In this document: piece after piece, positions 1-64,000 of the stretch
Layout of the letters: every line of letters begins with the position of its first letter
How positions within the stretch are numbered: position 1 is the first letter of the stretch
From: Stappia indica
GTDB lineage: Bacteria > Pseudomonadota > Alphaproteobacteria > Rhizobiales > Stappiaceae
DNA length: 64,000 bases
Assembly: GCF_020177335.1 (NCBI RefSeq)
Contig: NZ_JAIVMG010000003.1
Span: 248,001 to 312,000 of the forward strand
Direction of reading: 5' to 3'
The notes under the pieces: model-generated
Seen by the model: the letters and a program-made list of their open reading frames with translations, nothing else
What the model was told of the DNA's origin: nothing
Databases searched by the model: none
Made by a program: the position numbers and the translations under genes

Positions 1-138
1 GGCGAGACCGGTCGTTTCAAGGGCGCGCCGTTCCATGCACCGCGCGCGCGCCTTGACGAAACCCGGGCCGCGCGCAAGCCGGTGCTGAAATGGGAGCGTC
101 CGGCGGCCAGCGAGGTGCAGCCCCAGGCGGCGGAGTAG
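1..138 (+). CDS. C-terminal end of an unidentified protein (5' truncated by the window)
   Basis: Frame 1 is open from the first base to a TAG at 136-138, giving the last 45 residues of a protein that begins upstream of the window. The tail is rich in Arg, Ala and Pro and contains KPVLKWERP near the end. No domain is recognisable in so short a piece. A good intrinsic terminator about 30 bases after the stop supports a real gene end here. I cannot assign a function. Confidence 0.6.
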   Translation, partial: GETGRFKGAPFHAPRARLDETRAARKPVLKWERPAASEVQPQAAE

Positions 139-168
139 GCGTCTTCCCGCAGAAATGACAAGCAGACG

Positions 169-200
169 AACGCCCGGCCATCGCGCCGGGCGTTTTCGTT
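169..200 (+). terminator. Rho-independent terminator after the truncated first gene
   Basis: The arms AACGCCCGG (169-177) and CCGGGCGTT (186-194) are perfectly complementary around an 8-base loop and run into a T-rich stretch (TTTTCGTTTC). It lies 30 bases behind the stop at 138 and upstream of the MarR gene, so it separates the two transcription units. Confidence 0.8.
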
Positions 201-219
201 TCGGCTGGGCGATTGCGTT

Positions 220-256
220 TTGTCATTCCGTGTGTCAATTTGACATATAAGATGTC
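220..256 (+). promoter_or_regulatory. Probable MarR operator and promoter region
   Basis: Two overlapping inverted repeats lie directly upstream of the MarR start codon. The first is TGTCAA-T-TTGACA at 233-245, a perfect 13-base palindrome. The second is GACAT-N5-ATGTC at 242-256. A -35-like TTGTCA (220-225) and AT-rich -10-like sequences (242-251) overlap them. The arrangement fits autorepression, which is common in MarR systems, but binding by this particular regulator is inference. Confidence 0.6.
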
Positions 257-267
257 ATATTGAGGCG

Positions 268-744
268 ATGGTGATGACGGATACGACCGAGGCGGTCTAC
301 GAGCTGCTCCAGATGGTGCGCCCGCTGCACAGGCGGGTTGCCCGGTCGGTTGCCGAACACCTGAAAGAGGCCGGCATCGGCGTGGGCGAACGCGCGGTGC
401 TGGCGCTTCTGGTCGAGGGGGAGCCGCGCAGCGTGCCGGCGATTGGGCGCGCGCTCTTCCTGCCGCGCCAGAACGTACAGAAATGGGTGGACGGGCTGCT
501 GCGGGCCGGGCTGGTGGAGCGCAGGCCGAACCCGGCGCACCGTCGCTCCCATCTCATCGCCGCCACGGACGAAGGGCGCGACCTCTTTGCGCAAATCCGC
601 GCGCGCGAGACGCGGGCCATCGCCGAACTCGCCGGGCGGCTGTCGCCGTCGGATGTGAAGGTGGCCTCCGACGTGCTTGCAGCCTGCCTTGAGCATTTCT
701 CGCCGTTCGAGGATGACCCGGACCGGCCGGGGCCGCTCGCCTGA
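268..744 (+). CDS. MarR family transcriptional regulator
   Basis: This 158-residue winged-helix repressor has the usual MarR length. The helix-turn-helix (roughly residues 55-80) includes AIGRALFLPRQNVQKWV, followed by a wing with RRPNPAHRRSHLI. MarR dimers bind palindromic operators and usually lose affinity when a small phenolic ligand binds. ATG codons at 268 and 274 are both possible starts. The next gene, for an isochorismatase-like hydrolase, starts 27 bases after the stop on the same strand, so the two probably form an operon. The palindromes just upstream suggest autoregulation. The ligand is unknown. Confidence 0.88.
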   Translation: MVMTDTTEAVYELLQMVRPLHRRVARSVAEHLKEAGIGVGERAVLALLVEGEPRSVPAIGRALFLPRQNVQKWVDGLLRAGLVERRPNPAHRRSHLIAATDEGRDLFAQIRARETRAIAELAGRLSPSDVKVASDVLAACLEHFSPFEDDPDRPGPLA

Positions 745-771
745 CCTTCGTCGCCTGCCAGGAGGTTGCCC

Positions 772-1443
772 ATGTGGCCTATCATTCTTTTAGCCGTCGT
801 CGCGGGCCTTGCCGCCCTTGCCGGTTTCTTCGTCGCGACCGCGCGGCGCATTGCCCGGCCAACGCGAGGCGAGGCCATTGCGCAAGATGCCGACCGCAGC
901 GCGCTGCTCGTCATCGACATGCAGGAGGATTTCACAAGGTCAGAGGGCACGGGCGCCTATGACCCGGCCGACCGGGATCGGGCGATTGCCCGGATCAACA
1001 TGCTGGTCGCGCGGGCGCGCGATGCGGGTGATCCGATCGCCTTCATCCGGCAGGAGCACCGGGGCAGGGCGGTGCAGCTGGTCGCGAGCCTTCTTCTCGG
1101 CGGGGCCGGCAATCCAGGCCGGCCGGGCGGGCGTCTCGACCGGGACATCGACGCGCAAGGGGCCCCGGCCTTCGTCAAGCATGTGGCCGATGCCTTCTCC
1201 AATCCCGAGTTGGAGGCCTATTTGCGCGCGCACAACGTCGGGAGCCTCACCCTGACCGGCCTGGACCTTACTCATTGCGTGAGAGGAACGGCCCTTGGCG
1301 CGCGCAATCGCGGCTACGATGTCGTCGTGGACCGCGCCGGATCGCTGGCCGCGCGGGAACAGGCGGCCACGCGGGCGATGGACGACATGGAGGCGGCGGG
1401 CGTCGTCCTTTGTGACGGCGAAGGAACGCTCGGCCTCGGTTGA
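772..1443 (+). CDS. Membrane-anchored isochorismatase-like cysteine hydrolase
   Basis: The 223-residue protein has an N-terminal hydrophobic helix (about residues 2-25), then an isochorismatase-type alpha/beta hydrolase domain. The family triad is visible: Asp in LLVIDMQEDF, Lys in the FVKHVADAF segment, and Cys in LTHCVRGTA. Members cleave isochorismate, nicotinamide or other amides; the substrate here cannot be told. The start is ATG 772, with AGGAGG at 760-765 at ideal spacing; a TTG six bases upstream is less likely. The membrane anchor is unusual for a family that is mostly soluble. It lies directly behind the MarR gene and is probably controlled by it. Confidence 0.82.
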   Translation: MWPIILLAVVAGLAALAGFFVATARRIARPTRGEAIAQDADRSALLVIDMQEDFTRSEGTGAYDPADRDRAIARINMLVARARDAGDPIAFIRQEHRGRAVQLVASLLLGGAGNPGRPGGRLDRDIDAQGAPAFVKHVADAFSNPELEAYLRAHNVGSLTLTGLDLTHCVRGTALGARNRGYDVVVDRAGSLAAREQAATRAMDDMEAAGVVLCDGEGTLGLG

Positions 1444-1469
1444 GCGGAAGAGTCGGCCCGCCATGCGAA

Positions 1470-1503
1470 ACCGCCCCCGGCCGGTTGTCCGGACGGAGGC
1501 GGT
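1470..1503. terminator. Hairpin between convergent genes, probable bidirectional terminator
   Basis: A long imperfect stem lies between the stop of the hydrolase gene and the stop of ccrM. It pairs ACCGCC (1470-1475) with GGCGGT (1498-1503), CCG with CGG, and CCGG with CCGG around a TTGT loop. There is no strong T tract, so factor-independent termination is uncertain. Confidence 0.5.
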
Positions 1504-1539
1504 GACGATGCGCGGGGAACGCTTCTTGAAAGTCGAGGG

Positions 1540-2691
<1,152 letters not shown>

Positions 2692-2732
2692 TTACCTCAC
2701 GCAATTACGAGCATCATGGTTACCGGGCTTGG

Positions 2733-2776
2733 TAAATCAGGAGTTAAGCGCCTGAAGAAAAAACCTTTTGAGAATC
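2733..2776 (-). promoter_or_regulatory. Candidate CtrA box and GANTC site upstream of ccrM
   Basis: Read towards ccrM, 2747-2733 gives TTAA-N7-TTTA, one mismatch from the CtrA consensus TTAA-N7-TTAA and with the exact spacing. It lies 51-65 bases before the start codon. A GANTC site (GAATC, 2772-2776) follows 25 bases further upstream. CtrA activation and GANTC methylation of the ccrM promoter are established in Caulobacter; their action here is inference. Confidence 0.5.
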
Positions 2777-3118
2777 AAGGTATTGTTTACCATGTCGCGA
2801 CCCTGAGGGCTGCGCTGCTTCGCTTCGTTAACGCGCGTTACAACCGGCGCAGGCGGCAAAACCTGCCTAACGGGCTGTGCCCCATCGACTTTTCTCAGCC
2901 GGCCGAGGCGCACAGTTGCGAATTGCAAGACCTGCCGCGCACAAGTGTTAACGGTCTTCGCCGGGCGCTCGCTCGCAGGCCGGTTCGATAAAAAACGTCT
3001 CGCGGCTTGAAAAAAATTTCAAACTGCAGGTGAATGGTCACCATGTCGCCCATTCGTGCGACGAGGCTGGTGGACGAGACGCGACAAGGACCAGAGAAAA
3101 GCCAGGAAAGGTGAGTGC
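2777..3118. other. Intergenic stretch between ccrM and amn
   Basis: This divergent intergenic region is visibly richer in A and T than its surroundings (runs such as GAAAAAAATTTC near 3009). It should hold the promoters of amn and the outer part of the ccrM control region. An open frame on the plus strand (2716-2991) has no ribosome binding site, no domain and an atypical composition, and I do not regard it as a gene. I see no hairpin terminator. Confidence 0.4.
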
Positions 3119-4627
3119 ATGACAGGTGTAGCAGAGAGCCGGATCGACGAGGGACCAATCACCGAATTCACGCCGCCTCACCGGCCGCATCTGTCGTTCC
3201 GCGACGCGGATCTCGCCGTGGCCCATCTGCGCAAGCTGTTCGAGGAAAACACCGCTTTCCTGCGCGAGGCCTTCCAGCGCTTCGTCAATGGTGAGCTGCC
3301 GGAGGGGCGGGTGCGTGCCTGCTATCCGGAGGTCCGGCTGGAAACGGCCACCCATGCCCGGCTCGACAGCCGGCTGGCCTATGGCTTTGTCTCCGGTCCG
3401 GGGGTGCATTCGACCTCGATCACCCGGCCGGATCTGTTCACCGACTATCTGCACGAGCAGATCGAACTGTTGATCCGCAATCACGACGTGTCCGTTGAGG
3501 TCGGCGTCGGCGATCTGCCGATCCCGCTGCATTTCGCCTTCTACGACGGCACCCATGTAGAGGGCGTCGCCGACACCCTGCAACGGCCCTTGGCCGATGT
3601 GTTTGACCTGCCGGACCTGTCGGTGCTGGATGACGCCATCGTCAACGGCACCTTCGAGGCGCCGGCGGGGACGCCGCGCCCGCTGGCGCCCTTCACCGCG
3701 CCGCGCGTCGACTATTCGCTGCACCGGCTGCAGCACTACACCGCCACCGCCGCCGAGCATTTCCAGAACTACGTGATCCTCACCAACTACCAGTTCTACA
3801 TGGATGAGTTCTGCCGGTTGGCGAGGGACCTGCTCGCCGACCCGGAGAGCGGCTATTGCCGTTTTGTCGAGCCGGGCAACGTTATCACCCATGCCGGGGA
3901 GGCGGGGCCGGCGGAAGGCGAGCGGCCGGCGCGGCTGCCGCAGATGCCGGCTTATCACCTGGCACGGGCGGACCAGTCCGGCATCACCATGATCAACATC
4001 GGTGTCGGGCCATCCAACGCCAAGACCATCACCGATCATGTGGCGGTGCTGCGGCCCCATGCCTGGCTGATGCTGGGCCACTGCGCGGGCCTGCGCAACA
4101 GCCAGCAACTGGGCGATTATGTGCTGGCCCATGGCTATGTGCGTGAGGACCATGTGCTCGATGCCGACCTGCCGGCCTGGGTGCCGATCCCGCCTCTGGC
4201 GGAAATTCAGGTGGCGTTGGAAAAGGCGGTGGAGGAGGTCACCGGCTATGCCGGCTATGAACTGAAGCGGGTGATGCGCACCGGCACGGTCGCCTCGATC
4301 GACAACCGCAACTGGGAACTGCGCGATCACCGGGAGCCGGTGCAGCGGTTCTCCCAGTCGCGGGCGATTGCGCTCGATATGGAATCGGCCACCATCGCCG
4401 CCAATGGCTTCCGCTTCCGCGTGCCTTACGGAACGCTGCTCTGCGTTTCCGACAAGCCGCTGCACGGAGAGTTGAAGCTGCCGGGCATGGCGACCGAGTT
4501 CTACAAGCGGCAGGTGGCGCAACACCTTCGGATCGGCATCCTCAGCATGGAAAAGCTGAGGGCGATGCCGCGCGAACGGCTGCATTCGCGCAAACTGCGC
4601 AGCTTCGCCGAGACCGCATTCCAGTAA
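3119..4627 (+). CDS. amn: AMP nucleosidase
   Basis: The enzyme hydrolyses AMP to adenine and ribose 5-phosphate and helps to balance adenylate pools in the cytosol. The 502-residue product is close to the E. coli enzyme (484). The C-terminal half is the nucleoside-phosphorylase-like catalytic domain, with NIGVGPSNAKTITDHV and the purine-site motif ALDMESATIAANGF near residue 420, then LCVSDKPLHGELK. The N-terminal half is the Amn-specific domain. I chose ATG 3119 because AGGAAAGG lies at 3104-3111; a GTG at 3056 would add 21 unusual residues. It is divergent from ccrM. Confidence 0.93.
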   Translation: MTGVAESRIDEGPITEFTPPHRPHLSFRDADLAVAHLRKLFEENTAFLREAFQRFVNGELPEGRVRACYPEVRLETATHARLDSRLAYGFVSGPGVHSTSITRPDLFTDYLHEQIELLIRNHDVSVEVGVGDLPIPLHFAFYDGTHVEGVADTLQRPLADVFDLPDLSVLDDAIVNGTFEAPAGTPRPLAPFTAPRVDYSLHRLQHYTATAAEHFQNYVILTNYQFYMDEFCRLARDLLADPESGYCRFVEPGNVITHAGEAGPAEGERPARLPQMPAYHLARADQSGITMINIGVGPSNAKTITDHVAVLRPHAWLMLGHCAGLRNSQQLGDYVLAHGYVREDHVLDADLPAWVPIPPLAEIQVALEKAVEEVTGYAGYELKRVMRTGTVASIDNRNWELRDHREPVQRFSQSRAIALDMESATIAANGFRFRVPYGTLLCVSDKPLHGELKLPGMATEFYKRQVAQHLRIGILSMEKLRAMPRERLHSRKLRSFAETAFQ

Positions 4628-4636
4628 AGGCGACCT

Positions 4637-5224
4637 TTAGCGGAATGCCGGCCCGTGGCACCAGCAGGTGAGCGAATGGCGGGTGCCATGGGTCACTGGC
4701 GCGACCCGGTGCAGCATGAAGGAGGCAAAGAGCGTTGCATCGCCGACGCCGCGGGCCGCCGTGACGGTCGCACCGCCGGGATTGATCTCCAGTTCGCCGC
4801 CGCGATAGCTCTCAGGGTCGCTCAGTTGCACGACGATGGTCAGCTTGCGCCAGCGTGCGATCGGGCCGTCGCCGATGTCCGAATGCCAGTCGTAGTGACC
4901 GGCGACGCTTTCGTCATAGGCAGCGACCTGGAGCCGTTCGCGAAAATCGCTGATGTCGAAGTCGAAGACATCACGGTTGGCACGCGCCACGCCCGAGACG
5001 ATGCGCTCCATCACCCAGGCGGCGGAGCCGGTATCGTCGAGCCAGGCGATGTCGGCGCGGCGGATGTTGTGATTGTGCAAACCGCCGACGAGCCCGCCGG
5101 AGCTTGCCTGAACATCGGCGGCGAGGCGAATGACCTCCGCAGCTTCCGCAGCGGAGAAGAGTGCAGGAACAGCATGAATGAACACGGGCCGAAGTCTCCA
5201 CAACGGCATAAGGGAGCGTGTCAT
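4637..5224 (-). CDS. 2OG-Fe(II) oxygenase, prolyl-hydroxylase type
   Basis: The C-terminal half carries the double-stranded beta-helix motifs of 2-oxoglutarate/Fe(II) dioxygenases: HxD in YDWHSDIG, the distal His in ASFMLHRVAPV, and the Arg of GTRHSLTCW that binds 2-oxoglutarate. RGGELEINPGG is typical of the P4Hc fold. The substrate is unknown; relatives include the PiuC/YbiX group. Start choice is uncertain: ATG 5224 gives 195 residues and ATG 5209 gives 190, and neither has a clear ribosome binding site. It lies 152 bases downstream of mutY on the same strand and converges with amn. Confidence 0.82.
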   Translation of the reverse strand: MTRSLMPLWRLRPVFIHAVPALFSAAEAAEVIRLAADVQASSGGLVGGLHNHNIRRADIAWLDDTGSAAWVMERIVSGVARANRDVFDFDISDFRERLQVAAYDESVAGHYDWHSDIGDGPIARWRKLTIVVQLSDPESYRGGELEINPGGATVTAARGVGDATLFASFMLHRVAPVTHGTRHSLTCWCHGPAFR

Positions 5225-5376
5225 GCGCCAGAAAGAAAAACAAGGCAACTGAAATCGATAGACTTGCCTTCCCTCTCGGTAGGGGAGGTTGTTCCTCATG
5301 CTTGCCACGCAGGGTGGAAAAATGTTGGACGCTGCAACCGGTGTCGATTTTCGGCGGTAGTCGTTGGGTCTGGACG

Positions 5377-6441
5377 CTAGGCGCCGCGAGCCGTCGCGAC
5401 CGCCTTTTTCATCACCGTTGGCAGGGCTTCGCCGGCCAACGCCTCCGGCGCAGACCACCAAGAGCCGTCGGCAAGGGCAAGGTCGGCCGGGGCTCTCGCC
5501 CGCCAGACCGCCAGTTCCAGATGGAAATGGGTGAAGGTGTGGCGCACGTCAGCCGGCATCCGTCGCCAGTCGAGATCGAAGGGAGCCAATGTCAGATCGT
5601 CCGTCGCCGCGTCTTCAGTGAAGGGCGTGGTCGGCGGTTCGCTCATGCCGCCAAGCAAGCCCTTCGGCGGGCGGCGGCGCAGCAGCACGGCGCCGTCTCC
5701 CTCGCGCAAGGCAATGAAGGCCATGCCGCGCCGGGTCGGCTTGGCAAGCTTCGGCGCCTTGCGCGGCAGGGTTTCGGCGATCCCCAGGCGCTGGCCCGCG
5801 CAGGCGCCCGTCCACGGGCAAAGCGCGCAGGCCGGCTTGCGCGGGCTGCAAAGGCTTGCGCCCAGATCCATCATCGCCTGGGCGAAATCGCCGGGACGAT
5901 CTGTCGGCACCAGATCCTCGGTGCGCGCGCGGATGTCGGGCTTGGACGCCGGCAGCGGCGTTTCGATGGCATGAAGGCGGCTGATCACCCGCTCCACATT
6001 GCCATCGACGACGGCCGCCGGCCGATCAAAGGCGATGGCGGCGATGGCCGCTGCGGTATAGGGACCGATGCCCGGCAGGGCGCGCAAACCCGCTTCATCG
6101 GCGGGAAACTGGCCCTGGTGCTCGGACGCGACCTTTTCGGCGCAGGCCTTCAGATTGCGCGCCCGTGAATAATAGCCAAGCCCGGCCCAGGCCTTCATCA
6201 CCTCCGCCTCATCGGCGGCGGCCAGCGCCTTTACCGTCGGCCAACGGTCCAGGAACGCCTCGAAATAGGGTTTTACCGCCTGCACGGTGGTCTGTTGCAG
6301 CATGATTTCCGACAGCCAGACGCGATAGGGATCGGGCTGGACTCCCGCCCGCTTGTCGGCAGGCGAGACCCGCCAGGGCAGGGTGCGGGCGTGGCGGTCG
6401 TACCAGGCGAGAAGATCGGTGGGGCTGGCTTGAGCTGTCAT
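5377..6441 (-). CDS. mutY: A/G-specific adenine DNA glycosylase MutY
   Basis: MutY removes adenine mispaired with 8-oxoguanine. The N-terminal domain has the catalytic Glu in SEIMLQQTTV, the helix-hairpin-helix LPGIGPYTAAAI, and the catalytic Asp in VDGNVERVISRL. The [4Fe-4S] ligands are complete with the expected C-X6-C-X2-C-X5-C spacing (CSPRKPACALCPWTGAC). The last 120 residues form the MutT-like domain that recognises 8-oxoG. Length is 354 residues from ATG 6441, as in other MutY proteins. It is divergent from the DUF721 gene, an arrangement known from memory in other Hyphomicrobiales. Confidence 0.95.
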   Translation of the reverse strand: MTAQASPTDLLAWYDRHARTLPWRVSPADKRAGVQPDPYRVWLSEIMLQQTTVQAVKPYFEAFLDRWPTVKALAAADEAEVMKAWAGLGYYSRARNLKACAEKVASEHQGQFPADEAGLRALPGIGPYTAAAIAAIAFDRPAAVVDGNVERVISRLHAIETPLPASKPDIRARTEDLVPTDRPGDFAQAMMDLGASLCSPRKPACALCPWTGACAGQRLGIAETLPRKAPKLAKPTRRGMAFIALREGDGAVLLRRRPPKGLLGGMSEPPTTPFTEDAATDDLTLAPFDLDWRRMPADVRHTFTHFHLELAVWRARAPADLALADGSWWSAPEALAGEALPTVMKKAVATARGA

Positions 6442-6660
6442 GGGGACAGGATCGGCCAAGGCGGCGCGAATGCAAGAGCGCGCGGTGCTCGGCGGCAGCG
6501 TTTTCCCGCGCCTTTCCCGCAAGGGGCATACGCCAGCGGTGGCAAATGGGGACAAGGGCTTGCGTGGGCGGGGTTCTGTCGCGAAAACACCGCAATTGCG
6601 GCCTCAAAAAAAGACATGAGTGATTCGCTGCGAACAGGACGGAAACAGGAGCGTTCGGGC

Positions 6661-7188
6661 ATGGCTAATGTTGGCGGCCGTCAACGCGGCCCACGGCGGG
6701 TGACCCGCGCCAGACCGCTGGGCGATCTGATCGGCGCCTCGCTGGAGCGGGCCTGCCTCAAGCGGGGGTTCGCCGCCGCCGATCTGGTGGCCGACTGGCC
6801 GGATATCGTCGGCGAGCGCTATGCCGGACGGGTGCAGCCGATCCGGCTCGACTGGCCGCGCGGCGCCGACACGCCGGACGCTGAGCCCAAACCGGCGACG
6901 CTGGTGGTGCAGACGGATGGGGCGACCGCCCTGCTCCTGACCCATGACATGCCGCAGGTGATCGAGCGCATCAACGGCTTCTTCGGCTGGGCCGCCGTTG
7001 GCCGCATCCGGATCCTGCAGCGCCCGGTGACGCCGCCGCGCTCGCACGCCCCGCCGAAGCTGCGGGCGCTGACCGAGGCGGAGGAGGGGCGTCTTGCCGA
7101 CAGGCTCGCGCCGCTGAAGGGCTCGCGCCTTGGCGAGGCCCTGGAAAAGCTCGGTCGGGCGGTGATTGCCCGCTCCAGCCAGGGATAA
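6661..7188 (+). CDS. DUF721 (DciA-like) protein
   Basis: The 175-residue protein has the DUF721 fold: the motif LADLIG/LGDLIGASLERACLKRGF near the N terminus and a W-x-x-I-V-G-E-R-Y (DWPDIVGERYAG) segment around residue 45. DUF721 includes DciA, which helps load the replicative helicase in bacteria that lack DnaC. ATG 6661 has AGGAG at 6647-6651; an ATG at 6616 is possible. The neighbours mutY (divergent) and the DsbA gene plus smc (downstream) make up a block conserved in the order. Whether this copy acts as the helicase loader is not shown by the sequence. Confidence 0.85.
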   Translation: MANVGGRQRGPRRVTRARPLGDLIGASLERACLKRGFAAADLVADWPDIVGERYAGRVQPIRLDWPRGADTPDAEPKPATLVVQTDGATALLLTHDMPQVIERINGFFGWAAVGRIRILQRPVTPPRSHAPPKLRALTEAEEGRLADRLAPLKGSRLGEALEKLGRAVIARSSQG

Positions 7189-7307
7189 CCGGGCGGGCCG
7201 GGCGCGCGTGGTCCGCCATCCCCCATTGCCGCCACATTTTCCCTGTCCGGTTGACGGGCTTGTCAAAGGCGATAAACACCACAAGTGAAGATCAACGGCC
7301 ACATTCT

Positions 7308-7961
7308 ATGGGGAACCCGCACGTGACTTTGGATCGCAGACAATTCGTCACCCGCACCGGCATCGGCGCGCTTGCCATCGGGCTTGGCGCCTTCCCGCTG
7401 TCGGCGCTGGCTGAGACCGTGGACGTGGCCGAGCTGATGAAGCCCGGCGCGCTGCCGGAAAATGCGCTTGGCGCCGAGGATGCGCCGGTGACGGTGGTGG
7501 AATATGCCTCGATGACCTGCGGTCATTGCGCCAACTTCCACAAGGATGCCTTCCCGCATCTGAAGAAGGAATACATCGACACGGGCAAGGTGCGGTACGT
7601 CTTCCGCGAATTTCCGCTCGATCCGGTCGCCGCCGCCGCGTTCATGCTTGCCCGCTGCGCGCCGGAGGGGAAGTATTTCGATGTGGTCGATCTTCTGTTC
7701 GAGGATCAGCGGGCCTGGGCCTTCACGGACAACCCTTACAATTCGCTGCTGAACTTCGCCAAGCAGATCGGCTTCACGCAGGAAAGCTTCGATGCTTGCC
7801 TGAAGGACCAGACCCTGCTCGACGGGATCAATGGCATCAAGGATCGTGCCGCGCAGGAATTTGGCGTATCCTCCACGCCGACCTTCTTCTTCAACGGGAA
7901 GAAGGAGAGTGGGGCGCAGAGCATTGAGCAGCTGGACACGGCCATCGGCAAGCTTCTCTGA
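7308..7961 (+). CDS. DsbA family thiol:disulfide oxidoreductase with Tat-like signal
   Basis: The N terminus has a twin-arginine-like signal, LDRRQFVTRTG, followed by a hydrophobic stretch and an ALAE cleavage region. The mature part is a thioredoxin-fold DsbA/DsbG-type domain with the active-site pair C71-G-H-C74 in SMTCGHCANF and a cis-Pro region STPTFFFNGK. It probably oxidises or isomerises disulfides of exported proteins. Starts at ATG 7308 or GTG 7323 are both possible; the latter has GGGGA in front of it. It lies between DUF721 and smc on the same strand, 69 bases before smc. Confidence 0.9.
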   Translation: MGNPHVTLDRRQFVTRTGIGALAIGLGAFPLSALAETVDVAELMKPGALPENALGAEDAPVTVVEYASMTCGHCANFHKDAFPHLKKEYIDTGKVRYVFREFPLDPVAAAAFMLARCAPEGKYFDVVDLLFEDQRAWAFTDNPYNSLLNFAKQIGFTQESFDACLKDQTLLDGINGIKDRAAQEFGVSSTPTFFFNGKKESGAQSIEQLDTAIGKLL

Positions 7962-8030
7962 GATGACGAGGGCGCGCGGCAGGACGGCTGTGCCGCGCGT
8001 CTTCTTGCGCCATGGGGCGGCGTGGCGGCA

Positions 8031-11000
8031 ATGAAATTCACCAAGCTTCGCATTCTGGGCTTCAAGTCCTTCGTCGAGCCGATGGAGTTCATCATCTCCG
8101 ACGGGCTGACCGGGGTGGTCGGTCCGAACGGCTGCGGCAAGTCGAACCTCGTCGAGGCGCTGCGCTGGGTGATGGGGGAAAACTCCTACAAGAACATGCG
8201 CGCGTCCGGCATGGACGACGTGATCTTTTCCGGCAGCCTCAACCGTCCGGCGCGCAACACCGCCGAGGTGACGCTGTTCCTCGACAATGCCGACCGCACG
8301 GCGCCGACCGGGTTCAACGATACCGATCTTCTGGAAGTGACCCGGCGGATCGAGCGCGAATCCGGCTCCAACTACAAGATCAATGCCCGGGATGTGCGCG
8401 CCCGCGACGTGCAGCTCCTGTTCGCCGATGCCTCGACCGGCGCCCGCTCGCCCGCGCTGGTGCGCCAGGGGCAGATCGGCGAGCTGATCGCCGCCAAGCC
8501 GACCTCCCGCCGGCAGATCCTGGAAGAGGCGGCGGGCATTTCCGGGTTGCATTCGCGCCGGCATGAGGCGGAGCTGCGTCTGCGGGCGGCGGAACAGAAT
8601 CTCGATCGTCTGGAAGATGTGCTGGTGCAGATCGAGGGCCAGCTCGATGGCTTGAAGCGTCAGGCCCGGCAGGCAAGCCGGTTCCGCAATCTGTCGGCGG
8701 AAATCCGCGCCGCCGAGGCGACGCTCTATTACCTGCGCTGGCTTGACTGCCGCGACCAGCTCGCCGCCGCCGAACAGGAGCATGCCGCAGCCGAGGCCGA
8801 GGTTGCCGAGGCAACCGCGGCCCAGGCCGAGACGGCGAAGGCCCAGGCGATCGCCGCCTACAAGGTGCCCGAGGCCCGCGATGGCGCGGCCAGTGCCGGG
8901 GCGGCGCTGCAGCGCCTCCTGATCGCCCGCAACGAGCTGGACGGCGAGGAACGGCGCGCCCGCGAACGGCTGTCGGAGCTGTCCGCGCGGTTGCAGCAAC
9001 TTCAACAGGACATCGGCCGCGAGGAAGCCCTGATCGCGGAGAACGGCGAACAGCTTGCCGCGCTGGTGGAAGAAGAGGAAGAGCTGCGCGCCGAGGCGCT
9101 GGCCGATGAGGAACAGGCCGCGCTGGCTGGCGAGAAGGTCGAGGCGGCGGAAGCGGTGCTTGCCACCGCCGAGGAGCGGCTTGAGACCCTGACCGGGGAG
9201 CAGGTGGGCACCGCCGCACGGCGTCGCCAGTTCACCCAGGCGGTGCAGGATGCGCGCGCCCGCGCCGAGCGGATCGGCCAGCAGCATGAGACCGCCGCCG
9301 CGCAGATTGCCGCGCTGGATGAGCAACTCACAGCTGCCGGCGATCTGGAAACCCTGCAAGCGAGCCTGGAGGCGTCGGAGGAGGAGCTTGCCGTCGGCGA
9401 AGAGGCGGCCATGCTGGCCGAAGAGGCGGTCGAGACCGCCCGTGCCCGGCTGGAGGCAGCGCGCGGACCGCTCGGCGAGGCCGAGGGGCTGGTCTCCCGG
9501 CTGGACACCGAAGCGCGCATGCTGACCGAGATCATCGAGGCGGGCAGCTCCGGCGACTGGACGGCGGTGGTCGACGAGATGAGCGTGGCGCCGGGGTATG
9601 AAACCGCGCTCGGCGCGGCGCTGGGCGAGGATCTGGATGCGCCGGTGGGCGGTGAGGCGCCGATGCGCTGGAGCGCATCGCCCGGCGATGGCGCGGCGGA
9701 TCCGCAATTGCCGGCTGGCGCCATCCCCCTTGCCGGAGAGGTGTCTGCACCGGCGGCCCTGTCGCGCCGGTTGGCGCAGATCGGTGTGGTCGATGCGGCG
9801 GATGGCGCGCGGCTGCAAGGCGAGCTGAAACCGGGCCAACGGCTTGTCAGCCGGGATGGGGCGATCTGGCGCTGGGACGGGTTCACCGTTTCCGCCGATG
9901 CGCCGAGCGCGGCCGCGCAGCGGCTGGAGCGTAAGAACCGGCTGGCGGTTGTCGAGGACGAGAGGATCGCCACCGCCGATGCGCTGGATGAGGTCCGGCG
10001 GGTGTTCGCCGAGGCGGGCGAGACTGTGCGGCGGGCCGGAGAGGACGAGCAGGCGGCGCGCCAGCGGCTGCGCGATCTGCGGATGCGCGTTGAGGCCGGG
10101 CGGCAGGATGTTGCCCGGGTCGAGCGGGCGATTTCCGAAACCCTCGCCCGGAAATCCGGGCTGGAAGAGACGCTGGCGCGGCTTGCCCAGGACCGGGAGG
10201 AGGCCGACGCGGCGGTCGACGAGGCGCAGGCGCTGCTGGAGGATCTGGCCGACGACGACGGGCTGGAGCGCCGGGTCGACCTCGCCCGGGCCGAGGCGGC
10301 GGAGGCACGCGCGGCGGTTTCGCGCGAGCGCGCGGCGGTCGATGGCTTCGCCCGGGAGCAGCAGATGCGCCAGCGCCGGCTGGATGCCATCGCCCGCGAA
10401 CGGGCCAGCTGGGTCCAGCGGGCTTCCGGCGCCGAGCAGCAGATCGGGGTGCTGCGCGAGCGCATGGAAACGGCGGCGGAGGAGCGGGAGACCTTGCTGC
10501 AGGCGCCCGATGACATCGATGCACGCCGGCGCGATCTGCTGGACGGAATCGCCAAGGCGGAAGAGGCGCGCAAGGCCGCCGACGATGCCCTGCTCGCGGC
10601 GGAAGCGGCGCAGCGCGAGGCCGATGCGGCGGCCCATGCGGCCCTGTCTCACTTTTCGCAGGTGCGCGAGCGCAAGATTCGTGCTGAGGAGCGTGTCGAG
10701 GCGGCCCGTGGCCGCAAGAGCGAAACCGAAGAGCGAATCGACGAGGTGCTGGAGGTCGCCGTTGCCGCGCTGCCGGGCCTTGCCGGCCTCAAGGAAGGGG
10801 CCCCCTTGCCGCAGGCCGAGCCGGTGGAACGCCGGGTGGAGCGGCTGAAGGCGGAGCGGGAACGGCTGGGCGGCGTCAACCTCAGGGCCGAGGAGGAGCT
10901 GGCGGAAATCGACAGCCAGCGCAGCACGTTGACCAGCGAGCGCGACGATCTGATCGAGGCGATCCGGCGGCTGCGTACGGCGATTTCCAACATCAACCGC

Positions 11001-11492
11001 GAGGCGCGAGAGCGTCTGCTCGCCGCCTTCGACACCGTCAACAGCCAGTTCCAGCGCCTGTTTACCCATCTGTTCGGCGGCGGCACCGCCGAACTGCAAC
11101 TGGTCGATGCGGAAGACCCGCTCGATGCGGGGCTGGAGATCATCGCCCGGCCGCCGGGCAAGAAGCCGCAGACCATGACGCTTCTGTCCGGCGGTGAGCA
11201 GGCGCTGACCGCGATGGCGTTGATCTTTGCCGTGTTCCTGACCAATCCGGCGCCGATTTGCGTGCTGGATGAGGTGGATGCGCCGCTCGACGATGCCAAT
11301 GTGGAGCGCTACTGCGATCTCTTGGACGAGATGGCGCGCAGCACGGAAACCCGCTTTGTGGTGATTACCCACAACCCGATCACCATGGCCCGGATGAAGC
11401 GGCTGTTCGGCGTGACCATGGCCGAACGCGGCGTGTCGCAGCTGGTCTCCGTCGATCTGGATACCGCGGAACGCTTCCTGGAGGCGGGTTAG
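8031..11492 (+). CDS. smc: Chromosome segregation protein SMC
   Basis: SMC is the ATPase core of bacterial condensin, which organises newly replicated chromosomes. All hallmarks are present in 1153 residues: Walker A GPNGCGKSN (31-39), two long Ala/Glu/Arg-rich coiled-coil arms, a hinge region near residues 510-640, the signature LLSGGEQALTAMAL near 1052, and Walker B CVLDEVDAPLDD. The hinge contains a Gly/Pro/Ala-rich stretch and looks short compared with Bacillus SMC. ATG 8031 starts at the conserved MKFTKLRILGFKSF; a GTG nine bases upstream is less likely. The high-GC coiled coils leave very long spurious open frames on the other strand. Confidence 0.96.
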   Translation: MKFTKLRILGFKSFVEPMEFIISDGLTGVVGPNGCGKSNLVEALRWVMGENSYKNMRASGMDDVIFSGSLNRPARNTAEVTLFLDNADRTAPTGFNDTDLLEVTRRIERESGSNYKINARDVRARDVQLLFADASTGARSPALVRQGQIGELIAAKPTSRRQILEEAAGISGLHSRRHEAELRLRAAEQNLDRLEDVLVQIEGQLDGLKRQARQASRFRNLSAEIRAAEATLYYLRWLDCRDQLAAAEQEHAAAEAEVAEATAAQAETAKAQAIAAYKVPEARDGAASAGAALQRLLIARNELDGEERRARERLSELSARLQQLQQDIGREEALIAENGEQLAALVEEEEELRAEALADEEQAALAGEKVEAAEAVLATAEERLETLTGEQVGTAARRRQFTQAVQDARARAERIGQQHETAAAQIAALDEQLTAAGDLETLQASLEASEEELAVGEEAAMLAEEAVETARARLEAARGPLGEAEGLVSRLDTEARMLTEIIEAGSSGDWTAVVDEMSVAPGYETALGAALGEDLDAPVGGEAPMRWSASPGDGAADPQLPAGAIPLAGEVSAPAALSRRLAQIGVVDAADGARLQGELKPGQRLVSRDGAIWRWDGFTVSADAPSAAAQRLERKNRLAVVEDERIATADALDEVRRVFAEAGETVRRAGEDEQAARQRLRDLRMRVEAGRQDVARVERAISETLARKSGLEETLARLAQDREEADAAVDEAQALLEDLADDDGLERRVDLARAEAAEARAAVSRERAAVDGFAREQQMRQRRLDAIARERASWVQRASGAEQQIGVLRERMETAAEERETLLQAPDDIDARRRDLLDGIAKAEEARKAADDALLAAEAAQREADAAAHAALSHFSQVRERKIRAEERVEAARGRKSETEERIDEVLEVAVAALPGLAGLKEGAPLPQAEPVERRVERLKAERERLGGVNLRAEEELAEIDSQRSTLTSERDDLIEAIRRLRTAISNINREARERLLAAFDTVNSQFQRLFTHLFGGGTAELQLVDAEDPLDAGLEIIARPPGKKPQTMTLLSGGEQALTAMALIFAVFLTNPAPICVLDEVDAPLDDANVERYCDLLDEMARSTETRFVVITHNPITMARMKRLFGVTMAERGVSQLVSVDLDTAERFLEAG

Positions 11493-11607
11493 GCTTCCGT
11501 GCATTGCGGCAACAGCTCGCGCCCAAAAGCGTCGGGCGGTTCGCCAGACTGTTGATGGCAATGGATAAATGAATAAAAACAGGTACTTGCCTTGTTTCGC
11601 TGTGTCC

Positions 11608-11636
11608 TTGACAGGGCAGGGGGTGCCGACTATGGT
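11608..11636 (+). promoter_or_regulatory. Sigma70-type promoter of the ATP synthase F0 operon
   Basis: TTGACA at 11608-11613 and TATGGT at 11631-11636 are separated by exactly 17 bases. This is a perfect -35 and a 4/6 -10 about 70 bases before the atpI start, and it is the best promoter match in the smc-atpI gap. Confidence 0.7.
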
Positions 11637-11704
11637 GCGCCCGGCTTTCAGGGGTTTGCGTGAAGCGATCCAGCAAGCGTCGATCGCGCGGGGATAAGAA
11701 CGAT

Positions 11705-12067
11705 ATGCCTCCTAGCGACGATGATTCGGGGCGCAAGAGCGACAAGCCGGTGGAAGCTGAACTGTCCGAGCGGATGGACCGGCTGGTGCGTGCGCTTGAA
11801 GAAAAGAATCCGAAGCCGGAAGAGCCGGGGCCGGATGCCTCTTCGAGCGGTGCGCATGGCTATGTTCAGGCCATGAAGCTGTCGACGGAATTCGTCGCTG
11901 GCATTCTGGTTGGAGCGGCCATCGGTTGGGTGATCGACAGCGGCTTCGGAACGGGTCCTTGGGGCTTGATCGTGTTCCTGCTGTTGGGTTTCCTTGCGGG
12001 CGTGCTGAATGTCCTTCGGTCTGCCGGTCTTGTGGCTGAGCCGTTCGACAAGTCGCGCGACGGATAG
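11705..12067 (+). CDS. atpI: ATP synthase accessory protein AtpI
   Basis: The protein has a charged N-terminal half (DDDSGRKSDKPVEAE, then a short amphipathic helix) and two transmembrane helices at about 65-85 and 90-110, with the family pattern FVAGILVGAAIGWVID and GPWGLIVFLLLGFLAGV. AtpI assists assembly of the c ring. From ATG 11705 it has 120 residues; a GTG at 11660 would give 135 with a basic leader. It is the first gene of the F0 operon and the other four subunits follow. Confidence 0.88.
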   Translation: MPPSDDDSGRKSDKPVEAELSERMDRLVRALEEKNPKPEEPGPDASSSGAHGYVQAMKLSTEFVAGILVGAAIGWVIDSGFGTGPWGLIVFLLLGFLAGVLNVLRSAGLVAEPFDKSRDG

Positions 12068-12129
12068 TTTTGAACCATTTCACGGCGCTCTTCGCGCCTC
12101 CACGCGACCGCTAAAGAGGGGCTGACCCG

Positions 12130-12888
12130 GTGGCGAACGACCCGATCCATCAGTTCCAGATCACCAAGATCGTGCCGATCGAAATGGGTGGCCTCGATCT
12201 TTCCTTCACGAATTCGGCCCTGTTCATGGTCGCGACCACCGCCGTGGTGTCGCTTTTCCTGATCATGTCGACCAGCGGCCGCGGTCTCGTGCCGACGCGC
12301 TGGCAGTCGATGGCCGAGATGAGCTACGAATTCGTGGCCAGTACCTTGCGAAGTTCGGCGGGCAACGAGGGAATGCGGTTCTTCCCGCTTGTCTTCTCGC
12401 TGTTCATGTTCGTGCTGATCGCCAACCTGATCGGCATGTTCCCGTACTTCTTCACCGTGACCAGCCATCTGATCGTGACCTTCGCCCTGGCGATGCTGGT
12501 GATCGGTACGGTTGTGCTTTACGGCTTCGCCAAGCACGGCATGAAGTTCCTCAAGCTGTTCGTGCCCGATGGTGTTCCGGGTGCGCTGGTTCCGCTGGTG
12601 ACGCTGATCGAGGTGATTTCCTTCCTCTCGCGTCCGGTGAGCCTCTCCGTTCGTCTGTTCGCCAACATGCTGGCCGGCCATATCACCCTGAAGGTGTTCG
12701 CTGGCTTCGTGGTGTCGCTCATCGCAGCCGACGGGCTCGGCGTGATGGGGCCGGTCACGGCGATCCTGCCGCTGGTCATGGCGGTGGCCCTGACGGGTCT
12801 GGAGTTCCTGGTGGCCTTCCTTCAGGCCTATGTTTTCACGGTTTTGACCTGCATGTATCTCAACGATGCGCTGCATCCGAGCCACTAA
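12130..12888 (+). CDS. atpB: ATP synthase F0 subunit a
   Basis: Subunit a forms the two half-channels through which protons reach the c ring. The 252-residue protein has five to six membrane helices and the essential Arg in the segment [14 protein letters not shown], the family signature. The start is GTG 12130, preceded by AGAGGGG, and the N terminus [15 protein letters not shown] is typical of alphaproteobacteria. It is the second gene of the F0 operon. Confidence 0.95.
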
Positions 12889-12964
12889 GGGTCATTTGGG
12901 TTCGGCTTCGCAATAACGCGAAGCTGACAACGTCGCTGCAATCTCTACTCAAGGAGCAAGTGTC

Positions 12965-13192
12965 ATGGAAGCTGAAGCAGCAAAGTACATCGGTGCCGGT
13001 ATCGCCTGTCTCGGCATGGGCGGCGCCGCCGTCGGTCTCGGCAGCATTTTCGGCAACTTCCTCTCGGGCGCCCTGCGCAACCCGTCCGCTGCCGATGGCC
13101 AGTTCGGCCGCCTGATCTTCGGCTTCGCCGTGACCGAGGCGCTCGGCATTTTCTCGCTTCTCGTCGCTCTTCTCCTGCTCTTCGCCGTCTGA
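12965..13192 (+). CDS. atpE: ATP synthase F0 subunit c
   Basis: This 75-residue hairpin proteolipid forms the rotor ring. Helix 1 has the glycine-rich pattern [14 protein letters not shown], the polar loop is RNPSA, and helix 2 carries the proton-binding Glu in [13 protein letters not shown]. The Glu, with no clear extra sodium-ligand pattern, points to a proton ring. AAGGAGCAAGTGTC precedes the ATG at good spacing. Third gene of the operon. Confidence 0.96.
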
Positions 13193-13302
13193 TTTCGTAG
13201 ACGGCGTCAGCGACGCGGATTCCGACCGGGCGGACCTCCTCCGCCCGGTCATCGCATCGCGACGACGGCGATGCCGAAACCGGAGCGTCATTGGAGACCA
13301 TC

Positions 13303-13854
13303 ATGGCCACGACAAGCGCTGAAACCCATACCGGAACGGAAGTTCCCGCCGACGCGCACAGCCCTGGCACCTTTCCTCCGTTCGACGGTGGAACCTTTGC
13401 CTCGCAGATCCTGTGGTTGGCGATTACCTTCGGCCTTCTCTACTGGATCATGAGCAAGGTCGCCCTGCCGCGCATCAGCGGAATTCTCGAAGACCGCCGC
13501 GACCGGATCGCCGGCGATCTGGCAGAAGCCAACCGGCTGAAGCAGGAAAGCGATGCTGCCATTGCCGCTTACGAGCAGGCACTGGCCGAAGCACGCGGCA
13601 ATGCACACAAGATTGCCCATGACACGCGGGCCAAGCTGAAGGCCGATGTCGAGGCGCGCCGCACCGCAGCCGAAGCCGGTCTGGCTGACAAGCTGGCGGA
13701 TGCGGAGAAGCACATCGCGGAGCTCAAGACCACGGCGCTTGCCAATGTGGGCGAGATCGCGACCGACACGACGACTGCACTGGTCGAGACCCTGATCGGC
13801 AAGGCGCCGACCAAGGCGGAACTGACCAAGGCCGTCGATTCGGCAATGAAGTGA
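13303..13854 (+). CDS. atpF': ATP synthase F0 subunit b'
   Basis: After a 25-residue polar leader there is a single membrane helix (about residues 28-47, ILWLAITFGLLYWIM) and then a long charged helix that forms the peripheral stalk. Alphaproteobacteria use a b/b' heterodimer; the upstream copy, with a longer N-terminal leader, is the b' type. ATG 13303 has GGAGA just in front; a TTG twelve bases upstream is unlikely. Length 183 residues. Confidence 0.9.
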   Translation: MATTSAETHTGTEVPADAHSPGTFPPFDGGTFASQILWLAITFGLLYWIMSKVALPRISGILEDRRDRIAGDLAEANRLKQESDAAIAAYEQALAEARGNAHKIAHDTRAKLKADVEARRTAAEAGLADKLADAEKHIAELKTTALANVGEIATDTTTALVETLIGKAPTKAELTKAVDSAMK

Positions 13855-13864
13855 GGATAGGCTG

Positions 13865-14344
13865 ATGGATGCGACAGCATGGAGCCTGATCGGGCTCGTT
13901 CTCTTTCTCGGCCTTATCACGTACATGAAGGTTCCGGCGATGATCACCGGTGCGCTGGACAAGCGCGCCGACGGCATTCGTCAGGAGCTGGATGACGCTC
14001 GCAAGCTGCGCGAGGAAGCCCAGTCGCTGCTCGCCGACTATCAGCGCAAGCGTCAGGAAGCCGAAGTCGAAGCCGAGGGCATCATTGCCGAGGCCAAGCT
14101 CGAAGCCGAGCGTCTGACGGTCGAGGCCAATGAGGCGCTCGAAGAGATGATCGCCCGCCGCACGGCCGCTGCCGAACGCAAGATCGAGCAGGCCGAAGGC
14201 CAGGCGGTCGCCGAGGTGCGTGCCCGGGCTGCGGAAATCGCAGTGGCGGCCGCAACCGACATCCTTGGCAAGAAGGTGGCTGGCAAGGTCAGCGACGAGC
14301 TTCTGACCAAGAGCATCGGCGAGGTCAAGGATCGGCTCAACTGA
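13865..14344 (+). CDS. atpF: ATP synthase F0 subunit b
   Basis: The 159-residue protein has one N-terminal membrane helix (WSLIGLVLFLGLITYM), then a charged coiled-coil rich in Ala, Glu and Arg that dimerises with b' in the stator stalk. It starts 10 bases after the atpF' stop, with AGGAT upstream. It ends the operon: the F1 genes are not here, as usual in Hyphomicrobiales, where F0 and F1 are split. Confidence 0.94.
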   Translation: MDATAWSLIGLVLFLGLITYMKVPAMITGALDKRADGIRQELDDARKLREEAQSLLADYQRKRQEAEVEAEGIIAEAKLEAERLTVEANEALEEMIARRTAAAERKIEQAEGQAVAEVRARAAEIAVAAATDILGKKVAGKVSDELLTKSIGEVKDRLN

Positions 14345-14373
14345 TCCGGAACTTGGTCCATTGCATTTGAAAG

Positions 14374-14403
14374 ACGGCTCCGCTCACGCGGGGCCGTTTT
14401 TTT
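14374..14403 (+). terminator. Rho-independent terminator of the F0 operon
   Basis: ACGGCTCCGC (14374-14383) pairs with GCGGGGCCGT (14388-14397), with one G-T pair and a TCAC tetraloop, and is followed by seven T residues. It sits 30 bases after the atpF stop. Confidence 0.93.
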
Positions 14404-14470
14404 ATGGTGGGTGCAAGCGAAGCGCTACCCGTTCTTGCCGGCCAGTGTGGCGTCGGGCTATTCCATCCCC

Positions 14471-14926
14471 ATGATCACGTTCCGAAAATCGCGCCCCGCC
14501 GATGGGCCTTCCGTCGTCGAGATCTGGCGGCGTTCCGTCGATGCCACACACGGCTTTCTGTCGCCGCAAGATCGACGGGACATTGAAAGCGAGGTGCGTG
14601 GTTTCCTGCCTGACGCGCCGCTGGATCTTGCCATTGATGCCAACGGAAGGCCGGTTGGCTTCATGCTGCTCGACGGCGGCCACATGGAGGCGCTGTTCAT
14701 CGATCCCGACCATCGCGGCAAGGGCGTCGGCCGTCAGCTCGTCGCGGAGGCCCTGAAGCGCGAACCGGACCTTTCGACCGATGTGAACGAGCAGAACCTT
14801 CAAGCGGTCGGCTTCTATCGGCGCATGGGCTTCGAGCCCATCGGACGCTCCGAGCGGGACGGGCAAGGGCGGTCTTATCCGCTGATCCATCTGCGCCATG
14901 CGGGTACGGGCCAAAAGGCCGGCTAG
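14471..14926 (+). CDS. GNAT family N-acetyltransferase, YjaB-like
   Basis: The 151-residue protein is a GNAT acetyltransferase closely resembling E. coli YjaB over its whole length. Shared segments include IRRSRPADG-type start, RSVDATHGFLS, VGFMLLDGGHMEALFIDP, the acetyl-CoA loop HRGKGVGRQLV, and DVNEQNLQAVGFYRRMGF. GNAT enzymes transfer acetyl from acetyl-CoA to an amine; the substrate of YjaB is not known. ATG 14471 is chosen because the conserved sequence starts there. It stands alone behind the ATP synthase terminator and converges on rnhB. Confidence 0.88.
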   Translation: MITFRKSRPADGPSVVEIWRRSVDATHGFLSPQDRRDIESEVRGFLPDAPLDLAIDANGRPVGFMLLDGGHMEALFIDPDHRGKGVGRQLVAEALKREPDLSTDVNEQNLQAVGFYRRMGFEPIGRSERDGQGRSYPLIHLRHAGTGQKAG

Positions 14927-14978
14927 GAGTGCGCCGCAGGCACCTGCGGTCTTCCGATGAGCCGCAAGCTGGCGGCTT

Positions 14979-15647
14979 TCAATCCTGATCAAGGCCGAGG
15001 ACGGCGCGGATCGGCCGGAAGCTGCGGCGGTGCAGCGGGCAGGGGCCGAGTTTTCCAAGCGCGGCTGAATGGGCGGCCGTGCCATAGCCCTTGTGTCGCG
15101 CAAAGCCATAGCCGGGCCAAACCGCGTCCATGCGCGTCATCAGCCGGTCACGGGTGACCTTGGCGACGATGGAGGCGGCAGCGACACAGAGCAGCCGTCC
15201 GTCTCCCTTGATTGCTGATTGACCGGGGAAGGCGAGGTCCGGCGGCACATCGCGCCCATCAATGAGGCAGGCCCGGGGCGCGCGCGGCAGGGCGGTTGCG
15301 GCCCGGGTCATGGCGCCAAGGGTGGCGGCGCGGATGTTGAGCCGGTCGATGCTCTCGGGGCTGGCCAAGGCAATGGAGACCTCGGCGGTTTTCAGGATTG
15401 CCTCAAACGCCCGGACCCGTCCGGCCTCGTTCAGGGTTTTGGAGTCGCGAATGCCCTCCGGCAGATTGTCATAATCGAGGATCACGGCGGCGACGCTCAC
15501 CGGCCCCGCCCAGGGACCGCGTCCCGCTTCGTCGATCCCGGCCAGCCTGCCATCGAAGGATTGGGCGATCCGCGCCTCGGCGCGAGGATCGATCTCGCCG
15601 GGAAGATCGAGGGCCAGCACCGGGCGTAGCTGAAAGTCGTTTGCCAT
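14979..15647 (-). CDS. rnhB: Ribonuclease HII
   Basis: RNase HII cuts RNA in RNA-DNA hybrids and removes single ribonucleotides from DNA. The type 2 motif GIDEAGRGPWAGPV carries the first Asp-Glu pair; further acidic residues are in LIDGRDVPP and KVTRDRLM, completing the D-E-D-D set. HKGYGTAAHSAAL is also conserved. The 222-residue length from ATG 15647 fits the family. It lies 110 bases downstream of the radical SAM gene on the same strand and may share its LexA-box promoter. In related genomes, from memory, ccrM follows directly; here it does not. Confidence 0.94.
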   Translation of the reverse strand: MANDFQLRPVLALDLPGEIDPRAEARIAQSFDGRLAGIDEAGRGPWAGPVSVAAVILDYDNLPEGIRDSKTLNEAGRVRAFEAILKTAEVSIALASPESIDRLNIRAATLGAMTRAATALPRAPRACLIDGRDVPPDLAFPGQSAIKGDGRLLCVAAASIVAKVTRDRLMTRMDAVWPGYGFARHKGYGTAAHSAALGKLGPCPLHRRSFRPIRAVLGLDQD

Positions 15648-15757
15648 GTCCCATGGTTCGCCTTCGCCGGCCCGGTGGGCAAGGGGCGCGCGCCGGCAAT
15701 CCCCGCTTTTCCGCCGAGTGCCGGCGAGGCCTCGGCATCTGCCAAGAGTGCGATCTG

Positions 15758-16873
15758 TCAGAACAGGGCCAATTGCACGCCGCCGCTGCGCGGCGGAGAG
15801 AACAGGTCGGTGCGCAATGGCTGCCGGCGCCGGTTGAGACCGAGCCGCTTGCTGACAAGGGCAAAGCGCTTGGCCAGTTGCTCCGCATAGGGGCCTTCGC
15901 CGCGCATCCGCTTGTTCCATTGGGCGTCGTAATCCTTGCCGCCGCGCATGGATCGGATCAGGTTCATCACATGACGATAGCTGTCCGGTCGGTGACGCAA
16001 CAGCCAGTCGCGAAACAGCGGACTGACCTCGATCGGCAACCGCAGCAGGATGTAGCCCGCCGCGCTCGCGCCCGCCTCCTGGCCCGCCTCCAGAATGCGT
16101 TCCATCTCCGAATCGGTCAGGGCCGGGATCACCGGCGCCACCATCACGGCGGTGGGAATGCCCGCCTCGCTGAGGCCCCGCAGCGCATCGAGGCGGCGGG
16201 AGGGGGTTGCGGCGCGCGGCTCCAGCGTGCGCGCCAGCTTGCGGTCGAGGGTGGTGACCGACAGGGCCACCTTGACCAGCCCGCGTTCGGCCATGGGCGC
16301 AAGCAGGTCGAGATCCCTCAAAATCAGCGCCGACTTGGTGACGATGCCCACAGGATGATTGCAGCGCGACAGCACCTCCAGAATGCCGCGCATCACCTGG
16401 TGCTGCCGCTCAATCGGCTGATAGGGGTCGGTGTTGGTGCCGATGGCGATGGAGCGCGGTTGGTAACCGGTCTTGCCAAGCTCCCGTTCCAGAAGCTCCG
16501 GCGCGTTCGGCTTGACCGTCAGACGGGTCTCGAAATCGAGTCCCGGCGACAGACCGACATAGGCATGGCTCGGGCGGGCAAAGCAATAGACGCAGCCATG
16601 CTCACAGCCGCGATAGGGATTGACCGAGCGGTCGAAGGAAATATCCGGCGAGGCGTTGCGGGTGATGATGCTGCGCGCCCGCTCCTCATGCACTTCGGTC
16701 TTCAGGTCGGGCAGCGTGTCGAGCGTGCCCCAGCCGTCATCGAAGGCGTCCTGGCTCTCGCGCTCGAAACGGCCGGCCATGTTGAGACCGGCACCCCGTC
16801 CCTTGCCGCGCGGGCTGTCACCGGGCGGGGGAGGGGGCGACTGATTCGGGGACTGGATATCGGCGATGGGCAT
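15758..16873 (-). CDS. PA0069 family radical SAM protein (SplB/COG1533-like)
   Basis: The 371-residue protein has the radical SAM cluster motif C-x3-C-x2-C in YRGCEHGCVYC around residue 90, after a conserved RSIITRNASPDISFDRSVNPY. It belongs to the PA0069 branch of the family that contains spore photoproduct lyase; its reaction is unknown. Two features point to DNA repair. The extreme C terminus is VQLALF, which matches the beta-clamp-binding pentapeptide pattern QLxLF. A LexA-type box lies 36-50 bases before the start codon. The N-terminal 30 residues are Pro/Gly-rich. The gene precedes rnhB, with a 110-base gap. Confidence 0.88.
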   Translation of the reverse strand: MPIADIQSPNQSPPPPPGDSPRGKGRGAGLNMAGRFERESQDAFDDGWGTLDTLPDLKTEVHEERARSIITRNASPDISFDRSVNPYRGCEHGCVYCFARPSHAYVGLSPGLDFETRLTVKPNAPELLERELGKTGYQPRSIAIGTNTDPYQPIERQHQVMRGILEVLSRCNHPVGIVTKSALILRDLDLLAPMAERGLVKVALSVTTLDRKLARTLEPRAATPSRRLDALRGLSEAGIPTAVMVAPVIPALTDSEMERILEAGQEAGASAAGYILLRLPIEVSPLFRDWLLRHRPDSYRHVMNLIRSMRGGKDYDAQWNKRMRGEGPYAEQLAKRFALVSKRLGLNRRRQPLRTDLFSPPRSGGVQLALF

Positions 16874-16908
16874 GGGCGGCCCTTGTGTCCTGTTGCGGTT
16901 CTAAATGA

Positions 16909-16923
16909 GAACATAACAGGAAC
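16909..16923 (-). promoter_or_regulatory. LexA (SOS) box upstream of the radical SAM gene
   Basis: Read towards the radical SAM gene the sequence is GTTCCTGTTATGTTC, an exact GTTC-N7-GTTC direct repeat, the established LexA-binding form in alphaproteobacteria. It lies 36-50 bases upstream of the ATG, where a repressor would block the promoter. An overlapping GTTC-N7-GAAC (16898-16912) is also present. AraC, the neighbour on the other side, is transcribed towards it, so the radical SAM gene is the only gene served. Confidence 0.75.
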
Positions 16924-16992
16924 AATCGGGCTGGGGAAGGGGCGTCGGCGGCGCGTGGTCGTCGCAGCGCGCAAAAGCGGGGAGCGGGCGGC

Positions 16993-18069
16993 CTACCCGG
17001 CGCTGCGCCGCAGGGTGTCGCTCGGCCGCTCGCCATAGCGCTCGCGATAGGCGCTGGCGGCGCGTCCCAGATGGGTGAAGCCGGCGGCATGAATGAGGTC
17101 GGTGATGCTCTGGCCTTGCCCGCCAGCGGTCAGCCGCTCGCGCAACAGCGCCAACCGCCGTTCCTGGACGGCCTCGGTCAGGGTCTGGCTCCGGTGGGTC
17201 TTGAAGGCGATCTGCAGCGCGCGCAGTGAGCAGCCACAATGGCGTGCGAGATCGGCATAGTTGATGGTGCCGTCCAGATGCGCGTCGATGAAGGCGAGGG
17301 CCCGGCTCACCCGGGTCGGCGTGGCGCTCGCACCGGCCGGCAGATCGAACAGGCCCGTGCGGACATTGCTTTCGTGGCCCCAGATCAGGGCGCTGCAGAT
17401 GCTGTCGGCCACCTGCTGCAGCAAGGCCGGATGGTGGGCTGCCGGGCTTTCCGCCATCCGCGCCAGATGGCCGATCTGCGCGGCGATGATTCGCCCCGGA
17501 TCCTGGTCGAGGCGCAGCAGCGGATCGAACACGATCTCCTCCACCGGTGCGTCGAGGAAGGTCGCCATCATGCCTTCCAGATGGCTCCGTTCAAGCATCA
17601 GGATCAACTGGCCGCAGGAGCGGTGCCAACGCATCACCGAGGGGCGGGTCGGCGAGAGCACGGAGGCGGACCGCGCCGGCAGCGTATCGCTGGCGGCGGT
17701 GCCGCAACGGATCTCGGCGCCGCCGCGCATCGGCACCTGGATCAGGTAGAAGCGTTCCAGGCACCCCGGGTCGATCTCCACGTCGCCGCCATAGGCGACA
17801 TAGTTGATGGACCCGCCCGCGAAGCGCAGGCTGTTGTGGGTGGCGAAGAAGGTGGCGCCGCGATCCAACGGGCTGAGCCGGTGGGCGCAGAAGATGCGTC
17901 CGACCTGTTCCGCAGCTCGGGAAACGTCCTGGGTGGCGACCTTCACATGGCTGGCAAGCGGCTGCCCTGCATCCATGACTGGTTGTGACCTGTTCAAGCG
18001 CTCTGGAAGCCGGTCCTTGGTTGGCCGGTCTGTTGCGGCGACGCTATCACGATCGCCGGGGTGCGTCAT
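16993..18069 (-). CDS. AraC family transcriptional regulator
   Basis: The C-terminal 100 residues hold two helix-turn-helix units of the AraC/XylS type: INYADLARHCGCSLRALQIAFK and SITDLIHAAGFTHLGRAASAYRERYGERPSDTLRR. The N-terminal 220 residues form an AraC-type ligand-binding domain (YLIQVPMRGGAEI). It is transcribed away from the cupin and monooxygenase genes and is the obvious candidate regulator for them. ATG 18069 gives 358 residues; ATG 17976 (327 residues) is also possible, and neither has a strong ribosome binding site. Ligand unknown. Confidence 0.87.
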   Translation of the reverse strand: MTHPGDRDSVAATDRPTKDRLPERLNRSQPVMDAGQPLASHVKVATQDVSRAAEQVGRIFCAHRLSPLDRGATFFATHNSLRFAGGSINYVAYGGDVEIDPGCLERFYLIQVPMRGGAEIRCGTAASDTLPARSASVLSPTRPSVMRWHRSCGQLILMLERSHLEGMMATFLDAPVEEIVFDPLLRLDQDPGRIIAAQIGHLARMAESPAAHHPALLQQVADSICSALIWGHESNVRTGLFDLPAGASATPTRVSRALAFIDAHLDGTINYADLARHCGCSLRALQIAFKTHRSQTLTEAVQERRLALLRERLTAGGQGQSITDLIHAAGFTHLGRAASAYRERYGERPSDTLRRSAG

Positions 18070-18305
18070 GCTGCAGTGCAAGGGGGCTGTTTGCGTTGCG
18101 AAATGCCGGAAACTACGGGATTTTTGTAACCAATCTTCGTTTAGCGGCTACCGGCTTCGCCAGGCGGATAGACGCGGGCGCTGGGGAGGCGTTTGCTTGA
18201 AACATCAAATATCGCTTCGGAATGACCCGCGCCGACAAGGCGGACACCGGAGTGCCAGAGGAACTTGGGGCGCGCCTGCAGCGTTCCGTAAGGGAGACAG
18301 ACACG

Positions 18306-18806
18306 ATGAAGACATCCATCCCCAACATGGTTCAGGTCAACACCGATCCGGGCATCACCCGCGCCGGAACCGGCATTGACGAGGTCGAGTGGAGCATTCT
18401 CGGCCACACCTACTGGCTGAAGTCGGAAGGAGAGAGCTGCTTCGCCTTCGAGACGCTGGACCCGCCGGGCACCTTCGTGCCGCCGCATATCCATCCGACC
18501 CAGGATGAATTCATCTATGTGCTGGAAGGGCGGTTCGACCTTTATCTCGATGGTCAGCATCATCAGGCAAATGCGGGCGATATGGTGCGCATGCCGATGG
18601 GCATTCCCCATGGTTACTACAATCTGACCGACAAGCCCTGCCGCGCCATCTTCTGGGTCAGCCCGGCCCGCCGCCTGCGTGAGCTGTTCGACAATCTGCA
18701 CAATCTCGGCGACCCGGAAGAGGTGGTGCGCCAGTCGGCCATGCGCGAGGTGCAGTTCCTGCGTCCGGAAGAGATGGCGTTCGACCCGCTCACGCTGAAG
18801 GGCTGA
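18306..18806 (+). CDS. Cupin domain protein
   Basis: The 166-residue protein is a single cupin barrel. Motif 1 is visible as PPHIHPTQDEFIYVLEG and motif 2 as the GDMVRMPMGIPHGYYN segment, so His, His, Glu and His metal ligands are all present. Such proteins may be oxygenases, isomerases or binding proteins; this one is undefined. AGGGAG at 18291-18296 sets the ATG at 18306. It is followed after 172 bases by a flavin monooxygenase gene on the same strand and preceded by the divergent AraC gene, which suggests a small inducible catabolic unit. Confidence 0.85.
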   Translation: MKTSIPNMVQVNTDPGITRAGTGIDEVEWSILGHTYWLKSEGESCFAFETLDPPGTFVPPHIHPTQDEFIYVLEGRFDLYLDGQHHQANAGDMVRMPMGIPHGYYNLTDKPCRAIFWVSPARRLRELFDNLHNLGDPEEVVRQSAMREVQFLRPEEMAFDPLTLKG

Positions 18807-18978
18807 CACCAAGCCAGCAACGGGCGTGATCGCCAGGTGCCTGCCGCCGCCGGGATGCCGGCGGCGAAGGCCCCCGTGCGCCCATGCCCTGAAAGCCCCA
18901 TCTGCCACGGGGGGCGTGTTGCGGCCGCGGCCAGGGAGCCGGCGCGGCGCTCCTCGTGAGAAACCGTGGAACAAACAC

Positions 18979-20466
18979 ATGGTCAAGCGCAAGAAGGTCT
19001 GCGTCATCGGCGCCGGCGTGAGCGGACTTGCGTCCGCGCATGCCTTCAACAGCCGGGGACATGAGGTCACCGTTCTGGAACGCAGCCACGATCTGGGCGG
19101 CGTCTGGGAACCCTCCCGCTCCTATCCCGGGATCAAGACACAGAGCCCGAAGGATCTCTATCGCTATGTCGGCAAGGCGATGCCGGCGGATTACCCGGAA
19201 TGGCCCTCCGGCCGTCAGGTCTACGAGTATCTGCGGGACTATGCGGCGGACAACGGGTTGATGCCGCTGATCCGCTTCTCCCACAAGGTGACGGCAATGG
19301 AGCGCCGGCCCGATGGCGGCTGGCGGCTGGCGGTGGAAGCCGAAGATGGCACGGCGCAGGCGATGGAGTTCGATTTCGTCGTCGTTGCCAGCGGCACCTT
19401 CAGCGACAAGAACGAGGTCACCCATCCGGGCCGGGACGCCTTCGAGGCGGCCGGCGGCAAGGTGATGCACTCCTGCGAATACACCGACGCGTCGATCGTG
19501 CGCGGGCGCAAGGTGGTGGTTCTGGGCTTTTCCAAATCCGCCACCGATGTTGCCGTCAACGCGGTCCGGGAAGGGGCGAGCGAGGTCTCCATCGTCTATC
19601 TGGAGCCGGTCTGGCGCATTCCCTACAAGTTCGGCGGTCTCGTCAATTTCAAGCGGATCCTCTATTGCCGCGCCTCCGAAAGCATGTTCCCGGGCTGGAG
19701 CATGACCGCTCTTGGGCGGATCGGCCACGCGCTGGCCAAGCCCTTGATCTGGGCCAACTGGCGCGGACTGGAAGCGCTGCTCACCGCGCAGTTCGGGTTG
19801 AAGAAACTGGGGATGCGCCCCGAAAAACCGATCGAGGACACCATCTCCTGCGGTCTGCCGATCGCCACGGAAGGGTTCTTCGATTTCCTCAAACAGGGGC
19901 GGATCAAGGCCTATCAGGGCACCTTCGATCACTATGAGGGCAAGTCGGTGGTGCTGACCGGCGGCCAGACCCTGGATGCGGATGTGGTGGTGCAGGCGGT
20001 CGGCTGGAAGCTGGGGATTCCCTTCCTGCCCGAGGAGGTGCGCGCGCGGCTGATCGACGGCGATGGCCAGTACCGGCTCTACCGGCTGATCGTCAATCCG
20101 GAGGTGCCGGACCTCGGCTTCGTCGGCTTTAACTCAAGCTTCGCCACCGTTTTGACCAGCAACATGGCAGCGGAATGGCTGGTGCGCTATGTGGATGGCC
20201 AATTGGCCAATCAGCCGTCGCCGGAGCGGATGCGGCAGTGGATCGACGCCCATCTCACGTGGCGCCGGACACGGCGCCCGGCAGCCAAGGTCTATGGCGG
20301 GCTCTGTTCCGCGCCTTATCACTTCCGTCATCTCGATGAGTTGATCAAGGATATGGGCGCCAGCAAAACCTCCCGCGCCAATCCGCTGGCGGAGGTGTTC
20401 ACCCCGCCCAATGCCGATGCCTTCGGCAAATACCTCGAAACGGTGCCGAGCTATCAGGTCGGCTGA
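18979..20466 (+). CDS. Flavin-containing monooxygenase
   Basis: The 495-residue protein shows the FAD-binding GAGVSGLASA at the N terminus, a GGVWEPSRSYPGIKT segment typical of FMO and Baeyer-Villiger enzymes, and an NADPH-binding Rossmann motif VVVLGFSKSATDVAVN. The FMO identifying region appears as FSDKNEVTHPGRDAFEAAGG in modified form. It inserts oxygen into an unknown organic substrate with NADPH. ATG 18979 is the first start after a GC-rich leader; the ribosome binding site is weak. The AraC and cupin neighbours suggest one inducible pathway. Confidence 0.87.
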   Translation: MVKRKKVCVIGAGVSGLASAHAFNSRGHEVTVLERSHDLGGVWEPSRSYPGIKTQSPKDLYRYVGKAMPADYPEWPSGRQVYEYLRDYAADNGLMPLIRFSHKVTAMERRPDGGWRLAVEAEDGTAQAMEFDFVVVASGTFSDKNEVTHPGRDAFEAAGGKVMHSCEYTDASIVRGRKVVVLGFSKSATDVAVNAVREGASEVSIVYLEPVWRIPYKFGGLVNFKRILYCRASESMFPGWSMTALGRIGHALAKPLIWANWRGLEALLTAQFGLKKLGMRPEKPIEDTISCGLPIATEGFFDFLKQGRIKAYQGTFDHYEGKSVVLTGGQTLDADVVVQAVGWKLGIPFLPEEVRARLIDGDGQYRLYRLIVNPEVPDLGFVGFNSSFATVLTSNMAAEWLVRYVDGQLANQPSPERMRQWIDAHLTWRRTRRPAAKVYGGLCSAPYHFRHLDELIKDMGASKTSRANPLAEVFTPPNADAFGKYLETVPSYQVG

Positions 20467-20483
20467 AGTCATACCGTTCGCGT

Positions 20484-20511
20484 CCCCGCCCGGGCAGGTT
20501 TTCGGGCGGGG
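20484..20511. terminator. Bidirectional terminator hairpin between convergent genes
   Basis: CCCCGCCCG (20484-20492) and CGGGCGGGG (20503-20511) are perfectly complementary around a 10-base loop that ends in TTTT. It lies between the stops of the monooxygenase and the metallo-hydrolase genes. Confidence 0.7.
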
Positions 20512-20524
20512 GGCGATGCTTTGC

Positions 20525-21493
20525 CTAAAGGGCGAACTGATAGGTCGCCGGCATCCAGCGGTAGCCCTCGCCGGTCGGCTCCAGGAAGCCAAGAGCGGGG
20601 AAGGGCATGTGGTAGCCGGTGACCGGGAGTTTGTTGCTGGCGATCATGTCGAACAGCCGCTTGCGGGTCGCCGCCGCCTTGTCCTTGTCCATGTCATAGC
20701 GCACGTGCCAATCCGGGCGCTGGATCGACACCACGAAATGATTGGCGACATCGCCCCAGATCAGCAGCTTCTTGCCGCCGCTCTCGATATGGAAGGACAT
20801 GTGCCCGGGGGTGTGGCCGGCGGTGTCGAGGCCGAGAATGCCTGGCAGCACCTCTGTCTCGTCGCCGATGAAGGTCGTCTTTTCCGCCAGTGGCGTGACA
20901 TTGGATTGCACCAGCCTGGCTACCCGCTCGGTCGGTCCGCTGAGCCGGTCCTCGGCGCTCCAGAAGTCGTATTCCACTTGTCCGGTCACGTAGCGCGCGT
21001 TCGGATAGGTCGGCGCACCGCCGGTCATCAGCCCGCCGATATGATCGGGATGCATGTGGGTGATGACCACCACATCGACCTGTTCGGGACTGTAGCCGGC
21101 CGCAGTAAGCTGAGCCGGCAACGTGCCGTTGTCGCCGCCAAGGCCGGTGTCGAACAGCACCAGTTCGCGCCCGGTATTGACCAGCACCGGGGTGAAGCCA
21201 TTGACCATGCGGTCTGAGGGCAGGTGGTTGGCGGCCAGAAGCTCCGCCACCGTCTCGGGTTGCTGGTCGGTGCCGAAGATCGGATGCGGCCCATCCATCG
21301 CCCTTGCCGCGTCGAGCAGGGTGGTGACCTCGAAGTCGCCGAGCTTGAACCGGTTGAACCGGGGGGCGGCGGCTCCGAGCATCGGGGCTTCCGCTTTCGC
21401 GCGCGGGGTCATCGACATGAGGGCCGGGGCGGCGAGGCCAAGGCCGGCGGCGCCGGCCAAAAGGCGGCGGCGTGATAGGGATGCTGTGCTCAT
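20525..21493 (-). CDS. Tat-exported metallo-beta-lactamase-fold hydrolase
   Basis: The protein starts with a twin-arginine signal (SLSRRRLLAGAAGLGLAAPAL) and continues as a metallo-beta-lactamase fold hydrolase with the zinc motif ITHMHPDHIGG, a further His in DTAGHTPGHMSFHI and Asp in LIWGDVANH. It should act in the periplasm. The family includes lactonases and other esterases; the substrate is not evident. GGGAGGAACCTGG precedes ATG 21493. 322 residues. Its promoter faces the moaB stop, so it is probably a single-gene unit. Confidence 0.9.
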   Translation of the reverse strand: MSTASLSRRRLLAGAAGLGLAAPALMSMTPRAKAEAPMLGAAAPRFNRFKLGDFEVTTLLDAARAMDGPHPIFGTDQQPETVAELLAANHLPSDRMVNGFTPVLVNTGRELVLFDTGLGGDNGTLPAQLTAAGYSPEQVDVVVITHMHPDHIGGLMTGGAPTYPNARYVTGQVEYDFWSAEDRLSGPTERVARLVQSNVTPLAEKTTFIGDETEVLPGILGLDTAGHTPGHMSFHIESGGKKLLIWGDVANHFVVSIQRPDWHVRYDMDKDKAAATRKRLFDMIASNKLPVTGYHMPFPALGFLEPTGEGYRWMPATYQFAL

Positions 21494-21613
21494 TCCAGGT
21501 TCCTCCCTTGCGTGTGTCGCGAGCGTCGTTGCGCTGACACTTATGGTCTTACGGCAAGCGGGACAGCGCGGATCACGCATCCGTGATGAGGCACGGCGCG
21601 ATATTGCGCGGGC

Positions 21614-22171
21614 TCAGGCCTCGCGCAGCTTACTGCGTTTCAGGTGTTCATCGAGGCGCGGCAGGATCTCGACGAAATTGCAGGGCATGTGCCGGTAGTC
21701 GAGCTGCCACTTGAGGATGCCGTCCCAGGCATCCTTGCAGGCGCCCGGCGAGCCGGGCAGCACGAAGAGGTAGGTGGCATTGGCCACCCCGCCGGTGGCG
21801 CGTGACTGGATGGTCGAGGTGCCGATCTTGTCGTAGGAGATCCGGTGAAAGACCTCGGAGAACCCGTCCATGCGTTTTTCGAACAAGGGCTCGATTGCCT
21901 CCGGGGTGACATCGCGTCCGGTGAAGCCGGTGCCGCCGGTGGTGATGATCACATCGACATCGGGCGCGGCGATCCAGCGCTGGACCACCTGCCGGATCGC
22001 CTCCACATCGTCGGTGGCAATCGCCCGGTCGGCCAGATGGTGCCCTGCTTCCTGCAACCGTTTGGCCAGCGTGTCGCCGGAGCGGTCATCTTCCAGCACT
22101 CTTGTATCGGAGACGGTGAGCACGGCGATGCGCAGCGGGATGAACGGGCGGCTGTCATCAAGGCGATGCAT
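21614..22171 (-). CDS. moaB: Molybdenum cofactor biosynthesis protein MoaB
   Basis: The 185-residue protein has the MoaB/MogA molybdopterin-binding fold: AVLTVSDTR at the start, the [16 protein letters not shown] motif and [20 protein letters not shown] near the end. In E. coli MoaB is dispensable and MogA adenylates molybdopterin; many alphaproteobacteria have only a MoaB-like protein that probably does this step. ATG 22171 is chosen, where family similarity starts. It is divergent from the ceramidase-like gene and followed by the metallo-hydrolase gene. Confidence 0.92.
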
Positions 22172-22296
22172 GGTGTGGTGTTTCCTCTTGGACGGGCGGG
22201 AGCCTCCGCCGGTAAGCTTGTCACAATCTAGGCGTCCGGCGATGGTTCCGCCAGTATGGGCGCATCGGACCAAACAGCGCGGCCTTGCGAGAGGGG

Positions 22297-22962
22297 ATGA
22301 TGGACTGGACGGCGGCGGTCGATGGCTATTGCGAGCGGGTTGCGCCGGGCTTCTGGCAGGAGCCGGTGAATGCGGTGACCAACCTGGCCTTTCTGCTCGC
22401 GGCAACTCTGGCGCTGCGGTCCTGGAGGCGCTCTGGCGGAGATGACCGCGCCGGCCTTGCCCTGATCCTGATCGTCTTTTCCGTCGGCATCGGCTCGTTC
22501 CTGTTCCACACCTTCGCCAATCGTTGGTCGGGGCTGGCGGATGTGTTGCCGATCATGTTGTTCATCCAGTTCGCCTTTTACCTGGCGCTGCGCCGGGTGA
22601 TGGGCTTGAGCGTTGCGGCTGCGCTGCTGCTCACGCTGGCCTTTCTGGTGGTCTCGTCTGCCGTGGGGCCGTGGCTGGCGCGCAGCGTCGGCTCAAGCGG
22701 GGCCTATCTGCCGGCGGGGCTGGCCATTGTCGGCATCGCCGCACTGGCTCCGCGCGACCAAAAGGCGCAGCGCCGGGCGCTGTTTGTCACCGGCTTGCTG
22801 TTTTTCGTTTCCCTTGGCTTCCGGGCCGGTGATATGCCTGTCTGTCCGGCTTTCCCTATCGGAACGCATTTCGTATGGCATTGCCTGAATGCCGTGGTCC
22901 TGTACCGTCTGATTCGCGTGTTGAGCGATGCGCGGGGCGGCGTGCGGGACGCGGTAGCGTGA
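22297..22962 (+). CDS. Ceramidase-like (CREST family) membrane hydrolase
   Basis: The 221-residue protein is strongly hydrophobic with about seven membrane helices. Motifs of alkaline ceramidases and the CREST superfamily are present: an acidic N-terminal [19 protein letters not shown]-x3-H in [16 protein letters not shown] followed by an Asp (LADVLP), and the C-terminal H-x3-H in THFVWHCLN. These are the zinc ligands of the family. The bacterial substrate is not known; it may act on sphingoid or other amide lipids. GAGAGGGG lies just before ATG 22297. A second ATG follows directly. Confidence 0.85.
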
Positions 22963-23038
22963 GGGAGCCGGTGTTCGTTCGCCGCGCAAAGGCCCTCCTC
23001 GCGCATTCCTTGCCACCTGCCAATCCCAACGGACCGTC

Positions 23039-25348
23039 ATGACCGATAAGCCGACCGCCCCCAAGACCATCAGCGAACTCGATGAGGCGGCGCTCTTCTA
23101 TCACCGCTACCCCCATCCGGGAAAACTGGCGATCCAGGCGACCAAGCCGCTGGGCAACCAGCGCGATCTGGCGCTTGCCTATTCGCCGGGGGTGGCGGCT
23201 CCCTGCCTGGAGATTGCCCGCGATCCGGCACTGGCCGCCGATTACACCGCCAGGTCCAATCTGGTCGGCGTGATTTCCAACGGCACGGCGGTGCTGGGGC
23301 TCGGCGCCATCGGCGCGCTCGCCTCCAAGCCGGTGATGGAAGGCAAGGCGGTCCTGTTCAAGAAATTCGCCGGCATCGACGTGTTCGATATCGAGGTGGA
23401 CGAGCTCAAGGTCGAGCCCTTCGTCGAGGCGGTGGCGGCACTGGAGCCGACCTTCGGCGGTATCAACCTTGAGGATATCAAGGCGCCGGAATGCTTCATG
23501 GTCGAGCGCGCCCTGCGCGAGCGGATGAACATTCCGGTGTTCCACGACGACCAGCACGGTACGGCCATCATCGTCGCCGCTGCGGTCAAGAACGCGCTGG
23601 AATTCGCCGGCAAGGACATCGCCGAGGTCAAGATCGTCGCCTCCGGCGCCGGTGCGGCCGCGCTTGCCTGCCTCAACCTCTTGTGTTCGCTTGGCGCGCG
23701 CCGCGAAAACATCTGGGTGACCGACATCGAAGGGGTGGTCTACTCGGGCCGCGAGGCCCTGATGGACGAATGGAAGGCGGTCTTCGCCCAGGACACCGAC
23801 AAGCGCACCCTGGGCGAGGTGATCCCGGACGCGGATGTGTTCCTCGGCGTGTCGGCGGGCGGCGTGCTGAAGCCGGAGATGGTGGCGACGATGGCCGAGC
23901 GGCCGCTCATCCTGGCGCTGGCCAATCCCAACCCGGAAATCATGCCGGAAGCGGCCCTTGCCGTGCGTGACGACGTGATGATGTGCACGGGCCGGTCCGA
24001 TTACCCCAACCAGGTCAACAACGTCCTGTGCTTCCCCTATATCTTTCGGGGGGCGCTGGATGTCGGCGCGACCACCATCAACGAGGAGATGAAGCTCGCC
24101 GCGGTGGCCGCCATTGCCGAACTGGCGCGTGAGGAGCCCTCCGAGGTGGTCGCCCGTGCCTATGGCGGGGTCAGCGAGACCTTCGGCGCGAAATACCTCA
24201 TTCCCTCGCCCTTCGACCAGCGGCTGATCCTGCGCATCGCGCCGGCAGTGGCGCGGGCGGCGATGGAGACCGGCGTTGCCCAGCGGCCGATCGAGGATTT
24301 CGAGGCCTATCATGACCGGCTGAACCGGTTCGTTTTCCGCTCCGGCCTGATCATGAAGCCGGTGATTGCCGCCGCGCGTGGCGCCTCCACCCGGATCATC
24401 TATTCCAACGGCGAGGATGAGCGGGTGCTGCGCGCCGCCCAGGTGCTGATCGAGGACAAGCTCGCGCATCCGATCCTGATCGGCCGCCCTTCGGTGATCG
24501 AGACCCGCAGCGCCCGCTTCGGCCTGAAGATCCGTCCGGGCGTCGATTTCGAGTGCATCAACCCGGAAGACGATCCGCGCTACCGCGAATATGTGGATAC
24601 GCTGCTGGAGCTGGTCGGGCGGCGCGGCGTGACGCCCGAGGCGGCGCGCACCATGATCCGCACCAACACCACGGTGATCGGCGCGATTGCCTTGCATCGG
24701 GGCGAGGCGGATGCGCTGATCTGCGGTCTCGACGGACGCTATTCCAAGCATCTGGCCGATGTGCGCTCGATCATCGGCACGGCCAAGGGGGTGCAGGACT
24801 TCTCCGCCCTGTCGCTGCTGATCAACACGGGCGGAGCCACCTTCTTCACCGACACCTATGTGACGGAGAAGCCGAGCGCCCGGGAAATCGCCGAGACGAC
24901 CATGCTGGCGGCAGAGGAGATCCGCCGCTTCGGCATCACCCCGCGCGCCGCGCTGCTGTCGGCCTCCAACTTTGGCTCGCGCGACATGGAATCGGCCCAC
25001 AGGATGCGGGAGGCGCTGGCGATCCTCGGCGAGATCGCGCCGGATCTGGAGGTCGACGGCGAGATGCATGGCGACAGTGCCCTGTCGCTGGCCATGCGCG
25101 ACCGGGTGATGCCGAACTCGCGGCTGACCGGCGAGGCCAACCTTCTGGTCTTCCCGTCGCTGGACGCGGCCAACATCGCGCTCAATCTGGTGAAGGTGAT
25201 GACCGACAGCCTGCATGTGGGGCCGATCCTGCTGGGCACGGCCAAGCCGGTGCACGTGCTGACCCCGTCGGTGACCTCGCGCGGCGTGGTCAACATGTCG
25301 GCCTTCGCCTCGGTCGAGGCCAAGACCCGCAAGGCGGCGGAAGGCTGA
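23039..25348 (+). CDS. maeB: NADP-dependent malic enzyme with phosphotransacetylase domain
   Basis: The enzyme converts malate to pyruvate and CO2 and supplies NADPH. The N-terminal part (about 1-430) has the malic enzyme motifs [29 protein letters not shown] and a [10 protein letters not shown] Rossmann stretch. The C-terminal part (about 430-769) is a phosphotransacetylase-like domain, known in this family to act in regulation, not catalysis. The 769-residue length is normal for MaeB-type enzymes of alphaproteobacteria. A terminator follows. It stands alone. Confidence 0.95.
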
Positions 25349-25390
25349 CCGGACGCGGCGCGTTTCGCCGGTCACCCGAAGAAATGGAAA

Positions 25391-25425
25391 AAAGCGCCGG
25401 AGCGGTTCGCCGCTCCGGCGTTTTT
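25391..25425 (+). terminator. Strong Rho-independent terminator of maeB
   Basis: CGCCGGAGCGG (25395-25405) and CCGCTCCGGCG (25410-25420) form a perfect 11-base-pair stem with a TTCG tetraloop, then TTTTT. An A run precedes the stem. Confidence 0.95.
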
Positions 25426-25556
25426 ACGTTTCCGCGCCCTTGAAATCGGTGCCAGATGACCGAAGATCAGGGCGCTCGCGGCGGTCTTATGCCGCATTGT
25501 CCTATATTCAGATTCTGTGAAGTTACCCGTTCCACCAGCAGAAAAGGTCAGGCGAC

Positions 25557-26186
25557 ATGTCACTCCATATTGGCGATATCGCACCGAACTTCACGATCGA
25601 GACCACCAAGGGAACGATCGACTTTCACGACTGGATCGGTGACTCCTGGGTGTTCTTCTTCAGCCATCCTGCGGATTTTACGCCGGTCTGCACGACGGAA
25701 ATGGGCCGTACGTCGCAATTGGCGGGGCCGTTTGCCGCGCGCAACACCAAGCCGCTTGGCCTGTCCACCGACACGGTCGCGGAACATGTCAAATGGATTG
25801 CGGATGTCAACGACACCCAGAACACCGACCTGCAGTTCCCGATTGTCGCCGACGCCGATCTCAAGGTGTCGCGGCTCTATGACATGCTCCACCCGGATGA
25901 GAGCGAGACCCAGGCGGTCCGGTCGGTGTTCATCATCGATCCGAACAAGAAGATCCGCCTGACCATGACCTACCCGATGAACGTGGGGCGCAACTTCGAT
26001 GAGATCCTGCGGGTGATCGATGCCTTGCAGCTTGCCGACAAGAACAGCGTGGCAACGCCGGCGGACTGGCGCCCCGGCGATCGGGTGATCATCCCGCCGT
26101 CCATCACCAACGAGGTCGCGAAGACGAAATTCACGCAAGGTTGGGAAGAGGTTCGCCCCTACCTGCGCTTTACCGACGTGGCGTGA
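25557..26186 (+). CDS. 1-Cys peroxiredoxin (Prx6 type)
   Basis: This thiol peroxidase reduces hydrogen peroxide and organic peroxides. The active site is the Prx motif HPADFTPVCTTEMG, with the peroxidatic Cys near residue 45; the C-terminal domain has the Prx6 pattern TPADWRPGDRVIIPPS. No resolving Cys is evident, in line with the 1-Cys group. 209 residues, normal for the group. ATG 25557 follows AAAGGTCAGG. It is a single gene after the maeB terminator. Confidence 0.94.
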   Translation: MSLHIGDIAPNFTIETTKGTIDFHDWIGDSWVFFFSHPADFTPVCTTEMGRTSQLAGPFAARNTKPLGLSTDTVAEHVKWIADVNDTQNTDLQFPIVADADLKVSRLYDMLHPDESETQAVRSVFIIDPNKKIRLTMTYPMNVGRNFDEILRVIDALQLADKNSVATPADWRPGDRVIIPPSITNEVAKTKFTQGWEEVRPYLRFTDVA

Positions 26187-26457
26187 CCAACGCCAACTGA
26201 CCGCGTTTGATGCCCGCCTTCCCGGGGCGACTGTAGGTCGATCCGGGGAGGCGTTGCCGCCGTGCCAGCGGGCAAGTCATTCCGCGGGCAGGCGTTTTCC
26301 GCGTGCCTCCCGGGCGACATGCCAGGCCGATGCGAGGGCAGGGGTGCTTTGCCGGCTTTTCGACAAGTGCCTTGAGATTTGTCATGAAATCTTCGCGAGC
26401 CTGATACACTCTGGGCGTGTGCGTGCGGTTTGCGCGCCAGTGTTCGGGTGAGAAGTC

Positions 26458-27015
26458 ATGTCCCATTTGCTCGTTGTCTATGCCACCACGGAGGGGCACA
26501 CTCGCAAGATCGCCGCGCGGGTGGCGGAGCGTGTGCGCGCGGCCGGACACAGCGTGACCCTTGTCGATGCAGGTGCGGCGGAGCGGCTGGAGCTGGGGCC
26601 GTTCGATGGGGCGATCCTGGCGGCCTCGCTGCATGTGGGGCAGCACCAGCGCGAGATCCGGGATTTCATTCACAAGCAGCGCTGTCGCCTTGAGGCGGTG
26701 CCGACGGCCTTCATTTCCGTCAGCCTGTCCGGCGGCTCGTTGCTGGCGGAAGACCGGCGAAACGCGCAAGGCGCGCTTGAGGCAATGTTCGAGGAACTGG
26801 ACTGGCAGGCAACCGCGGCGCATCTGGCCGGCGGTGCGGTTCAGGACGGGCGGATGGGCCTCTTCAAGCGCTGGATCATTCACCGGATCCTGCGCCGCAA
26901 GGGCGTGGAGATGGATCCGTCCGGCTATATGGAATTCACCGATTGGCCGGCGCTCGACCGGTTCGTCGCGCGGTTTCTTCACGACAATCTGCATCAGGCG
27001 CGCGGCGGCGCCTGA
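26458..27015 (+). CDS. Flavodoxin-domain protein, HemG-like protoporphyrinogen oxidase
   Basis: The 185-residue protein starts with the FMN-binding loop VVYATTEGHTRKIA of flavodoxins and contains SLSGGSLLAEDRRNAQG and a C-terminal SGYMEFTDWPALDRFVARF, as in HemG. HemG oxidises protoporphyrinogen IX in haem synthesis using quinones. Most alphaproteobacteria use HemJ, so this may be a second oxidase or another flavodoxin-like reductase. The gene has 271 bases of non-coding sequence before it (26187-26457), in which I see no gene or clear hairpin. Confidence 0.78.
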   Translation: MSHLLVVYATTEGHTRKIAARVAERVRAAGHSVTLVDAGAAERLELGPFDGAILAASLHVGQHQREIRDFIHKQRCRLEAVPTAFISVSLSGGSLLAEDRRNAQGALEAMFEELDWQATAAHLAGGAVQDGRMGLFKRWIIHRILRRKGVEMDPSGYMEFTDWPALDRFVARFLHDNLHQARGGA

Positions 27016-27019
27016 TGCG

Positions 27020-27041
27020 AAAGCCCGTACGGGGCGGCTTT
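27020..27041. terminator. Weak hairpin between convergent genes
   Basis: AAAGCC (27020-27025) can pair with GGCTTT (27036-27041) in the short gap between the flavodoxin gene and the ETF-ubiquinone oxidoreductase gene. The stem is short and there is no T run, so it is a tentative bidirectional terminator. Confidence 0.35.
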
Positions 27042-27046
27042 ACCCC

Positions 27047-28726
27047 TTACATGTTCGGGTAGTTCGGTCCACCCGCGCCCTCCGGCACCGTCCAGGTGAT
27101 GTTGCCGTTCGGATCCTTGATGTCGCAGGTCTTGCAGTGGACGCAGTTCTGCGCGTTGATCTGGAAGCGCGGCGCATCCTCGCCCTCTTCGATCCATTCG
27201 TAGACACCGGCCGGGCAGTAGCGGTTCGACGGACCGGCATAGACGTCATGTTCGGAAGACTTCTGCAGGGCCATGTCCGCCACCTTGAGGTGGATCGGCT
27301 GATCCTCCTCGTGGTTGGTGTTCGACAGGAACACCGAGGACAGCTTGTCGAAGGAGACTTCGTTGTCGGGCTTGGGGTAGGCGATCGGCGTATGCTTTGC
27401 CGCCGGCTCCAGGCTCTCCGAATCCCGCTTGCCATGCTTCAGCGTGCCGAACAGCGAGAAGCCGAACAGCTCGTTGGTCCACATGTCGAAACCGCCGATG
27501 CCGATGCCGAGCAGGGTGCCGAAACGGCTCCACAGCGGCTTGACGTTGCGCACCGGCTTCAGGTCGGCGCCGATGGCGCTTTCCCGCCAGGCGGTGTCGA
27601 ATTCGGTCAGCTCCGCGTTGTCGCGGCCGGCGGCAAGAGCGTCCATCACCTGCTCGGCAGCCAGCTTGCCGGAGAGGATCGCGTTGTGCGAGCCCTTGAT
27701 GCGCGGCAGGTTGACGAAGCCGGCCGAGCAGCCGATCAGCAGCCCGCCGGGGAAGGAGAGCTTGGGCACCGACTGGTAGCCGCCCTCGGTGATCGCCCGC
27801 GCGCCATAGGAGATGCGCTTGCCGCCCTCGAAGGTGTCGCGGATCGCCGGATGGGTCTTGAACCGCTGGAACTCGTCGAACGGCGACAGATAGGGGTTCT
27901 TGTAGCCAAGGTGGACGACGAAGCCGACGGCGACCTGGTTGTCTTCAAGGTGGTAGAGGAACGAGCCGCCGCCGGTGCGGTTGTCGAGCGGCCAGCCGAA
28001 GGAGTGCTGCACCAGGCCGGGCCGGTGCTTGGCCGGGTCGATCTGCCACAGCTCCTTGAGGCCGATGCCGAACTTCGGCACGTCGCAATCGGCGTCCAGC
28101 TCGAAGCGCTTGATCAATTCCTTGGCGAGCGAACCGCGCACGCCTTCGCCGATCAGCACGTATTTGCCGCGCAGCTCCATGCCGCGGGTGTAGTTGGCGT
28201 TCGGCTTGCCGTCGCGGCCGACACCCATGTCGCCGGTGGCAACACCGACCACCTTGCCCGCGTCATCGTACAGCACCTCGGCGGCGGCGAAGCCGGGGTA
28301 GATCTCGACGCCGAGCGCTTCGGCCTTTTCCGCAAGCCAGCGGCAGACATTGCCGAGGGAGACGATGTAATTGCCGTGGTTGTTCATCAGGCGGGGCATG
28401 ATGAAATTGGGCAGGCGGATCGAGCCGGCCGGGCCGAGCAGCAGGAAATGATCCGCCGTCACCTCGGTCTTGAAGGGCGTGTCCGCCTCCTCGCGCCAGT
28501 CCGGCAGCAGCGCATCGATGCCAATGGGGTCGACCACCGCGCCAGAGAGAATATGCGCCCCGACTTCCGAGCCCTTCTCCAGAACGACGACGGAAACGTC
28601 CTCGCCCTTTTCCTCGGCGATCTGCTTCAGCCGAATGGCCGCCGACAGGCCGGCAGGTCCCGCGCCGACGATCACGACGTCGAAGTCCATGCTCTCGCGT
28701 TCCGGAAGCGCGTCCGCCTCGCTCAT
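27047..28726 (-). CDS. etfD: Electron transfer flavoprotein-ubiquinone oxidoreductase
   Basis: The enzyme passes electrons from ETF, loaded by acyl-CoA and amino acid dehydrogenases, to ubiquinone at the membrane. It has the FAD motif VVIVGAGPAGLSAAIRL at residues 16-32, the long central quinone-binding region, and a C-terminal ferredoxin-like [4Fe-4S] site: CPAGVYEW, then CVHCKTC. The 559-residue length fits the family. ATG 28726 is chosen because upstream residues are not conserved. A perfect palindrome lies 170 bases before the start (28896-28909). The acyl-CoA dehydrogenase gene at 38910 encodes a possible electron donor branch. Confidence 0.95.
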   Translation of the reverse strand: MSEADALPERESMDFDVVIVGAGPAGLSAAIRLKQIAEEKGEDVSVVVLEKGSEVGAHILSGAVVDPIGIDALLPDWREEADTPFKTEVTADHFLLLGPAGSIRLPNFIMPRLMNNHGNYIVSLGNVCRWLAEKAEALGVEIYPGFAAAEVLYDDAGKVVGVATGDMGVGRDGKPNANYTRGMELRGKYVLIGEGVRGSLAKELIKRFELDADCDVPKFGIGLKELWQIDPAKHRPGLVQHSFGWPLDNRTGGGSFLYHLEDNQVAVGFVVHLGYKNPYLSPFDEFQRFKTHPAIRDTFEGGKRISYGARAITEGGYQSVPKLSFPGGLLIGCSAGFVNLPRIKGSHNAILSGKLAAEQVMDALAAGRDNAELTEFDTAWRESAIGADLKPVRNVKPLWSRFGTLLGIGIGGFDMWTNELFGFSLFGTLKHGKRDSESLEPAAKHTPIAYPKPDNEVSFDKLSSVFLSNTNHEEDQPIHLKVADMALQKSSEHDVYAGPSNRYCPAGVYEWIEEGEDAPRFQINAQNCVHCKTCDIKDPNGNITWTVPEGAGGPNYPNM

Positions 28727-28895
28727 AGTGTTTTCCCCCGCATCGCTTTCGTGCCCGAAAGATGTTCTGAAACCGGTCATTGGATATGCGCCGATCCGGC
28801 AGGGCCAGCGCATGGGATGCCGGACGCACGCTGCTTTCTGTTTAGTGCACTGCGAAAGCGGCTGCAATGGTGCTTCCGGACCCTGTTGCATATTA

Positions 28896-28909
28896 CGTTT
28901 ACGTAAACG
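28896..28909. promoter_or_regulatory. Perfect 14-base palindrome in the divergent etfD/UDG promoter region
   Basis: CGTTTACGTAAACG is a perfect palindrome between the divergent starts of the ETF-ubiquinone oxidoreductase gene (28726) and the uracil-DNA glycosylase gene (28984). The form resembles sites reported for MerR or TetR type regulators of branched-chain amino acid and fatty acid catabolism; I recall LiuR as an example, not verified. Confidence 0.55.
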
Positions 28910-28983
28910 GTATGAGCAAGGGCCGGCTGTGCGATCCCGTCTGACATGATTGCCACGGGCGGGCGGATGCGGCAAAACGGGGC

Positions 28984-29952
28984 ATGGCGTCAGGCACCCC
29001 CAAAGATCCGATTGCAGAGAACGGGCACACGGCAGCCGCACCGGCCGATCGCCGTGCGCTGGCGGCGCTGCTCGATTTCTATCTCGCGGCCGGGGTTGAT
29101 ACCGGCATCGACGAACTGTCCTACGACGCCTTCGCCGCCTCCGAGCCGGCGGCCGCCGCCGCTGCCGCGTCCGCGTCGTCCCTGCCGCAGATGGCAGATC
29201 CGCCCTTCGCCGCCGCCGCTCCCGCACCCGCTGCGGGGCGACCGCCCCTGCCGGGTCACGCGCCGCAGGCCGCTCCCCGCCCACCGGTTGCCGGTACCCA
29301 CCAGGCGGTGCTTCCGGATGATGAGGCGATCGTTGCGGCCCGGGATGCGGCGCACAGCGCGGCGACCCTTGGCGACCTGAAGGACATCCTTTCCCGCTTC
29401 GAGGCCTGCAATCTGCGCCTGACGGCGAAGTCGCTGGTTTTTGCCGATGGCAATCCCGAAGCCGATGTCATGTTCATCGGCGAGGCGCCGGGCCGGGAGG
29501 AGGATCGGCAAGGGGTTCCCTTTGTCGGCCGCTCCGGGCAGTTGCTCGACCGGATGTTGGCGGCCATCGGCCTTGACCGCACCAGCGCCTATATCACCAA
29601 CGTGGTGCCCTGGCGCCCGCCGGGCAACCGCACGCCGAGCCCGCAGGAAACCGAGATCTGCAAGCCGTTCATCCTGCGCCAGATCGAGCTGGTCGCGCCG
29701 AAGGTTCTGGTGTTCCTGGGCGGCGCCTCGGCCAAGGCGCTGACCGGGGCGCCGGAAGGGATCCTGCGCTTGCGTGGCAAGTGGCTGGACATGCCGCTCG
29801 GCTCCGGCCGGATCCGGGCGATGGCGACCCTGCATCCGGCCTATCTGCTGCGCACGCCCGCGCAGAAGCGCTACGCCTGGCGGGACTTTCTGGAAATCCG
29901 CGCGGCCCTCGACGCTTGCGCGCCCGCTCCCACGGACGGGGCGCCCGACTAG
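28984..29952 (+). CDS. Uracil-DNA glycosylase, family 4-like with altered cluster site
   Basis: The C-terminal 190 residues match family 4 uracil-DNA glycosylases: [34 protein letters not shown], and the late motif LHPAYLLR. In the classical enzymes four Cys bind an Fe-S cluster. Here only two of the expected positions keep Cys (C142 in FEACNL and C226 in EICKP); the first is Phe and the third is Trp (W210). The protein may therefore lack the cluster. The N-terminal 120 residues are Ala/Pro-rich and poorly ordered. It is divergent from the ETF gene. Confidence 0.85.
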
Positions 29953-30080
29953 GCGCGGGCGGAGAAGCGGTCTTCAGAAATCGGCCTGCTCTTCAATGCG
30001 CGAGGGGAAGGCTTATATTTGCGCGAGGTGGGGGAGGGTGCTCCTTCCCTGAACGCCTGGTTGATGTGAGAGGATCCAAC

Positions 30081-30956
30081 GTGCTTGACGGTGTTCGCAA
30101 ATACCTGCCCGGAAAACTGGGGGAGGTCCCCACGGTCATTCCCGTGGTGCGTCTTCAGGGCGCCATCGGCGTTTCTTCCTCGCCGTTTTCCTCCACCTTG
30201 TCGCTGGCCAATGTGGCCCGGCCGCTGGACAAGGCCTTTTCCATGCCCGGCCCGGCGGTGGCCCTGATCGTCAATTCGCCCGGCGGCTCGCCGGTGCAAT
30301 CGCGGCTGATCCACAATCGCATTCGCTCGCTGGCCAAGCAGCATGACAAGGAAGTCCTGGTGTTCGTCGAGGATGTGGCCGCGTCCGGCGGCTATATGAT
30401 CGCCGTGGCCGGCGATGAGATCATCGCCGATGCCTCGTCGATCGTCGGCTCCATCGGCGTGATCTATGCCGGGTTCGGCTTCACCGGCGCGCTCGACAAG
30501 CTGGGGATCGAACGGCGGCTGCACACCGCCGGCGAGAACAAGGCGCTGCTCGATCCCTTCAGCCCGGAGCGGGACGAGGATGTGCGCCATCTCAAGGCGA
30601 TCCAGCAGGAGGTGCATGACGACTTCATCGATCTGGTGAAGTCCCGCCGCGGCGATGTGCTCAGCGAGGCGCCGGATCTGTTCTCCGGCCTGTTCTGGAC
30701 CGGAACCGCCGGCCGCGATCTCGGGCTTGTCGACAGTCTCGGCGATCTGCGCTCCGTGCTGCGTGCCCGGTTCGGCGAAGAGGTGAAGACCCGCCTGGTG
30801 ACCGCGCCGCGCTCGCTTCTGGGCCGGCGTCAGGGGGTGGGCGTTGCCGCCGCGCTGGGCGAATTGCTGACCGGGCGCGATCAGGGCGCAGGGCTTGCCG
30901 AGGAGGCAATCACCGCGCTGGAGAACCGGGCGCTTTGGGCCCGGTTCGGTCTGTAG
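30081..30956 (+). CDS. S49 family serine peptidase (SppA-like), apparently cytosolic
   Basis: The 291-residue protein has the S49 Ser/Lys architecture: VALIVNSPGGSP, the nucleophile Ser in VAASGGYMIAVAGD, and the general-base Lys in TAGENKALLDPFSP. SppA cleaves leftover signal peptides. No signal peptide or membrane helix is evident at the N terminus, so this short form is probably cytosolic or peripheral. GTG 30081 is chosen: AGAGGA (30069-30074) precedes it by six bases; a GTG at 30066 lacks a site. A small membrane protein gene follows. Confidence 0.88.
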   Translation: MLDGVRKYLPGKLGEVPTVIPVVRLQGAIGVSSSPFSSTLSLANVARPLDKAFSMPGPAVALIVNSPGGSPVQSRLIHNRIRSLAKQHDKEVLVFVEDVAASGGYMIAVAGDEIIADASSIVGSIGVIYAGFGFTGALDKLGIERRLHTAGENKALLDPFSPERDEDVRHLKAIQQEVHDDFIDLVKSRRGDVLSEAPDLFSGLFWTGTAGRDLGLVDSLGDLRSVLRARFGEEVKTRLVTAPRSLLGRRQGVGVAAALGELLTGRDQGAGLAEEAITALENRALWARFGL

Positions 30957-31023
30957 GTCAGGCCACCGGTGATTTTGTGTCCCCGATGAAGGGGCGCGCA
31001 AGCAAGGCAGGGGAGACAAGAAG

Positions 31024-31209
31024 ATGGTCAATGCCTTTGGCATCGCGGCGCTGGCGCTTGGCGGTTATGCGCTGGTGCGCGCTGTACGCCGCGAAATGAC
31101 CCGGGTGGAACGCAAGGTCTCCGAGGCCGCGCGGAAAGACACCGATGGCGCCCCGCCCAAGGAGCTGGTGCGCGATCCGGAAACCGGCCGCTACCGGCCT
31201 GAAGACTAG
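31024..31209 (+). CDS. Small membrane-associated protein, unknown function
   Basis: The 61-residue protein has an N-terminal hydrophobic helix (FGIAALALGGYALV), then a basic, charged tail ending in ELVRDPETGRYRPED. AGGGGAGACAAG lies at ideal distance before the ATG, which argues for real translation. It sits 67 bases behind the SppA-like gene, probably in the same transcript, and is followed by a terminator. I recognise no characterised family, although similar short proteins occur widely in Hyphomicrobiales as far as I recall. Confidence 0.72.
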   Translation: MVNAFGIAALALGGYALVRAVRREMTRVERKVSEAARKDTDGAPPKELVRDPETGRYRPED

Positions 31210-31212
31210 CCA

Positions 31213-31232
31213 GCGCCCGCCGTGGCGGGCGC
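31213..31232. terminator. Hairpin between convergent genes
   Basis: GCGCCCGCC (31213-31221) and GGCGGGCGC (31224-31232) form a perfect stem. It lies between the stop of the 61-residue protein gene and the stop of the MFS gene; TTTTTC follows at a distance of 16 bases on the plus strand. Confidence 0.6.
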
Positions 31233-31252
31233 CGGTTTGGCTCCGTGTTTTT

Positions 31253-32491
31253 CTATTCGGCCGGGACGCCGGCCAGCCGGGCCACCGGTTCCTCGCGGAT
31301 CGGCCAATGCACCAGCGCGGCGAAGATGCTGAGGGCGATACCGATATACCAGATCGCATCATAGGATCCGGTCTGGTCATAGAGCCGCCCGCCCAGCCAG
31401 ACGCCCAGAAACGCGCCGATCTGGTGCGAGAAGAAGACGAAGCCGAACAGCGTCGCCATGTAGCGCGGGCCGAACATCACCGCCACCAGTCCGGAGGTGG
31501 GCGGCACGGTGGACAGCCACAAGAAGCCCATGGCGCCGGCGAATATCAGCACGCTCAGCGGCGTCGGCGGCACCAGCAGGAACAGACCGATGGCCACCGC
31601 CCGCGCCAGATAGATCAGGGCGAGGAAGATCGGCTTGGAGAAGCGGCCGCCGATATAGCCCGATGCCAGTGCGCCGAATACGTTGCAAAAGCCGATCAGC
31701 GCAATGGCGCTGGCGCCCCACATCGGGTCGAGGCCGAGATCGACGATGTAGGGCGGCAGGTGCACGGTGATGAAGGCGACGTGAAAGCCGCAGACGAAGA
31801 AGCCGAAGGTCAGGAGCACGAAGCCGCGCGTGCCGAAGGCTTCCCGGAGCGCTTCGATCAGGCTCTGGTCGTGCGCGCCCGGTGTCGCCGGTCCGGCGTC
31901 GGGCTTGCCGCGCAGCGCAATGGCAAGGACGGGCACGAGCAGCATCAGCCCGGACATGATCAGGAGTGCGTTCTGCCAGCCGAAGCCGTCAAGCAGCCCC
32001 TGGCCGAGCGGCGCGAACAGGAACTGGCCGAAGGAGCCGGAGGCCGTGCCGATGCCGAAGGCGAGCGAGCGCTGCGCCGGGGTGACCGTCCGGCCGAAGG
32101 CGGCGAGCACCAGCGAGAACGAGGAAAAGGCAACGCCGGTGCCGATCATCACGCCGGCGGAGAGATGCAGCACCAGCGGCGTGTCCGCCTGCACCGTCAG
32201 CACCAGCCCGGCCGCGTAGAGCACGCCGCCGAAGGCAAGGGTGCGTGCGGTGCCGTAGCGGTCGGCGATCATGCCGGCGATCGGCTGAGCCGCGCCCCAG
32301 AGAAGGTTCTGGATCGCCAGCGCCAGCGCGAAGGTTTCGCGCGACCAGCCCTGATCGCTGGTGATGGGACCGAGAAACAGCCCGAGCGCCGAGCGCGGGC
32401 CGAAGGTCAGCATCGAGATCAGGCAACCGCAGATGATGATCAGCGGAATGTTGGGGCCATCCCTGAAACGGCCGGGCAGGGGCGTGGGCAT
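31253..32491 (-). CDS. MFS transporter
   Basis: The 412-residue protein has twelve predicted membrane helices and MFS features such as GMIADRYGTARTLAFGG in loop 2-3 and SGYIGGRFSKPIFL in the equivalent loop of the second half. It resembles the oxalate/formate and monocarboxylate-type MFS group; the substrate cannot be told. ATG 32491 is chosen because MPTPLPGRFRDGPNIPLI leads directly into helix 1; further upstream starts add basic, unconserved residues. It is divergent from the nadABC operon. Confidence 0.88.
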   Translation of the reverse strand: MPTPLPGRFRDGPNIPLIIICGCLISMLTFGPRSALGLFLGPITSDQGWSRETFALALAIQNLLWGAAQPIAGMIADRYGTARTLAFGGVLYAAGLVLTVQADTPLVLHLSAGVMIGTGVAFSSFSLVLAAFGRTVTPAQRSLAFGIGTASGSFGQFLFAPLGQGLLDGFGWQNALLIMSGLMLLVPVLAIALRGKPDAGPATPGAHDQSLIEALREAFGTRGFVLLTFGFFVCGFHVAFITVHLPPYIVDLGLDPMWGASAIALIGFCNVFGALASGYIGGRFSKPIFLALIYLARAVAIGLFLLVPPTPLSVLIFAGAMGFLWLSTVPPTSGLVAVMFGPRYMATLFGFVFFSHQIGAFLGVWLGGRLYDQTGSYDAIWYIGIALSIFAALVHWPIREEPVARLAGVPAE

Positions 32492-32606
32492 GAGGCGGAT
32501 CCGGATTGCGGCGGCGCTGGGCCGAAATGGAGTGTTGGTGGGACTATGCCGCGCTTTGCGAGCTGAAAATAATGAAACATATTTATTCCAGATATTCGCA
32601 TCTAGC

Positions 32607-32771
32607 ATGAAACACGCATCCGATGAACATGTCGCCGCCAGCACCGAGGCCGGCCGCCTGACGGTCATCGAGGTGCCGGATTTCCGCGCGAGACTGTCCG
32701 TCTGGCTGTTATCTGGCGGAGCGCACGGCTCGCTGGCCTATGCCTTTTCCGCCCTTGAAACAGCCGTCTGA
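32607..32771 (+). CDS. Possible small protein of 54 residues, unknown
   Basis: An open frame from ATG 32607 encodes 54 residues (MKHASDEHVAASTEAGRLT and onwards) with third positions strongly G/C in its first two thirds, as expected of genes here. AT-rich sequence precedes it. There is no good ribosome binding site and no recognisable domain. It may be a real small gene, or the remnant of a regulator once paired with the MFS transporter. Confidence 0.3.
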   Translation: MKHASDEHVAASTEAGRLTVIEVPDFRARLSVWLLSGGAHGSLAYAFSALETAV

Positions 32772-32844
32772 GCCGTTTTTGATGATGAAACGGACGTCTG
32801 ATCAATAGGTTGCGGTGTTTGTGATGGTTTCGACAAGAAACCGT

Positions 32845-32873
32845 TTGGCAAGATCCCGGCGCGCACTTATATA
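32845..32873 (+). promoter_or_regulatory. Promoter of the nadABC operon
   Basis: TTGGCA (32845-32850) and TATATA (32868-32873) are 17 bases apart, close to the sigma70 consensus. Transcription should begin near 32880, directly in front of the inverted repeats that start at 32884. The untranslated leader would be about 150 bases. Confidence 0.75.
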
Positions 32874-32883
32874 TACCCCGAAT

Positions 32884-32943
32884 GAGCATAACCACCGGCG
32901 CGAGCCGCCTTTTTTAAACCTCTGGTTATGCTCAAATTGAGCA
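32884..32943 (+). promoter_or_regulatory. Operator of nadABC, probable NadQ-type site
   Basis: Two nested symmetrical elements lie just after the predicted transcription start. TGCTCAA-A-TTGAGCA (32929-32943) is a perfect palindrome with 7-base arms. In addition GAGCATAACCA (32884-32894) is the exact inverse of TGGTTATGCTC (32923-32933), so the half-site TTATGCTCA occurs in two orientations. The position fits repression. A NadQ-like repressor is encoded at 46058-47023; that it binds here is inference. Confidence 0.75.
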
Positions 32944-33029
32944 CAATGCATCCGGCGGCGGAAGCATTGCGGATGCAGGGGGATCGGAGCGGGAGGCCCG
33001 TCCGGTCGCCATCAGTCAGGGAGGTCGCC

Positions 33030-34115
33030 ATGACCACCACCATCCTGTCCTCCAGCTTCCAGGCTGGATCCTCCGAGCGCGTCGCGACGGCGCTGGACCG
33101 CTATGGTCCGGTCGAGCGGCCCGATCTTGCCTACACGCCGGAGGTCGCGGCCGAGACCGCCCCCATCTACGAGAAGGTCAAGGACTTCATCCCGGAGATC
33201 GAGTGGCCGCTCCTGGCGCCGCTGATCCATGCCATCAACAAGCTGAAGCGCGAGCGCAACGCGGTTGTTCTGGCGCACAACTACATGACGCCGGAGATCT
33301 TCCACGGGGTTGCGGACATCGTCGGCGACAGCCTGCAGCTGGCCAAGGAGGCCGCCCGCACCGACGCCGAAGTGATCGTCCAGTGCGGCGTTCACTTCAT
33401 GGCCGAGACGGCGAAGATCCTCAGCCCGGAAAAGACCGTGCTCATTCCCGACAGCAAGGCGGGGTGCTCGCTGGCCGAATCGATCACCGCCGAGGATGTG
33501 CGCGGCCTGCGCGAGAAGCATCCGGGCGTGCCGATCGTCACCTATGTCAACACCTCGGCGGCGGTGAAGGCGGAATGCGACATCTGCTGCACCTCCTCCA
33601 ACGCGGTGCAGGTGGTGGAAAGCCTCAACGCCCCGCGCGTGCTGCTGATCCCCGACCAGTATCTCGCCGCCAACGTGGCGCGCCAGACCGACGTGGAGGT
33701 TCTCACCTGGGCAGGCGCCTGCGAGGTGCATGAGCGCTTCACCGCCGAGGAGCTGCGCGAGTATCGCGAGATCGAACCGTCGGTGAAGATCATCGCCCAT
33801 CCGGAATGCCCGCCGGAGGTGGTCGACGAGGCGGATTTCTCCGGCTCGACCGCCGGCATGATCGACTGGGTGAAGACCAACCTGCCGGAAAAGGTCATGC
33901 TCGTGACCGAATGCTCCATGGCCGACAACATCGCCTCGGAAACCCCCGGCGTCGATTATGTCCGGCCCTGCAATCTCTGCCCGCACATGAAGCGGATCAC
34001 CCTGTCGAAGATCCTCGATGCGCTGGTGGAGATGAAGGAAGAGGTCACCGTCGATCCCGAGGTCGCCGACCGCGCGCGCCAGGCCGTCGAACGGATGATC
34101 CATCTGAAAAGCTGA
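33030..34115 (+). CDS. nadA: Quinolinate synthase NadA
   Basis: NadA condenses iminoaspartate, the product of NadB, with dihydroxyacetone phosphate to quinolinate, using a [4Fe-4S] cluster. Motifs include [51 protein letters not shown], and [12 protein letters not shown] near the C terminus, which holds a cluster Cys. 361 residues from ATG 33030, with GGGAGG at 33019-33024. An ATG at 32928 in frame lies inside the operator and has no ribosome binding site, so it is rejected. First gene of the operon. Confidence 0.95.
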
Positions 34116-34158
34116 CGGACGCCGCCGGCGCCCGTATCATGACGTCCCTGCCTTGCCC

Positions 34159-34190
34159 GCCCGGGCCGCTTTCCCGCGGTCCGGGCTTTT
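34159..34190 (+). terminator. Terminator-like hairpin between nadA and nadB
   Basis: GCCCGGGCCGC (34159-34169) pairs with GCGGTCCGGGC (34176-34186), with one G-T pair and a 6-base loop, and is followed by TTTT. It lies in the 132-base gap between nadA and nadB. It could end a part of the transcripts after nadA, or be an RNA-processing or stability element. Confidence 0.6.
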
Positions 34191-34247
34191 CGACCGTTCA
34201 GCGGCCTACCTCCCACGACCGCCGGTCCTGTCTCCGGAACCGCATTC

Positions 34248-35861
34248 ATGTCCGCATCCGCAACCAGCCATATCGATGACGTTCTGATTCTCGGCGGAGG
34301 CCTGACCGGTCTCTTCTGCGCGCTCAAGCTGGCGCCGCGTCCCGTCACCATCCTGTCCGCCTCGCCGATCGGTGAGGGGGCGTCGTCTTCCTGGGCGCAA
34401 GGGGGCATTGCCGCCGCCGTGTCCGATGAGGACAGCACCGCCGCCCATGCCGAAGACACGCTGGCCGTCGGTGGCGGGCTGTGCGAGGAAAAGATCGTCC
34501 GGTTGATGACCGAGGAAGCGGGCGAGCGCGTGCGCGATCTGCTCGGCTATGGCGTGCCGTTCGACATGGATCTGGAAGGGCGCCTGCAGCTTTCCCGCGA
34601 GGCGGCCCATTCGGCCAACCGGATCGTCCGGGTGCGTGGCGACATGGCCGGCCGGGCGATCATGAATGCGCTGGTGGCCGCCGTGCGTCAGACCCCGTCC
34701 ATCCGCGTGGTGGAAGGCTATCTCGGCGAGGAACTGCTGCACGAGGGCCGGCTGGTCACCGGTGTGCTCGCCCGCCGGCGCGGCGATCATGAACGGCTCG
34801 CCTTTCCTGCCCATGCGGTGGTGCTGGCCTCCGGCGGCATCGGCCATCTGTTCGCGGTGACCACCAACCCGCCGGAAGCCAACGGCCAGGGCGTTGCCAT
34901 GGCGGCGCGCGCCGGCGCGGTGATCGCCGATGCGGAATTCGTCCAGTTCCACCCGACCGCGCTGAACGTCGGGCGCGATCCCGCGCCGCTTGCCTCCGAG
35001 GCGCTGCGCGGCGAAGGCGCGGTGCTGGTAAACGGCGCCGGCGAGCGCTTCATGGAAGCGGTCGATCCCTTGAAGGAGCTGGCACCGCGCGATGTGGTGG
35101 CCCGGGCGGTGTTCGCCGAGATCGAGGCTGGGCGGGGGGCCTTCCTCGACTGCCGCGAGGCGATCGGAACAGTGTTTGCCGAGAAGTTCCCGACGGTTCA
35201 TGCCGCCTGTCTCAGCGCCGGCATCGACCCGGTGCGCGAACCGATCCCGGTGGCGCCGGCTGAGCACTATCACATGGGCGGCATCCTGACTGATGCCAAT
35301 GGCCGCAGCTCGCTCGACAATCTCTGGGCCGCCGGCGAGGTCGCCTCCAGCGGTGCCCATGGCGCCAACCGGCTGGCGTCGAACTCGCTGCTGGAAACCG
35401 TGGTGTTCGCCGCGCGCATCGCCGAGGACATTCAGGGGCAGATGCCCAATCCGCGCACGGCCCACTGGCCCGCTCTCAACGAGGACATTCAGGAAGCCAC
35501 CCGCCGCAACGAGGTGGAACGCAGCGCCATCACCGTGCTGCGCGAGACCATGGCCGCGCATGTTGGCGTGCAGCGCGACGAGGACGGGCTGACCCGCACC
35601 CTGGCGATCGTCACCGCGCTGGAGGCCCAGTGCCGCCGCCGGTCGATCCTCAACATGATGACCACCGCCAAGATGGTGGCTGGCGCCGCACTGCTCCGGC
35701 GCGAAAGCCGGGGCGGTCACTGGCGCCGGGATTTCCCAGAGACCGATCCGGCGCAGGCGCGCCGGTCCTTCCTCAGGCTCTCCGATGTCGAGGCATTGGC
35801 AAGGGAAGCGGCGGAAAGCGCCGTCGGACAGGCGGCGATTGCCGAAAAGGTGAAGCTGTGA
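34248..35861 (+). CDS. nadB: L-aspartate oxidase NadB
   Basis: NadB oxidises L-aspartate to iminoaspartate, the substrate of NadA. The FAD motif [17 protein letters not shown] is at the N terminus, [13 protein letters not shown] and the HYHMGG-type segment [17 protein letters not shown] follow, and [16 protein letters not shown] closes the flavin site, all typical of the fumarate reductase/L-aspartate oxidase family. 537 residues, normal length. Its stop overlaps the nadC start (GTGA). Confidence 0.95.
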
Positions 35862-36727
35862 GCGGACGCGACACCCTGCCGGACCTGCCGGCGTTGATGA
35901 TTGAGGAGACGGTCAAGGCCGCGCTGCTGGAAGACTGGGGCCGGACCGGCGATATCACCGCGCAGGCGACCTTGCCGCGCTCTGCCCGCGCCGATGCGGT
36001 CATTGCAGCCCGGGTGCCTGGGCGGATCGCCGGCATTGCCTGTGCGCTCGCCGCCTTCCGCCTCTCCGACCCGGAGATTCGCGCCGAGGCCCTGTGCCAG
36101 GATGGCGATCTTGTCTCGCCGGGGGACAAGGTGATGCGGATCGAGGGGCCGGCTCGGGCCGTGCTTGCCGCCGAGCGGGTTGCCCTGAACTTCCTGGGGC
36201 ATCTGTCCGGTGTGGCCAGCGCCACGCATCTGTTTGCCGAGAAGGTCGCGCATACCAAAGCGCGGATCGTCTGCACCCGCAAGACCACGCCGGGCCTGCG
36301 TGCTCTGGAGAAATACGCGGTGCGCTGCGGCGGCGGTGCCAACCACCGCTTCGGTCTCGATGATGCGATCCTGATCAAGGACAACCACATTGCCGTCGTC
36401 GGCAGCGTTGCCGAGGCGGTGGCCGCCGCCCGGCGCTTTGCCGGCCATCTGGTCAAGGTGGAGGTCGAGGTCGACACGCTGGAGCAGCTTCGCGAGGCGC
36501 TGGAAGCGGGGCCGGATGTGGTGATGCTCGACAACATGCCGCCGGCGCGCCTGCGCGAAGCGGTGGCAATCGCGAACGGCCGGGTGCTGCTGGAAGCTTC
36601 CGGCGGGGTCAATCTGGAAACGGTGGCCGGCATCGCCGAAACCGGCGTCGATCTCATCTCCGTCGGCTGGATCACCCATTCGGCGCCGGTGATGGATCTG
36701 GGGCTCGATATCGCGCTGCGCGGCTGA
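35858..36727 (+). CDS. nadC: Nicotinate-nucleotide pyrophosphorylase (carboxylating) NadC
   Basis: NadC turns quinolinate and PRPP into nicotinate mononucleotide, completing de novo synthesis. Motifs: [39 protein letters not shown] (the quinolinate-binding stretch), [11 protein letters not shown], and EVEVDTLEQ. The GTG start at 35858 overlaps the nadB stop by four bases and has AAAGGTG in front, which indicates translational coupling. 289 residues, normal for the family. Confidence 0.95.
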
Positions 36728-36733
36728 GCCGGC

Positions 36734-37657
36734 TTACCCGGTCGCGTCCGGCGCGATGCCCTTGAAGAAGCGGCGCGCCTCCTCCTCGAACACCCGGGTG
36801 ACCCAGGTGCCGGGCAGGCGTGCCGGTTTGGCAAGCGCGACCCGGTGCGGCGGGATGGGGTCTTCCAGCTGCAGATGGGCGACCGTTCCGCCGTCATAGG
36901 TGGTGCGATACGGCAATTCGGTCGCCAGCAGGCCGACGCCGAGGCGGCTTGCCACCATCGAGCGCAGCATCTCGATGGAACTGGTCTCCATGCCGATGCG
37001 CGCGCTCAGCCCGCGTGCCTGAATGATCGACAGGAAGAAGTTCCGGCTTTGCGGCAGGTTGACGAGGATGAGGGGATCCTCAAGCACTCGGGCGAGCGAA
37101 ACGCTGGTTTCTCCGGCGAGCGGATGATCGCCGGCCACCAGCGCATAGGGCCTTGCCTCATGCAGCGGCGTCATCTCCACATCTCCGCCAAGACCGAAGT
37201 CATAGACGATGGCAAGGTCGATGCGTCCGGTCTCCAGCCAGGCATGCAGGGTTTCCAGGTCCGCCTCGTGCAGGCGCAGCCGGGCATTGGGCACGCGCGT
37301 CCGGAACCGGTCGATCAGCGTGGGCACATAGCGCGGTCCCAGGGTGGAAAACACCCCCAGATCCAGCATCGGCGGCAGCGGCGCCTCCTTGCCGGCGGAG
37401 GCGAGGATTGCCCGTGTCTGCGCGCGCAGGCTGCGGAACTCGGCCAGCTTCTGCCGCCCGAAGCCGGTGAGCGCCATGCCCTGGCCGGTGGCGCGCAGGA
37501 ACAGCGGCTGGCCAAGGGTCTCCTCCAGCCGGGCCACCGCGAGGGACACCGAGGGCTGGGAGACGTTGACAAGGCGGGCGGCGGCGGCGGTGCTGCCGGT
37601 TTCGGCGACGGCGATGAAGTAGTCGACCTGCCGAAAGCTCAAGGGGATAGTTTCCAT
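36734..37657 (-). CDS. LysR family transcriptional regulator
   Basis: The 307-residue protein has an N-terminal LysR helix-turn-helix (FRQVDYFIAVAETGSTAAAARLVNVSQPSVSLAVARLE) and a C-terminal periplasmic-binding-protein-like effector domain. It is divergent from the CaiB-type transferase gene with only 80 bases between the starts, and a 20-base palindrome is centred there, so it most likely controls that operon and itself. The inducer is unknown, possibly an acyl-CoA or acid of the pathway. Confidence 0.9.
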   Translation of the reverse strand: METIPLSFRQVDYFIAVAETGSTAAAARLVNVSQPSVSLAVARLEETLGQPLFLRATGQGMALTGFGRQKLAEFRSLRAQTRAILASAGKEAPLPPMLDLGVFSTLGPRYVPTLIDRFRTRVPNARLRLHEADLETLHAWLETGRIDLAIVYDFGLGGDVEMTPLHEARPYALVAGDHPLAGETSVSLARVLEDPLILVNLPQSRNFFLSIIQARGLSARIGMETSSIEMLRSMVASRLGVGLLATELPYRTTYDGGTVAHLQLEDPIPPHRVALAKPARLPGTWVTRVFEEEARRFFKGIAPDATG

Positions 37658-37670
37658 TTATCCCTTATAT

Positions 37671-37690
37671 GAAAGAAATGTATTTCTTTC
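37671..37690. promoter_or_regulatory. 20-base palindrome between divergent LysR and CaiB genes
   Basis: GAAAGAAAT (37671-37679) and ATTTCTTTC (37682-37690) are perfect inverted repeats around GT. The element is AT-rich in a GC-rich setting and lies 14-33 bases from the LysR start and 48-67 from the CaiB start. It is the natural binding site candidate for the LysR protein. Confidence 0.65.
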
Positions 37691-37737
37691 TATATCCGCC
37701 GCCCGCCTAGGCTCTGCCGAATGAGCCAGGCAAGAGG

Positions 37738-38913
37738 ATGGCGGAAATGGAAACGGAAAAGGCGGCACGGCCGCTTGACGGCGTGCGGGTGCTGGATTTC
37801 ACTCGGGTTCTGGCCGGACCCTATTGCACGGCGATGCTGGCCGATCTCGGCGCCGATGTGATCAAGATCGAAAGCCCCGGCGGCGATGATTACCGTCATG
37901 TCGGGCCGTTCCGTGAGGAAGAAAGCCTGCTGTTTCAGGCGGTCAATCGCGGCAAGCGGTCGATCGCGATGGATCTGAAGGATCCGGCGGCGGTGCAAAA
38001 GGTGCGGGAGCTGGTCAGGTCCGCCGATCTGCTGGTGGAGAACTTCCGCCCCGGGGTGATGACCAGGCTCGGCCTCGGCCCGGAGGCGCTTCAGGCGGAA
38101 AACCCCGGACTGGTCTATGTCAGCGTCTCCGGTTTCGGTCAGAGCGGGCCGAATGTCGCCCGCCCGGCCTATGACATCATCGTCCAGGCCATGTCCGGCC
38201 TGATGCATCTCAGCGGCGAGCCGGACGGAGCGCCGACCATGGTCGGCGAGGCGGTGGGCGATGTGGCCGGCGGGGTGTTCGCCGCCTTCGGGGCGATGGT
38301 CGCCCTGTTCGAGCGCCAGCGCACCGGCCGGGGGCGCCATGTGGATGTGGCGCTGTTCGATTCTCTCCTGGCGATGATGCCGACGGCGGCGACCCGCGTT
38401 CTGATGGCTGGCGAGGATCCCATGCGCACCGGCAACCGCCATGCCCTGTCGGCGCCCTTTGGCACCTACCGGGCCTCGGACGGACATTTCGCCGTGGCGG
38501 TGCTGAACGACCGTCTGTTCCAGGCGTTTTGCCGGGCGATTGGCGAGGAGGCCCTGACCGCCGATCCGCGCTTTGCCAGCGATGTGCTGCGCCGCCAGAA
38601 CGAGCCGGCGCTGGCCACTCATATCGAGGGTTGGTCGGCGGGGCTGACCGCTGCGGAGGCGGTCGAGCGGCTTGCCGAAGCCGGCATTCCGGCGGCCCCC
38701 ATTGAGACCGCCGCGGACGCCTGGCGTTCGCCGCAGGCCTCCGCGCGCGGCCTTGCCAGCATCGTCGATCACCCGCTGTTCGGGGCGCTGTCGGTCCCCG
38801 AGCAGCCGGTGCATTTCTCCGGTGCGCCCCGGGGTGGCCGGCGGCCCGCGCCAGCCCTCAATCAGCATGAAACAGAAATCCTTGCCGGACTGACCGAAGG
38901 AGCCAGCCAATGA
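37738..38913 (+). CDS. CaiB/BaiF (class III) CoA transferase
   Basis: The 391-residue protein is a class III CoA transferase: it moves CoA between acyl groups through an aspartyl-CoA thioester. RPLDGVRVLDFTRVLAGPYC, LGADVIKIESPGGDDYR, and RGKRSIAMDLKDP are typical, and the catalytic Asp is in the ARPAYDIIVQAMSGLM region. The substrate is unknown; relatives handle itaconate, succinate, glutarate or aromatic acyl groups. ATG 37738 is used, but ATG 37747 has a better-spaced GAGGAT. It overlaps the acyl-CoA dehydrogenase gene (ATGA). Confidence 0.9.
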   Translation: MAEMETEKAARPLDGVRVLDFTRVLAGPYCTAMLADLGADVIKIESPGGDDYRHVGPFREEESLLFQAVNRGKRSIAMDLKDPAAVQKVRELVRSADLLVENFRPGVMTRLGLGPEALQAENPGLVYVSVSGFGQSGPNVARPAYDIIVQAMSGLMHLSGEPDGAPTMVGEAVGDVAGGVFAAFGAMVALFERQRTGRGRHVDVALFDSLLAMMPTAATRVLMAGEDPMRTGNRHALSAPFGTYRASDGHFAVAVLNDRLFQAFCRAIGEEALTADPRFASDVLRRQNEPALATHIEGWSAGLTAAEAVERLAEAGIPAAPIETAADAWRSPQASARGLASIVDHPLFGALSVPEQPVHFSGAPRGGRRPAPALNQHETEILAGLTEGASQ

Positions 38914-40046
38914 CCCCGACATTTCGTGACGATGAAGCGATGATCATCGAACAGATCGCCCGCTTCGCCGAAAAGACGCTGGCGCCGCAGGCCGCGCGGA
39001 TCGACGAGGAGGGGCAGTTCGCCACCATCCACCGCGATGCGCTGGCGGAAATGGGCATTCTGGGCATGAACCTGCCGGAGCAATATGGCGGGGTGGGGCT
39101 GCCCGGCCCGGCGCTCTACCGGGCGGTGGAGCTGATCGCCGGCGCCTGCGGGTCCACCGCCTCCATGCTGACCGCACATTTTCTGGCAACTGATTCCCTG
39201 CTTCTGGGCGGCGATGAGGCGTTGAAGCAGCGCTATCTGCCGGCGGCGGCCGAGGGGCGGATGCTTGGCGCCTTCGCGCTGACGGAACCGGAAGCGGGTT
39301 CGAACCCGGCGGACATGCGCAGCCACGCGGTGGCCGAGGACGGCGGCTACCGGCTGAAGGGCTCCAAGTGCTTCATCTCCAATGCCGGCGCGGCGGATTT
39401 CATGGTGGTCTATGCCAAGACCGACCGGACCGCCGGCGCGCGCGGCGTCAGCGCCTTCGTGGTCGAACCGAAGACGACCGAGGGCATCGAGATCGGCCCC
39501 AATGAAAAGACCATGGGCCTGCGCGGCGGCCATGTTTTCAGCTTGTCGCTCGATTGCCACGTGCCTGCTGAAAATCTGTTGGGCGCGGAGGGCACCGGCT
39601 TCCGCACCGCGATGAAGGTGCTCGACAACGGCCGGATCGAGGTGGCGGCGCAGGCGACCGGCATCGCCGAGGCCGCCCTTGAGGCTGCGGTTGCCTATGC
39701 CAAGGAGCGCAAGGTCGGCGGCCATGCCATCGCCGACTTTCAGGGGCTGCAGTGGATGCTGGCCGATATGGCCACCGATCTGGCGGCGGCAAGGGCGCTG
39801 GCCTATCAGGCGGCGGAAAAGCGCGGCACCGGTCAGCGCTATTCGCGCGAATCCGCCTTCGCCAAGCTCTATGCCAGCGAGGCCGCCTGGCGGATCGCCG
39901 ACCGGGCGCTGCAGATCCACGGCGGCTACGGCTACACCTGCGATTTCCCGCTGGAGCGCTACCTGCGCGATCTGCGCATTTTCCGCATTTACGAGGGTTC
40001 TTCTGAGATCCAGCGCACCATCATTGCCCGCGACCTCTTGAGCTGA
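38910..40046 (+). CDS. Acyl-CoA dehydrogenase
   Basis: The 378-residue flavoprotein introduces a double bond into an acyl-CoA and passes electrons to ETF. Family signatures are present: GAFALTEPEAGSNPADM, and the C-terminal QIHGGYGYTCDFPLERYLRDLRIFRIYEGSSEIQ. It starts in the stop codon of the CaiB gene, with AGGAG upstream, so the two are translationally coupled and probably treat the same acyl group: activation by CoA transfer, then dehydrogenation. The gene's last 26 bases overlap the end of the convergent GGDEF gene. Confidence 0.93.
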   Translation: MTPTFRDDEAMIIEQIARFAEKTLAPQAARIDEEGQFATIHRDALAEMGILGMNLPEQYGGVGLPGPALYRAVELIAGACGSTASMLTAHFLATDSLLLGGDEALKQRYLPAAAEGRMLGAFALTEPEAGSNPADMRSHAVAEDGGYRLKGSKCFISNAGAADFMVVYAKTDRTAGARGVSAFVVEPKTTEGIEIGPNEKTMGLRGGHVFSLSLDCHVPAENLLGAEGTGFRTAMKVLDNGRIEVAAQATGIAEAALEAAVAYAKERKVGGHAIADFQGLQWMLADMATDLAAARALAYQAAEKRGTGQRYSRESAFAKLYASEAAWRIADRALQIHGGYGYTCDFPLERYLRDLRIFRIYEGSSEIQRTIIARDLLS

Positions 40047-41853
40047 CGTCGCTGTCCGGGCCGAGGCGGCAGGCGGCAACCCCGTCTTCCATCGCCTTGG
40101 CCCGGTTCTTGAGCGCCGCGATATGGGTGCTCAGGGTGTCGGGGTCATTGACCCGCACCCGCCGGGGAAGAAAAAGCACCGCGATGGAGCAGGACAGCAG
40201 CGGATAGCGTTGCGGCTGCCCCTTCCGGTCGCTGGCCAGAATGAAGCCCTGTCGCCGGTGGTTTGCCTCATGCAGGCTTTCCACCTCATGCCGGAAGTCC
40301 CGGCGCAGCTCGCGCATGACTTCCTCCAGTGGCGCCAGCTCCTGTCCCTTGATGCCGAGAAAGAAATCATCGCCGCCGACATGGCCGATGAAGGCCGCCA
40401 GGTTCTGAAGCTTGCGACGGGCGATCTCCGCGAACAGCATCAGGGCACGGTCGCCGAGGCGGAAGCCGTAGGTGTCGTTGAACGGCTTGAAATTGTCGAA
40501 ATCGACGTAGCAGAAGGCGCGATCGACGTCCGATTGCAGCGCCGCCTTGCCGACATGATCGAAGATTGCCGCGTTTCCCGGCAATTTTGTCAGCGGATTC
40601 TGATCCTGTGCAATCCGCAGTCTGGTTTCGTTGGAAAGCTTCAACAGCGCATTGGTCGGCAGATAGCCCGCATAGCGACCGTTTTGCGTGATCACGATGC
40701 CCTCGGATGGATCCGAGCTGCTGATCTCCACAAGGGTTTCCAGTGGGGTGTGGATATCCGCCACGGCACAATGGCGAATGAAACGCCGCAGGTGATTGTC
40801 GATGGTGGGATTGAGCAGCAGGTCGCGCCCGTAGGAGGTATAGAGCAGGCTCTTGAGATCGGGTTCCAGGATGAGGCCGGTCGGGTGATCGAGAGCGTCG
40901 AGCACCGGCAATACCGTCTGGCGGGCGTTCGCGCGGAAGATTTCCAGCGCTCTGGAGATGCTGGCCCCGGTGTGGATCGACGGCAGGACCTCCATCTCCC
41001 GCATCAGGAAGCCCGGATCGGCGCCAAGAGCCTCGCCATGGCGCAGAGCGGCGGCGCCAATCGTGTCATAGCACCGGCGCAAGCTCTGAAGATCAAGCGT
41101 GGGCTCTGCAATCAGCGCCCCTTGCACCAGATCGCAGCCCATTTCCCGACAGGCGCGCAGATCCGCCTCCGTTTCCACATTTTGCGCGAGCACCCGTCCG
41201 CCGAGCGCGTGGGCGAGATCGACCAGGCTCGCGGCGAAGCGCATCCGGCGCGCATCCCCGTGCAGGCCCGCGAAGAAGCTGCGGCCCAGCTTGAGCAAGC
41301 GCGGCCCCTGTTCGTATAGGGTCTGGAGCGGGGTGCCGATGGATTCAAGGCCGTCATGGGCATGGGAGAAGCCAAAACCGCGGGCCGTCATTACGAAACG
41401 ATCGATGCTGTCCTGAGGGATCAATCCGCTTGCTGTCGGTGGCTCCAGGCAAATCGCTTCTGGCGCCAGTTTGTGCTTGGCCGTCAGGTTCTGGGTTTCC
41501 TTCAGCAGAGCGCCGTCGAGATCGAGGATGTGCTTGCTGACCGGCAACAGAAGCAGGAGGGGGCGTGCCTCCGAGAGCCGGGCGAATTGGGCGATTGCCC
41601 TTGCCCGCAGCAGGGTCACGAACTCGGGAAGACAGCCAGTCTCCGCAGCGAAGTCATGAATGAGATGGGGCGCGTCGAAGCCGAGTTTTTCCGGCCCGCA
41701 CAAATGGGCGCCGAGCCCCTGAATCTCGCCGGTGTGGCTGTCGACAAAGGGTTGCAATGCAATGTCGAGATGAGCGCGGGCATTGGCCAGAAACAGATGG
41801 CTGTTCCGGTGCGAACGCCAGGCCTGCGTCAGGGCGTCGATGTCATGGCTCAT
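40021..41853 (-). CDS. EAL-CBS-GGDEF protein with degenerate EAL domain
   Basis: The order is N-terminal EAL-like domain (about 20-250), CBS pair (about 290-430), then GGDEF domain (about 440-600). The EAL domain has lost its catalytic set: the EAL motif reads GLGAHL, the DDFG region reads SHAHDGL, and KIDRSF reads KLGRSF; NVETEADL keeps only part of the motif. The GGDEF site reads GGDDF with FNDTYGFRLGDRAL before it, which may still allow cyclase activity; no RxxD inhibitory site is visible. ATG 41853 has GGAG upstream. 610 residues. The protein probably senses a nucleotide through CBS and makes or binds c-di-GMP. Confidence 0.87.
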   Translation of the reverse strand: MSHDIDALTQAWRSHRNSHLFLANARAHLDIALQPFVDSHTGEIQGLGAHLCGPEKLGFDAPHLIHDFAAETGCLPEFVTLLRARAIAQFARLSEARPLLLLLPVSKHILDLDGALLKETQNLTAKHKLAPEAICLEPPTASGLIPQDSIDRFVMTARGFGFSHAHDGLESIGTPLQTLYEQGPRLLKLGRSFFAGLHGDARRMRFAASLVDLAHALGGRVLAQNVETEADLRACREMGCDLVQGALIAEPTLDLQSLRRCYDTIGAAALRHGEALGADPGFLMREMEVLPSIHTGASISRALEIFRANARQTVLPVLDALDHPTGLILEPDLKSLLYTSYGRDLLLNPTIDNHLRRFIRHCAVADIHTPLETLVEISSSDPSEGIVITQNGRYAGYLPTNALLKLSNETRLRIAQDQNPLTKLPGNAAIFDHVGKAALQSDVDRAFCYVDFDNFKPFNDTYGFRLGDRALMLFAEIARRKLQNLAAFIGHVGGDDFFLGIKGQELAPLEEVMRELRRDFRHEVESLHEANHRRQGFILASDRKGQPQRYPLLSCSIAVLFLPRRVRVNDPDTLSTHIAALKNRAKAMEDGVAACRLGPDSDVSSRGRGQ

Positions 41854-41984
41854 CTGCGGGGCTCCGCGGCCGCTAACCGGCCGGCGCGCACGACTCACAT
41901 GCCCGGGCTGGGCAGGTCGAACGTCAGGGCGAGAACCCTAGCTGGCAAATTTGAAGCCAATATTACGCTGGGAGATGATATCGA

Positions 41985-42377
41985 ATGAGCGCTGTCGAAA
42001 TGGAACTTCAGGATCTTGCGATGCAGTGCTGGGACAATGCCGAATTTGGTGCCATCGAAGTTTTTTTGGGAATGGTCCTGGCCATCTTCGCCGTGCTGAC
42101 CATCAACTGGGCGATTATCGATCTCGCGGCCAAGGGCGAGAGTGTTACCGCTGCGAACGCCGGCGCGGCGATGACGATCGGGGCGCTGTTGATGACGGGA
42201 GGTGGTTGGCTGACCGGCCGGATCGTGTTCTTTTCCTATCTGATCGTGCATTCACGATATGACAATCCTTTCTTGTACTGGTCCGTCATGTGGGGCTGTA
42301 TCTTCATTTTTGCTCAAGGGGTTGTTCAGTTTTCTCTCGATATTCGAGACCCTGTTATTTTATTGATTGATTTGTAA
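41985..42377 (+). CDS. Unrecognised membrane protein with three helices
   Basis: The 130-residue protein has three hydrophobic segments (about residues 23-50, 60-87 and 95-115) and an acidic N terminus. I recognise no family. Codon use differs from the neighbours: the gene has many A/T-ending codons, such as the final stretch GTTATTTTATTGATTGATTT, and the flanking gaps are also AT-richer. This suggests recent acquisition or relaxed selection. It lies alone between two minus-strand genes. Confidence 0.6.
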   Translation: MSAVEMELQDLAMQCWDNAEFGAIEVFLGMVLAIFAVLTINWAIIDLAAKGESVTAANAGAAMTIGALLMTGGGWLTGRIVFFSYLIVHSRYDNPFLYWSVMWGCIFIFAQGVVQFSLDIRDPVILLIDL

Positions 42378-42444
42378 ATCTTCAAAACGGGATTTCGGCA
42401 AACCCTGATCTTACCAGATCCATGGAGACGGTCGGGTAGGCTGT

Positions 42445-42666
42445 TCAGCGCCGAACGCAGTGCCACAACCCGGCAACCATGAGCGCCATGCCGAGGAGGA
42501 AGGTCGGGACAAAATGCTGAAGCGCTTCCCAGTCATCCCAATGCAGGGAGACACCGCCGCAGCCCGTGGGGTTCATGCCGCAGCCGAAGGCGTTGAGCCA
42601 GTACCAGGCCGCAAATGTGACACCGAAAATGAGCGCGCCGGAGACGAGGAGCAACACGGCTTTCAT
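42445..42666 (-). CDS. Small membrane protein with two helices, unknown
   Basis: The 73-residue product has two hydrophobic helices (4-23 and 52-69) joined by a Cys/Gly-rich loop (FGCGMNPTGCGGVSLHWDD). The third-position G/C pattern supports coding. I recognise no family. It is 64 bases downstream of the SleB-type hydrolase gene on the same strand and may be cotranscribed with it. Confidence 0.55.
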   Translation of the reverse strand: MKAVLLLVSGALIFGVTFAAWYWLNAFGCGMNPTGCGGVSLHWDDWEALQHFVPTFLLGMALMVAGLWHCVRR

Positions 42667-42730
42667 GGGGGCCTGTTTCGTTGCGCGCGCCAGGGGCGAA
42701 GGCGCTGGAGCGGCGGGCTGGTTCGGGTGG

Positions 42731-43936
42731 CTAGCTCCAGCCGCCGCCCTTGGTCTTGTAAAAGATGTGCTGGCCGATCTTTTGCAGCCGGGTCATGTAG
42801 CGGGCCCAACGCGGCTTGACGTAGGTCGCATGGTAATGGGTCGAGGCGCCGACCTTTTCCAGATACCGCTGGCCGGAGACCGTTTCCCGCGCCACCTTTT
42901 GCGCCACCTTCCAGCGCTCGCGATCGTTGATCCGGTCGCGGATGCCATCGCAGGCGAAGGAGAACTGGCAGCGATTGCGCTTTGTGCGGTTCTGGTAGAC
43001 CACCTTGCAGATGGTCGGCGGGTAGGTGGGGTTTTTCACCCGGTTGAGCACCACCTGGGCAACCGCCACCTGGCCGTTGAGCGGCTCGCCGCGTGCCTCG
43101 AAATAGACCGCCTCGGCAAGGCAGCGCTGTTCCTTGGCGGCCAGCACGCTGGCGGGGAGCGGACGTTTGGCCCACCAGAATGGATCGCTGTCGCTGTTGG
43201 CTTCGAGCGCGGCCTCTTCTTCGGCCGAAAGCGGCAGTGTGCTGCCGCCGAGCAACGCCTCGAACGGCGCGCGAATGTTTTCGGTCCCTTCGGGCGCATA
43301 GGCCGAGGCCAGCGAAACGCTGGTGGCGGCGACATTGCGGGCAATCGCCAGCCGGGTCAGGTCGAGCGGGCTTCTGCCCGTCTGCGTGGCGGCAAGGGCC
43401 GTGCCGGTGGTCGGCGCGGATTTGATGAAGGCGACGCGCGGGTTCTGGACCGCGCGGTTCTCGCCGATCAGGCTGGCCATCTGGTAGACGGCGCCGGCGG
43501 CAACCCCGACCATCTGCCGGTCCGGGGCCATCGAGACATATCGGTCGCCCTTGGTGGCGCGGTTGACCCTGGTCTTGTCCGACAGGACCCCGGGGGCCAC
43601 TTCCTTGACGTAGCTCTCCAGCCCGCGCACCACCGCCGGATCGGATCCGGGCATGGCGTTGGTGACGGCATAATCGGGCGCATCGGCCTGGCGCGGGCGG
43701 GAGGCATCGGCCAGCACAAGGGTCGGCGCCAGGCTGGAGGCATGCGGTGCGGCCTCGATCGCCGACATCCAGCGCGGGGCATTGGCGCGGTTCGCCTCCA
43801 TCAGCGCGGCGATGTCCTGCTGGGCGACCGGCAGGGTTGCCAAGAGATAGAAGGCGGGCGCCGAGGTGGCGAGAACACCGATGGCGCGGCCGCGTCTGCG
43901 GCTTCGCGGGGAAGCTGATTGCACCGTGCCAAACAT
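42731..43936 (-). CDS. Cell wall hydrolase, SleB (hydrolase_2) type
   Basis: The 401-residue protein has an N-terminal membrane anchor or signal (GVLATSAPAFYLLATLPVA), a long linker, and a C-terminal SleB-like lysozyme fold domain: CLAEAVYFEARGEPLNGQVAVAQVVLNRV, CKVVYQNRTKRNRCQFSFACDG, and HYHATYVKPRWA. The catalytic Glu is in YFEARGE. In alphaproteobacteria such proteins act as periplasmic peptidoglycan hydrolases linked to growth or division, although spores are absent. ATG 43936 is chosen as MFGTVQSASP. TTAACC repeats lie about 90 bases upstream. Confidence 0.88.
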   Translation of the reverse strand: MFGTVQSASPRSRRRGRAIGVLATSAPAFYLLATLPVAQQDIAALMEANRANAPRWMSAIEAAPHASSLAPTLVLADASRPRQADAPDYAVTNAMPGSDPAVVRGLESYVKEVAPGVLSDKTRVNRATKGDRYVSMAPDRQMVGVAAGAVYQMASLIGENRAVQNPRVAFIKSAPTTGTALAATQTGRSPLDLTRLAIARNVAATSVSLASAYAPEGTENIRAPFEALLGGSTLPLSAEEEAALEANSDSDPFWWAKRPLPASVLAAKEQRCLAEAVYFEARGEPLNGQVAVAQVVLNRVKNPTYPPTICKVVYQNRTKRNRCQFSFACDGIRDRINDRERWKVAQKVARETVSGQRYLEKVGASTHYHATYVKPRWARYMTRLQKIGQHIFYKTKGGGWS

Positions 43937-44020
43937 ACGCGGCAACTCCGGTCCTGGGCGATACGCGGTGACGGCGGGCGGCAAGGGCCCGCCAGACGTG
44001 TCAGTGCTTATCCTCCGCTC

Positions 44021-44041
44021 TTAACCTTGAGAGAGGGTTAA
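44021..44041 (-). promoter_or_regulatory. TTAACC inverted repeat upstream of the cell wall hydrolase gene
   Basis: TTAACC (44021-44026) and GGTTAA (44036-44041) form an inverted repeat with a 9-base spacer, 85-105 bases before the start codon at 43936. TTAACC is the half-site bound by CtrA-type regulators, but the spacing does not match TTAA-N7-TTAA, so the reading is tentative. Confidence 0.35.
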
Positions 44042-44179
44042 CCAGGTCGGAAGTCGGCGGAAACAGGGAAGTCGGTGCGCCGCGCCGCGATAAACCGCGG
44101 CGAACAGGGTTAATGGCTGTGCTAAGATTTGGTGCAACTGGCTGCGCTGGCGTTGTTTTTTCTGTCGAAGACAAGCGCT

Positions 44180-44851
44180 TCAGAAGGCGCAGGAGGCTTC
44201 GAACCGGCATTCGCGCCCGCCGGTGGGATGGCGCAGGGTGAGGCTTTCGGCGTGCAACTGCAGACGCGGCGCAGCGTCCAGCGCCTCCGGCCCGGCGTAA
44301 AGCCGGTCGCCGAGGATCGGATGGCCAAGGCTGAGCATATGCACCCGCAATTGATGCGAGCGGCCGGTGAGCGGGAACAGGCGCAGGCGCGTCGTGCCAT
44401 TCTCGTGGGCAAGCACCTGCCAGCGGGTCTGGGCCGGTTTGCCCCGTTCATGATCGACCATCTGCCGCGGCCGGTTCGGCCAGTCGCAGATGAGCGGCAG
44501 GTCGATCTCGCCTTCGCTTCCCGCTACCTCTCCCCAGACCCGGGCGATATAGGTCTTGGAGAGCTTGCGCCGTTCGAACTGCAATCCCAGATGCCGCTGC
44601 GCCGCCGGGTTCATCGCCATCACCACCACCCCGGAGGTGTCCATGTCGAGCCGATGCACCAGACGCGCTTCCGGCAGGCGTGCCCGTGCCCGGGTCTCCA
44701 GACAATCGGCCAGTTCCGGCGCCTTGCCGGGAACGGTCAACAAACCACTCGGCTTGTCGAAGACGACCAGATCCGCGTCCTGATGCAGGATCGTCAGGAA
44801 CGGCTCGCACGGAGGTGCATAGACCAGGGGAGGGAGGGCAGCGGACGACAT
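44180..44851 (-). CDS. RluA family pseudouridine synthase
   Basis: The 223-residue protein lacks an S4 domain and has the RluA motif HRLDMDTSGVVVMA with the catalytic Asp, plus GRSHQLRVHMLSLGHPILGD and KPSGLLTVPG at the start. By length and motif it resembles RluA itself, which modifies U746 of 23S rRNA and U32 of tRNAs, but other single-domain members have different targets. It is upstream of the cell wall hydrolase gene on the same strand with a 243-base gap that has a short GC hairpin at 44083-44102. Confidence 0.9.
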   Translation of the reverse strand: MSSAALPPLVYAPPCEPFLTILHQDADLVVFDKPSGLLTVPGKAPELADCLETRARARLPEARLVHRLDMDTSGVVVMAMNPAAQRHLGLQFERRKLSKTYIARVWGEVAGSEGEIDLPLICDWPNRPRQMVDHERGKPAQTRWQVLAHENGTTRLRLFPLTGRSHQLRVHMLSLGHPILGDRLYAGPEALDAAPRLQLHAESLTLRHPTGGRECRFEASCAF

Positions 44852-44940
44852 GCCGTCCCTTTACCGCGCCCGGCCGCCCACGCGCAATGCACCATGTGCT
44901 TCCACCCCGCGCGCAGAGGGCTTTCTGCTTTCCCGCGCGG

Positions 44941-45429
44941 TCAGCGGGTCTCGCCGGCGGGAAAGATCATGCAGGTTTCCACACCATGGGCGATCAGCTT
45001 GCCGTTCTCATCGACGAGCCGCGCCTCGGAGGTGGCCATGCGCCGGCCCCGATGCAGCACCGTTCCGTCGCAGATGACCCGGCCGCTGGTCTGAAACAGC
45101 GGGCGGACGTTGTTCACCTTGAATTCTATGGTGGTGTACCCCTCGCCGGGCTGCAAGGTGGTGTGAACCGCGCAGCCAAGCGCGGAATCCAGGATGGTGG
45201 CGATCCAGCCGCCATGTACCATGCCCATCGGATTGTAATGGGCAAAGCCCGGCTCGCCCTCGAAGCGGGCGCTGCCGTCCTCGACCTCGGTCAGGATGAA
45301 ATTCATGGTCTGGCAGATCGGTGGTGCGGGGAAGCGGCCATCGAGCATCGCCCGAAGCATGGCAAGGCCGGTCATGGTCGCGGTTTCGGCCCGATCGGCC
45401 AGCCCGAATGTCCGCTCCTGAAAATCCAT
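44941..45429 (-). CDS. Hotdog-fold thioesterase, PaaI type
   Basis: The 162-residue protein is a hotdog-fold acyl-CoA thioesterase. Core motif: HYNPMGMVHGGWIATILDSALGCAV, with the Asp and HGG typical of PaaI-like enzymes, followed by YTTIEFKVNNVRPL. They hydrolyse aryl or acyl-CoA esters. It is divergent from a MarR gene, and the two operator-like sequences between them have the same core, so the MarR protein likely represses it. Confidence 0.88.
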   Translation of the reverse strand: MDFQERTFGLADRAETATMTGLAMLRAMLDGRFPAPPICQTMNFILTEVEDGSARFEGEPGFAHYNPMGMVHGGWIATILDSALGCAVHTTLQPGEGYTTIEFKVNNVRPLFQTSGRVICDGTVLHRGRRMATSEARLVDENGKLIAHGVETCMIFPAGETR

Positions 45430-45451
45430 CTGTCATGCTCCCGGTTTATGC

Positions 45452-45463
45452 GTGTATCAGCAC
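45452..45463 (-). promoter_or_regulatory. MarR-type operator, thioesterase side
   Basis: GTGTATCAGCAC lies 23 bases before the thioesterase start within a wider TTATG...CATAA frame (45447-45468). Its inverse complement recurs with one change near the MarR gene, so the pair is probably bound by the same regulator. Confidence 0.6.
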
Positions 45464-45535
45464 ATAATCACGAGCCGATGTGCAAGGCAATGGCCTGGCG
45501 AAGCAGGGAGGTGATGCGAAGGTTCCATAAAATAA

Positions 45536-45547
45536 GTGCTGATGCAC
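45536..45547 (+). promoter_or_regulatory. MarR-type operator, MarR side
   Basis: GTGCTGATGCAC is the reverse complement of the site at 45452-45463 with a single difference (11/12). It lies 28 bases before ATG 45576 and would overlap the MarR promoter. Confidence 0.6.
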
Positions 45548-45575
45548 GGAAATCGCGGCCATGCTAGCATGCGCC

Positions 45576-46040
45576 ATGAGCAACGATCTCTTGTGTTCCT
45601 GTCACCGGCTGCGCCGCGCCGGGCGCGCGGTGACCCGCCTTTACGAACGGGCGCTGGATGGCAGCGGCGTGACCATCTCGCAATTCGCGGTGCTGGCGGC
45701 GCTGGGCGAAGGGCACGCGCGCAGCGTGTCGGAACTTGCACGGCTTCTGGGCAGCGATCGCACCACCATGACCCGGACGTTGGAGCGCCTTCTCGCCGCC
45801 GGTCTCTTGCGGGAGGACCCTGGCGAGGATCAGCGCGAGCACCGGGTCATGCTGACCGATACGGGGCGGACGGCCTTTGCCGGAGCGGTCGCTTGCTGGC
45901 GCCGGGCGGAAGGCACGCTCAACCGGGCGATGGGGCCGGAACGGCTGGCCCTGTTGTGGCAGTTGCTGGAGGAGGCGGAAACGGCGACGCGAAGTTTCGA
46001 TCCGTCCCGCGCGGCGCGCAAGGCGCGAGAAGAGCTGTAG
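45576..46040 (+). CDS. MarR family transcriptional regulator
   Basis: The 154-residue protein has a MarR winged helix: SVSELARLLGSDRTTMTRTLERLLAAGLL followed by the wing DQREHRVMLTDTGR. An N-terminal CSCHRLRR is notable for two close Cys residues, which could serve redox sensing as in some MarR proteins. ATG 45576 is preferred, though ATG 45561 is possible. The divergent thioesterase gene and the shared operators make it the likely regulator of that gene. Confidence 0.88.
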   Translation: MSNDLLCSCHRLRRAGRAVTRLYERALDGSGVTISQFAVLAALGEGHARSVSELARLLGSDRTTMTRTLERLLAAGLLREDPGEDQREHRVMLTDTGRTAFAGAVACWRRAEGTLNRAMGPERLALLWQLLEEAETATRSFDPSRAARKAREEL

Positions 46041-46057
46041 ACGGGGGCGTAGCCGGG

Positions 46058-47023
46058 CTATCGGCCGCCGACCCGCAGGCCGAGCGCCGGGCGCTCCTTC
46101 AGCACCTCCCGGCGGAAGCGGAACAGCGCCGCTGGCCGGCCACCGGTCTGGGTCGAGGTCTCGCCCGTGGGTTCGACCAGCTCGGCCTTGTCCACCAGAC
46201 GGCGGAAGTTCTGCTTGTGCACGTGGCGCCCGGAAATCGCCTCGACGCAGCGCTGCAGGTCGGTCAGCGTGAAGGTGCGCGGCATCAGTTCGAACACCAC
46301 CGGGCGGTATTTCAGCTTGGCGCGCAGGCGGGAGATGGCAGTTGCCAGGATCCGCCGGTGGTCGTAGAGCATCGCCTGGCCGAGTGGCGGCAGGCAGGGG
46401 CGCTCCAGCGCCGCCGGGCGTCCGTCGCGCCGCGCCTCGGCAAGAAGGCCGGCCTCGAACAACAGTTCGAACCGGTCGAGCACCTTTTCCTCGTCCCAGA
46501 TCCCGTCCTGAATGTCGAAGGCCTGATGCATCCGGTCCTCGCGGCTTTGCGCGCGCGGCGGGCTGCCCGCCGGCACCGGTGCGGCCACCCAGCGCTCCAG
46601 CGCTGGCAGGATGTGCTCGGTGACGATGCCCGGGCAGCCGGAGCGCCAGTCCTCCCAGGGGAAGAAATCGTACCAGGAGCGCCAGGTGGCGTTCTCGCGC
46701 GCCAGCGCCTCTTCCGATTCGCTGGTTTGCCGCGCCAGCGCCAGATAGCCGACCGAGACCACATGTGGGCCTTCGTCGCTGTGGATGTGATGGCGGCCCC
46801 GATCTCCGAAGGTGTAGAGCTGTTCCACATAGCCGAGGGTCAGCGCGGTCTGTTCCTCCACCCATTCGCGCAGGCCGATCTCGAAGGTGCGATGACGCTC
46901 CGGGTCGAACGGACCGAAAGGCAGGGACGGTGCCTGCTGGGCAACCGGTGTCGCCACGGTCAGTACCAGCGGCTGCGGGTCATCGACCGCGACGATCACC
47001 GCGTTGAGGCCAATCTCGATCAT
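46058..47023 (-). CDS. nadQ: NadQ/NrtR-like repressor of NAD synthesis (COG4111 type)
   Basis: The N-terminal half is Nudix-like: IGLNAVIVAV at the start and a degenerate Nudix box around TFEIGLREWVEEQTAL, then YVEQLYTFGDRGRH. The C-terminal part has the NrtR-type winged helix: MPRTFTLTDLQRCVEAISG, KQNFRRLVDKAELVE and GGRPAALFRF. NrtR and NadQ regulators sense NAD metabolites and repress NAD genes; in alphaproteobacteria NadQ is known as regulator of nadABC. Length 321 residues from ATG 47023, seven bases after the phosphatase stop. The matching operator candidate is at 32884-32943. Confidence 0.8.
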   Translation of the reverse strand: MIEIGLNAVIVAVDDPQPLVLTVATPVAQQAPSLPFGPFDPERHRTFEIGLREWVEEQTALTLGYVEQLYTFGDRGRHHIHSDEGPHVVSVGYLALARQTSESEEALARENATWRSWYDFFPWEDWRSGCPGIVTEHILPALERWVAAPVPAGSPPRAQSREDRMHQAFDIQDGIWDEEKVLDRFELLFEAGLLAEARRDGRPAALERPCLPPLGQAMLYDHRRILATAISRLRAKLKYRPVVFELMPRTFTLTDLQRCVEAISGRHVHKQNFRRLVDKAELVEPTGETSTQTGGRPAALFRFRREVLKERPALGLRVGGR

Positions 47024-47030
47024 CGGCCGG

Positions 47031-47564
47031 TCAGCGCTCCACCCCGGCCACAGGGACCGGTTCCAGCGGTACGGTGAACGGGGTCCCCTGGAAAGCGTCC
47101 GCGCCCCGGCCAATCGCCCTTATGCCGTCGATCATCCGGCCGTCCCGATCGAGCAGCCGGTCGGCGATCGCCACCAGCCGGGCATTCGGCGTCGCCGAGG
47201 CGGAGGCCGAACGCAAGGCTGCCGCCAGCCCGGCCTCGCAGGCATCGGGCCGCAGGGCACAGGCGGTGATGTAGGCGGCTGCCGTGGAGCGGCTGATGCC
47301 GGCAAAGCAATGGATCACCATCGGCGTTGTCCCGTCCCAGTCGGCGACGAAGTCGAGTAACTGGCGCACATGCGCCTCTCCGGGCGGGGTCATGCCCTCG
47401 GCCGGGGTGGTGATGTCATGGAAGGACAGGAACAGATGATCGTCTTCGGCGATTTCCGGCGGTCGCGGCACCACCGTTCCGGCGCTGATCAGGGTCACCA
47501 GCCGGCGGGCGCCGGTAACCCGCACCGTTTCCGGCAGATGCGCGAGAGAGCAAACGGTGATCAT
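47031..47564 (-). CDS. Tyrosine phosphatase-like protein
   Basis: The 177-residue protein carries the protein tyrosine phosphatase signature HCFAGISRSTAAAY (H-C-x5-R-S) and a general-acid region FHDITTPAEG. The substrate could be phosphoprotein or a small phosphate ester. It lies in an operon-like row with the HD hydrolase upstream and nadQ downstream (7-base gap), so it may have a role linked to nucleotide or NAD metabolism; this is inference from context. ATG 47564 is chosen. Confidence 0.85.
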   Translation of the reverse strand: MITVCSLAHLPETVRVTGARRLVTLISAGTVVPRPPEIAEDDHLFLSFHDITTPAEGMTPPGEAHVRQLLDFVADWDGTTPMVIHCFAGISRSTAAAYITACALRPDACEAGLAAALRSASASATPNARLVAIADRLLDRDGRMIDGIRAIGRGADAFQGTPFTVPLEPVPVAGVER

Positions 47565-47605
47565 GGCGAGGCCTCCGTATCGGCGATGCTGTCGCAAGGT
47601 AGCAG

Positions 47606-47633
47606 GTCTGGCGTCTGGCGTCTGGCGTCTGGT
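47606..47633. repeat. Four tandem copies of a 7-base unit
   Basis: GTCTGGC occurs three times in a row (47606-47626), followed by GTCTGGT. The array lies in the 105-base gap between the HD hydrolase and the phosphatase genes, upstream of the phosphatase start. Such short tandems can change copy number by slippage, which would alter the spacing in this leader. Confidence 0.8.
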
Positions 47634-47669
47634 GCCGGGCGCTGGGGATCTGCTGCGGTCTTCCGTGTC

Positions 47670-48302
47670 TCACCGGCGCGGTGTCTGGGTCGCGCGTGCC
47701 TGTTCGATCTCGGTGAAGCGAGCGAGAAAACGTGCCTGGGCCTCCGCAGGAGGCAGCGGGGCGAGGCCGAGCCTCGGCGCGCCTTGCGGCCCGTCGTCGA
47801 AGCCACGCGGCCGGCCGAACAGGCGCCCGGCCTCCCGGTCGTCGAATCCGGCCAGTTCGACCGCTTCGAAATAGGCGGAAATCATGTCGGCGCGCTTGGC
47901 CAGGGTCTTGACCGTCTTTGGTGTCTCCGCCGGCAGGCCGAAACGCAGGTGAATGGCGCCCTGAAGCCGCGCCTCGATCTCCTTGTAACTGCCGCCCATC
48001 ACCGTCTTGAAGGGCGAAATCATGTCGCCGATCACATACTCCGGCGCGTCATGCAGCAGCACGACCAGGCACCAGTGCGGCGGCAGGTCCGGCTTCAGCC
48101 GCCGGGCCAGCTCCTCCACCAAAAGCGAATGCTCGGCCACCGAGAAGGCGTTGTCGCCGATGGTTTGTCCGTTCCAGCGGGCGACGCGGGCGAGCCCGTG
48201 GGCAATGTCCTCGACCTCGATGTCGAGCGGCGAGGGATCGAGCAGGTTGAGGCGGCGGCCGGAGAGCATTCGTTGCCAGGCGCGGGGTTCGGTCGATTTC
48301 AT
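47670..48302 (-). CDS. HD domain hydrolase (YfbR-like)
   Basis: The 210-residue protein has the HD metal motif: SVAEHSLLVEEL gives the first His, LLHDAPEYVIGD the HD pair, and ADMISAYFEAVEL the last Asp. The closest known type is YfbR, a 5'-nucleotidase for deoxynucleoside monophosphates, though many HD proteins differ. It lies downstream of ygfZ (57 bases) and upstream of the phosphatase and nadQ genes. Confidence 0.88.
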   Translation of the reverse strand: MKSTEPRAWQRMLSGRRLNLLDPSPLDIEVEDIAHGLARVARWNGQTIGDNAFSVAEHSLLVEELARRLKPDLPPHWCLVVLLHDAPEYVIGDMISPFKTVMGGSYKEIEARLQGAIHLRFGLPAETPKTVKTLAKRADMISAYFEAVELAGFDDREAGRLFGRPRGFDDGPQGAPRLGLAPLPPAEAQARFLARFTEIEQARATQTPRR

Positions 48303-48359
48303 GGAGCCCGTTCGTGTGATCGCGTCGGTGGGAAGCGTGGTCGGTCTCGGCCGCCCATG

Positions 48360-49244
48360 TCAATCGTCGGCGGACGCTGTCTCCGGCCAGGTGAACCGGG
48401 CAAACTCGGGCAGGGCGAACCGGAGCGCGACGCCGTCTGCGGCAACCGTCGTGCCGGCGGCCTGAGCTGCCGCCACCCGGTCGAGACGGACAAGGGCGAG
48501 CCCTCGCGTGCCATCGACGGAACCGAGCGTGCCAACCGGCTTTCCGCCGGCTTCAATGGTGCTGCCGGAGGCGGGGAGCGCGGTGTCCGAGGTGACCTTG
48601 ACGATGCGCCGGCGCGCGGTGCCGCGATGCTGCATCCGGCTCACCACTTCCTGACCGATGAAACAGCCCTTGTCGAAGGCAACGCCGTTCAGGTCGTCCA
48701 TATCAACGTCATGCGGGAAGACATCGCCATAGGCAAAGTCGAACGGCGCTTCGGGAACGCCAAGGGCGATCCGGTGCCGGCGGTAGGCGGCGGCGTCCGC
48801 CGTCGTCTCTGCGAAGGGAGAGCCATCGCCGGACGCGGGCACGACGGCCCTCTGTCCGAGGGTGGCAAGCCGGGGATCGGCCCCATGGGCAAGGGCGCTG
48901 TCCGGCGCAGTGACCTCGCCGCCCCAAAGGGCCAGAACCGCCGTTTCCGCGCTGATATCGGCGATCTCCACCTTGCTCCGCAGCCGGTAGAAGGTCAGCC
49001 GCTTGACCAGATCGCCGGCGGCGGCGCGCGGCAGGTCAAGCAGGTAGTCCTCTCCCTGGCGGAAAATGAGGAAGCCGAACAGGATCTTGCCCTGGGGCGT
49101 CAGCAACGCGCCCGTTCCGGCGCCGTTCTCCTCGATCCGGTCGAGATCGCAGGTCAGGAGATTTTGCAGGAACCCGCGCGCCTCCGGCCCGCCGACCCGC
49201 ACCACGCCCCGGTCTGCCAGATGCGCGATCTTGCCCATGCCCAT
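48360..49244 (-). CDS. ygfZ: Folate-binding protein YgfZ (GcvT-like)
   Basis: YgfZ supports synthesis or repair of some Fe-S enzymes, among them the tRNA methylthiolase MiaB in E. coli. The signature K-G-C-x-x-G-Q-E is present as FDKGCFIGQEVVSRMQHRG, and the N-terminal GcvT-like fold appears as RGFLQNLLTCDLDRI and LTPQGKILFGFLI. ATG 49244 has GGAGGGAACGC in front; 294 residues. It is the first gene of the row ygfZ-HD-phosphatase-nadQ. Confidence 0.93.
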   Translation of the reverse strand: MGMGKIAHLADRGVVRVGGPEARGFLQNLLTCDLDRIEENGAGTGALLTPQGKILFGFLIFRQGEDYLLDLPRAAAGDLVKRLTFYRLRSKVEIADISAETAVLALWGGEVTAPDSALAHGADPRLATLGQRAVVPASGDGSPFAETTADAAAYRRHRIALGVPEAPFDFAYGDVFPHDVDMDDLNGVAFDKGCFIGQEVVSRMQHRGTARRRIVKVTSDTALPASGSTIEAGGKPVGTLGSVDGTRGLALVRLDRVAAAQAAGTTVAADGVALRFALPEFARFTWPETASADD

Positions 49245-49365
49245 GCGTTCCCTCCGTCCGTGTCCGTCCGTCGTTTCAAGGCTGTAAGCGACATAGGCCG
49301 GATCGACGGGTGCAACAAGGGGGGCGAACCGGGTTATCCGCCGATCCGGCGCGGAGGGCTTTGTT

Positions 49366-50133
49366 TCAGGCCGGATCAAGAACCGGCGCTGTCGCGCTGT
49401 GGCTGGGGGAAAGGTCGGCCAGCCGCGCCCGGGGCGGGATCGGCCGGATGGTGAAAAGGCGGGGAATGCGCTGGGTGTCGGCGTCGCTGGCCAGCGCCAT
49501 CAGTGCCTCGATCTGGTCGCCGACCCGGCGATGGGTCTCGGTCTCGATGCGGATCCGCCGCCAGACATGCCGCTGGATGACAAGGTCCAGGCAGGCCTTC
49601 AGCTCCCCGATCAGGAATTCGAGATCGAGGGTCGGCAGGCTGAGATAGCTTCGCAGCTCATCGAAGACGGTCTTCAGCACCGCCGCATAGGCCATCTGTT
49701 CGGCTGAAGGACGCAGCTCGTTGATATCGAGGCACTGGATCTGTGCTTCCTCCCGGGCGGTTTCGATGAAAGCGGCGATCTCCGCCGCCGAGGCGGTGAT
49801 GGTGCCATCCTCCAGCGACAGCTGGCGCATCAAGAGGGCAGCTTCGAAAATATCCAGAATGCGTCGGGACAACAGATGCACCAGCTGGCGCAGGGCCTGT
49901 TCCTGCGCCGGATGACACTCCACGAAGTTCATCTCGATGATGTCGAAAAGGCCTGCCTCGAAGGCTTCGCCGACCTTGCGCAGACAGGGCGTGTGCTCCA
50001 GCAGCGCATTGACCGCCGGAAGGGCGTCGGCCTCGATCGGGCAGTCGCTCATGCGGATGTCGTCGATGTCGGTGAACAGATCCGGGACCGGCAGGTTTCT
50101 GATGGCTTGGGTGGTGAGCACGGTGATCTCCAT
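49366..50133 (-). CDS. Unrecognised mostly helical protein
   Basis: The 255-residue product is rich in Leu, Ala, Glu and Ile and looks almost wholly helical and cytosolic; no signal peptide or membrane helix. It contains four Cys in the N-terminal half (DCPIEA, TPCLRK, VECHPA and a later QCLDIN). The tail (PRARLADLSPSHS) seems disordered. I recognise no family. ATG 50133 is used (MEITVLTTQA); further upstream starts are also open. It lies upstream of ygfZ on the same strand with a 121-base gap. Confidence 0.7.
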   Translation of the reverse strand: MEITVLTTQAIRNLPVPDLFTDIDDIRMSDCPIEADALPAVNALLEHTPCLRKVGEAFEAGLFDIIEMNFVECHPAQEQALRQLVHLLSRRILDIFEAALLMRQLSLEDGTITASAAEIAAFIETAREEAQIQCLDINELRPSAEQMAYAAVLKTVFDELRSYLSLPTLDLEFLIGELKACLDLVIQRHVWRRIRIETETHRRVGDQIEALMALASDADTQRIPRLFTIRPIPPRARLADLSPSHSATAPVLDPA

Positions 50134-50468
50134 CGCGGACCTGGCGACCGCGTTTTGCAAGGTCTGGTTGTTCGGGTTTCGGGCCGGGAGGGGCCGATGC
50201 GGAAAAGCATTCCGAATCGCGCCCTGAGTCGCAACGTTGAATTGTAATTCGAAAGGCAAGTTTTTTCTTGTGACCCTGTTGAACACCTGTGGATGAGGGC
50301 TCGTGCGGGCGCTGTTGCCCCCGCATTCGCTCCGCTCGACCTGTGATGGCGATCACTGCGATGTGAACGCTGGCGCGGCATCTAACAATGCGGGCTAACC
50401 AGAGATTCACCGGTCGCCGCTAGGGTTTCCCGGACCGTCGGCGTGTACCGAGTAGGATGGGTGTGAAT
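50134..50468. other. Divergent intergenic region
   Basis: This 335-base region separates the starts of the unrecognised 255-residue protein and the L,D-transpeptidase, so it should contain two promoters. A T-rich run (AGTTTTTTCTTGTG near 50260) and a CGATCACTGCGATG region stand out, but I see no clear -35/-10 pair, palindrome, RNA gene or small gene. Confidence 0.4.
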
Positions 50469-51746
50469 ATGATCGGACTGATTTCGAACGGAGCGCATCT
50501 TCCGCGCGGCAGGATCGTTTTCGGAGTGGCGGCCTCGATGACGATGCTCGCTGCGCTGCTCGCCCACACGCCGGCACAGGCCCGCGATGCCGGCCAGTTG
50601 ACGCCGGTGGCCGGTCAGAGCGCGCCGGTGATCGCGCCGGATGATCCGTTGCAGGTGATCGTTTCGCTGAAGGAACAGCGTCTCGATGTCTACCGGGGCA
50701 CCCGGCTGATGGAGAGCTCGCGCATTTCCTCCGGCAAGCGCGGTTACGGTACGCCGACCGGCGTGTTCAGCATTCTGGAAAAGCGCCGCAAGCATTTCTC
50801 CAACATCTACGACAATGCCCCGATGCCCTACATGCAGCGTCTGACCTGGTCGGGCATCGCCCTGCATCAGGGGCGGGTGCCGAATTATCCGGCCTCCCAC
50901 GGCTGTGTCCGCCTGCCGGGGAAATTCGCCAAGCGGCTGTTTTCCCTGACCGAGCGCGGCGCCCACGTGGTGGTCACCCGTGAGTTGACACAGCCGGTGC
51001 CGATTTCCCATCCGCTCCTGCCGCAGCCGGCGACGCGCGCGACCGAGGTTGCCAGCCTGGATGAGGCGGTGGGAACGACCGGAGCTTTGCGCGGGGCGCT
51101 TGACGCAGGCAAGCCGGCCGCGGTCGCCGCGCTGGTCGTTGAGAAAGAGCGGGCCGCCGAGGAGCCGCGCGTTCCCTTGCGCATTCTGATCACCCGGACC
51201 GACGCCCGCGAGCGTCTGCGCGACATGCAGCGCCAGCTTCACCGGCTCGGTTATGCGCCGGGGCCGATCGACGGGGTGATGGGTCGCCGTACCCGCGAGG
51301 CTCTGCGCCTGTTCCAGGAAGGGGCCGACCTGCCGGTGACCGGTGAGCCGACCGACGTGGTGTTGCGTGCGCTCTATGCCGAGGCGGGCGAGCCCGGGCC
51401 GGCAACCGGCAAGCTCTACGTCCGGCGCAAGTTTCGCGAGCTCTATTCGGCCAATGTGGTGCTGAAGGATCCCGACGCACCGACCGGCACCCATATCTTC
51501 ACCGCGCTGGGGCCGGATGCGTCGGCGAAGGAGGGGGCCGCGCCCATGCGCTGGATGCAGGTGACGGCGGCGGAAACTCCGGGCGCGAGCGTTGCAACCG
51601 TGCTCGACCGAATCGAACTCTCCGACGAGACGCGCGCCTTCCTGGGTGCCCGGCTGGTGCCCGGAACCTCGCTGATCGTTACCGACCGGCCGTTTCGCCT
51701 GCACTCCGGCCTCGGGACGGATTTCGTCGTCACCACGCGGCAATAG
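50469..51746 (+). CDS. L,D-transpeptidase (YkuD) with peptidoglycan-binding domain
   Basis: A signal peptide (IVFGVAASMTMLAALLAHTPAQAR) precedes a YkuD domain with the catalytic motif SHGCVRLPGKF (His, Cys and Arg visible, about residues 141-151). Further on is a PG_binding_1 repeat (RDMQRQLHRLGYAPGPIDGVMGRRTREALRLFQ), then a C-terminal part of unknown fold. The enzyme cross-links peptidoglycan through meso-DAP or attaches proteins. ATG 50469 has GGATGG upstream; ATG 50457 is also possible. 425 residues. Confidence 0.92.
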   Translation: MIGLISNGAHLPRGRIVFGVAASMTMLAALLAHTPAQARDAGQLTPVAGQSAPVIAPDDPLQVIVSLKEQRLDVYRGTRLMESSRISSGKRGYGTPTGVFSILEKRRKHFSNIYDNAPMPYMQRLTWSGIALHQGRVPNYPASHGCVRLPGKFAKRLFSLTERGAHVVVTRELTQPVPISHPLLPQPATRATEVASLDEAVGTTGALRGALDAGKPAAVAALVVEKERAAEEPRVPLRILITRTDARERLRDMQRQLHRLGYAPGPIDGVMGRRTREALRLFQEGADLPVTGEPTDVVLRALYAEAGEPGPATGKLYVRRKFRELYSANVVLKDPDAPTGTHIFTALGPDASAKEGAAPMRWMQVTAAETPGASVATVLDRIELSDETRAFLGARLVPGTSLIVTDRPFRLHSGLGTDFVVTTRQ

Positions 51747-51829
51747 CCGGGCTTTGCCCAGAATGTCGTTCCTGCTCATGGGCATGTCGGCAATTGACAT
51801 GCACCATGGCAAGAAAGCAGGTTGTCTTT

Positions 51830-52101
51830 CTAGGGGCCAGACTCATAGATGAGGCTGACATGGCATGGGAAATGGCAAGAGGCTGCGAGGAAGGGCGTGC
51901 GGAGCGGGCTTGTTGCCCGGTCAAACGCGCTGACGACGCAGGGTGAAGCCATTTCCATGTCCTGAAGGATTTGACCGGATTGCGCTTGCTCATGCGTCGC
52001 GAAAGGCTGGAAAATGAACCACATTTCCTGCGCTTCCGCTTCTTGATCAGGAGCAATCCGCCTCAAACCATTTCAAGCTCATTTATGAGTCTGGACCCTA
52101 G
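51830..52101. mobile_element. 264-bp MITE with IS5-type ends and CTAG target duplication
   Basis: Inverted repeats GGGCCAGACTCATAGATGAG (51834-51853) and CTCATTTATGAGTCTGGACC (52078-52097) match at 18 of 20 positions. Each end is flanked by CTAG (51830-51833 and 52098-52101), which is a YTAR target, the 4-base duplication made by IS5-subgroup elements. The interior has no transposase and no convincing gene. So this is a miniature, non-autonomous element, inserted between the L,D-transpeptidase and uspA genes; its right end is 61 bases before the uspA start. Confidence 0.82.
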
Positions 52102-52158
52102 GGTATCACGATGCAGCCAGTGCTGGTTGGTTCGATCATCCCCAAAGGAGGCAGCACA

Positions 52159-52572
52159 GTGTTCAAGACGATTCTGATCCCCGTCGACCTTGCTCATGTG
52201 GATGGGATGCAGCGGCCGCTAAAGGTCGGGGCGGATCTTGCACGGCTCTATGGCGCCTCGCTTACTCTTGTGGGAGTTACGGCGGGAACCCCGAGTCCAT
52301 TGGCGCATTCCCCTGAGGAATACAGGGAGAAACTTGAAGCCTTTTCCGGCGAGCAGTCCATCACCTTCGGGCTGCCGATAAAGGCAAAGGCGATGCTGGC
52401 TCATGATCCGGCGGTTGATCTCGATGACCGGATCCGCGCGGCGGCCGAGGAAATCGGTGCCGACCTGATCGTCATGGCCTCGCATGTTCCCGGGTTTGCC
52501 GAGCACCTCTTCGCCTCGCGCGCCGGCTATCTGGCCGCCCACAGCAGCCTGTCCGTCTTCGTGGTGCGATAG
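52159..52572 (+). CDS. Universal stress protein (UspA family)
   Basis: The 137-residue protein has the Usp fold: FKTILIPVDLAH at the start, and IGADLIVMASHVPGFAEHLFASRAGYLAAHSSLSVFVVR at the end. The usual ATP-binding G-x2-G-x9-G-S/T is altered (SHVPGFAEHLFASRAGY lacks the Gly pair), so it may not bind ATP. GTG 52159 has AAAGGAGG at 52144-52151. The MITE lies directly upstream and may supply or separate promoter elements. Confidence 0.87.
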   Translation: MFKTILIPVDLAHVDGMQRPLKVGADLARLYGASLTLVGVTAGTPSPLAHSPEEYREKLEAFSGEQSITFGLPIKAKAMLAHDPAVDLDDRIRAAAEEIGADLIVMASHVPGFAEHLFASRAGYLAAHSSLSVFVVR

Positions 52573-52599
52573 CCGGCTGCGCGGGCGGCGGTGCGGGCG

Positions 52600-53298
52600 T
52601 CAGTCGCCGGCGACAAAATAATGCATGGTGCCATCCGGACCGATGCCGACCCGGTAGAACAGCCAGGTGCCGGTCGCTTCCATCTCCGCAAAATCGCCGG
52701 CGGTGACGATCCGGTACATCTCCACGGTCTGCTCACGGCTCAGCCGGTCGAGCGGGAAGCGGGCGAAATACGGCCAGATGTACATTTCCTGCGCCGTGCC
52801 CTTGTCGACATGCACATAGCCGGCCTCCAGGATTTCCGTCAGGATCGCGAGTGTCTCAAGGCCCTCGCCATCGCCGGAGGCCGCCTTCAGCGTCTCGACC
52901 GGGTCGGTCATCTCGCCGAAGGTCAGGGTCGGCATCAACTCGTTGCCTTCCAGCACCATGCGCAGCCGCTCAAGATCGCCAGAATAGGCGGCCTCCAGCA
53001 GTTGCGCCCGCATCCGCGCCACCGGCTTGGGCAGGCCTGCCTCACCATGGTGAACCTCAGGTATGGGCAAGGGCGTGGCGGCGGGGGCTTCCTCGGTGGC
53101 TGTGTCGGCGGGCGCGTCCTGCTCGGGCGCGGGTGCCTCCGCGCCCTGAAGCGCATCGGCCGGGATCGGGCTGCCGGTGTCCTCCGGCGGCGAAAGCTGG
53201 ATGCGCTCGGTGGTGACCGGGGTCGCGGCCCGGGCGATCACCGAGCCGGTGAGGGCGGTAGCGAGGACAAGGGAAGACGCCAGAAGGTGAGGGGACAT
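52600..53298 (-). CDS. Exported protein of unknown function
   Basis: The 232-residue protein starts with a signal peptide (LLASSLVLATALTGSVIARAAT), then a Pro/Ala/Glu-rich low-complexity linker (about 30-80), then a compact C-terminal part with an ankyrin-like start (AQLLEAAYSGDLERLRMVLEG) and an aromatic end (YIWPYFARFPLDRLSREQ; TGTWLFYRVGIGPDG). It seems periplasmic. I recall similar proteins in Hyphomicrobiales but no function. It is divergent from the LysE-type gene. Confidence 0.75.
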   Translation of the reverse strand: MSPHLLASSLVLATALTGSVIARAATPVTTERIQLSPPEDTGSPIPADALQGAEAPAPEQDAPADTATEEAPAATPLPIPEVHHGEAGLPKPVARMRAQLLEAAYSGDLERLRMVLEGNELMPTLTFGEMTDPVETLKAASGDGEGLETLAILTEILEAGYVHVDKGTAQEMYIWPYFARFPLDRLSREQTVEMYRIVTAGDFAEMEATGTWLFYRVGIGPDGTMHYFVAGD

Positions 53299-53595
53299 TC
53301 AGCAGGTTCCCGAGTTGATTGGGGAGCGTCAGAAGGCGATGCGGTGACCCGGGTGCGCGCGCACAAAGGTCGGGTCGCGGTCGCAAGGCGACCGCACACT
53401 AGATCAATGAACGGTGCAGTGAAAGCGCTTGTCGCGCGCACTGATCGGGCGAGAGGGGTGGAAGCAGGCTGTGGACGGTTGAGCGAGACCGCGAATTTGG
53501 GCTATGGCAAGCTCAGGCGTTTCGGCGATGGTTCGCGCATCGAGGAAACGTGGGGCAAAGGGCGAGGCGCACAGCGATATGACATCAGGAAGAGA

Positions 53596-54234
53596 GTGAG
53601 TTTGTTCGATCCGTTTTTCTTCCTGATTGGTGGCGCCATCGGCGTCGCCACCAGCGCGCCCGTCGGGCCGGTCAACATCGCGGCAATCCAGCGGGCGCTG
53701 CGTTACGGTTTCCTGCCGGGCGTGCTGGCCGGGCTGGGCGCGGTGCTGGCCGATGGCCTTTATGCCAGCTTCGCCGCCTTTGGCATCACCTCCGTTTCCG
53801 ACTTCGTGGCCCGGCACAGCGCGCTCATCCAGACCGCAGGCGGCCTGTTGGTGATCCTGTTCGGTGTCCGGGTGCTGGTCGCACGGCCGCATATGGAGGC
53901 GGAAAACGGTGGTGCGAGCGGGCTCTTGTCCGGGCTGGCCACCGGCTTTGCCATCACTGTCACCAACCCTGGCGTGGTGCTCGGCTTTCTGGCGATCTTC
54001 GGCAGTCTTGGAAAATGGACGCCGGACCCAGGGGACTATGCCGCTGCAGCGGCAATGGTTATGGGGGTTATTGCCGGCGCATTGCTCTGGTGGGTGTTCC
54101 TGGCCGCTACCGTGTCCCGCCTGCGGGCGCGGCTGACCGACGAATGGCTTGCCTGGATCAACCGGATTTCCGGCGGGCTGCTGATCCTGTTCGGCCTTGG
54201 GTTGTTCGTCCACCTCTTTCTGGAAGCGGCCTGA
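53596..54234 (+). CDS. LysE family exporter
   Basis: The 212-residue protein has six hydrophobic segments and the LysE/RhtB signature near the N terminus, GVATSAPVGPVNIAAIQRAL. Members export amino acids or related compounds; the substrate is unknown. Start GTG 53596 has AGGAAGAGA in front; a TTG at 53602 is less likely. The 297-base gap upstream (53299-53595) separates it from the divergent exported protein gene; I see no gene there. Confidence 0.88.
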   Translation: MSLFDPFFFLIGGAIGVATSAPVGPVNIAAIQRALRYGFLPGVLAGLGAVLADGLYASFAAFGITSVSDFVARHSALIQTAGGLLVILFGVRVLVARPHMEAENGGASGLLSGLATGFAITVTNPGVVLGFLAIFGSLGKWTPDPGDYAAAAAMVMGVIAGALLWWVFLAATVSRLRARLTDEWLAWINRISGGLLILFGLGLFVHLFLEAA

Positions 54235-54292
54235 CGCAGCGGTGACGGACGCGGCGGGGCGCCTGTCGGCGGCGCCTGGCGTCCGGCGCGGG

Positions 54293-54565
54293 TCAGTGCA
54301 GCGGGCGGTTCAGGGTGTAGTCGCCGCGCCGGACCCGCTCGGGAAACTCTTCGGCAAGGGCGGCCACCGCTTCCTCACCGAAGCTGGCGACGAGATCGGC
54401 GAAAGCGGTAAACAGCGCAGCATGGGAAACCGCTGCCGGGTCGATGCCATCGGCGATGGCTTCGGCGAAGGCTTCATCGATATAGCCGAGCGCCATTTGG
54501 CGGATGTCCTGGTCCGAGACCATCTGCTCGTCGTGGTCGATGTCGTTGAGTTCGGTATCTCGCAT
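54293..54565 (-). CDS. Small acidic protein, unknown function
   Basis: The 90-residue product is acidic and helical (TELNDIDHDEQMVSDQDIRQMALGYIDEAF), cytosolic, with no membrane segment or metal motif. Third-position G/C and the length argue for a true gene. It has its own upstream region with a TAACCA-ATA-TGGTTA palindrome 130 bases before the start. I do not recognise it, though I recall similar short proteins in related genomes. Confidence 0.65.
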   Translation of the reverse strand: MRDTELNDIDHDEQMVSDQDIRQMALGYIDEAFAEAIADGIDPAAVSHAALFTAFADLVASFGEEAVAALAEEFPERVRRGDYTLNRPLH

Positions 54566-54694
54566 CGCGATGCCGCCTTCGGTCCGGTGTTGGGGCCGTT
54601 CTGGCCCATGAGTCGTGTCTGACCTAGGCGTAGCACGGGCCGGCGAGTCGCCAAACGGATCGTAAACGAAACCTTAATTTCCCCCGGGAATTCT

Positions 54695-54709
54695 AACCAA
54701 TATGGTTAA
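54695..54709. promoter_or_regulatory. TAACCA palindrome upstream of the small acidic protein gene
   Basis: TAACCA-ATA-TGGTTA is a perfect 15-base inverted repeat within an AT-rich stretch that also has AAACCTTAATTT. Read on the minus strand it starts GTTAACCATA, reminiscent of the TTAACCAT half-site reported for CtrA-dependent genes in Caulobacter. The link is tentative. Confidence 0.4.
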
Positions 54710-54745
54710 CAGGTCACAGTCCGGAGGTGGGAAGGGGCACAAGGT

Positions 54746-55168
54746 TCAGCGATTGTAGCGGGTGGTGACCGTGCGCACGAGCGCGCTGCCTTCCTCGATA
54801 TAGCGGGCGAGGGCCACTTCGGCAGCCGGTGTGCAGCGGCGATAGACGGAGGAAAAGCCGCGATAGCCCTGGTTGAACCGCTCGATGAACCGCCGCTCGC
54901 GGTTCGCGTCCCGGGTTTCCGCATCGAGCAGGGCGCGCATCTGGTCGCGCCACAGGGGGCCGTCGGTGGCGCCGCAGAGCGGACGCAGATAGTGCAGGGC
55001 GCCGAGGATCTCCGAAAGACGCATCAGGTCCGCTTCATAGGGTGGGTCTTCCGCCGCCGGTTGGGCGCTGACCGATGGGGCAAGAACGAGCGGCGCAAGC
55101 ACGAGCGCGGCGGCCAGGGACGCGGTGAGAAAACGCAAGGGCGCGAAGGGGCGAAGCGTGCGCAGCAT
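54746..55168 (-). CDS. TIGR02301 family exported protein
   Basis: The 140-residue protein has a signal peptide (FLTASLAAALVLAPLVLAPSVSAQ) and the compact helical domain of TIGR02301, known only from Hyphomicrobiales: LSEILGALHYLRPLCG, FIERFNQGYRGFSSVYRRCTPAA, and a final RYIEEGSALVR. Two Cys (LCG, RRC) may form a disulfide. Function unknown. It follows the Nudix gene on the same strand (92 bases), an order typical of the clade. Confidence 0.85.
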   Translation of the reverse strand: MLRTLRPFAPLRFLTASLAAALVLAPLVLAPSVSAQPAAEDPPYEADLMRLSEILGALHYLRPLCGATDGPLWRDQMRALLDAETRDANRERRFIERFNQGYRGFSSVYRRCTPAAEVALARYIEEGSALVRTVTTRYNR

Positions 55169-55260
55169 GGGGCGAAGATGCGTCGGTTGGCGCGGCAAGG
55201 CAAGGGGTGGTGCGGCTTGTGCCCGGATGATGTGGCGGTCGCCGCGACCGCCGTCGCCGA

Positions 55261-55689
55261 TCAGCGGGGCATCAGCCGCCGGATGCGTGCGGCGGTGCCC
55301 GGCGTCATCGGCAGTGCGTCGAGGGCATCGAAGCTGACCCAGCGGGCATCAAGGGCATCGTCGCCGGCCTGAAGCTGGCCGGCCGGATGCCGCGCGCGAA
55401 ACACGGCAATCACGAAATGAACGCCCGCAAGCGTGGACCCCGCCTCGTCCTGCACGGGCGGCGGCAGGAGTTCGACCAGATCGGCGGGAGCGGTCTCCAG
55501 GGTCGCGGAAAGCCCGGTTTCCTCGCGCAGCTCGCGCAAGGCGGCGTCGGCGAGCGATTCGCCGAAATCGACACTGCCGCCGGGCAGGCTCCAGTGGCCT
55601 TGATAGGGCGGCTTGCCGCGCTGGACGAGCACGACCCGGTTCTGGTCATGGCACAGCACGCTGACGCCAAGCTGGGGGCGAAGGATCAT
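55261..55689 (-). CDS. Nudix hydrolase
   Basis: The 142-residue protein has a complete Nudix box G-x5-E-x7-R-E-x2-E-E-x-G (GSVDFGESLADAALRELREETGLS) and the sequence HWSLPGG in front. It hydrolyses a nucleoside diphosphate linked to some moiety; the size and LVQRGKPPYQGHWSLPGG segment are like ADP-ribose or MutT-type enzymes, but the substrate cannot be settled. ATG 55689 is chosen. The TIGR02301 gene follows. Confidence 0.9.
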   Translation of the reverse strand: MILRPQLGVSVLCHDQNRVVLVQRGKPPYQGHWSLPGGSVDFGESLADAALRELREETGLSATLETAPADLVELLPPPVQDEAGSTLAGVHFVIAVFRARHPAGQLQAGDDALDARWVSFDALDALPMTPGTAARIRRLMPR

Positions 55690-55729
55690 GGCACCCGACA
55701 AATCATGCCGCGCGCTCCGGGGCAAGCGA

Positions 55730-56236
55730 TCAGGCGAACAGGGCGTCGATCGCGTCCTGCGCTTCCGTATCCTCGGTGCCATCGGGGATTGCCTCGCCGT
55801 GAATGATGGCACTGGCGCTGGCGATCAGCGGCCGCACCTCTTCCACGGTCTCATGCGCCACCTGCTCGGCGATCAGGCGCACGTCCTCCGCCGATCGCAA
55901 CCGACCCTGCTTCTCGCACACGGCGGTATCGAGGGTGGCGACCACATCGCGCAAGGCGCGGCGCACCGGCACCGGCGCGGCGCGAAACGCCTCGATGGCC
56001 AGATGCTTCTCGGCGAAGTTGGAGGCCTCGAAATGCGCTTCATAGCTGAGCGGCTGCCATTCCAGCACATCCTCGGCGCATTCGGGCATGTCCGGCAGCA
56101 TTTCCAGGAGCATCACCACTTCGTTGAAGTGGTTGAGGTAGTCGGTAGCAAGGCCGGTGCGGGGGTTGATATTGGCGGCAGTGAGACGCTCCGCCGTCAA
56201 CTTGCCTTCTCCCAATGTGGAACACGCCTGATCCAT
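55730..56236 (-). CDS. Conserved hypothetical helical protein
   Basis: The 168-residue product is acidic and helical without signal peptide (ATDYLNHFNEVVMLLEMLPDMPECAEDVLEWQPLSY). ATG 56236 has AGAGG at proper distance; ATG 56242 and 56260 are alternatives. No domain is recognised. It is 40 bases upstream of the Nudix gene and probably in one transcript with it and the TIGR02301 gene. Confidence 0.72.
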   Translation of the reverse strand: MDQACSTLGEGKLTAERLTAANINPRTGLATDYLNHFNEVVMLLEMLPDMPECAEDVLEWQPLSYEAHFEASNFAEKHLAIEAFRAAPVPVRRALRDVVATLDTAVCEKQGRLRSAEDVRLIAEQVAHETVEEVRPLIASASAIIHGEAIPDGTEDTEAQDAIDALFA

Positions 56237-56362
56237 TGCCATGCCTCTTGGAATTTCCATCCCTGTCAGTTTAGCTGAGGTACGGTTTCGAATTGGCTAA
56301 CCGGATGTCAGAACGGGGAAATCCGTCGCGGCAACCTGTGGTGTGGCTGCGGAGTGGGTGCA

Positions 56363-57136
56363 ATGTGTGGACGCTATAGCCTGACGGCAACACCGGAAGA
56401 GGTGCGGGCATTCTTTGAGTTTGTCGAGCAGCCGTGGTTCCCGCCGCGCTACAACATCGCACCGACCCAGCCGATTGCCACCGTGCGCTTCGCCCATGGG
56501 GCACGGCATTTCGCGCTGGTGCGCTGGGGGCTGGTTCCCGGCTGGGTCAAGGATCCGGCCAGTTTCTCGCTGCTTCTGAACGCCCGGGCGGAAACGGCGG
56601 CGGAAAAGCCGTCCTTTCGGGCGGCCATGCGCCATCGCCGCTGCCTGATCCCGGCCAGCGGCTTCTACGAATGGTACCGGCCGGATGCAGGGCCGAAACA
56701 GCCCTACTGGATCCGTCCGAAGGCGGGCGGGCTGGTCGCCTTCGCAGGGCTCTACGAGGACTGGTGCGACCCGGATGGCGGCGAGATCGAGACCGGCGCG
56801 ATCCTGACGGTTTCCTCAAACGCATCCATTGCGCCGATCCACCACCGGATGCCGGCGGTGATTGCCCGGGAGGATTTCGCCACCTGGCTCGATGTGGGCG
56901 GGGTCTCTGTGCGCGAGGCGCAGGCGCTGTTGAGGCCGGCACCGGAGAGCCTGTTCGAGGCGGTGCCGGTCGCCACCCGGATCAACAGTGCCCGCGATGA
57001 CGATCCGGGACTGCAAGCGGCGGCCGATCCGGTGGTGGCACCGCCGGAGGAAAAGCCGCGCGAGGCGGGCGCGAAAAAAGGCAAGGGCGCGGCCAGGTCT
57101 CCCGCCGCGCCCTCGTCGCAACTCGATCTGTTCTGA
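56363..57136 (+). CDS. SRAP protein (YedK/HMCES type) with C-terminal clamp-binding motif
   Basis: SRAP proteins crosslink their Cys2 to abasic sites in single-stranded DNA and shield them. MCGRYSL is at the start, so ATG 56363 must be the true start. The other active-site residues are visible: N73 in LLNARAET, E103 in ASGFYEWYR, and H160 in IHHRMPAV, in positions like those of E. coli YedK. The last five residues are QLDLF, matching the bacterial beta-clamp-binding consensus, after a flexible Lys/Ala-rich tail. 257 residues, longer than YedK (222) because of that tail. It converges with glyS. Confidence 0.93.
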   Translation: MCGRYSLTATPEEVRAFFEFVEQPWFPPRYNIAPTQPIATVRFAHGARHFALVRWGLVPGWVKDPASFSLLLNARAETAAEKPSFRAAMRHRRCLIPASGFYEWYRPDAGPKQPYWIRPKAGGLVAFAGLYEDWCDPDGGEIETGAILTVSSNASIAPIHHRMPAVIAREDFATWLDVGGVSVREAQALLRPAPESLFEAVPVATRINSARDDDPGLQAAADPVVAPPEEKPREAGAKKGKGAARSPAAPSSQLDLF

Positions 57137-57157
57137 CGGGAAGCTCTCCCGCCCGGC

Positions 57158-59260
57158 TCAGCCGGCGATCTTCGAGAAATCCGCCACCGTGCGCGTCGCC
57201 TCGCGGATTTCCGCGAGCAGCCGCAGCCGGTTGAGGCGAAGGTCCGCGTCATCGGCATTGACCAGAATATCGTCGAAGAACCGGTCGACCGGGCCGCGCA
57301 AACCGGCCAGCGCCGTCATCGCCCCGGCGAAATCCTCCTGGCCGAGCGCTTCGCGCATTGCCGCCCGGGCGGTGTCGATGGCCGCCGCGAGGGCAATTTC
57401 CGCCGGCTCGACCAGGTGGTCGGCATGGGGCGCGCCCTCGATGGCCGCCCTGTCCTTCTTTTCCTCCGCGCGCAGGATGTTGGCCGCGCGCTTGGTGCCG
57501 GCCAGAAGGTTGGCGCCATCGTCGGTGGCCAGGAAGGCGCCAAGCGCCTCGACCCGGCGGACGATCATGAGAAGGTCGTCCTGACCGCCGAGCGCGAACA
57601 CCGCGTCGATCAGGTCGTGCCGCGCGCCTTCGTCCTTCAGATGCACCTTCAGCCGGTCGGCGAAGAAGGCGAGAAGGTCGGCATAGAGCGCCTCGCCCTG
57701 CGGGACGCCGGGTTCGCCGGCGGCCGAAAGGTGCGGGGTCGTGGCAGTGCGCAGCCAGTCGGTGAGTTTGAGCCGCAGCCCGTTTTCCAGCACGATGCGG
57801 ATCACGCCAAGGGCGGCGCGGCGCAGGGCGTAAGGGTCCTTGGAGCCGGTCGGCTTCTCGTCGATGGCCCAGAACCCGGTGAGGAGATCGAGCTTGTCGG
57901 CAAGCGCGACCGCAATGGCGACCGGATCGGTGGGCACATCGTCGGACGGGCCCTGCGGCTTGTAATGATCCTCGATGGCAATGGCGACGGAGGCATCCTC
58001 GCCTTGCATCTGCGCATAGGTGCGGCCGATCTGGCCCTGTAGTTCCGGGAATTCATAGACCATCTGCGTCGGCAGATCCGCCTTGGCCAGATGCGCCGCG
58101 CGCACCGCCTTGTCCGGATCGGCGCCAACCAGCGGCGCCAGCTCCCGGGAAAGCGCCTCAAGCCGCTTCACCCGCGCGCCCTGGGTGCCGAGCTTTTCGT
58201 GGAAGACAACGCTGTCGAGCTTCGGCAGGCGGCTTTCCAGCGGTGCCTTCAGGTCCGTGTCCCAGAAGAAGCGGGCGTCGGAAAGCCGCGCCCGGATCAC
58301 CTTCTCGTTGCCGGCGATGACGGTCTTGCCGCCATCCACCGCCTCGATGTTGGAGATGGCGACGAAGCGGTTGGAGAGCTTGCCGGTCGCCGGATCGCGC
58401 AAGACGAAGCATTTCTGGTTGGCGCGGATGGTCAGGCGGATCACCTCGTCCGGCAGTTCAAGAAACGCGTCCTCGAAGCTGCCGACCAGCACCACCGGCC
58501 ATTCGACGAGACCGGCGACCTCTTCCAAGAGCCCTTCGTCCTCGACCAGTTCCAGCCCCAGTGCCATCGCCCGGTTGCGGGCGTCATGGGCGATGATGTC
58601 CTTGCGCCGGTCGGCGTCGAGCACGACCTTGGCCTTGTCCAGCTTGTCGGCGTAATCCTCCAGCCGGCGCACCTCGAAGGCGTCCGGCGCCAGGAAGCGG
58701 TGGCCGCGCGTCACGTTGCCCGAGCGGATGCCGTCGACCTCGAAGGGCACCACTTCCGGCTCCTCGGTCTCCGGACCGAAAGTCGCGACGATGGAATGCA
58801 GTGGGCGCACATAGCGCATGGTGCCTGTGCCCCAGCGCATGGACTTTGGCCAGGGGAAGTTGCGGATGATCTCCGGCATCGCCTCGGCGATGATCTCCTC
58901 GCTCGGCCGTCCGGGGCGCTCGATCACGGCGACGTAGAAGTCGCCCTTCTTCGGGTCGGAGGCGACCTCCGCCTGATCGAGGCTCTCCAGTCCGGCCCCG
59001 CGCAGGAAGCCGGCGACCGCCTTTTCCGGCGCGCCGACGCGCGGTCCCTTGCGCTCTTCCCGGGTCGGATTCGATCCGGCGGGAAGGCCTGCCACATGCA
59101 GCGCCAGCCGGCGCGGGGTTGAGAATGCCTTGGCACCCTCATAGGTGAGGCCGGCCTCCACGAGGGCATCGGTGACTTGCGACTTCAGGACTTCCGCCGC
59201 GCGGCGTTGCATCCGGGCGGGAATTTCCTCGCTGAACAGCTCCAGGAGAAGATCAGGCAT
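57158..59260 (-). CDS. glyS: Glycyl-tRNA synthetase beta subunit
   Basis: The 700-residue protein is the beta subunit of the bacterial heterotetrameric enzyme. It starts with the family sequence [18 protein letters not shown], and has [19 protein letters not shown] and KCFVLRD in the middle and an anticodon-binding domain at the C terminus ([21 protein letters not shown]). Length is usual. It is separated from the alpha subunit gene by gltS, a DUF2207 gene and lemA, all on the same strand. Confidence 0.96.
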
Positions 59261-59421
59261 CGGGGGCGTCTCGAACGGTTGGGTGAGGGACGCGCGGGCG
59301 GGCGCGGCGGATCACGGATGGCGCATCCGGCACGGCAACGGCAATCGCCGCTTCGGATGCTGTCCCGGGTCCGTTAGCAAGGCGAGGGGGAAAAGTCACC
59401 CCCGCTTGGGGGCGCCCGGGC

Positions 59422-60636
59422 TCAAAGGGCAAGAAAAAGGCGCAGGATGATCGCGTTCGCCAGGTCGGTGAAGAAGGCCGCGACCAGCGGCAGGATCAGG
59501 AAGGCGCGAGGAGCGGCGCCGAAATGCTTGGTGACGGCGGTCATGTTGGCAATGGCCGTTGGCGTCGCGCCGAGGGCAAAGCCGGCATAGCCGGCGCTGA
59601 GCACCGCCGCCTCATAATCCCGTCCCATCAGCGGAAACACCACGAACAGGATGAAGAGGGCGGCAATCGCCACCTGCGCGGCCAGGGTCACCAGCATCGG
59701 CCCGGCAAGCCCGGCGATGGTCCAGAGCTGGAGGCTCATCAGCGACATGGACAGGAAGATGCCAAGCGCCAGATCCGAGACGACGGCAAGCGAGCGGCTG
59801 TGCGCCGGCCAGGTCAGGGTTTTGAAGAACACAGGGACCGTATTGGAGAGCAGGATGCCGCTGAACAGACAGACGACGAACAGCGGCAGGTCGAGCCCGG
59901 CCGCAGCCAGGATTTCCTGAAGCAGGGCGCCCAGCACAATGGTGAGGTTCAGCACCAGGATGGTGCCCATCAGCCCGGTGTGGGTCACGGCGGCGTAGGA
60001 TTGTTCGTCCCGCTCAAGGCCGATGGTCGGCACCTGATGGATCTCGTCCCCTGGGACGGCACCTTTCCTGTCGATCAGGTAACTGGCGATCGGTCCGCCG
60101 AGCAGGCTGGCGGTGATCAGGCCGAGGGTCGCCGTCGCAGCGCCCAGTTCGATGGCGCTGGTCACGCCATAGTTCTCGCTCAGGGTCGGCCCCCAGGCAA
60201 TGGCGGTGCCATGACCGCCGATCAGCGAGACCGTGCCGCCGATCAGGCCATAGGCGATCGGCTGCCCGAATGCCGCGGCGGCGGTGACCGAGACGATGTT
60301 TTGCAGCACCATGTAGCCAATGGTCAGCCCCAGCAGGATCAGCAGCGGCAGGCCACCTTTGGCAAGGTCGCCGAGCCGGGCGTTGAGGCCGATGGAGGTG
60401 AAGAAGTAGAGCAGCAGGAAATCGCGGGCGGCGAGCGAGAAGGTGATCTCGCCGAGCCCGGAAAGGTGGGCAACAAGCACCGCGCTGGCGACCAGCATGC
60501 CCCCGGAGACCGGTTCGGGAATGTTGTAGCGGTTGAGGACCGGAATGGTTCGGTTGAGGTGGATGCCGAGGAAATAGACGATGATGGCGAGGTTGAAGCT
60601 GGCGAAATCGCCGATGGTGATGGTGTCGCCGCTCAT
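59422..60636 (-). CDS. gltS: Sodium/glutamate symporter GltS
   Basis: The 404-residue membrane protein has ten or more helices arranged as two inverted halves, with GGTVSLIGGHGTAIAWGP in the first and SAGYAGFALGATPTAIANM in the second, the re-entrant loops of the GltS family (ESS family). It imports glutamate with sodium. ATG 60636 starts MSGDTITIGDFASFNL. It lies between the DUF2207 gene and glyS; co-transcription is possible but each gap is 90-160 bases. Confidence 0.93.
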   Translation of the reverse strand: MSGDTITIGDFASFNLAIIVYFLGIHLNRTIPVLNRYNIPEPVSGGMLVASAVLVAHLSGLGEITFSLAARDFLLLYFFTSIGLNARLGDLAKGGLPLLILLGLTIGYMVLQNIVSVTAAAAFGQPIAYGLIGGTVSLIGGHGTAIAWGPTLSENYGVTSAIELGAATATLGLITASLLGGPIASYLIDRKGAVPGDEIHQVPTIGLERDEQSYAAVTHTGLMGTILVLNLTIVLGALLQEILAAAGLDLPLFVVCLFSGILLSNTVPVFFKTLTWPAHSRSLAVVSDLALGIFLSMSLMSLQLWTIAGLAGPMLVTLAAQVAIAALFILFVVFPLMGRDYEAAVLSAGYAGFALGATPTAIANMTAVTKHFGAAPRAFLILPLVAAFFTDLANAIILRLFLAL

Positions 60637-60726
60637 CCGTGCCCGCGCCTTTCCAGTTCTCGCCGCCACTCACATTCATCGCCCCGCCGTCGCCATCCAT
60701 GCAGCGCGGCGGTCGATGGGACCATC

Positions 60727-62685
60727 CTACCAGCCGCCGCCGCCGCCGCCACCTCCACCGCCGCCGGAAAAGCCGCCGCCGGAAGAGCCCGAACTGGAGG
60801 ACTTGGGCGCGGGCAGTGAGGAGGAGAAGGAGCCGGACATATCGCCGAGCGTGCTGCCGAGGGTTCCGGTGATGTCGCTGCTGTCGAAATCGCTCCCGCT
60901 ATAGAAGTGGGGGCTGTAGTGCGCGGCCTGTGCGGCGCCGGCTGCCGAGGCCAGCCAGGTCTGGAAGGCCGTCGCCCAGGGCTTTTCCACCCCGAGCGCC
61001 ACCGCGTAAGGCAGCAGCGTTTCGAAATGCGACGGGCTCATGGCCGGAGCGCCGGCCATGTTGAGCCGGTCCTTTTCCGCCACGTTGAGATACATCTTCA
61101 GTCCTTCGATCTCATCGAGCACCTTGCGGCCAAGCGCCGTCGGCGCCCCGAGCAGCCAGCCGAACATCAGGTTGATGGCGATCAGCGCGACGGCGATCAG
61201 CGGCAGGATCGGGATCTCGCCGTCTTGCTGCAAGAGCATCCCCGCGCCGATCAGGTTGCCAGCACTGAAGAGGGTAAAGATGAGGAGCGCGAGGACAATG
61301 CGCGTCACGATCCCCCGCGCGCGCCTGGCTGCCCGACCGATGTTGATGGCAACCATCACAACCACGACACTGGTCATGATCGCCGGCACAAGCACCGAGA
61401 TCTGGTCATAGCTGAGCCGACCAAAGGCGAGCAGGGCAAAGATGGTGCCGACACTGAGCGCGATGCCGGGGATCAGGTAGAGCCGGTTCTTCTTGAAATA
61501 CCGCTGCCGGGTCTCGCCCTCGATGGCGCTGCGGAAGGAGGTGCCAAGCTTCTGGACCGCCTTGCCGTTCGCCTTGTTGAGCGTCAGCGCGTCTCCACGC
61601 GCATCCAGCCATTTGGCGATGGCCGCTTCGCCGTGTGGAAGGTCCTTGGTGCGGCCCCGGCCATTGGCGGGGCGTTCAAGGGTGAGATCGCCGGCAAGGT
61701 TCTCCAGATGCAGCCGCCCCTTGACCGCAAGGCTGAGACAGGCGGCAGACAATGCGCCCCAGCCGCCATCGCCGAAGCCCTTGTTGGCGATGTAGTTGGT
61801 GAGCGCCGGGGACAGCCCTGCGGGAGGCTCGAAGCGGGGGAAGATCACGCCGGCGGGTGGATCCCGCCCGACCGACCACCAGGCCCAGAGGTAGTAGCCC
61901 AGCACCAGCAGGACGCCGAAACCGCCGAGGAGCTGTGCCCGGTAATCGAGGAAGAAATACCCCAGCTGCTCGTCAGTGCCTGGCTGGGCGATGCTGCCGA
62001 CCGGCAGGGTCACCACGACACTCAGCCCTTCGCCAGGGCCAAGAGGCTGCGTGGCGGTGAAAAGCACGCTGCGTCCGCCGTCTTCCGTACGGGCGGTGAA
62101 CGCCTTGCCGGTCGCGCCATAAGCCCCGGTGTAGCCGTCCGTTTCCAGCGCCGAGGTTCCCTCGGGCAGGATGATCCGCGCAGCCGCCCGGTCGATGGGG
62201 AACGCCCATTCGTTGCCGGTCGCGTTCCAGTAGATCTCGTCATGCGTGTCGAAGAACCGGACAAGCCGGGTCAGCCTGTAGACGATGCGATAGGTGTGTT
62301 CCCCCCGGGAAAGAAGCGTGTTTTCACTGCCGATGTAGATCCGCACGCCGTCGCCGCCGTGGTTGACCGAGGAGCCATCGGGGACGCCGTCCCGCTCAAC
62401 GGAAACCAGCTCGAACCCGGCCTTGTGCCGGCGCCCGTCGCCGCCTTCGAAGGCCAGGGGCAGGTCACGGAAGATGCCACGCCGGATCTGGTTTCCCTCG
62501 GCGCGGGCCTTGATCACCTCGGTGACGGTGAAGGTGCCGTCGGCGGCAACGTCAACGGTGGAGCTGAAGGACAGAATGCGCTCGTCGGCCTGGGCGAGCA
62601 GGGTCGACAGCAGCAGCAGAACGCCTGTGACCAGAAGCGTGGCGAGGGGAACGGCAGGGCGGAGAGAAGCAGAGATGAAAGGCAT
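60727..62685 (-). CDS. DUF2207 membrane protein with Gly-rich tail
   Basis: The 652-residue protein has a signal peptide ([20 protein letters not shown]), an N-terminal extracytoplasmic beta-rich DUF2207 domain ([22 protein letters not shown]), then membrane helices near 240, 410 and 460, and a cytosolic part, ending in a run of Gly with a last Trp. DUF2207 proteins are nearly always next to lemA, as here: lemA ends six bases before this gene. Function unknown; a role in envelope homeostasis is suspected. Confidence 0.9.
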
Positions 62686-62691
62686 GATCGG

Positions 62692-63249
62692 TCAGAAGTC
62701 GACCTTGGGAACGGCGCGTTCGCGGGCGTCCTCGATCTCGAAATAATCCTCATGCATGAAGCCGAACTGCCTGGCGACCAGGTTGGAGGGGAAGCTCTCG
62801 ACCATGACATTGAGGGCGCGCACGGCGCCATTGTAATAGCGGCGGGCCATTTGCAGCGCCTCTTCCACCTTGTCGAGGGAGGCATGCAGGTCGCGAAAGC
62901 CGTCATTGGCCTTCAGGTCCGGATAGGCCTCGGCAACGGCGAACAGGCGTCCGAGCGCCTGGGACAGCATCCCTTCCGCCTGCGCCCGTCCGGCAACGTC
63001 ATCGCGCGGCAGGCCGGCGGCGCGCGCCCGCATCTCCGTCACCTCGTCGAGGGCGGCCCGCTCATGGGCGGCGTAGCCCTTCACCGTCTCGACCAGATTG
63101 GGAATGAGGTCGGCGCGGCGCTTCAACTGGACGTCGATGCCGCTCCAGCCCTCGCGCACCATCTGCCGTTTCCGGACAAGGCCATTGTAGAGAACAACGA
63201 GATAGAGGCCGGCGGCAACAATGGCAGCCAACAGGATCAGGGACGTCAT
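62692..63249 (-). CDS. lemA: LemA family protein
   Basis: The 185-residue protein has one N-terminal membrane helix (LILLAAIVAAGLYLVVLYN) followed by the helical LemA domain: WSGIDVQLKRRADLIPNLVETVKGYAAHE is the family signature. LemA proteins are membrane-tied and of unclear role. It forms a pair with the DUF2207 gene, six bases downstream, and is 168 bases after the glyQ stop. Confidence 0.93.
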   Translation of the reverse strand: MTSLILLAAIVAAGLYLVVLYNGLVRKRQMVREGWSGIDVQLKRRADLIPNLVETVKGYAAHERAALDEVTEMRARAAGLPRDDVAGRAQAEGMLSQALGRLFAVAEAYPDLKANDGFRDLHASLDKVEEALQMARRYYNGAVRALNVMVESFPSNLVARQFGFMHEDYFEIEDARERAVPKVDF

Positions 63250-63417
63250 CGGTAACCACTCTCCGGGTCGGTTTGGCGCGATCCGCCGTCCGGAGCGGGA
63301 CGACGCGGCAAGACGCTAGACTTTGGCCGCGACTTTGTCACGACCCGAGACTCAGCTCGCCGCAGTCTTTTCTGAATGATCAGCCAGAGGCGCCGGCCGG
63401 GGCGGCGGCGCGCGCCC

Positions 63418-64000
63418 TCAGCCCAGGTAGCCGACGCCGCCGGCTTCTGTTTCCAGGAAGGCCGCGCCGCAGGCCTTGGCCAGCTCGCGCACCCGCAGGA
63501 TGTAGCTCTGCCGTTCGGTGACCGAGATCACCCCGCGCGCATCCAGCAGGTTGAACGCATGGCTGGCCTTGATGCACTGGTCATAGGCCGGCAGCACCAT
63601 CTGGTGCACCTTGGCGCCGGCCGCGTCGCGGGCCTTGGCGCCCGCCTCCAGCAGCCGCCGGCATTCCTCTTCCGCGTCCTTGAAGTGGCGGAACAGCATG
63701 TCCGTGTCGGCATGCTCGAAATTGTGCCGGGAATACTCCTGCTCGGCCTGAAGGAACACATCGCCATAGGAAATGCGCTCAGCGCCTTCGCGGCCGTTGT
63801 AGTTCAGGTCGTAGACGTTATCGACGCCCTGAATGTACATGGCCAGCCGTTCGAGGCCATAGGTCAGCTCGCCGGAGACCGGCGCGCATTCGAAGCCGGC
63901 CACCTGCTGGAAATAGGTGAACTGCGACACTTCCATGCCATCGCACCAGCATTCCCAGCCAAGGCCCCAGGCGCCGAGCGTCGGGCTTTCCCAGTCGTCC
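63418..64000 (-). CDS. glyQ: Glycyl-tRNA synthetase alpha subunit (5' part outside window)
   Basis: The reading frame runs from the window edge to a stop at 63418 and gives the C-terminal 193 residues. [25 protein letters not shown] and [20 protein letters not shown] are in the catalytic core of the alpha subunit, which holds the adenylation site. The start lies beyond base 64000. It should be transcribed towards lemA, the DUF2207 gene, gltS and glyS. Confidence 0.94.

Follow-up and report, generated by a model that had tools for sequence, protein, structure and literature searches.

The window, the whole 64,000-nucleotide stretch of the Stappia indica genome analysed here, encodes on its plus strand a protein of the SRAP (HMCES/YedK) type, with the following features:

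56363 to 57136, plus strand: SRAP (HMCES/YedK-type) protein, 257 residues, ATG start and TGA stop, identified from the ORF and its match to Pfam PF02586 (E = 2.3e-69).
56363 to 56989, plus strand: SRAP domain, residues 1–209, from the Pfam stretch, the invariant residues and fold matches to HMCES and YedK.
56366 to 56368, 56579 to 56581, 56669 to 56671 and 56840 to 56842, plus strand: Cys2, Asn73, Glu103 and His160, respectively, within the SRAP domain.
57023 to 57118, plus strand: linker, residues ~221–252, from low pLDDT and from composition and entropy in the host family.
57119 to 57133, plus strand: predicted C-terminal clamp-binding motif QLDLF, residues 253–257, from the sequence, its conservation in the family and the consensus given in the available text of PMC11139829.

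ATG 56363, which yields a protein beginning MCGRYS, is the likely start rather than the mechanically assigned GTG at 56354, because SRAP proteins have Cys at residue 2. At its other end the ORF reads KKGKGAARSPAAPSSQLDLF-stop, confirming the terminal SSQLDLF of the original prediction. The motif had, however, been placed one codon late, at 57122–57136, which covers LDLF and the stop: Gln is encoded by CAA at 57119–57121, LDLF by 57122–57133, and the TGA stop occupies 57134–57136. The gene order TIGR02301 protein, NUDIX hydrolase, SRAP protein (54746–57136 of the window) is shared with Sinorhizobium meliloti, whose sampled SRAP protein has a QMSLF end; here, a minus-strand ORF (55730–56260) with no Pfam or NCBIfam match sits between the last two.

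The PF02586 profile aligned with residues 1–209 of the 257 at 233.7 bits and over essentially the whole model (positions 1–213 of 214). Cys2, Asn73, Glu103 and His160 were invariant in a 12-row alignment and, in a second alignment, Cys2, Glu103 and His160 were again invariant and Asn73 nearly so. Solved relatives detected by sequence include human HMCES, the Bacteroides protein 2f20 and YedK. An AlphaFold2 model built on a 53-row alignment had a mean pLDDT of 91.7, with values of 91–98 for blocks of ten over the first 220 residues, and matched HMCES (5ko9, E = 1.5e-21) and YedK (6kcq_B, E = 1.8e-19) in Foldseek. From residue 221 onwards, pLDDT by block of ten was 82, 69, 55 and 43, and the model had no secondary structure beyond residue 218, as in clamp clients whose motif is borne on a flexible, exposed segment. 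Given the Pfam match, fold, invariant residues and falling pLDDT of the tail, the protein is, by its domain, catalytic residues and predicted fold, a normal SRAP protein and predicted abasic-site cross-linker, whose last ~35 residues are probably a disordered linker.

Escherichia coli YedK shares the SRAP domain, catalytic residues and fold (its chemistry is described in the available text of PMC9436759) but, as originally claimed, has no such tail: the match to 2icu_A, a chain of 229 residues, ends at 219, and the PDB chains stop 10–16 residues past the matched stretch. Human HMCES, according to the available text of PMC8053108, also combines an SRAP domain (fold match 5ko9) with a proposed C-terminal sliding-clamp motif. 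That motif, however, is of the PIP-box or APIM type and is proposed to serve PCNA, whereas the lineage-specific tail of the window protein terminates in the bacterial QLDLF, predicted to serve DnaN. Neither a PIP box (Qxx[LFIMV]xx[FY]) nor an APIM ([RK][FWY][LIVA][LIVA][KR]) was found in its last 48 residues, and the PIP-like pattern was present in just 2 of 65 SRAP tails of the host family.

For β-clamp peptides, the available text of PMC11139829 gives the consensus Q-aliphatic-x-[L/M][F/L], with positions 2 and 3 tolerating change, reports that several studies found QLDLF to be the strongest, and notes that some clients bear the motif in a C-terminal tail. QLDLF fits this consensus and was thus rightly called canonical. 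Pol II, Pol IV and Pol III α likewise have C-terminal clamp-binding peptides but are polymerases, and that text, as available, does not mention YedK and no SRAP protein was noted in it. A single DnaN gene, closely related to solved β clamps, was found in the genome.

To assess conservation, 61 host-family genomes (own included) were searched; SRAP was present in 60, some of which gave more than one, and 65 SRAP ORFs were read. Left aside, in this and the wider sets below, were matches without an assigned locus (mostly divergent, partial or paralogous, including an interrupted copy in genome G017), ORFs whose domain match ends before model position 180 (including the L148 fragments) and L179, an ORF spanning only part of the SRAP domain. 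An exact QLDLF end was found in 42 of the 65, and Q[LIVAMF]x[LM][FL] at the very end in 53; allowing up to three trailing residues the count rose to 55, compared to 0.04 expected from shuffling the last 40 residues. The other ten comprise L131, which ends in QLKLI; L135, L141 and L142, with QFDLF or QLDLF placed 6–12 residues before the C-terminus; and six short or divergent paralogues that lack both tail and motif. With these paralogues set aside, the motif was in the tail of all 59 ORFs (57 scoring above 280 and with a tail longer than 25 residues, together with L146 and with L147, included even though its ORF, which begins at model position 60, misses the first part of the domain), and in every one Gln lies four residues ahead of the final hydrophobic residue of the motif.

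Column entropy in the 52 genes with a terminal motif was 0.00–0.82 bits at the last five positions versus 1.9–3.5 bits over the preceding 25, the invariance of Gln being partly by choice since these 52 of the 57 were selected by motif pattern, but the other five (L131, L134, L135, L141 and L142) nonetheless carry the motif with its Gln. Asp occupies position 3 in 50 of these 52 terminal cases and Phe position 2 in six. The tails (30–60 residues in the 57 SRAPs) have linkers poor in hydrophobic residues (13.7%, versus 31.8% in the SRAP domain), and the 42 genes with QLDLF encode it in 27 DNA spellings. The fixed motif, diverged linkers and as many as 27 spellings together mark QLDLF as a short linear motif under amino-acid selection atop a free linker, and the alignments show selection to be by far stronger on the motif than on the linker. 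The host-family counts, entropy and spellings thus bear out the conservation under selection that marks β-clamp clients. In a single genome the evidence is of little weight: QLDLF-stop occurs at the DNA level once in 4.66 Mb, at the SRAP gene, and since the reversed control pattern also occurs once, it is conservation that constitutes the strong evidence.

We surveyed SRAP C-termini further afield, as had been proposed, using a strict (Q[LIVAMF]x[LM][FL]) and a relaxed (Qxx[LM][FL]) form of the motif, both with up to three trailing residues allowed. In Alphaproteobacteria outside the host family, 44 of 143 sampled SRAPs had the strict and 83 the relaxed form, against summed shuffle expectations of ~0.07 and ~0.26, respectively; the remaining 60 lack even the relaxed form, and hence the motif was often lost or never gained there. 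Among 85 SRAPs from Actinomycetota, Bacillota and other Pseudomonadota only three had the strict and six the relaxed form (relaxed: 2/30, 0/29 and 4/26, respectively), with the phylum labels of two sets resting on the central named loci L227 (Rubrobacter) and L225 (Tumebacillus). The 80 named loci gave a similar picture, with strict and relaxed forms in 16 and 28 of 37 alphaproteobacterial SRAPs versus 0 and 3 of the 43 others. Since the unnamed- and named-genome sets overlap (the tails of L129 and L183 are identical, as are those of L022 and L184), the two were not summed; tails identical to those of L022 and L129 occur in Pannonibacter and Pseudovibrio loci, the first of these genera being a member of Stappiaceae. 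Twenty divergent alphaproteobacterial SRAPs, read separately, had the motif in four cases.

The motif, universal in the host family, common in Alphaproteobacteria and rare outside, is therefore a feature of lineage and not a general bacterial SRAP trait. The survey thus upheld the expected conservation in relatives, but not an extension to bacteria at large, and we rejected the motif as a general property of SRAP proteins. A phage origin was also rejected, as none of 79 viral SRAPs (80 loci, one removed by filters) had the motif, nor did YoqW of SPbeta. Its absence from YedK, YoqW, the viral SRAPs surveyed and most of those surveyed from other phyla indicates that it is dispensable for the chemistry. 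Most variants remain within the known tolerance of clamp peptides (Leu or Met at position 2; Asp, Ser or Thr at 3; Phe or Leu at 5), but Phe or Gly at position 2 falls outside the aliphatic rule, and QGSLF, with Gly at that position, is the commonest variant in several alphaproteobacterial sets outside the host family. Variants with Gly or Phe there may, judging from the consensus, bind the clamp more weakly. Actinomycetota SRAPs (L272–L301) have an [LM][FL] end in 8 of 30 cases versus 0.42 expected, six of the eight without Gln; such ends may represent a clamp motif that is weaker or has degenerated.

On an unrooted FastTree phylogeny of 286 SRAP domains, drawn at random with quotas and scored for the motif anywhere in the tail, motif state changed at least 26 times, versus a mean of 96 for shuffled labels (minimum of 84 in 60 shuffles), a pattern that points to a strongly inherited state that has nonetheless been gained or lost repeatedly. 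Another kind of tail was found in haloarchaeal plasmid SRAPs: Qxx[LFIM]xx[FY] was present in 10 of 10 (shuffles expect 0.16), with ends such as QSGLGEF, QSGLDEFF, QTDFEEF and similar, some followed by a few further residues, compared to 5 of 452 tails in the other SRAP sets. This count covers L180 and nine further matches (L263–L271), with the remaining haloarchaeal matches standing outside it and L179 dropped; because the nine are 61–91% identical to L180, this case is less strong than that of the bacterial motif. The tail, Qxx[LF]xxF, resembles the PIP consensus quoted in the available text of PMC8053108. The parallel evolution of clamp tethering that had been suggested fits both the patchy distribution (the 26 changes among 286 rows) and these archaeal PIP-like tails, but an unrooted tree does not separate gain from loss.

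The clamp-tethered SRAP of the original prediction is accordingly supported at the level of sequence, and we regard as probable an ordinary SRAP with a flexible DnaN tether that would bring the abasic-site shield to forks or gaps; what we infer is that the protein binds DnaN, resides at forks or gaps and competes with translesion polymerases. The QLDLF tail would dock in the hydrophobic pocket of DnaN, and the flexible tail (30–60 residues in the family) would let the SRAP domain sample gaps or single-stranded template close to the clamp, where it would form its covalent shield by cross-linking abasic sites that stalled forks or gaps leave exposed. The occupied clamp pocket would perhaps disfavour translesion polymerases, a competition made plausible by published SRAP gene neighbourhoods that include umuDC, imuAB-dnaE2 and dinB (PMC3765255, section 6). 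SOS control is unsupported here, as no LexA-type box (GTTC-N7-GTTC and four variants, each sought) was found in 30 host-family upstream regions of 250 bases.

A DnaN-bound motif could instead act mainly by occupying the pocket, thereby blocking translesion polymerases or disturbing Hda–DnaN control of initiation, with delivery of SRAP to abasic sites not its main role. Known clamp partners do share the same pocket (PMC11139829, in its available text), and the translesion genes adjoining SRAP in other genomes (PMC3765255, section 6) would suit such a role. We nevertheless hold it to be unlikely, since the intact catalytic domain and flexible tail favour delivery, and the annotated neighbours of SRAP here (glyS, NUDIX hydrolase, TIGR02301 protein) include no translesion gene.

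Two readings without a clamp are less probable still. Hydrophobic C-terminal ends can serve as degrons, so that the conserved C-terminus might be a degradation or processing signal that clears SRAP after use, and [LM][FL] ends without Gln, as in 6 of 30 Actinomycetota and 4 of 29 Bacillota SRAPs, would fit a signal of this kind. Retention of Gln in 59/59 and of Asp at position 3 in 50/52, both matching the clamp peptide, makes this very improbable, and the motif not being always terminal (6–12 residues from the end in L135, L141 and L142) argues against a pure C-terminal signal. That the motif is a chance or inherited sequence without function is scarcely credible: QLDLF-stop is indeed expected about once per genome, as in the reversed control, but 55 of 65 observed versus 0.04 expected, the 27 DNA spellings and the diverged linkers oppose it. 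A flexible tether to DnaN thus remains our preferred reading.

A scan of the whole genome with the relaxed DNA pattern CAR-NTN-NNN-YTN-TTY-TRR revealed no excess (8 matches versus 17 in the reversed control). Only three long ORFs end in Q-hydrophobic-x-L-F, the SRAP protein and the two below, and the same kind of end is seen in a pair of short stop-to-stop ORFs, of 45 and 51 residues; in the absence of an excess, only conservation in relatives lends weight to the three.

15758 to 16873 of the window, minus strand: PA0069-family radical SAM protein with a QLALF end (NCBIfam NF033668).
202112 to 202486 of contig C5 in genome G000, outside the window, minus strand: type II Cas2 (L490) with a QIALF end (PADLOC Cas2_II), adjoining Cas1_II.

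The six homologues of the radical SAM protein that were read, from Alpha- and Gammaproteobacteria and Streptomyces, end in QLSLL, QLRLL, QLTLF, QGELF, QLRLF and QLTLL, making it a second candidate for a clamp-tethered protein. For Cas2, an end of the form Q[LIMFY]x[LMF][FL] was present in 57 of the 58 proteins read (own included) from Alpha-, Beta- and Gammaproteobacteria and Bacteroidota: 53 have the relaxed form and four more end in QLVFF, QLEFF, QLSFL and QLQFF, which leaves L523, a divergent ORF on a plasmid, as the exception. Hence, in these type II systems the sliding clamp may be a docking site for the spacer-integration complex. No report of a link between Cas2 and the sliding clamp was found in the open-access literature searched, in the text available; related Cas2 papers, in their available text, use DnaN as a replisome marker or liken Csn2 contacts to a sliding clamp.

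Nor was a bacterial clamp motif on SRAP reported in the open-access literature found, subscription papers being mostly beyond the reach of the search. In the available texts, the word 'clamp' is absent from PMC9436759, on the YedK mechanism; PMC10366529 has YedK only in a reference; PMC3765255 yielded no clamp or PCNA passage, though a word count gives one 'clamp'; in PMC8041192 the word turns up only in connection with clamp loaders and within a reference; and in PMC13303869, on AlkX, 'clamp' is a verb. The SRAP domain and the clamp motif are each known, and what is new is their combination with a clear evolutionary signal. The available text of the literature consulted is silent on how, during replication, a bacterial SRAP locates abasic sites, and recent work terms the β-clamp interactome incompletely defined (PMC13254535, in its available text).

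Altogether, we lean towards the view that an SRAP clamp tether arose independently in all three domains of life, as PIP/APIM in human HMCES, as a PIP-like Qxx[LF]xxF in the haloarchaeal proteins and as QLxLF in the alphaproteobacterial ones, that it reflects a repeatedly selected means of protecting abasic sites at forks, and that in these bacteria it belongs to a wider clamp-tethered set that includes PA0069 radical SAM proteins and type II Cas2. If the bacterial tether is borne out, clamp tethering of the abasic-site shield would have a longer history, or have come about more often, than one would gather from the human case; SRAP proteins would add a class of clients to the β-clamp interactome; and soil bacteria amenable to genetics would offer a direct recruitment mechanism that is simple to test.
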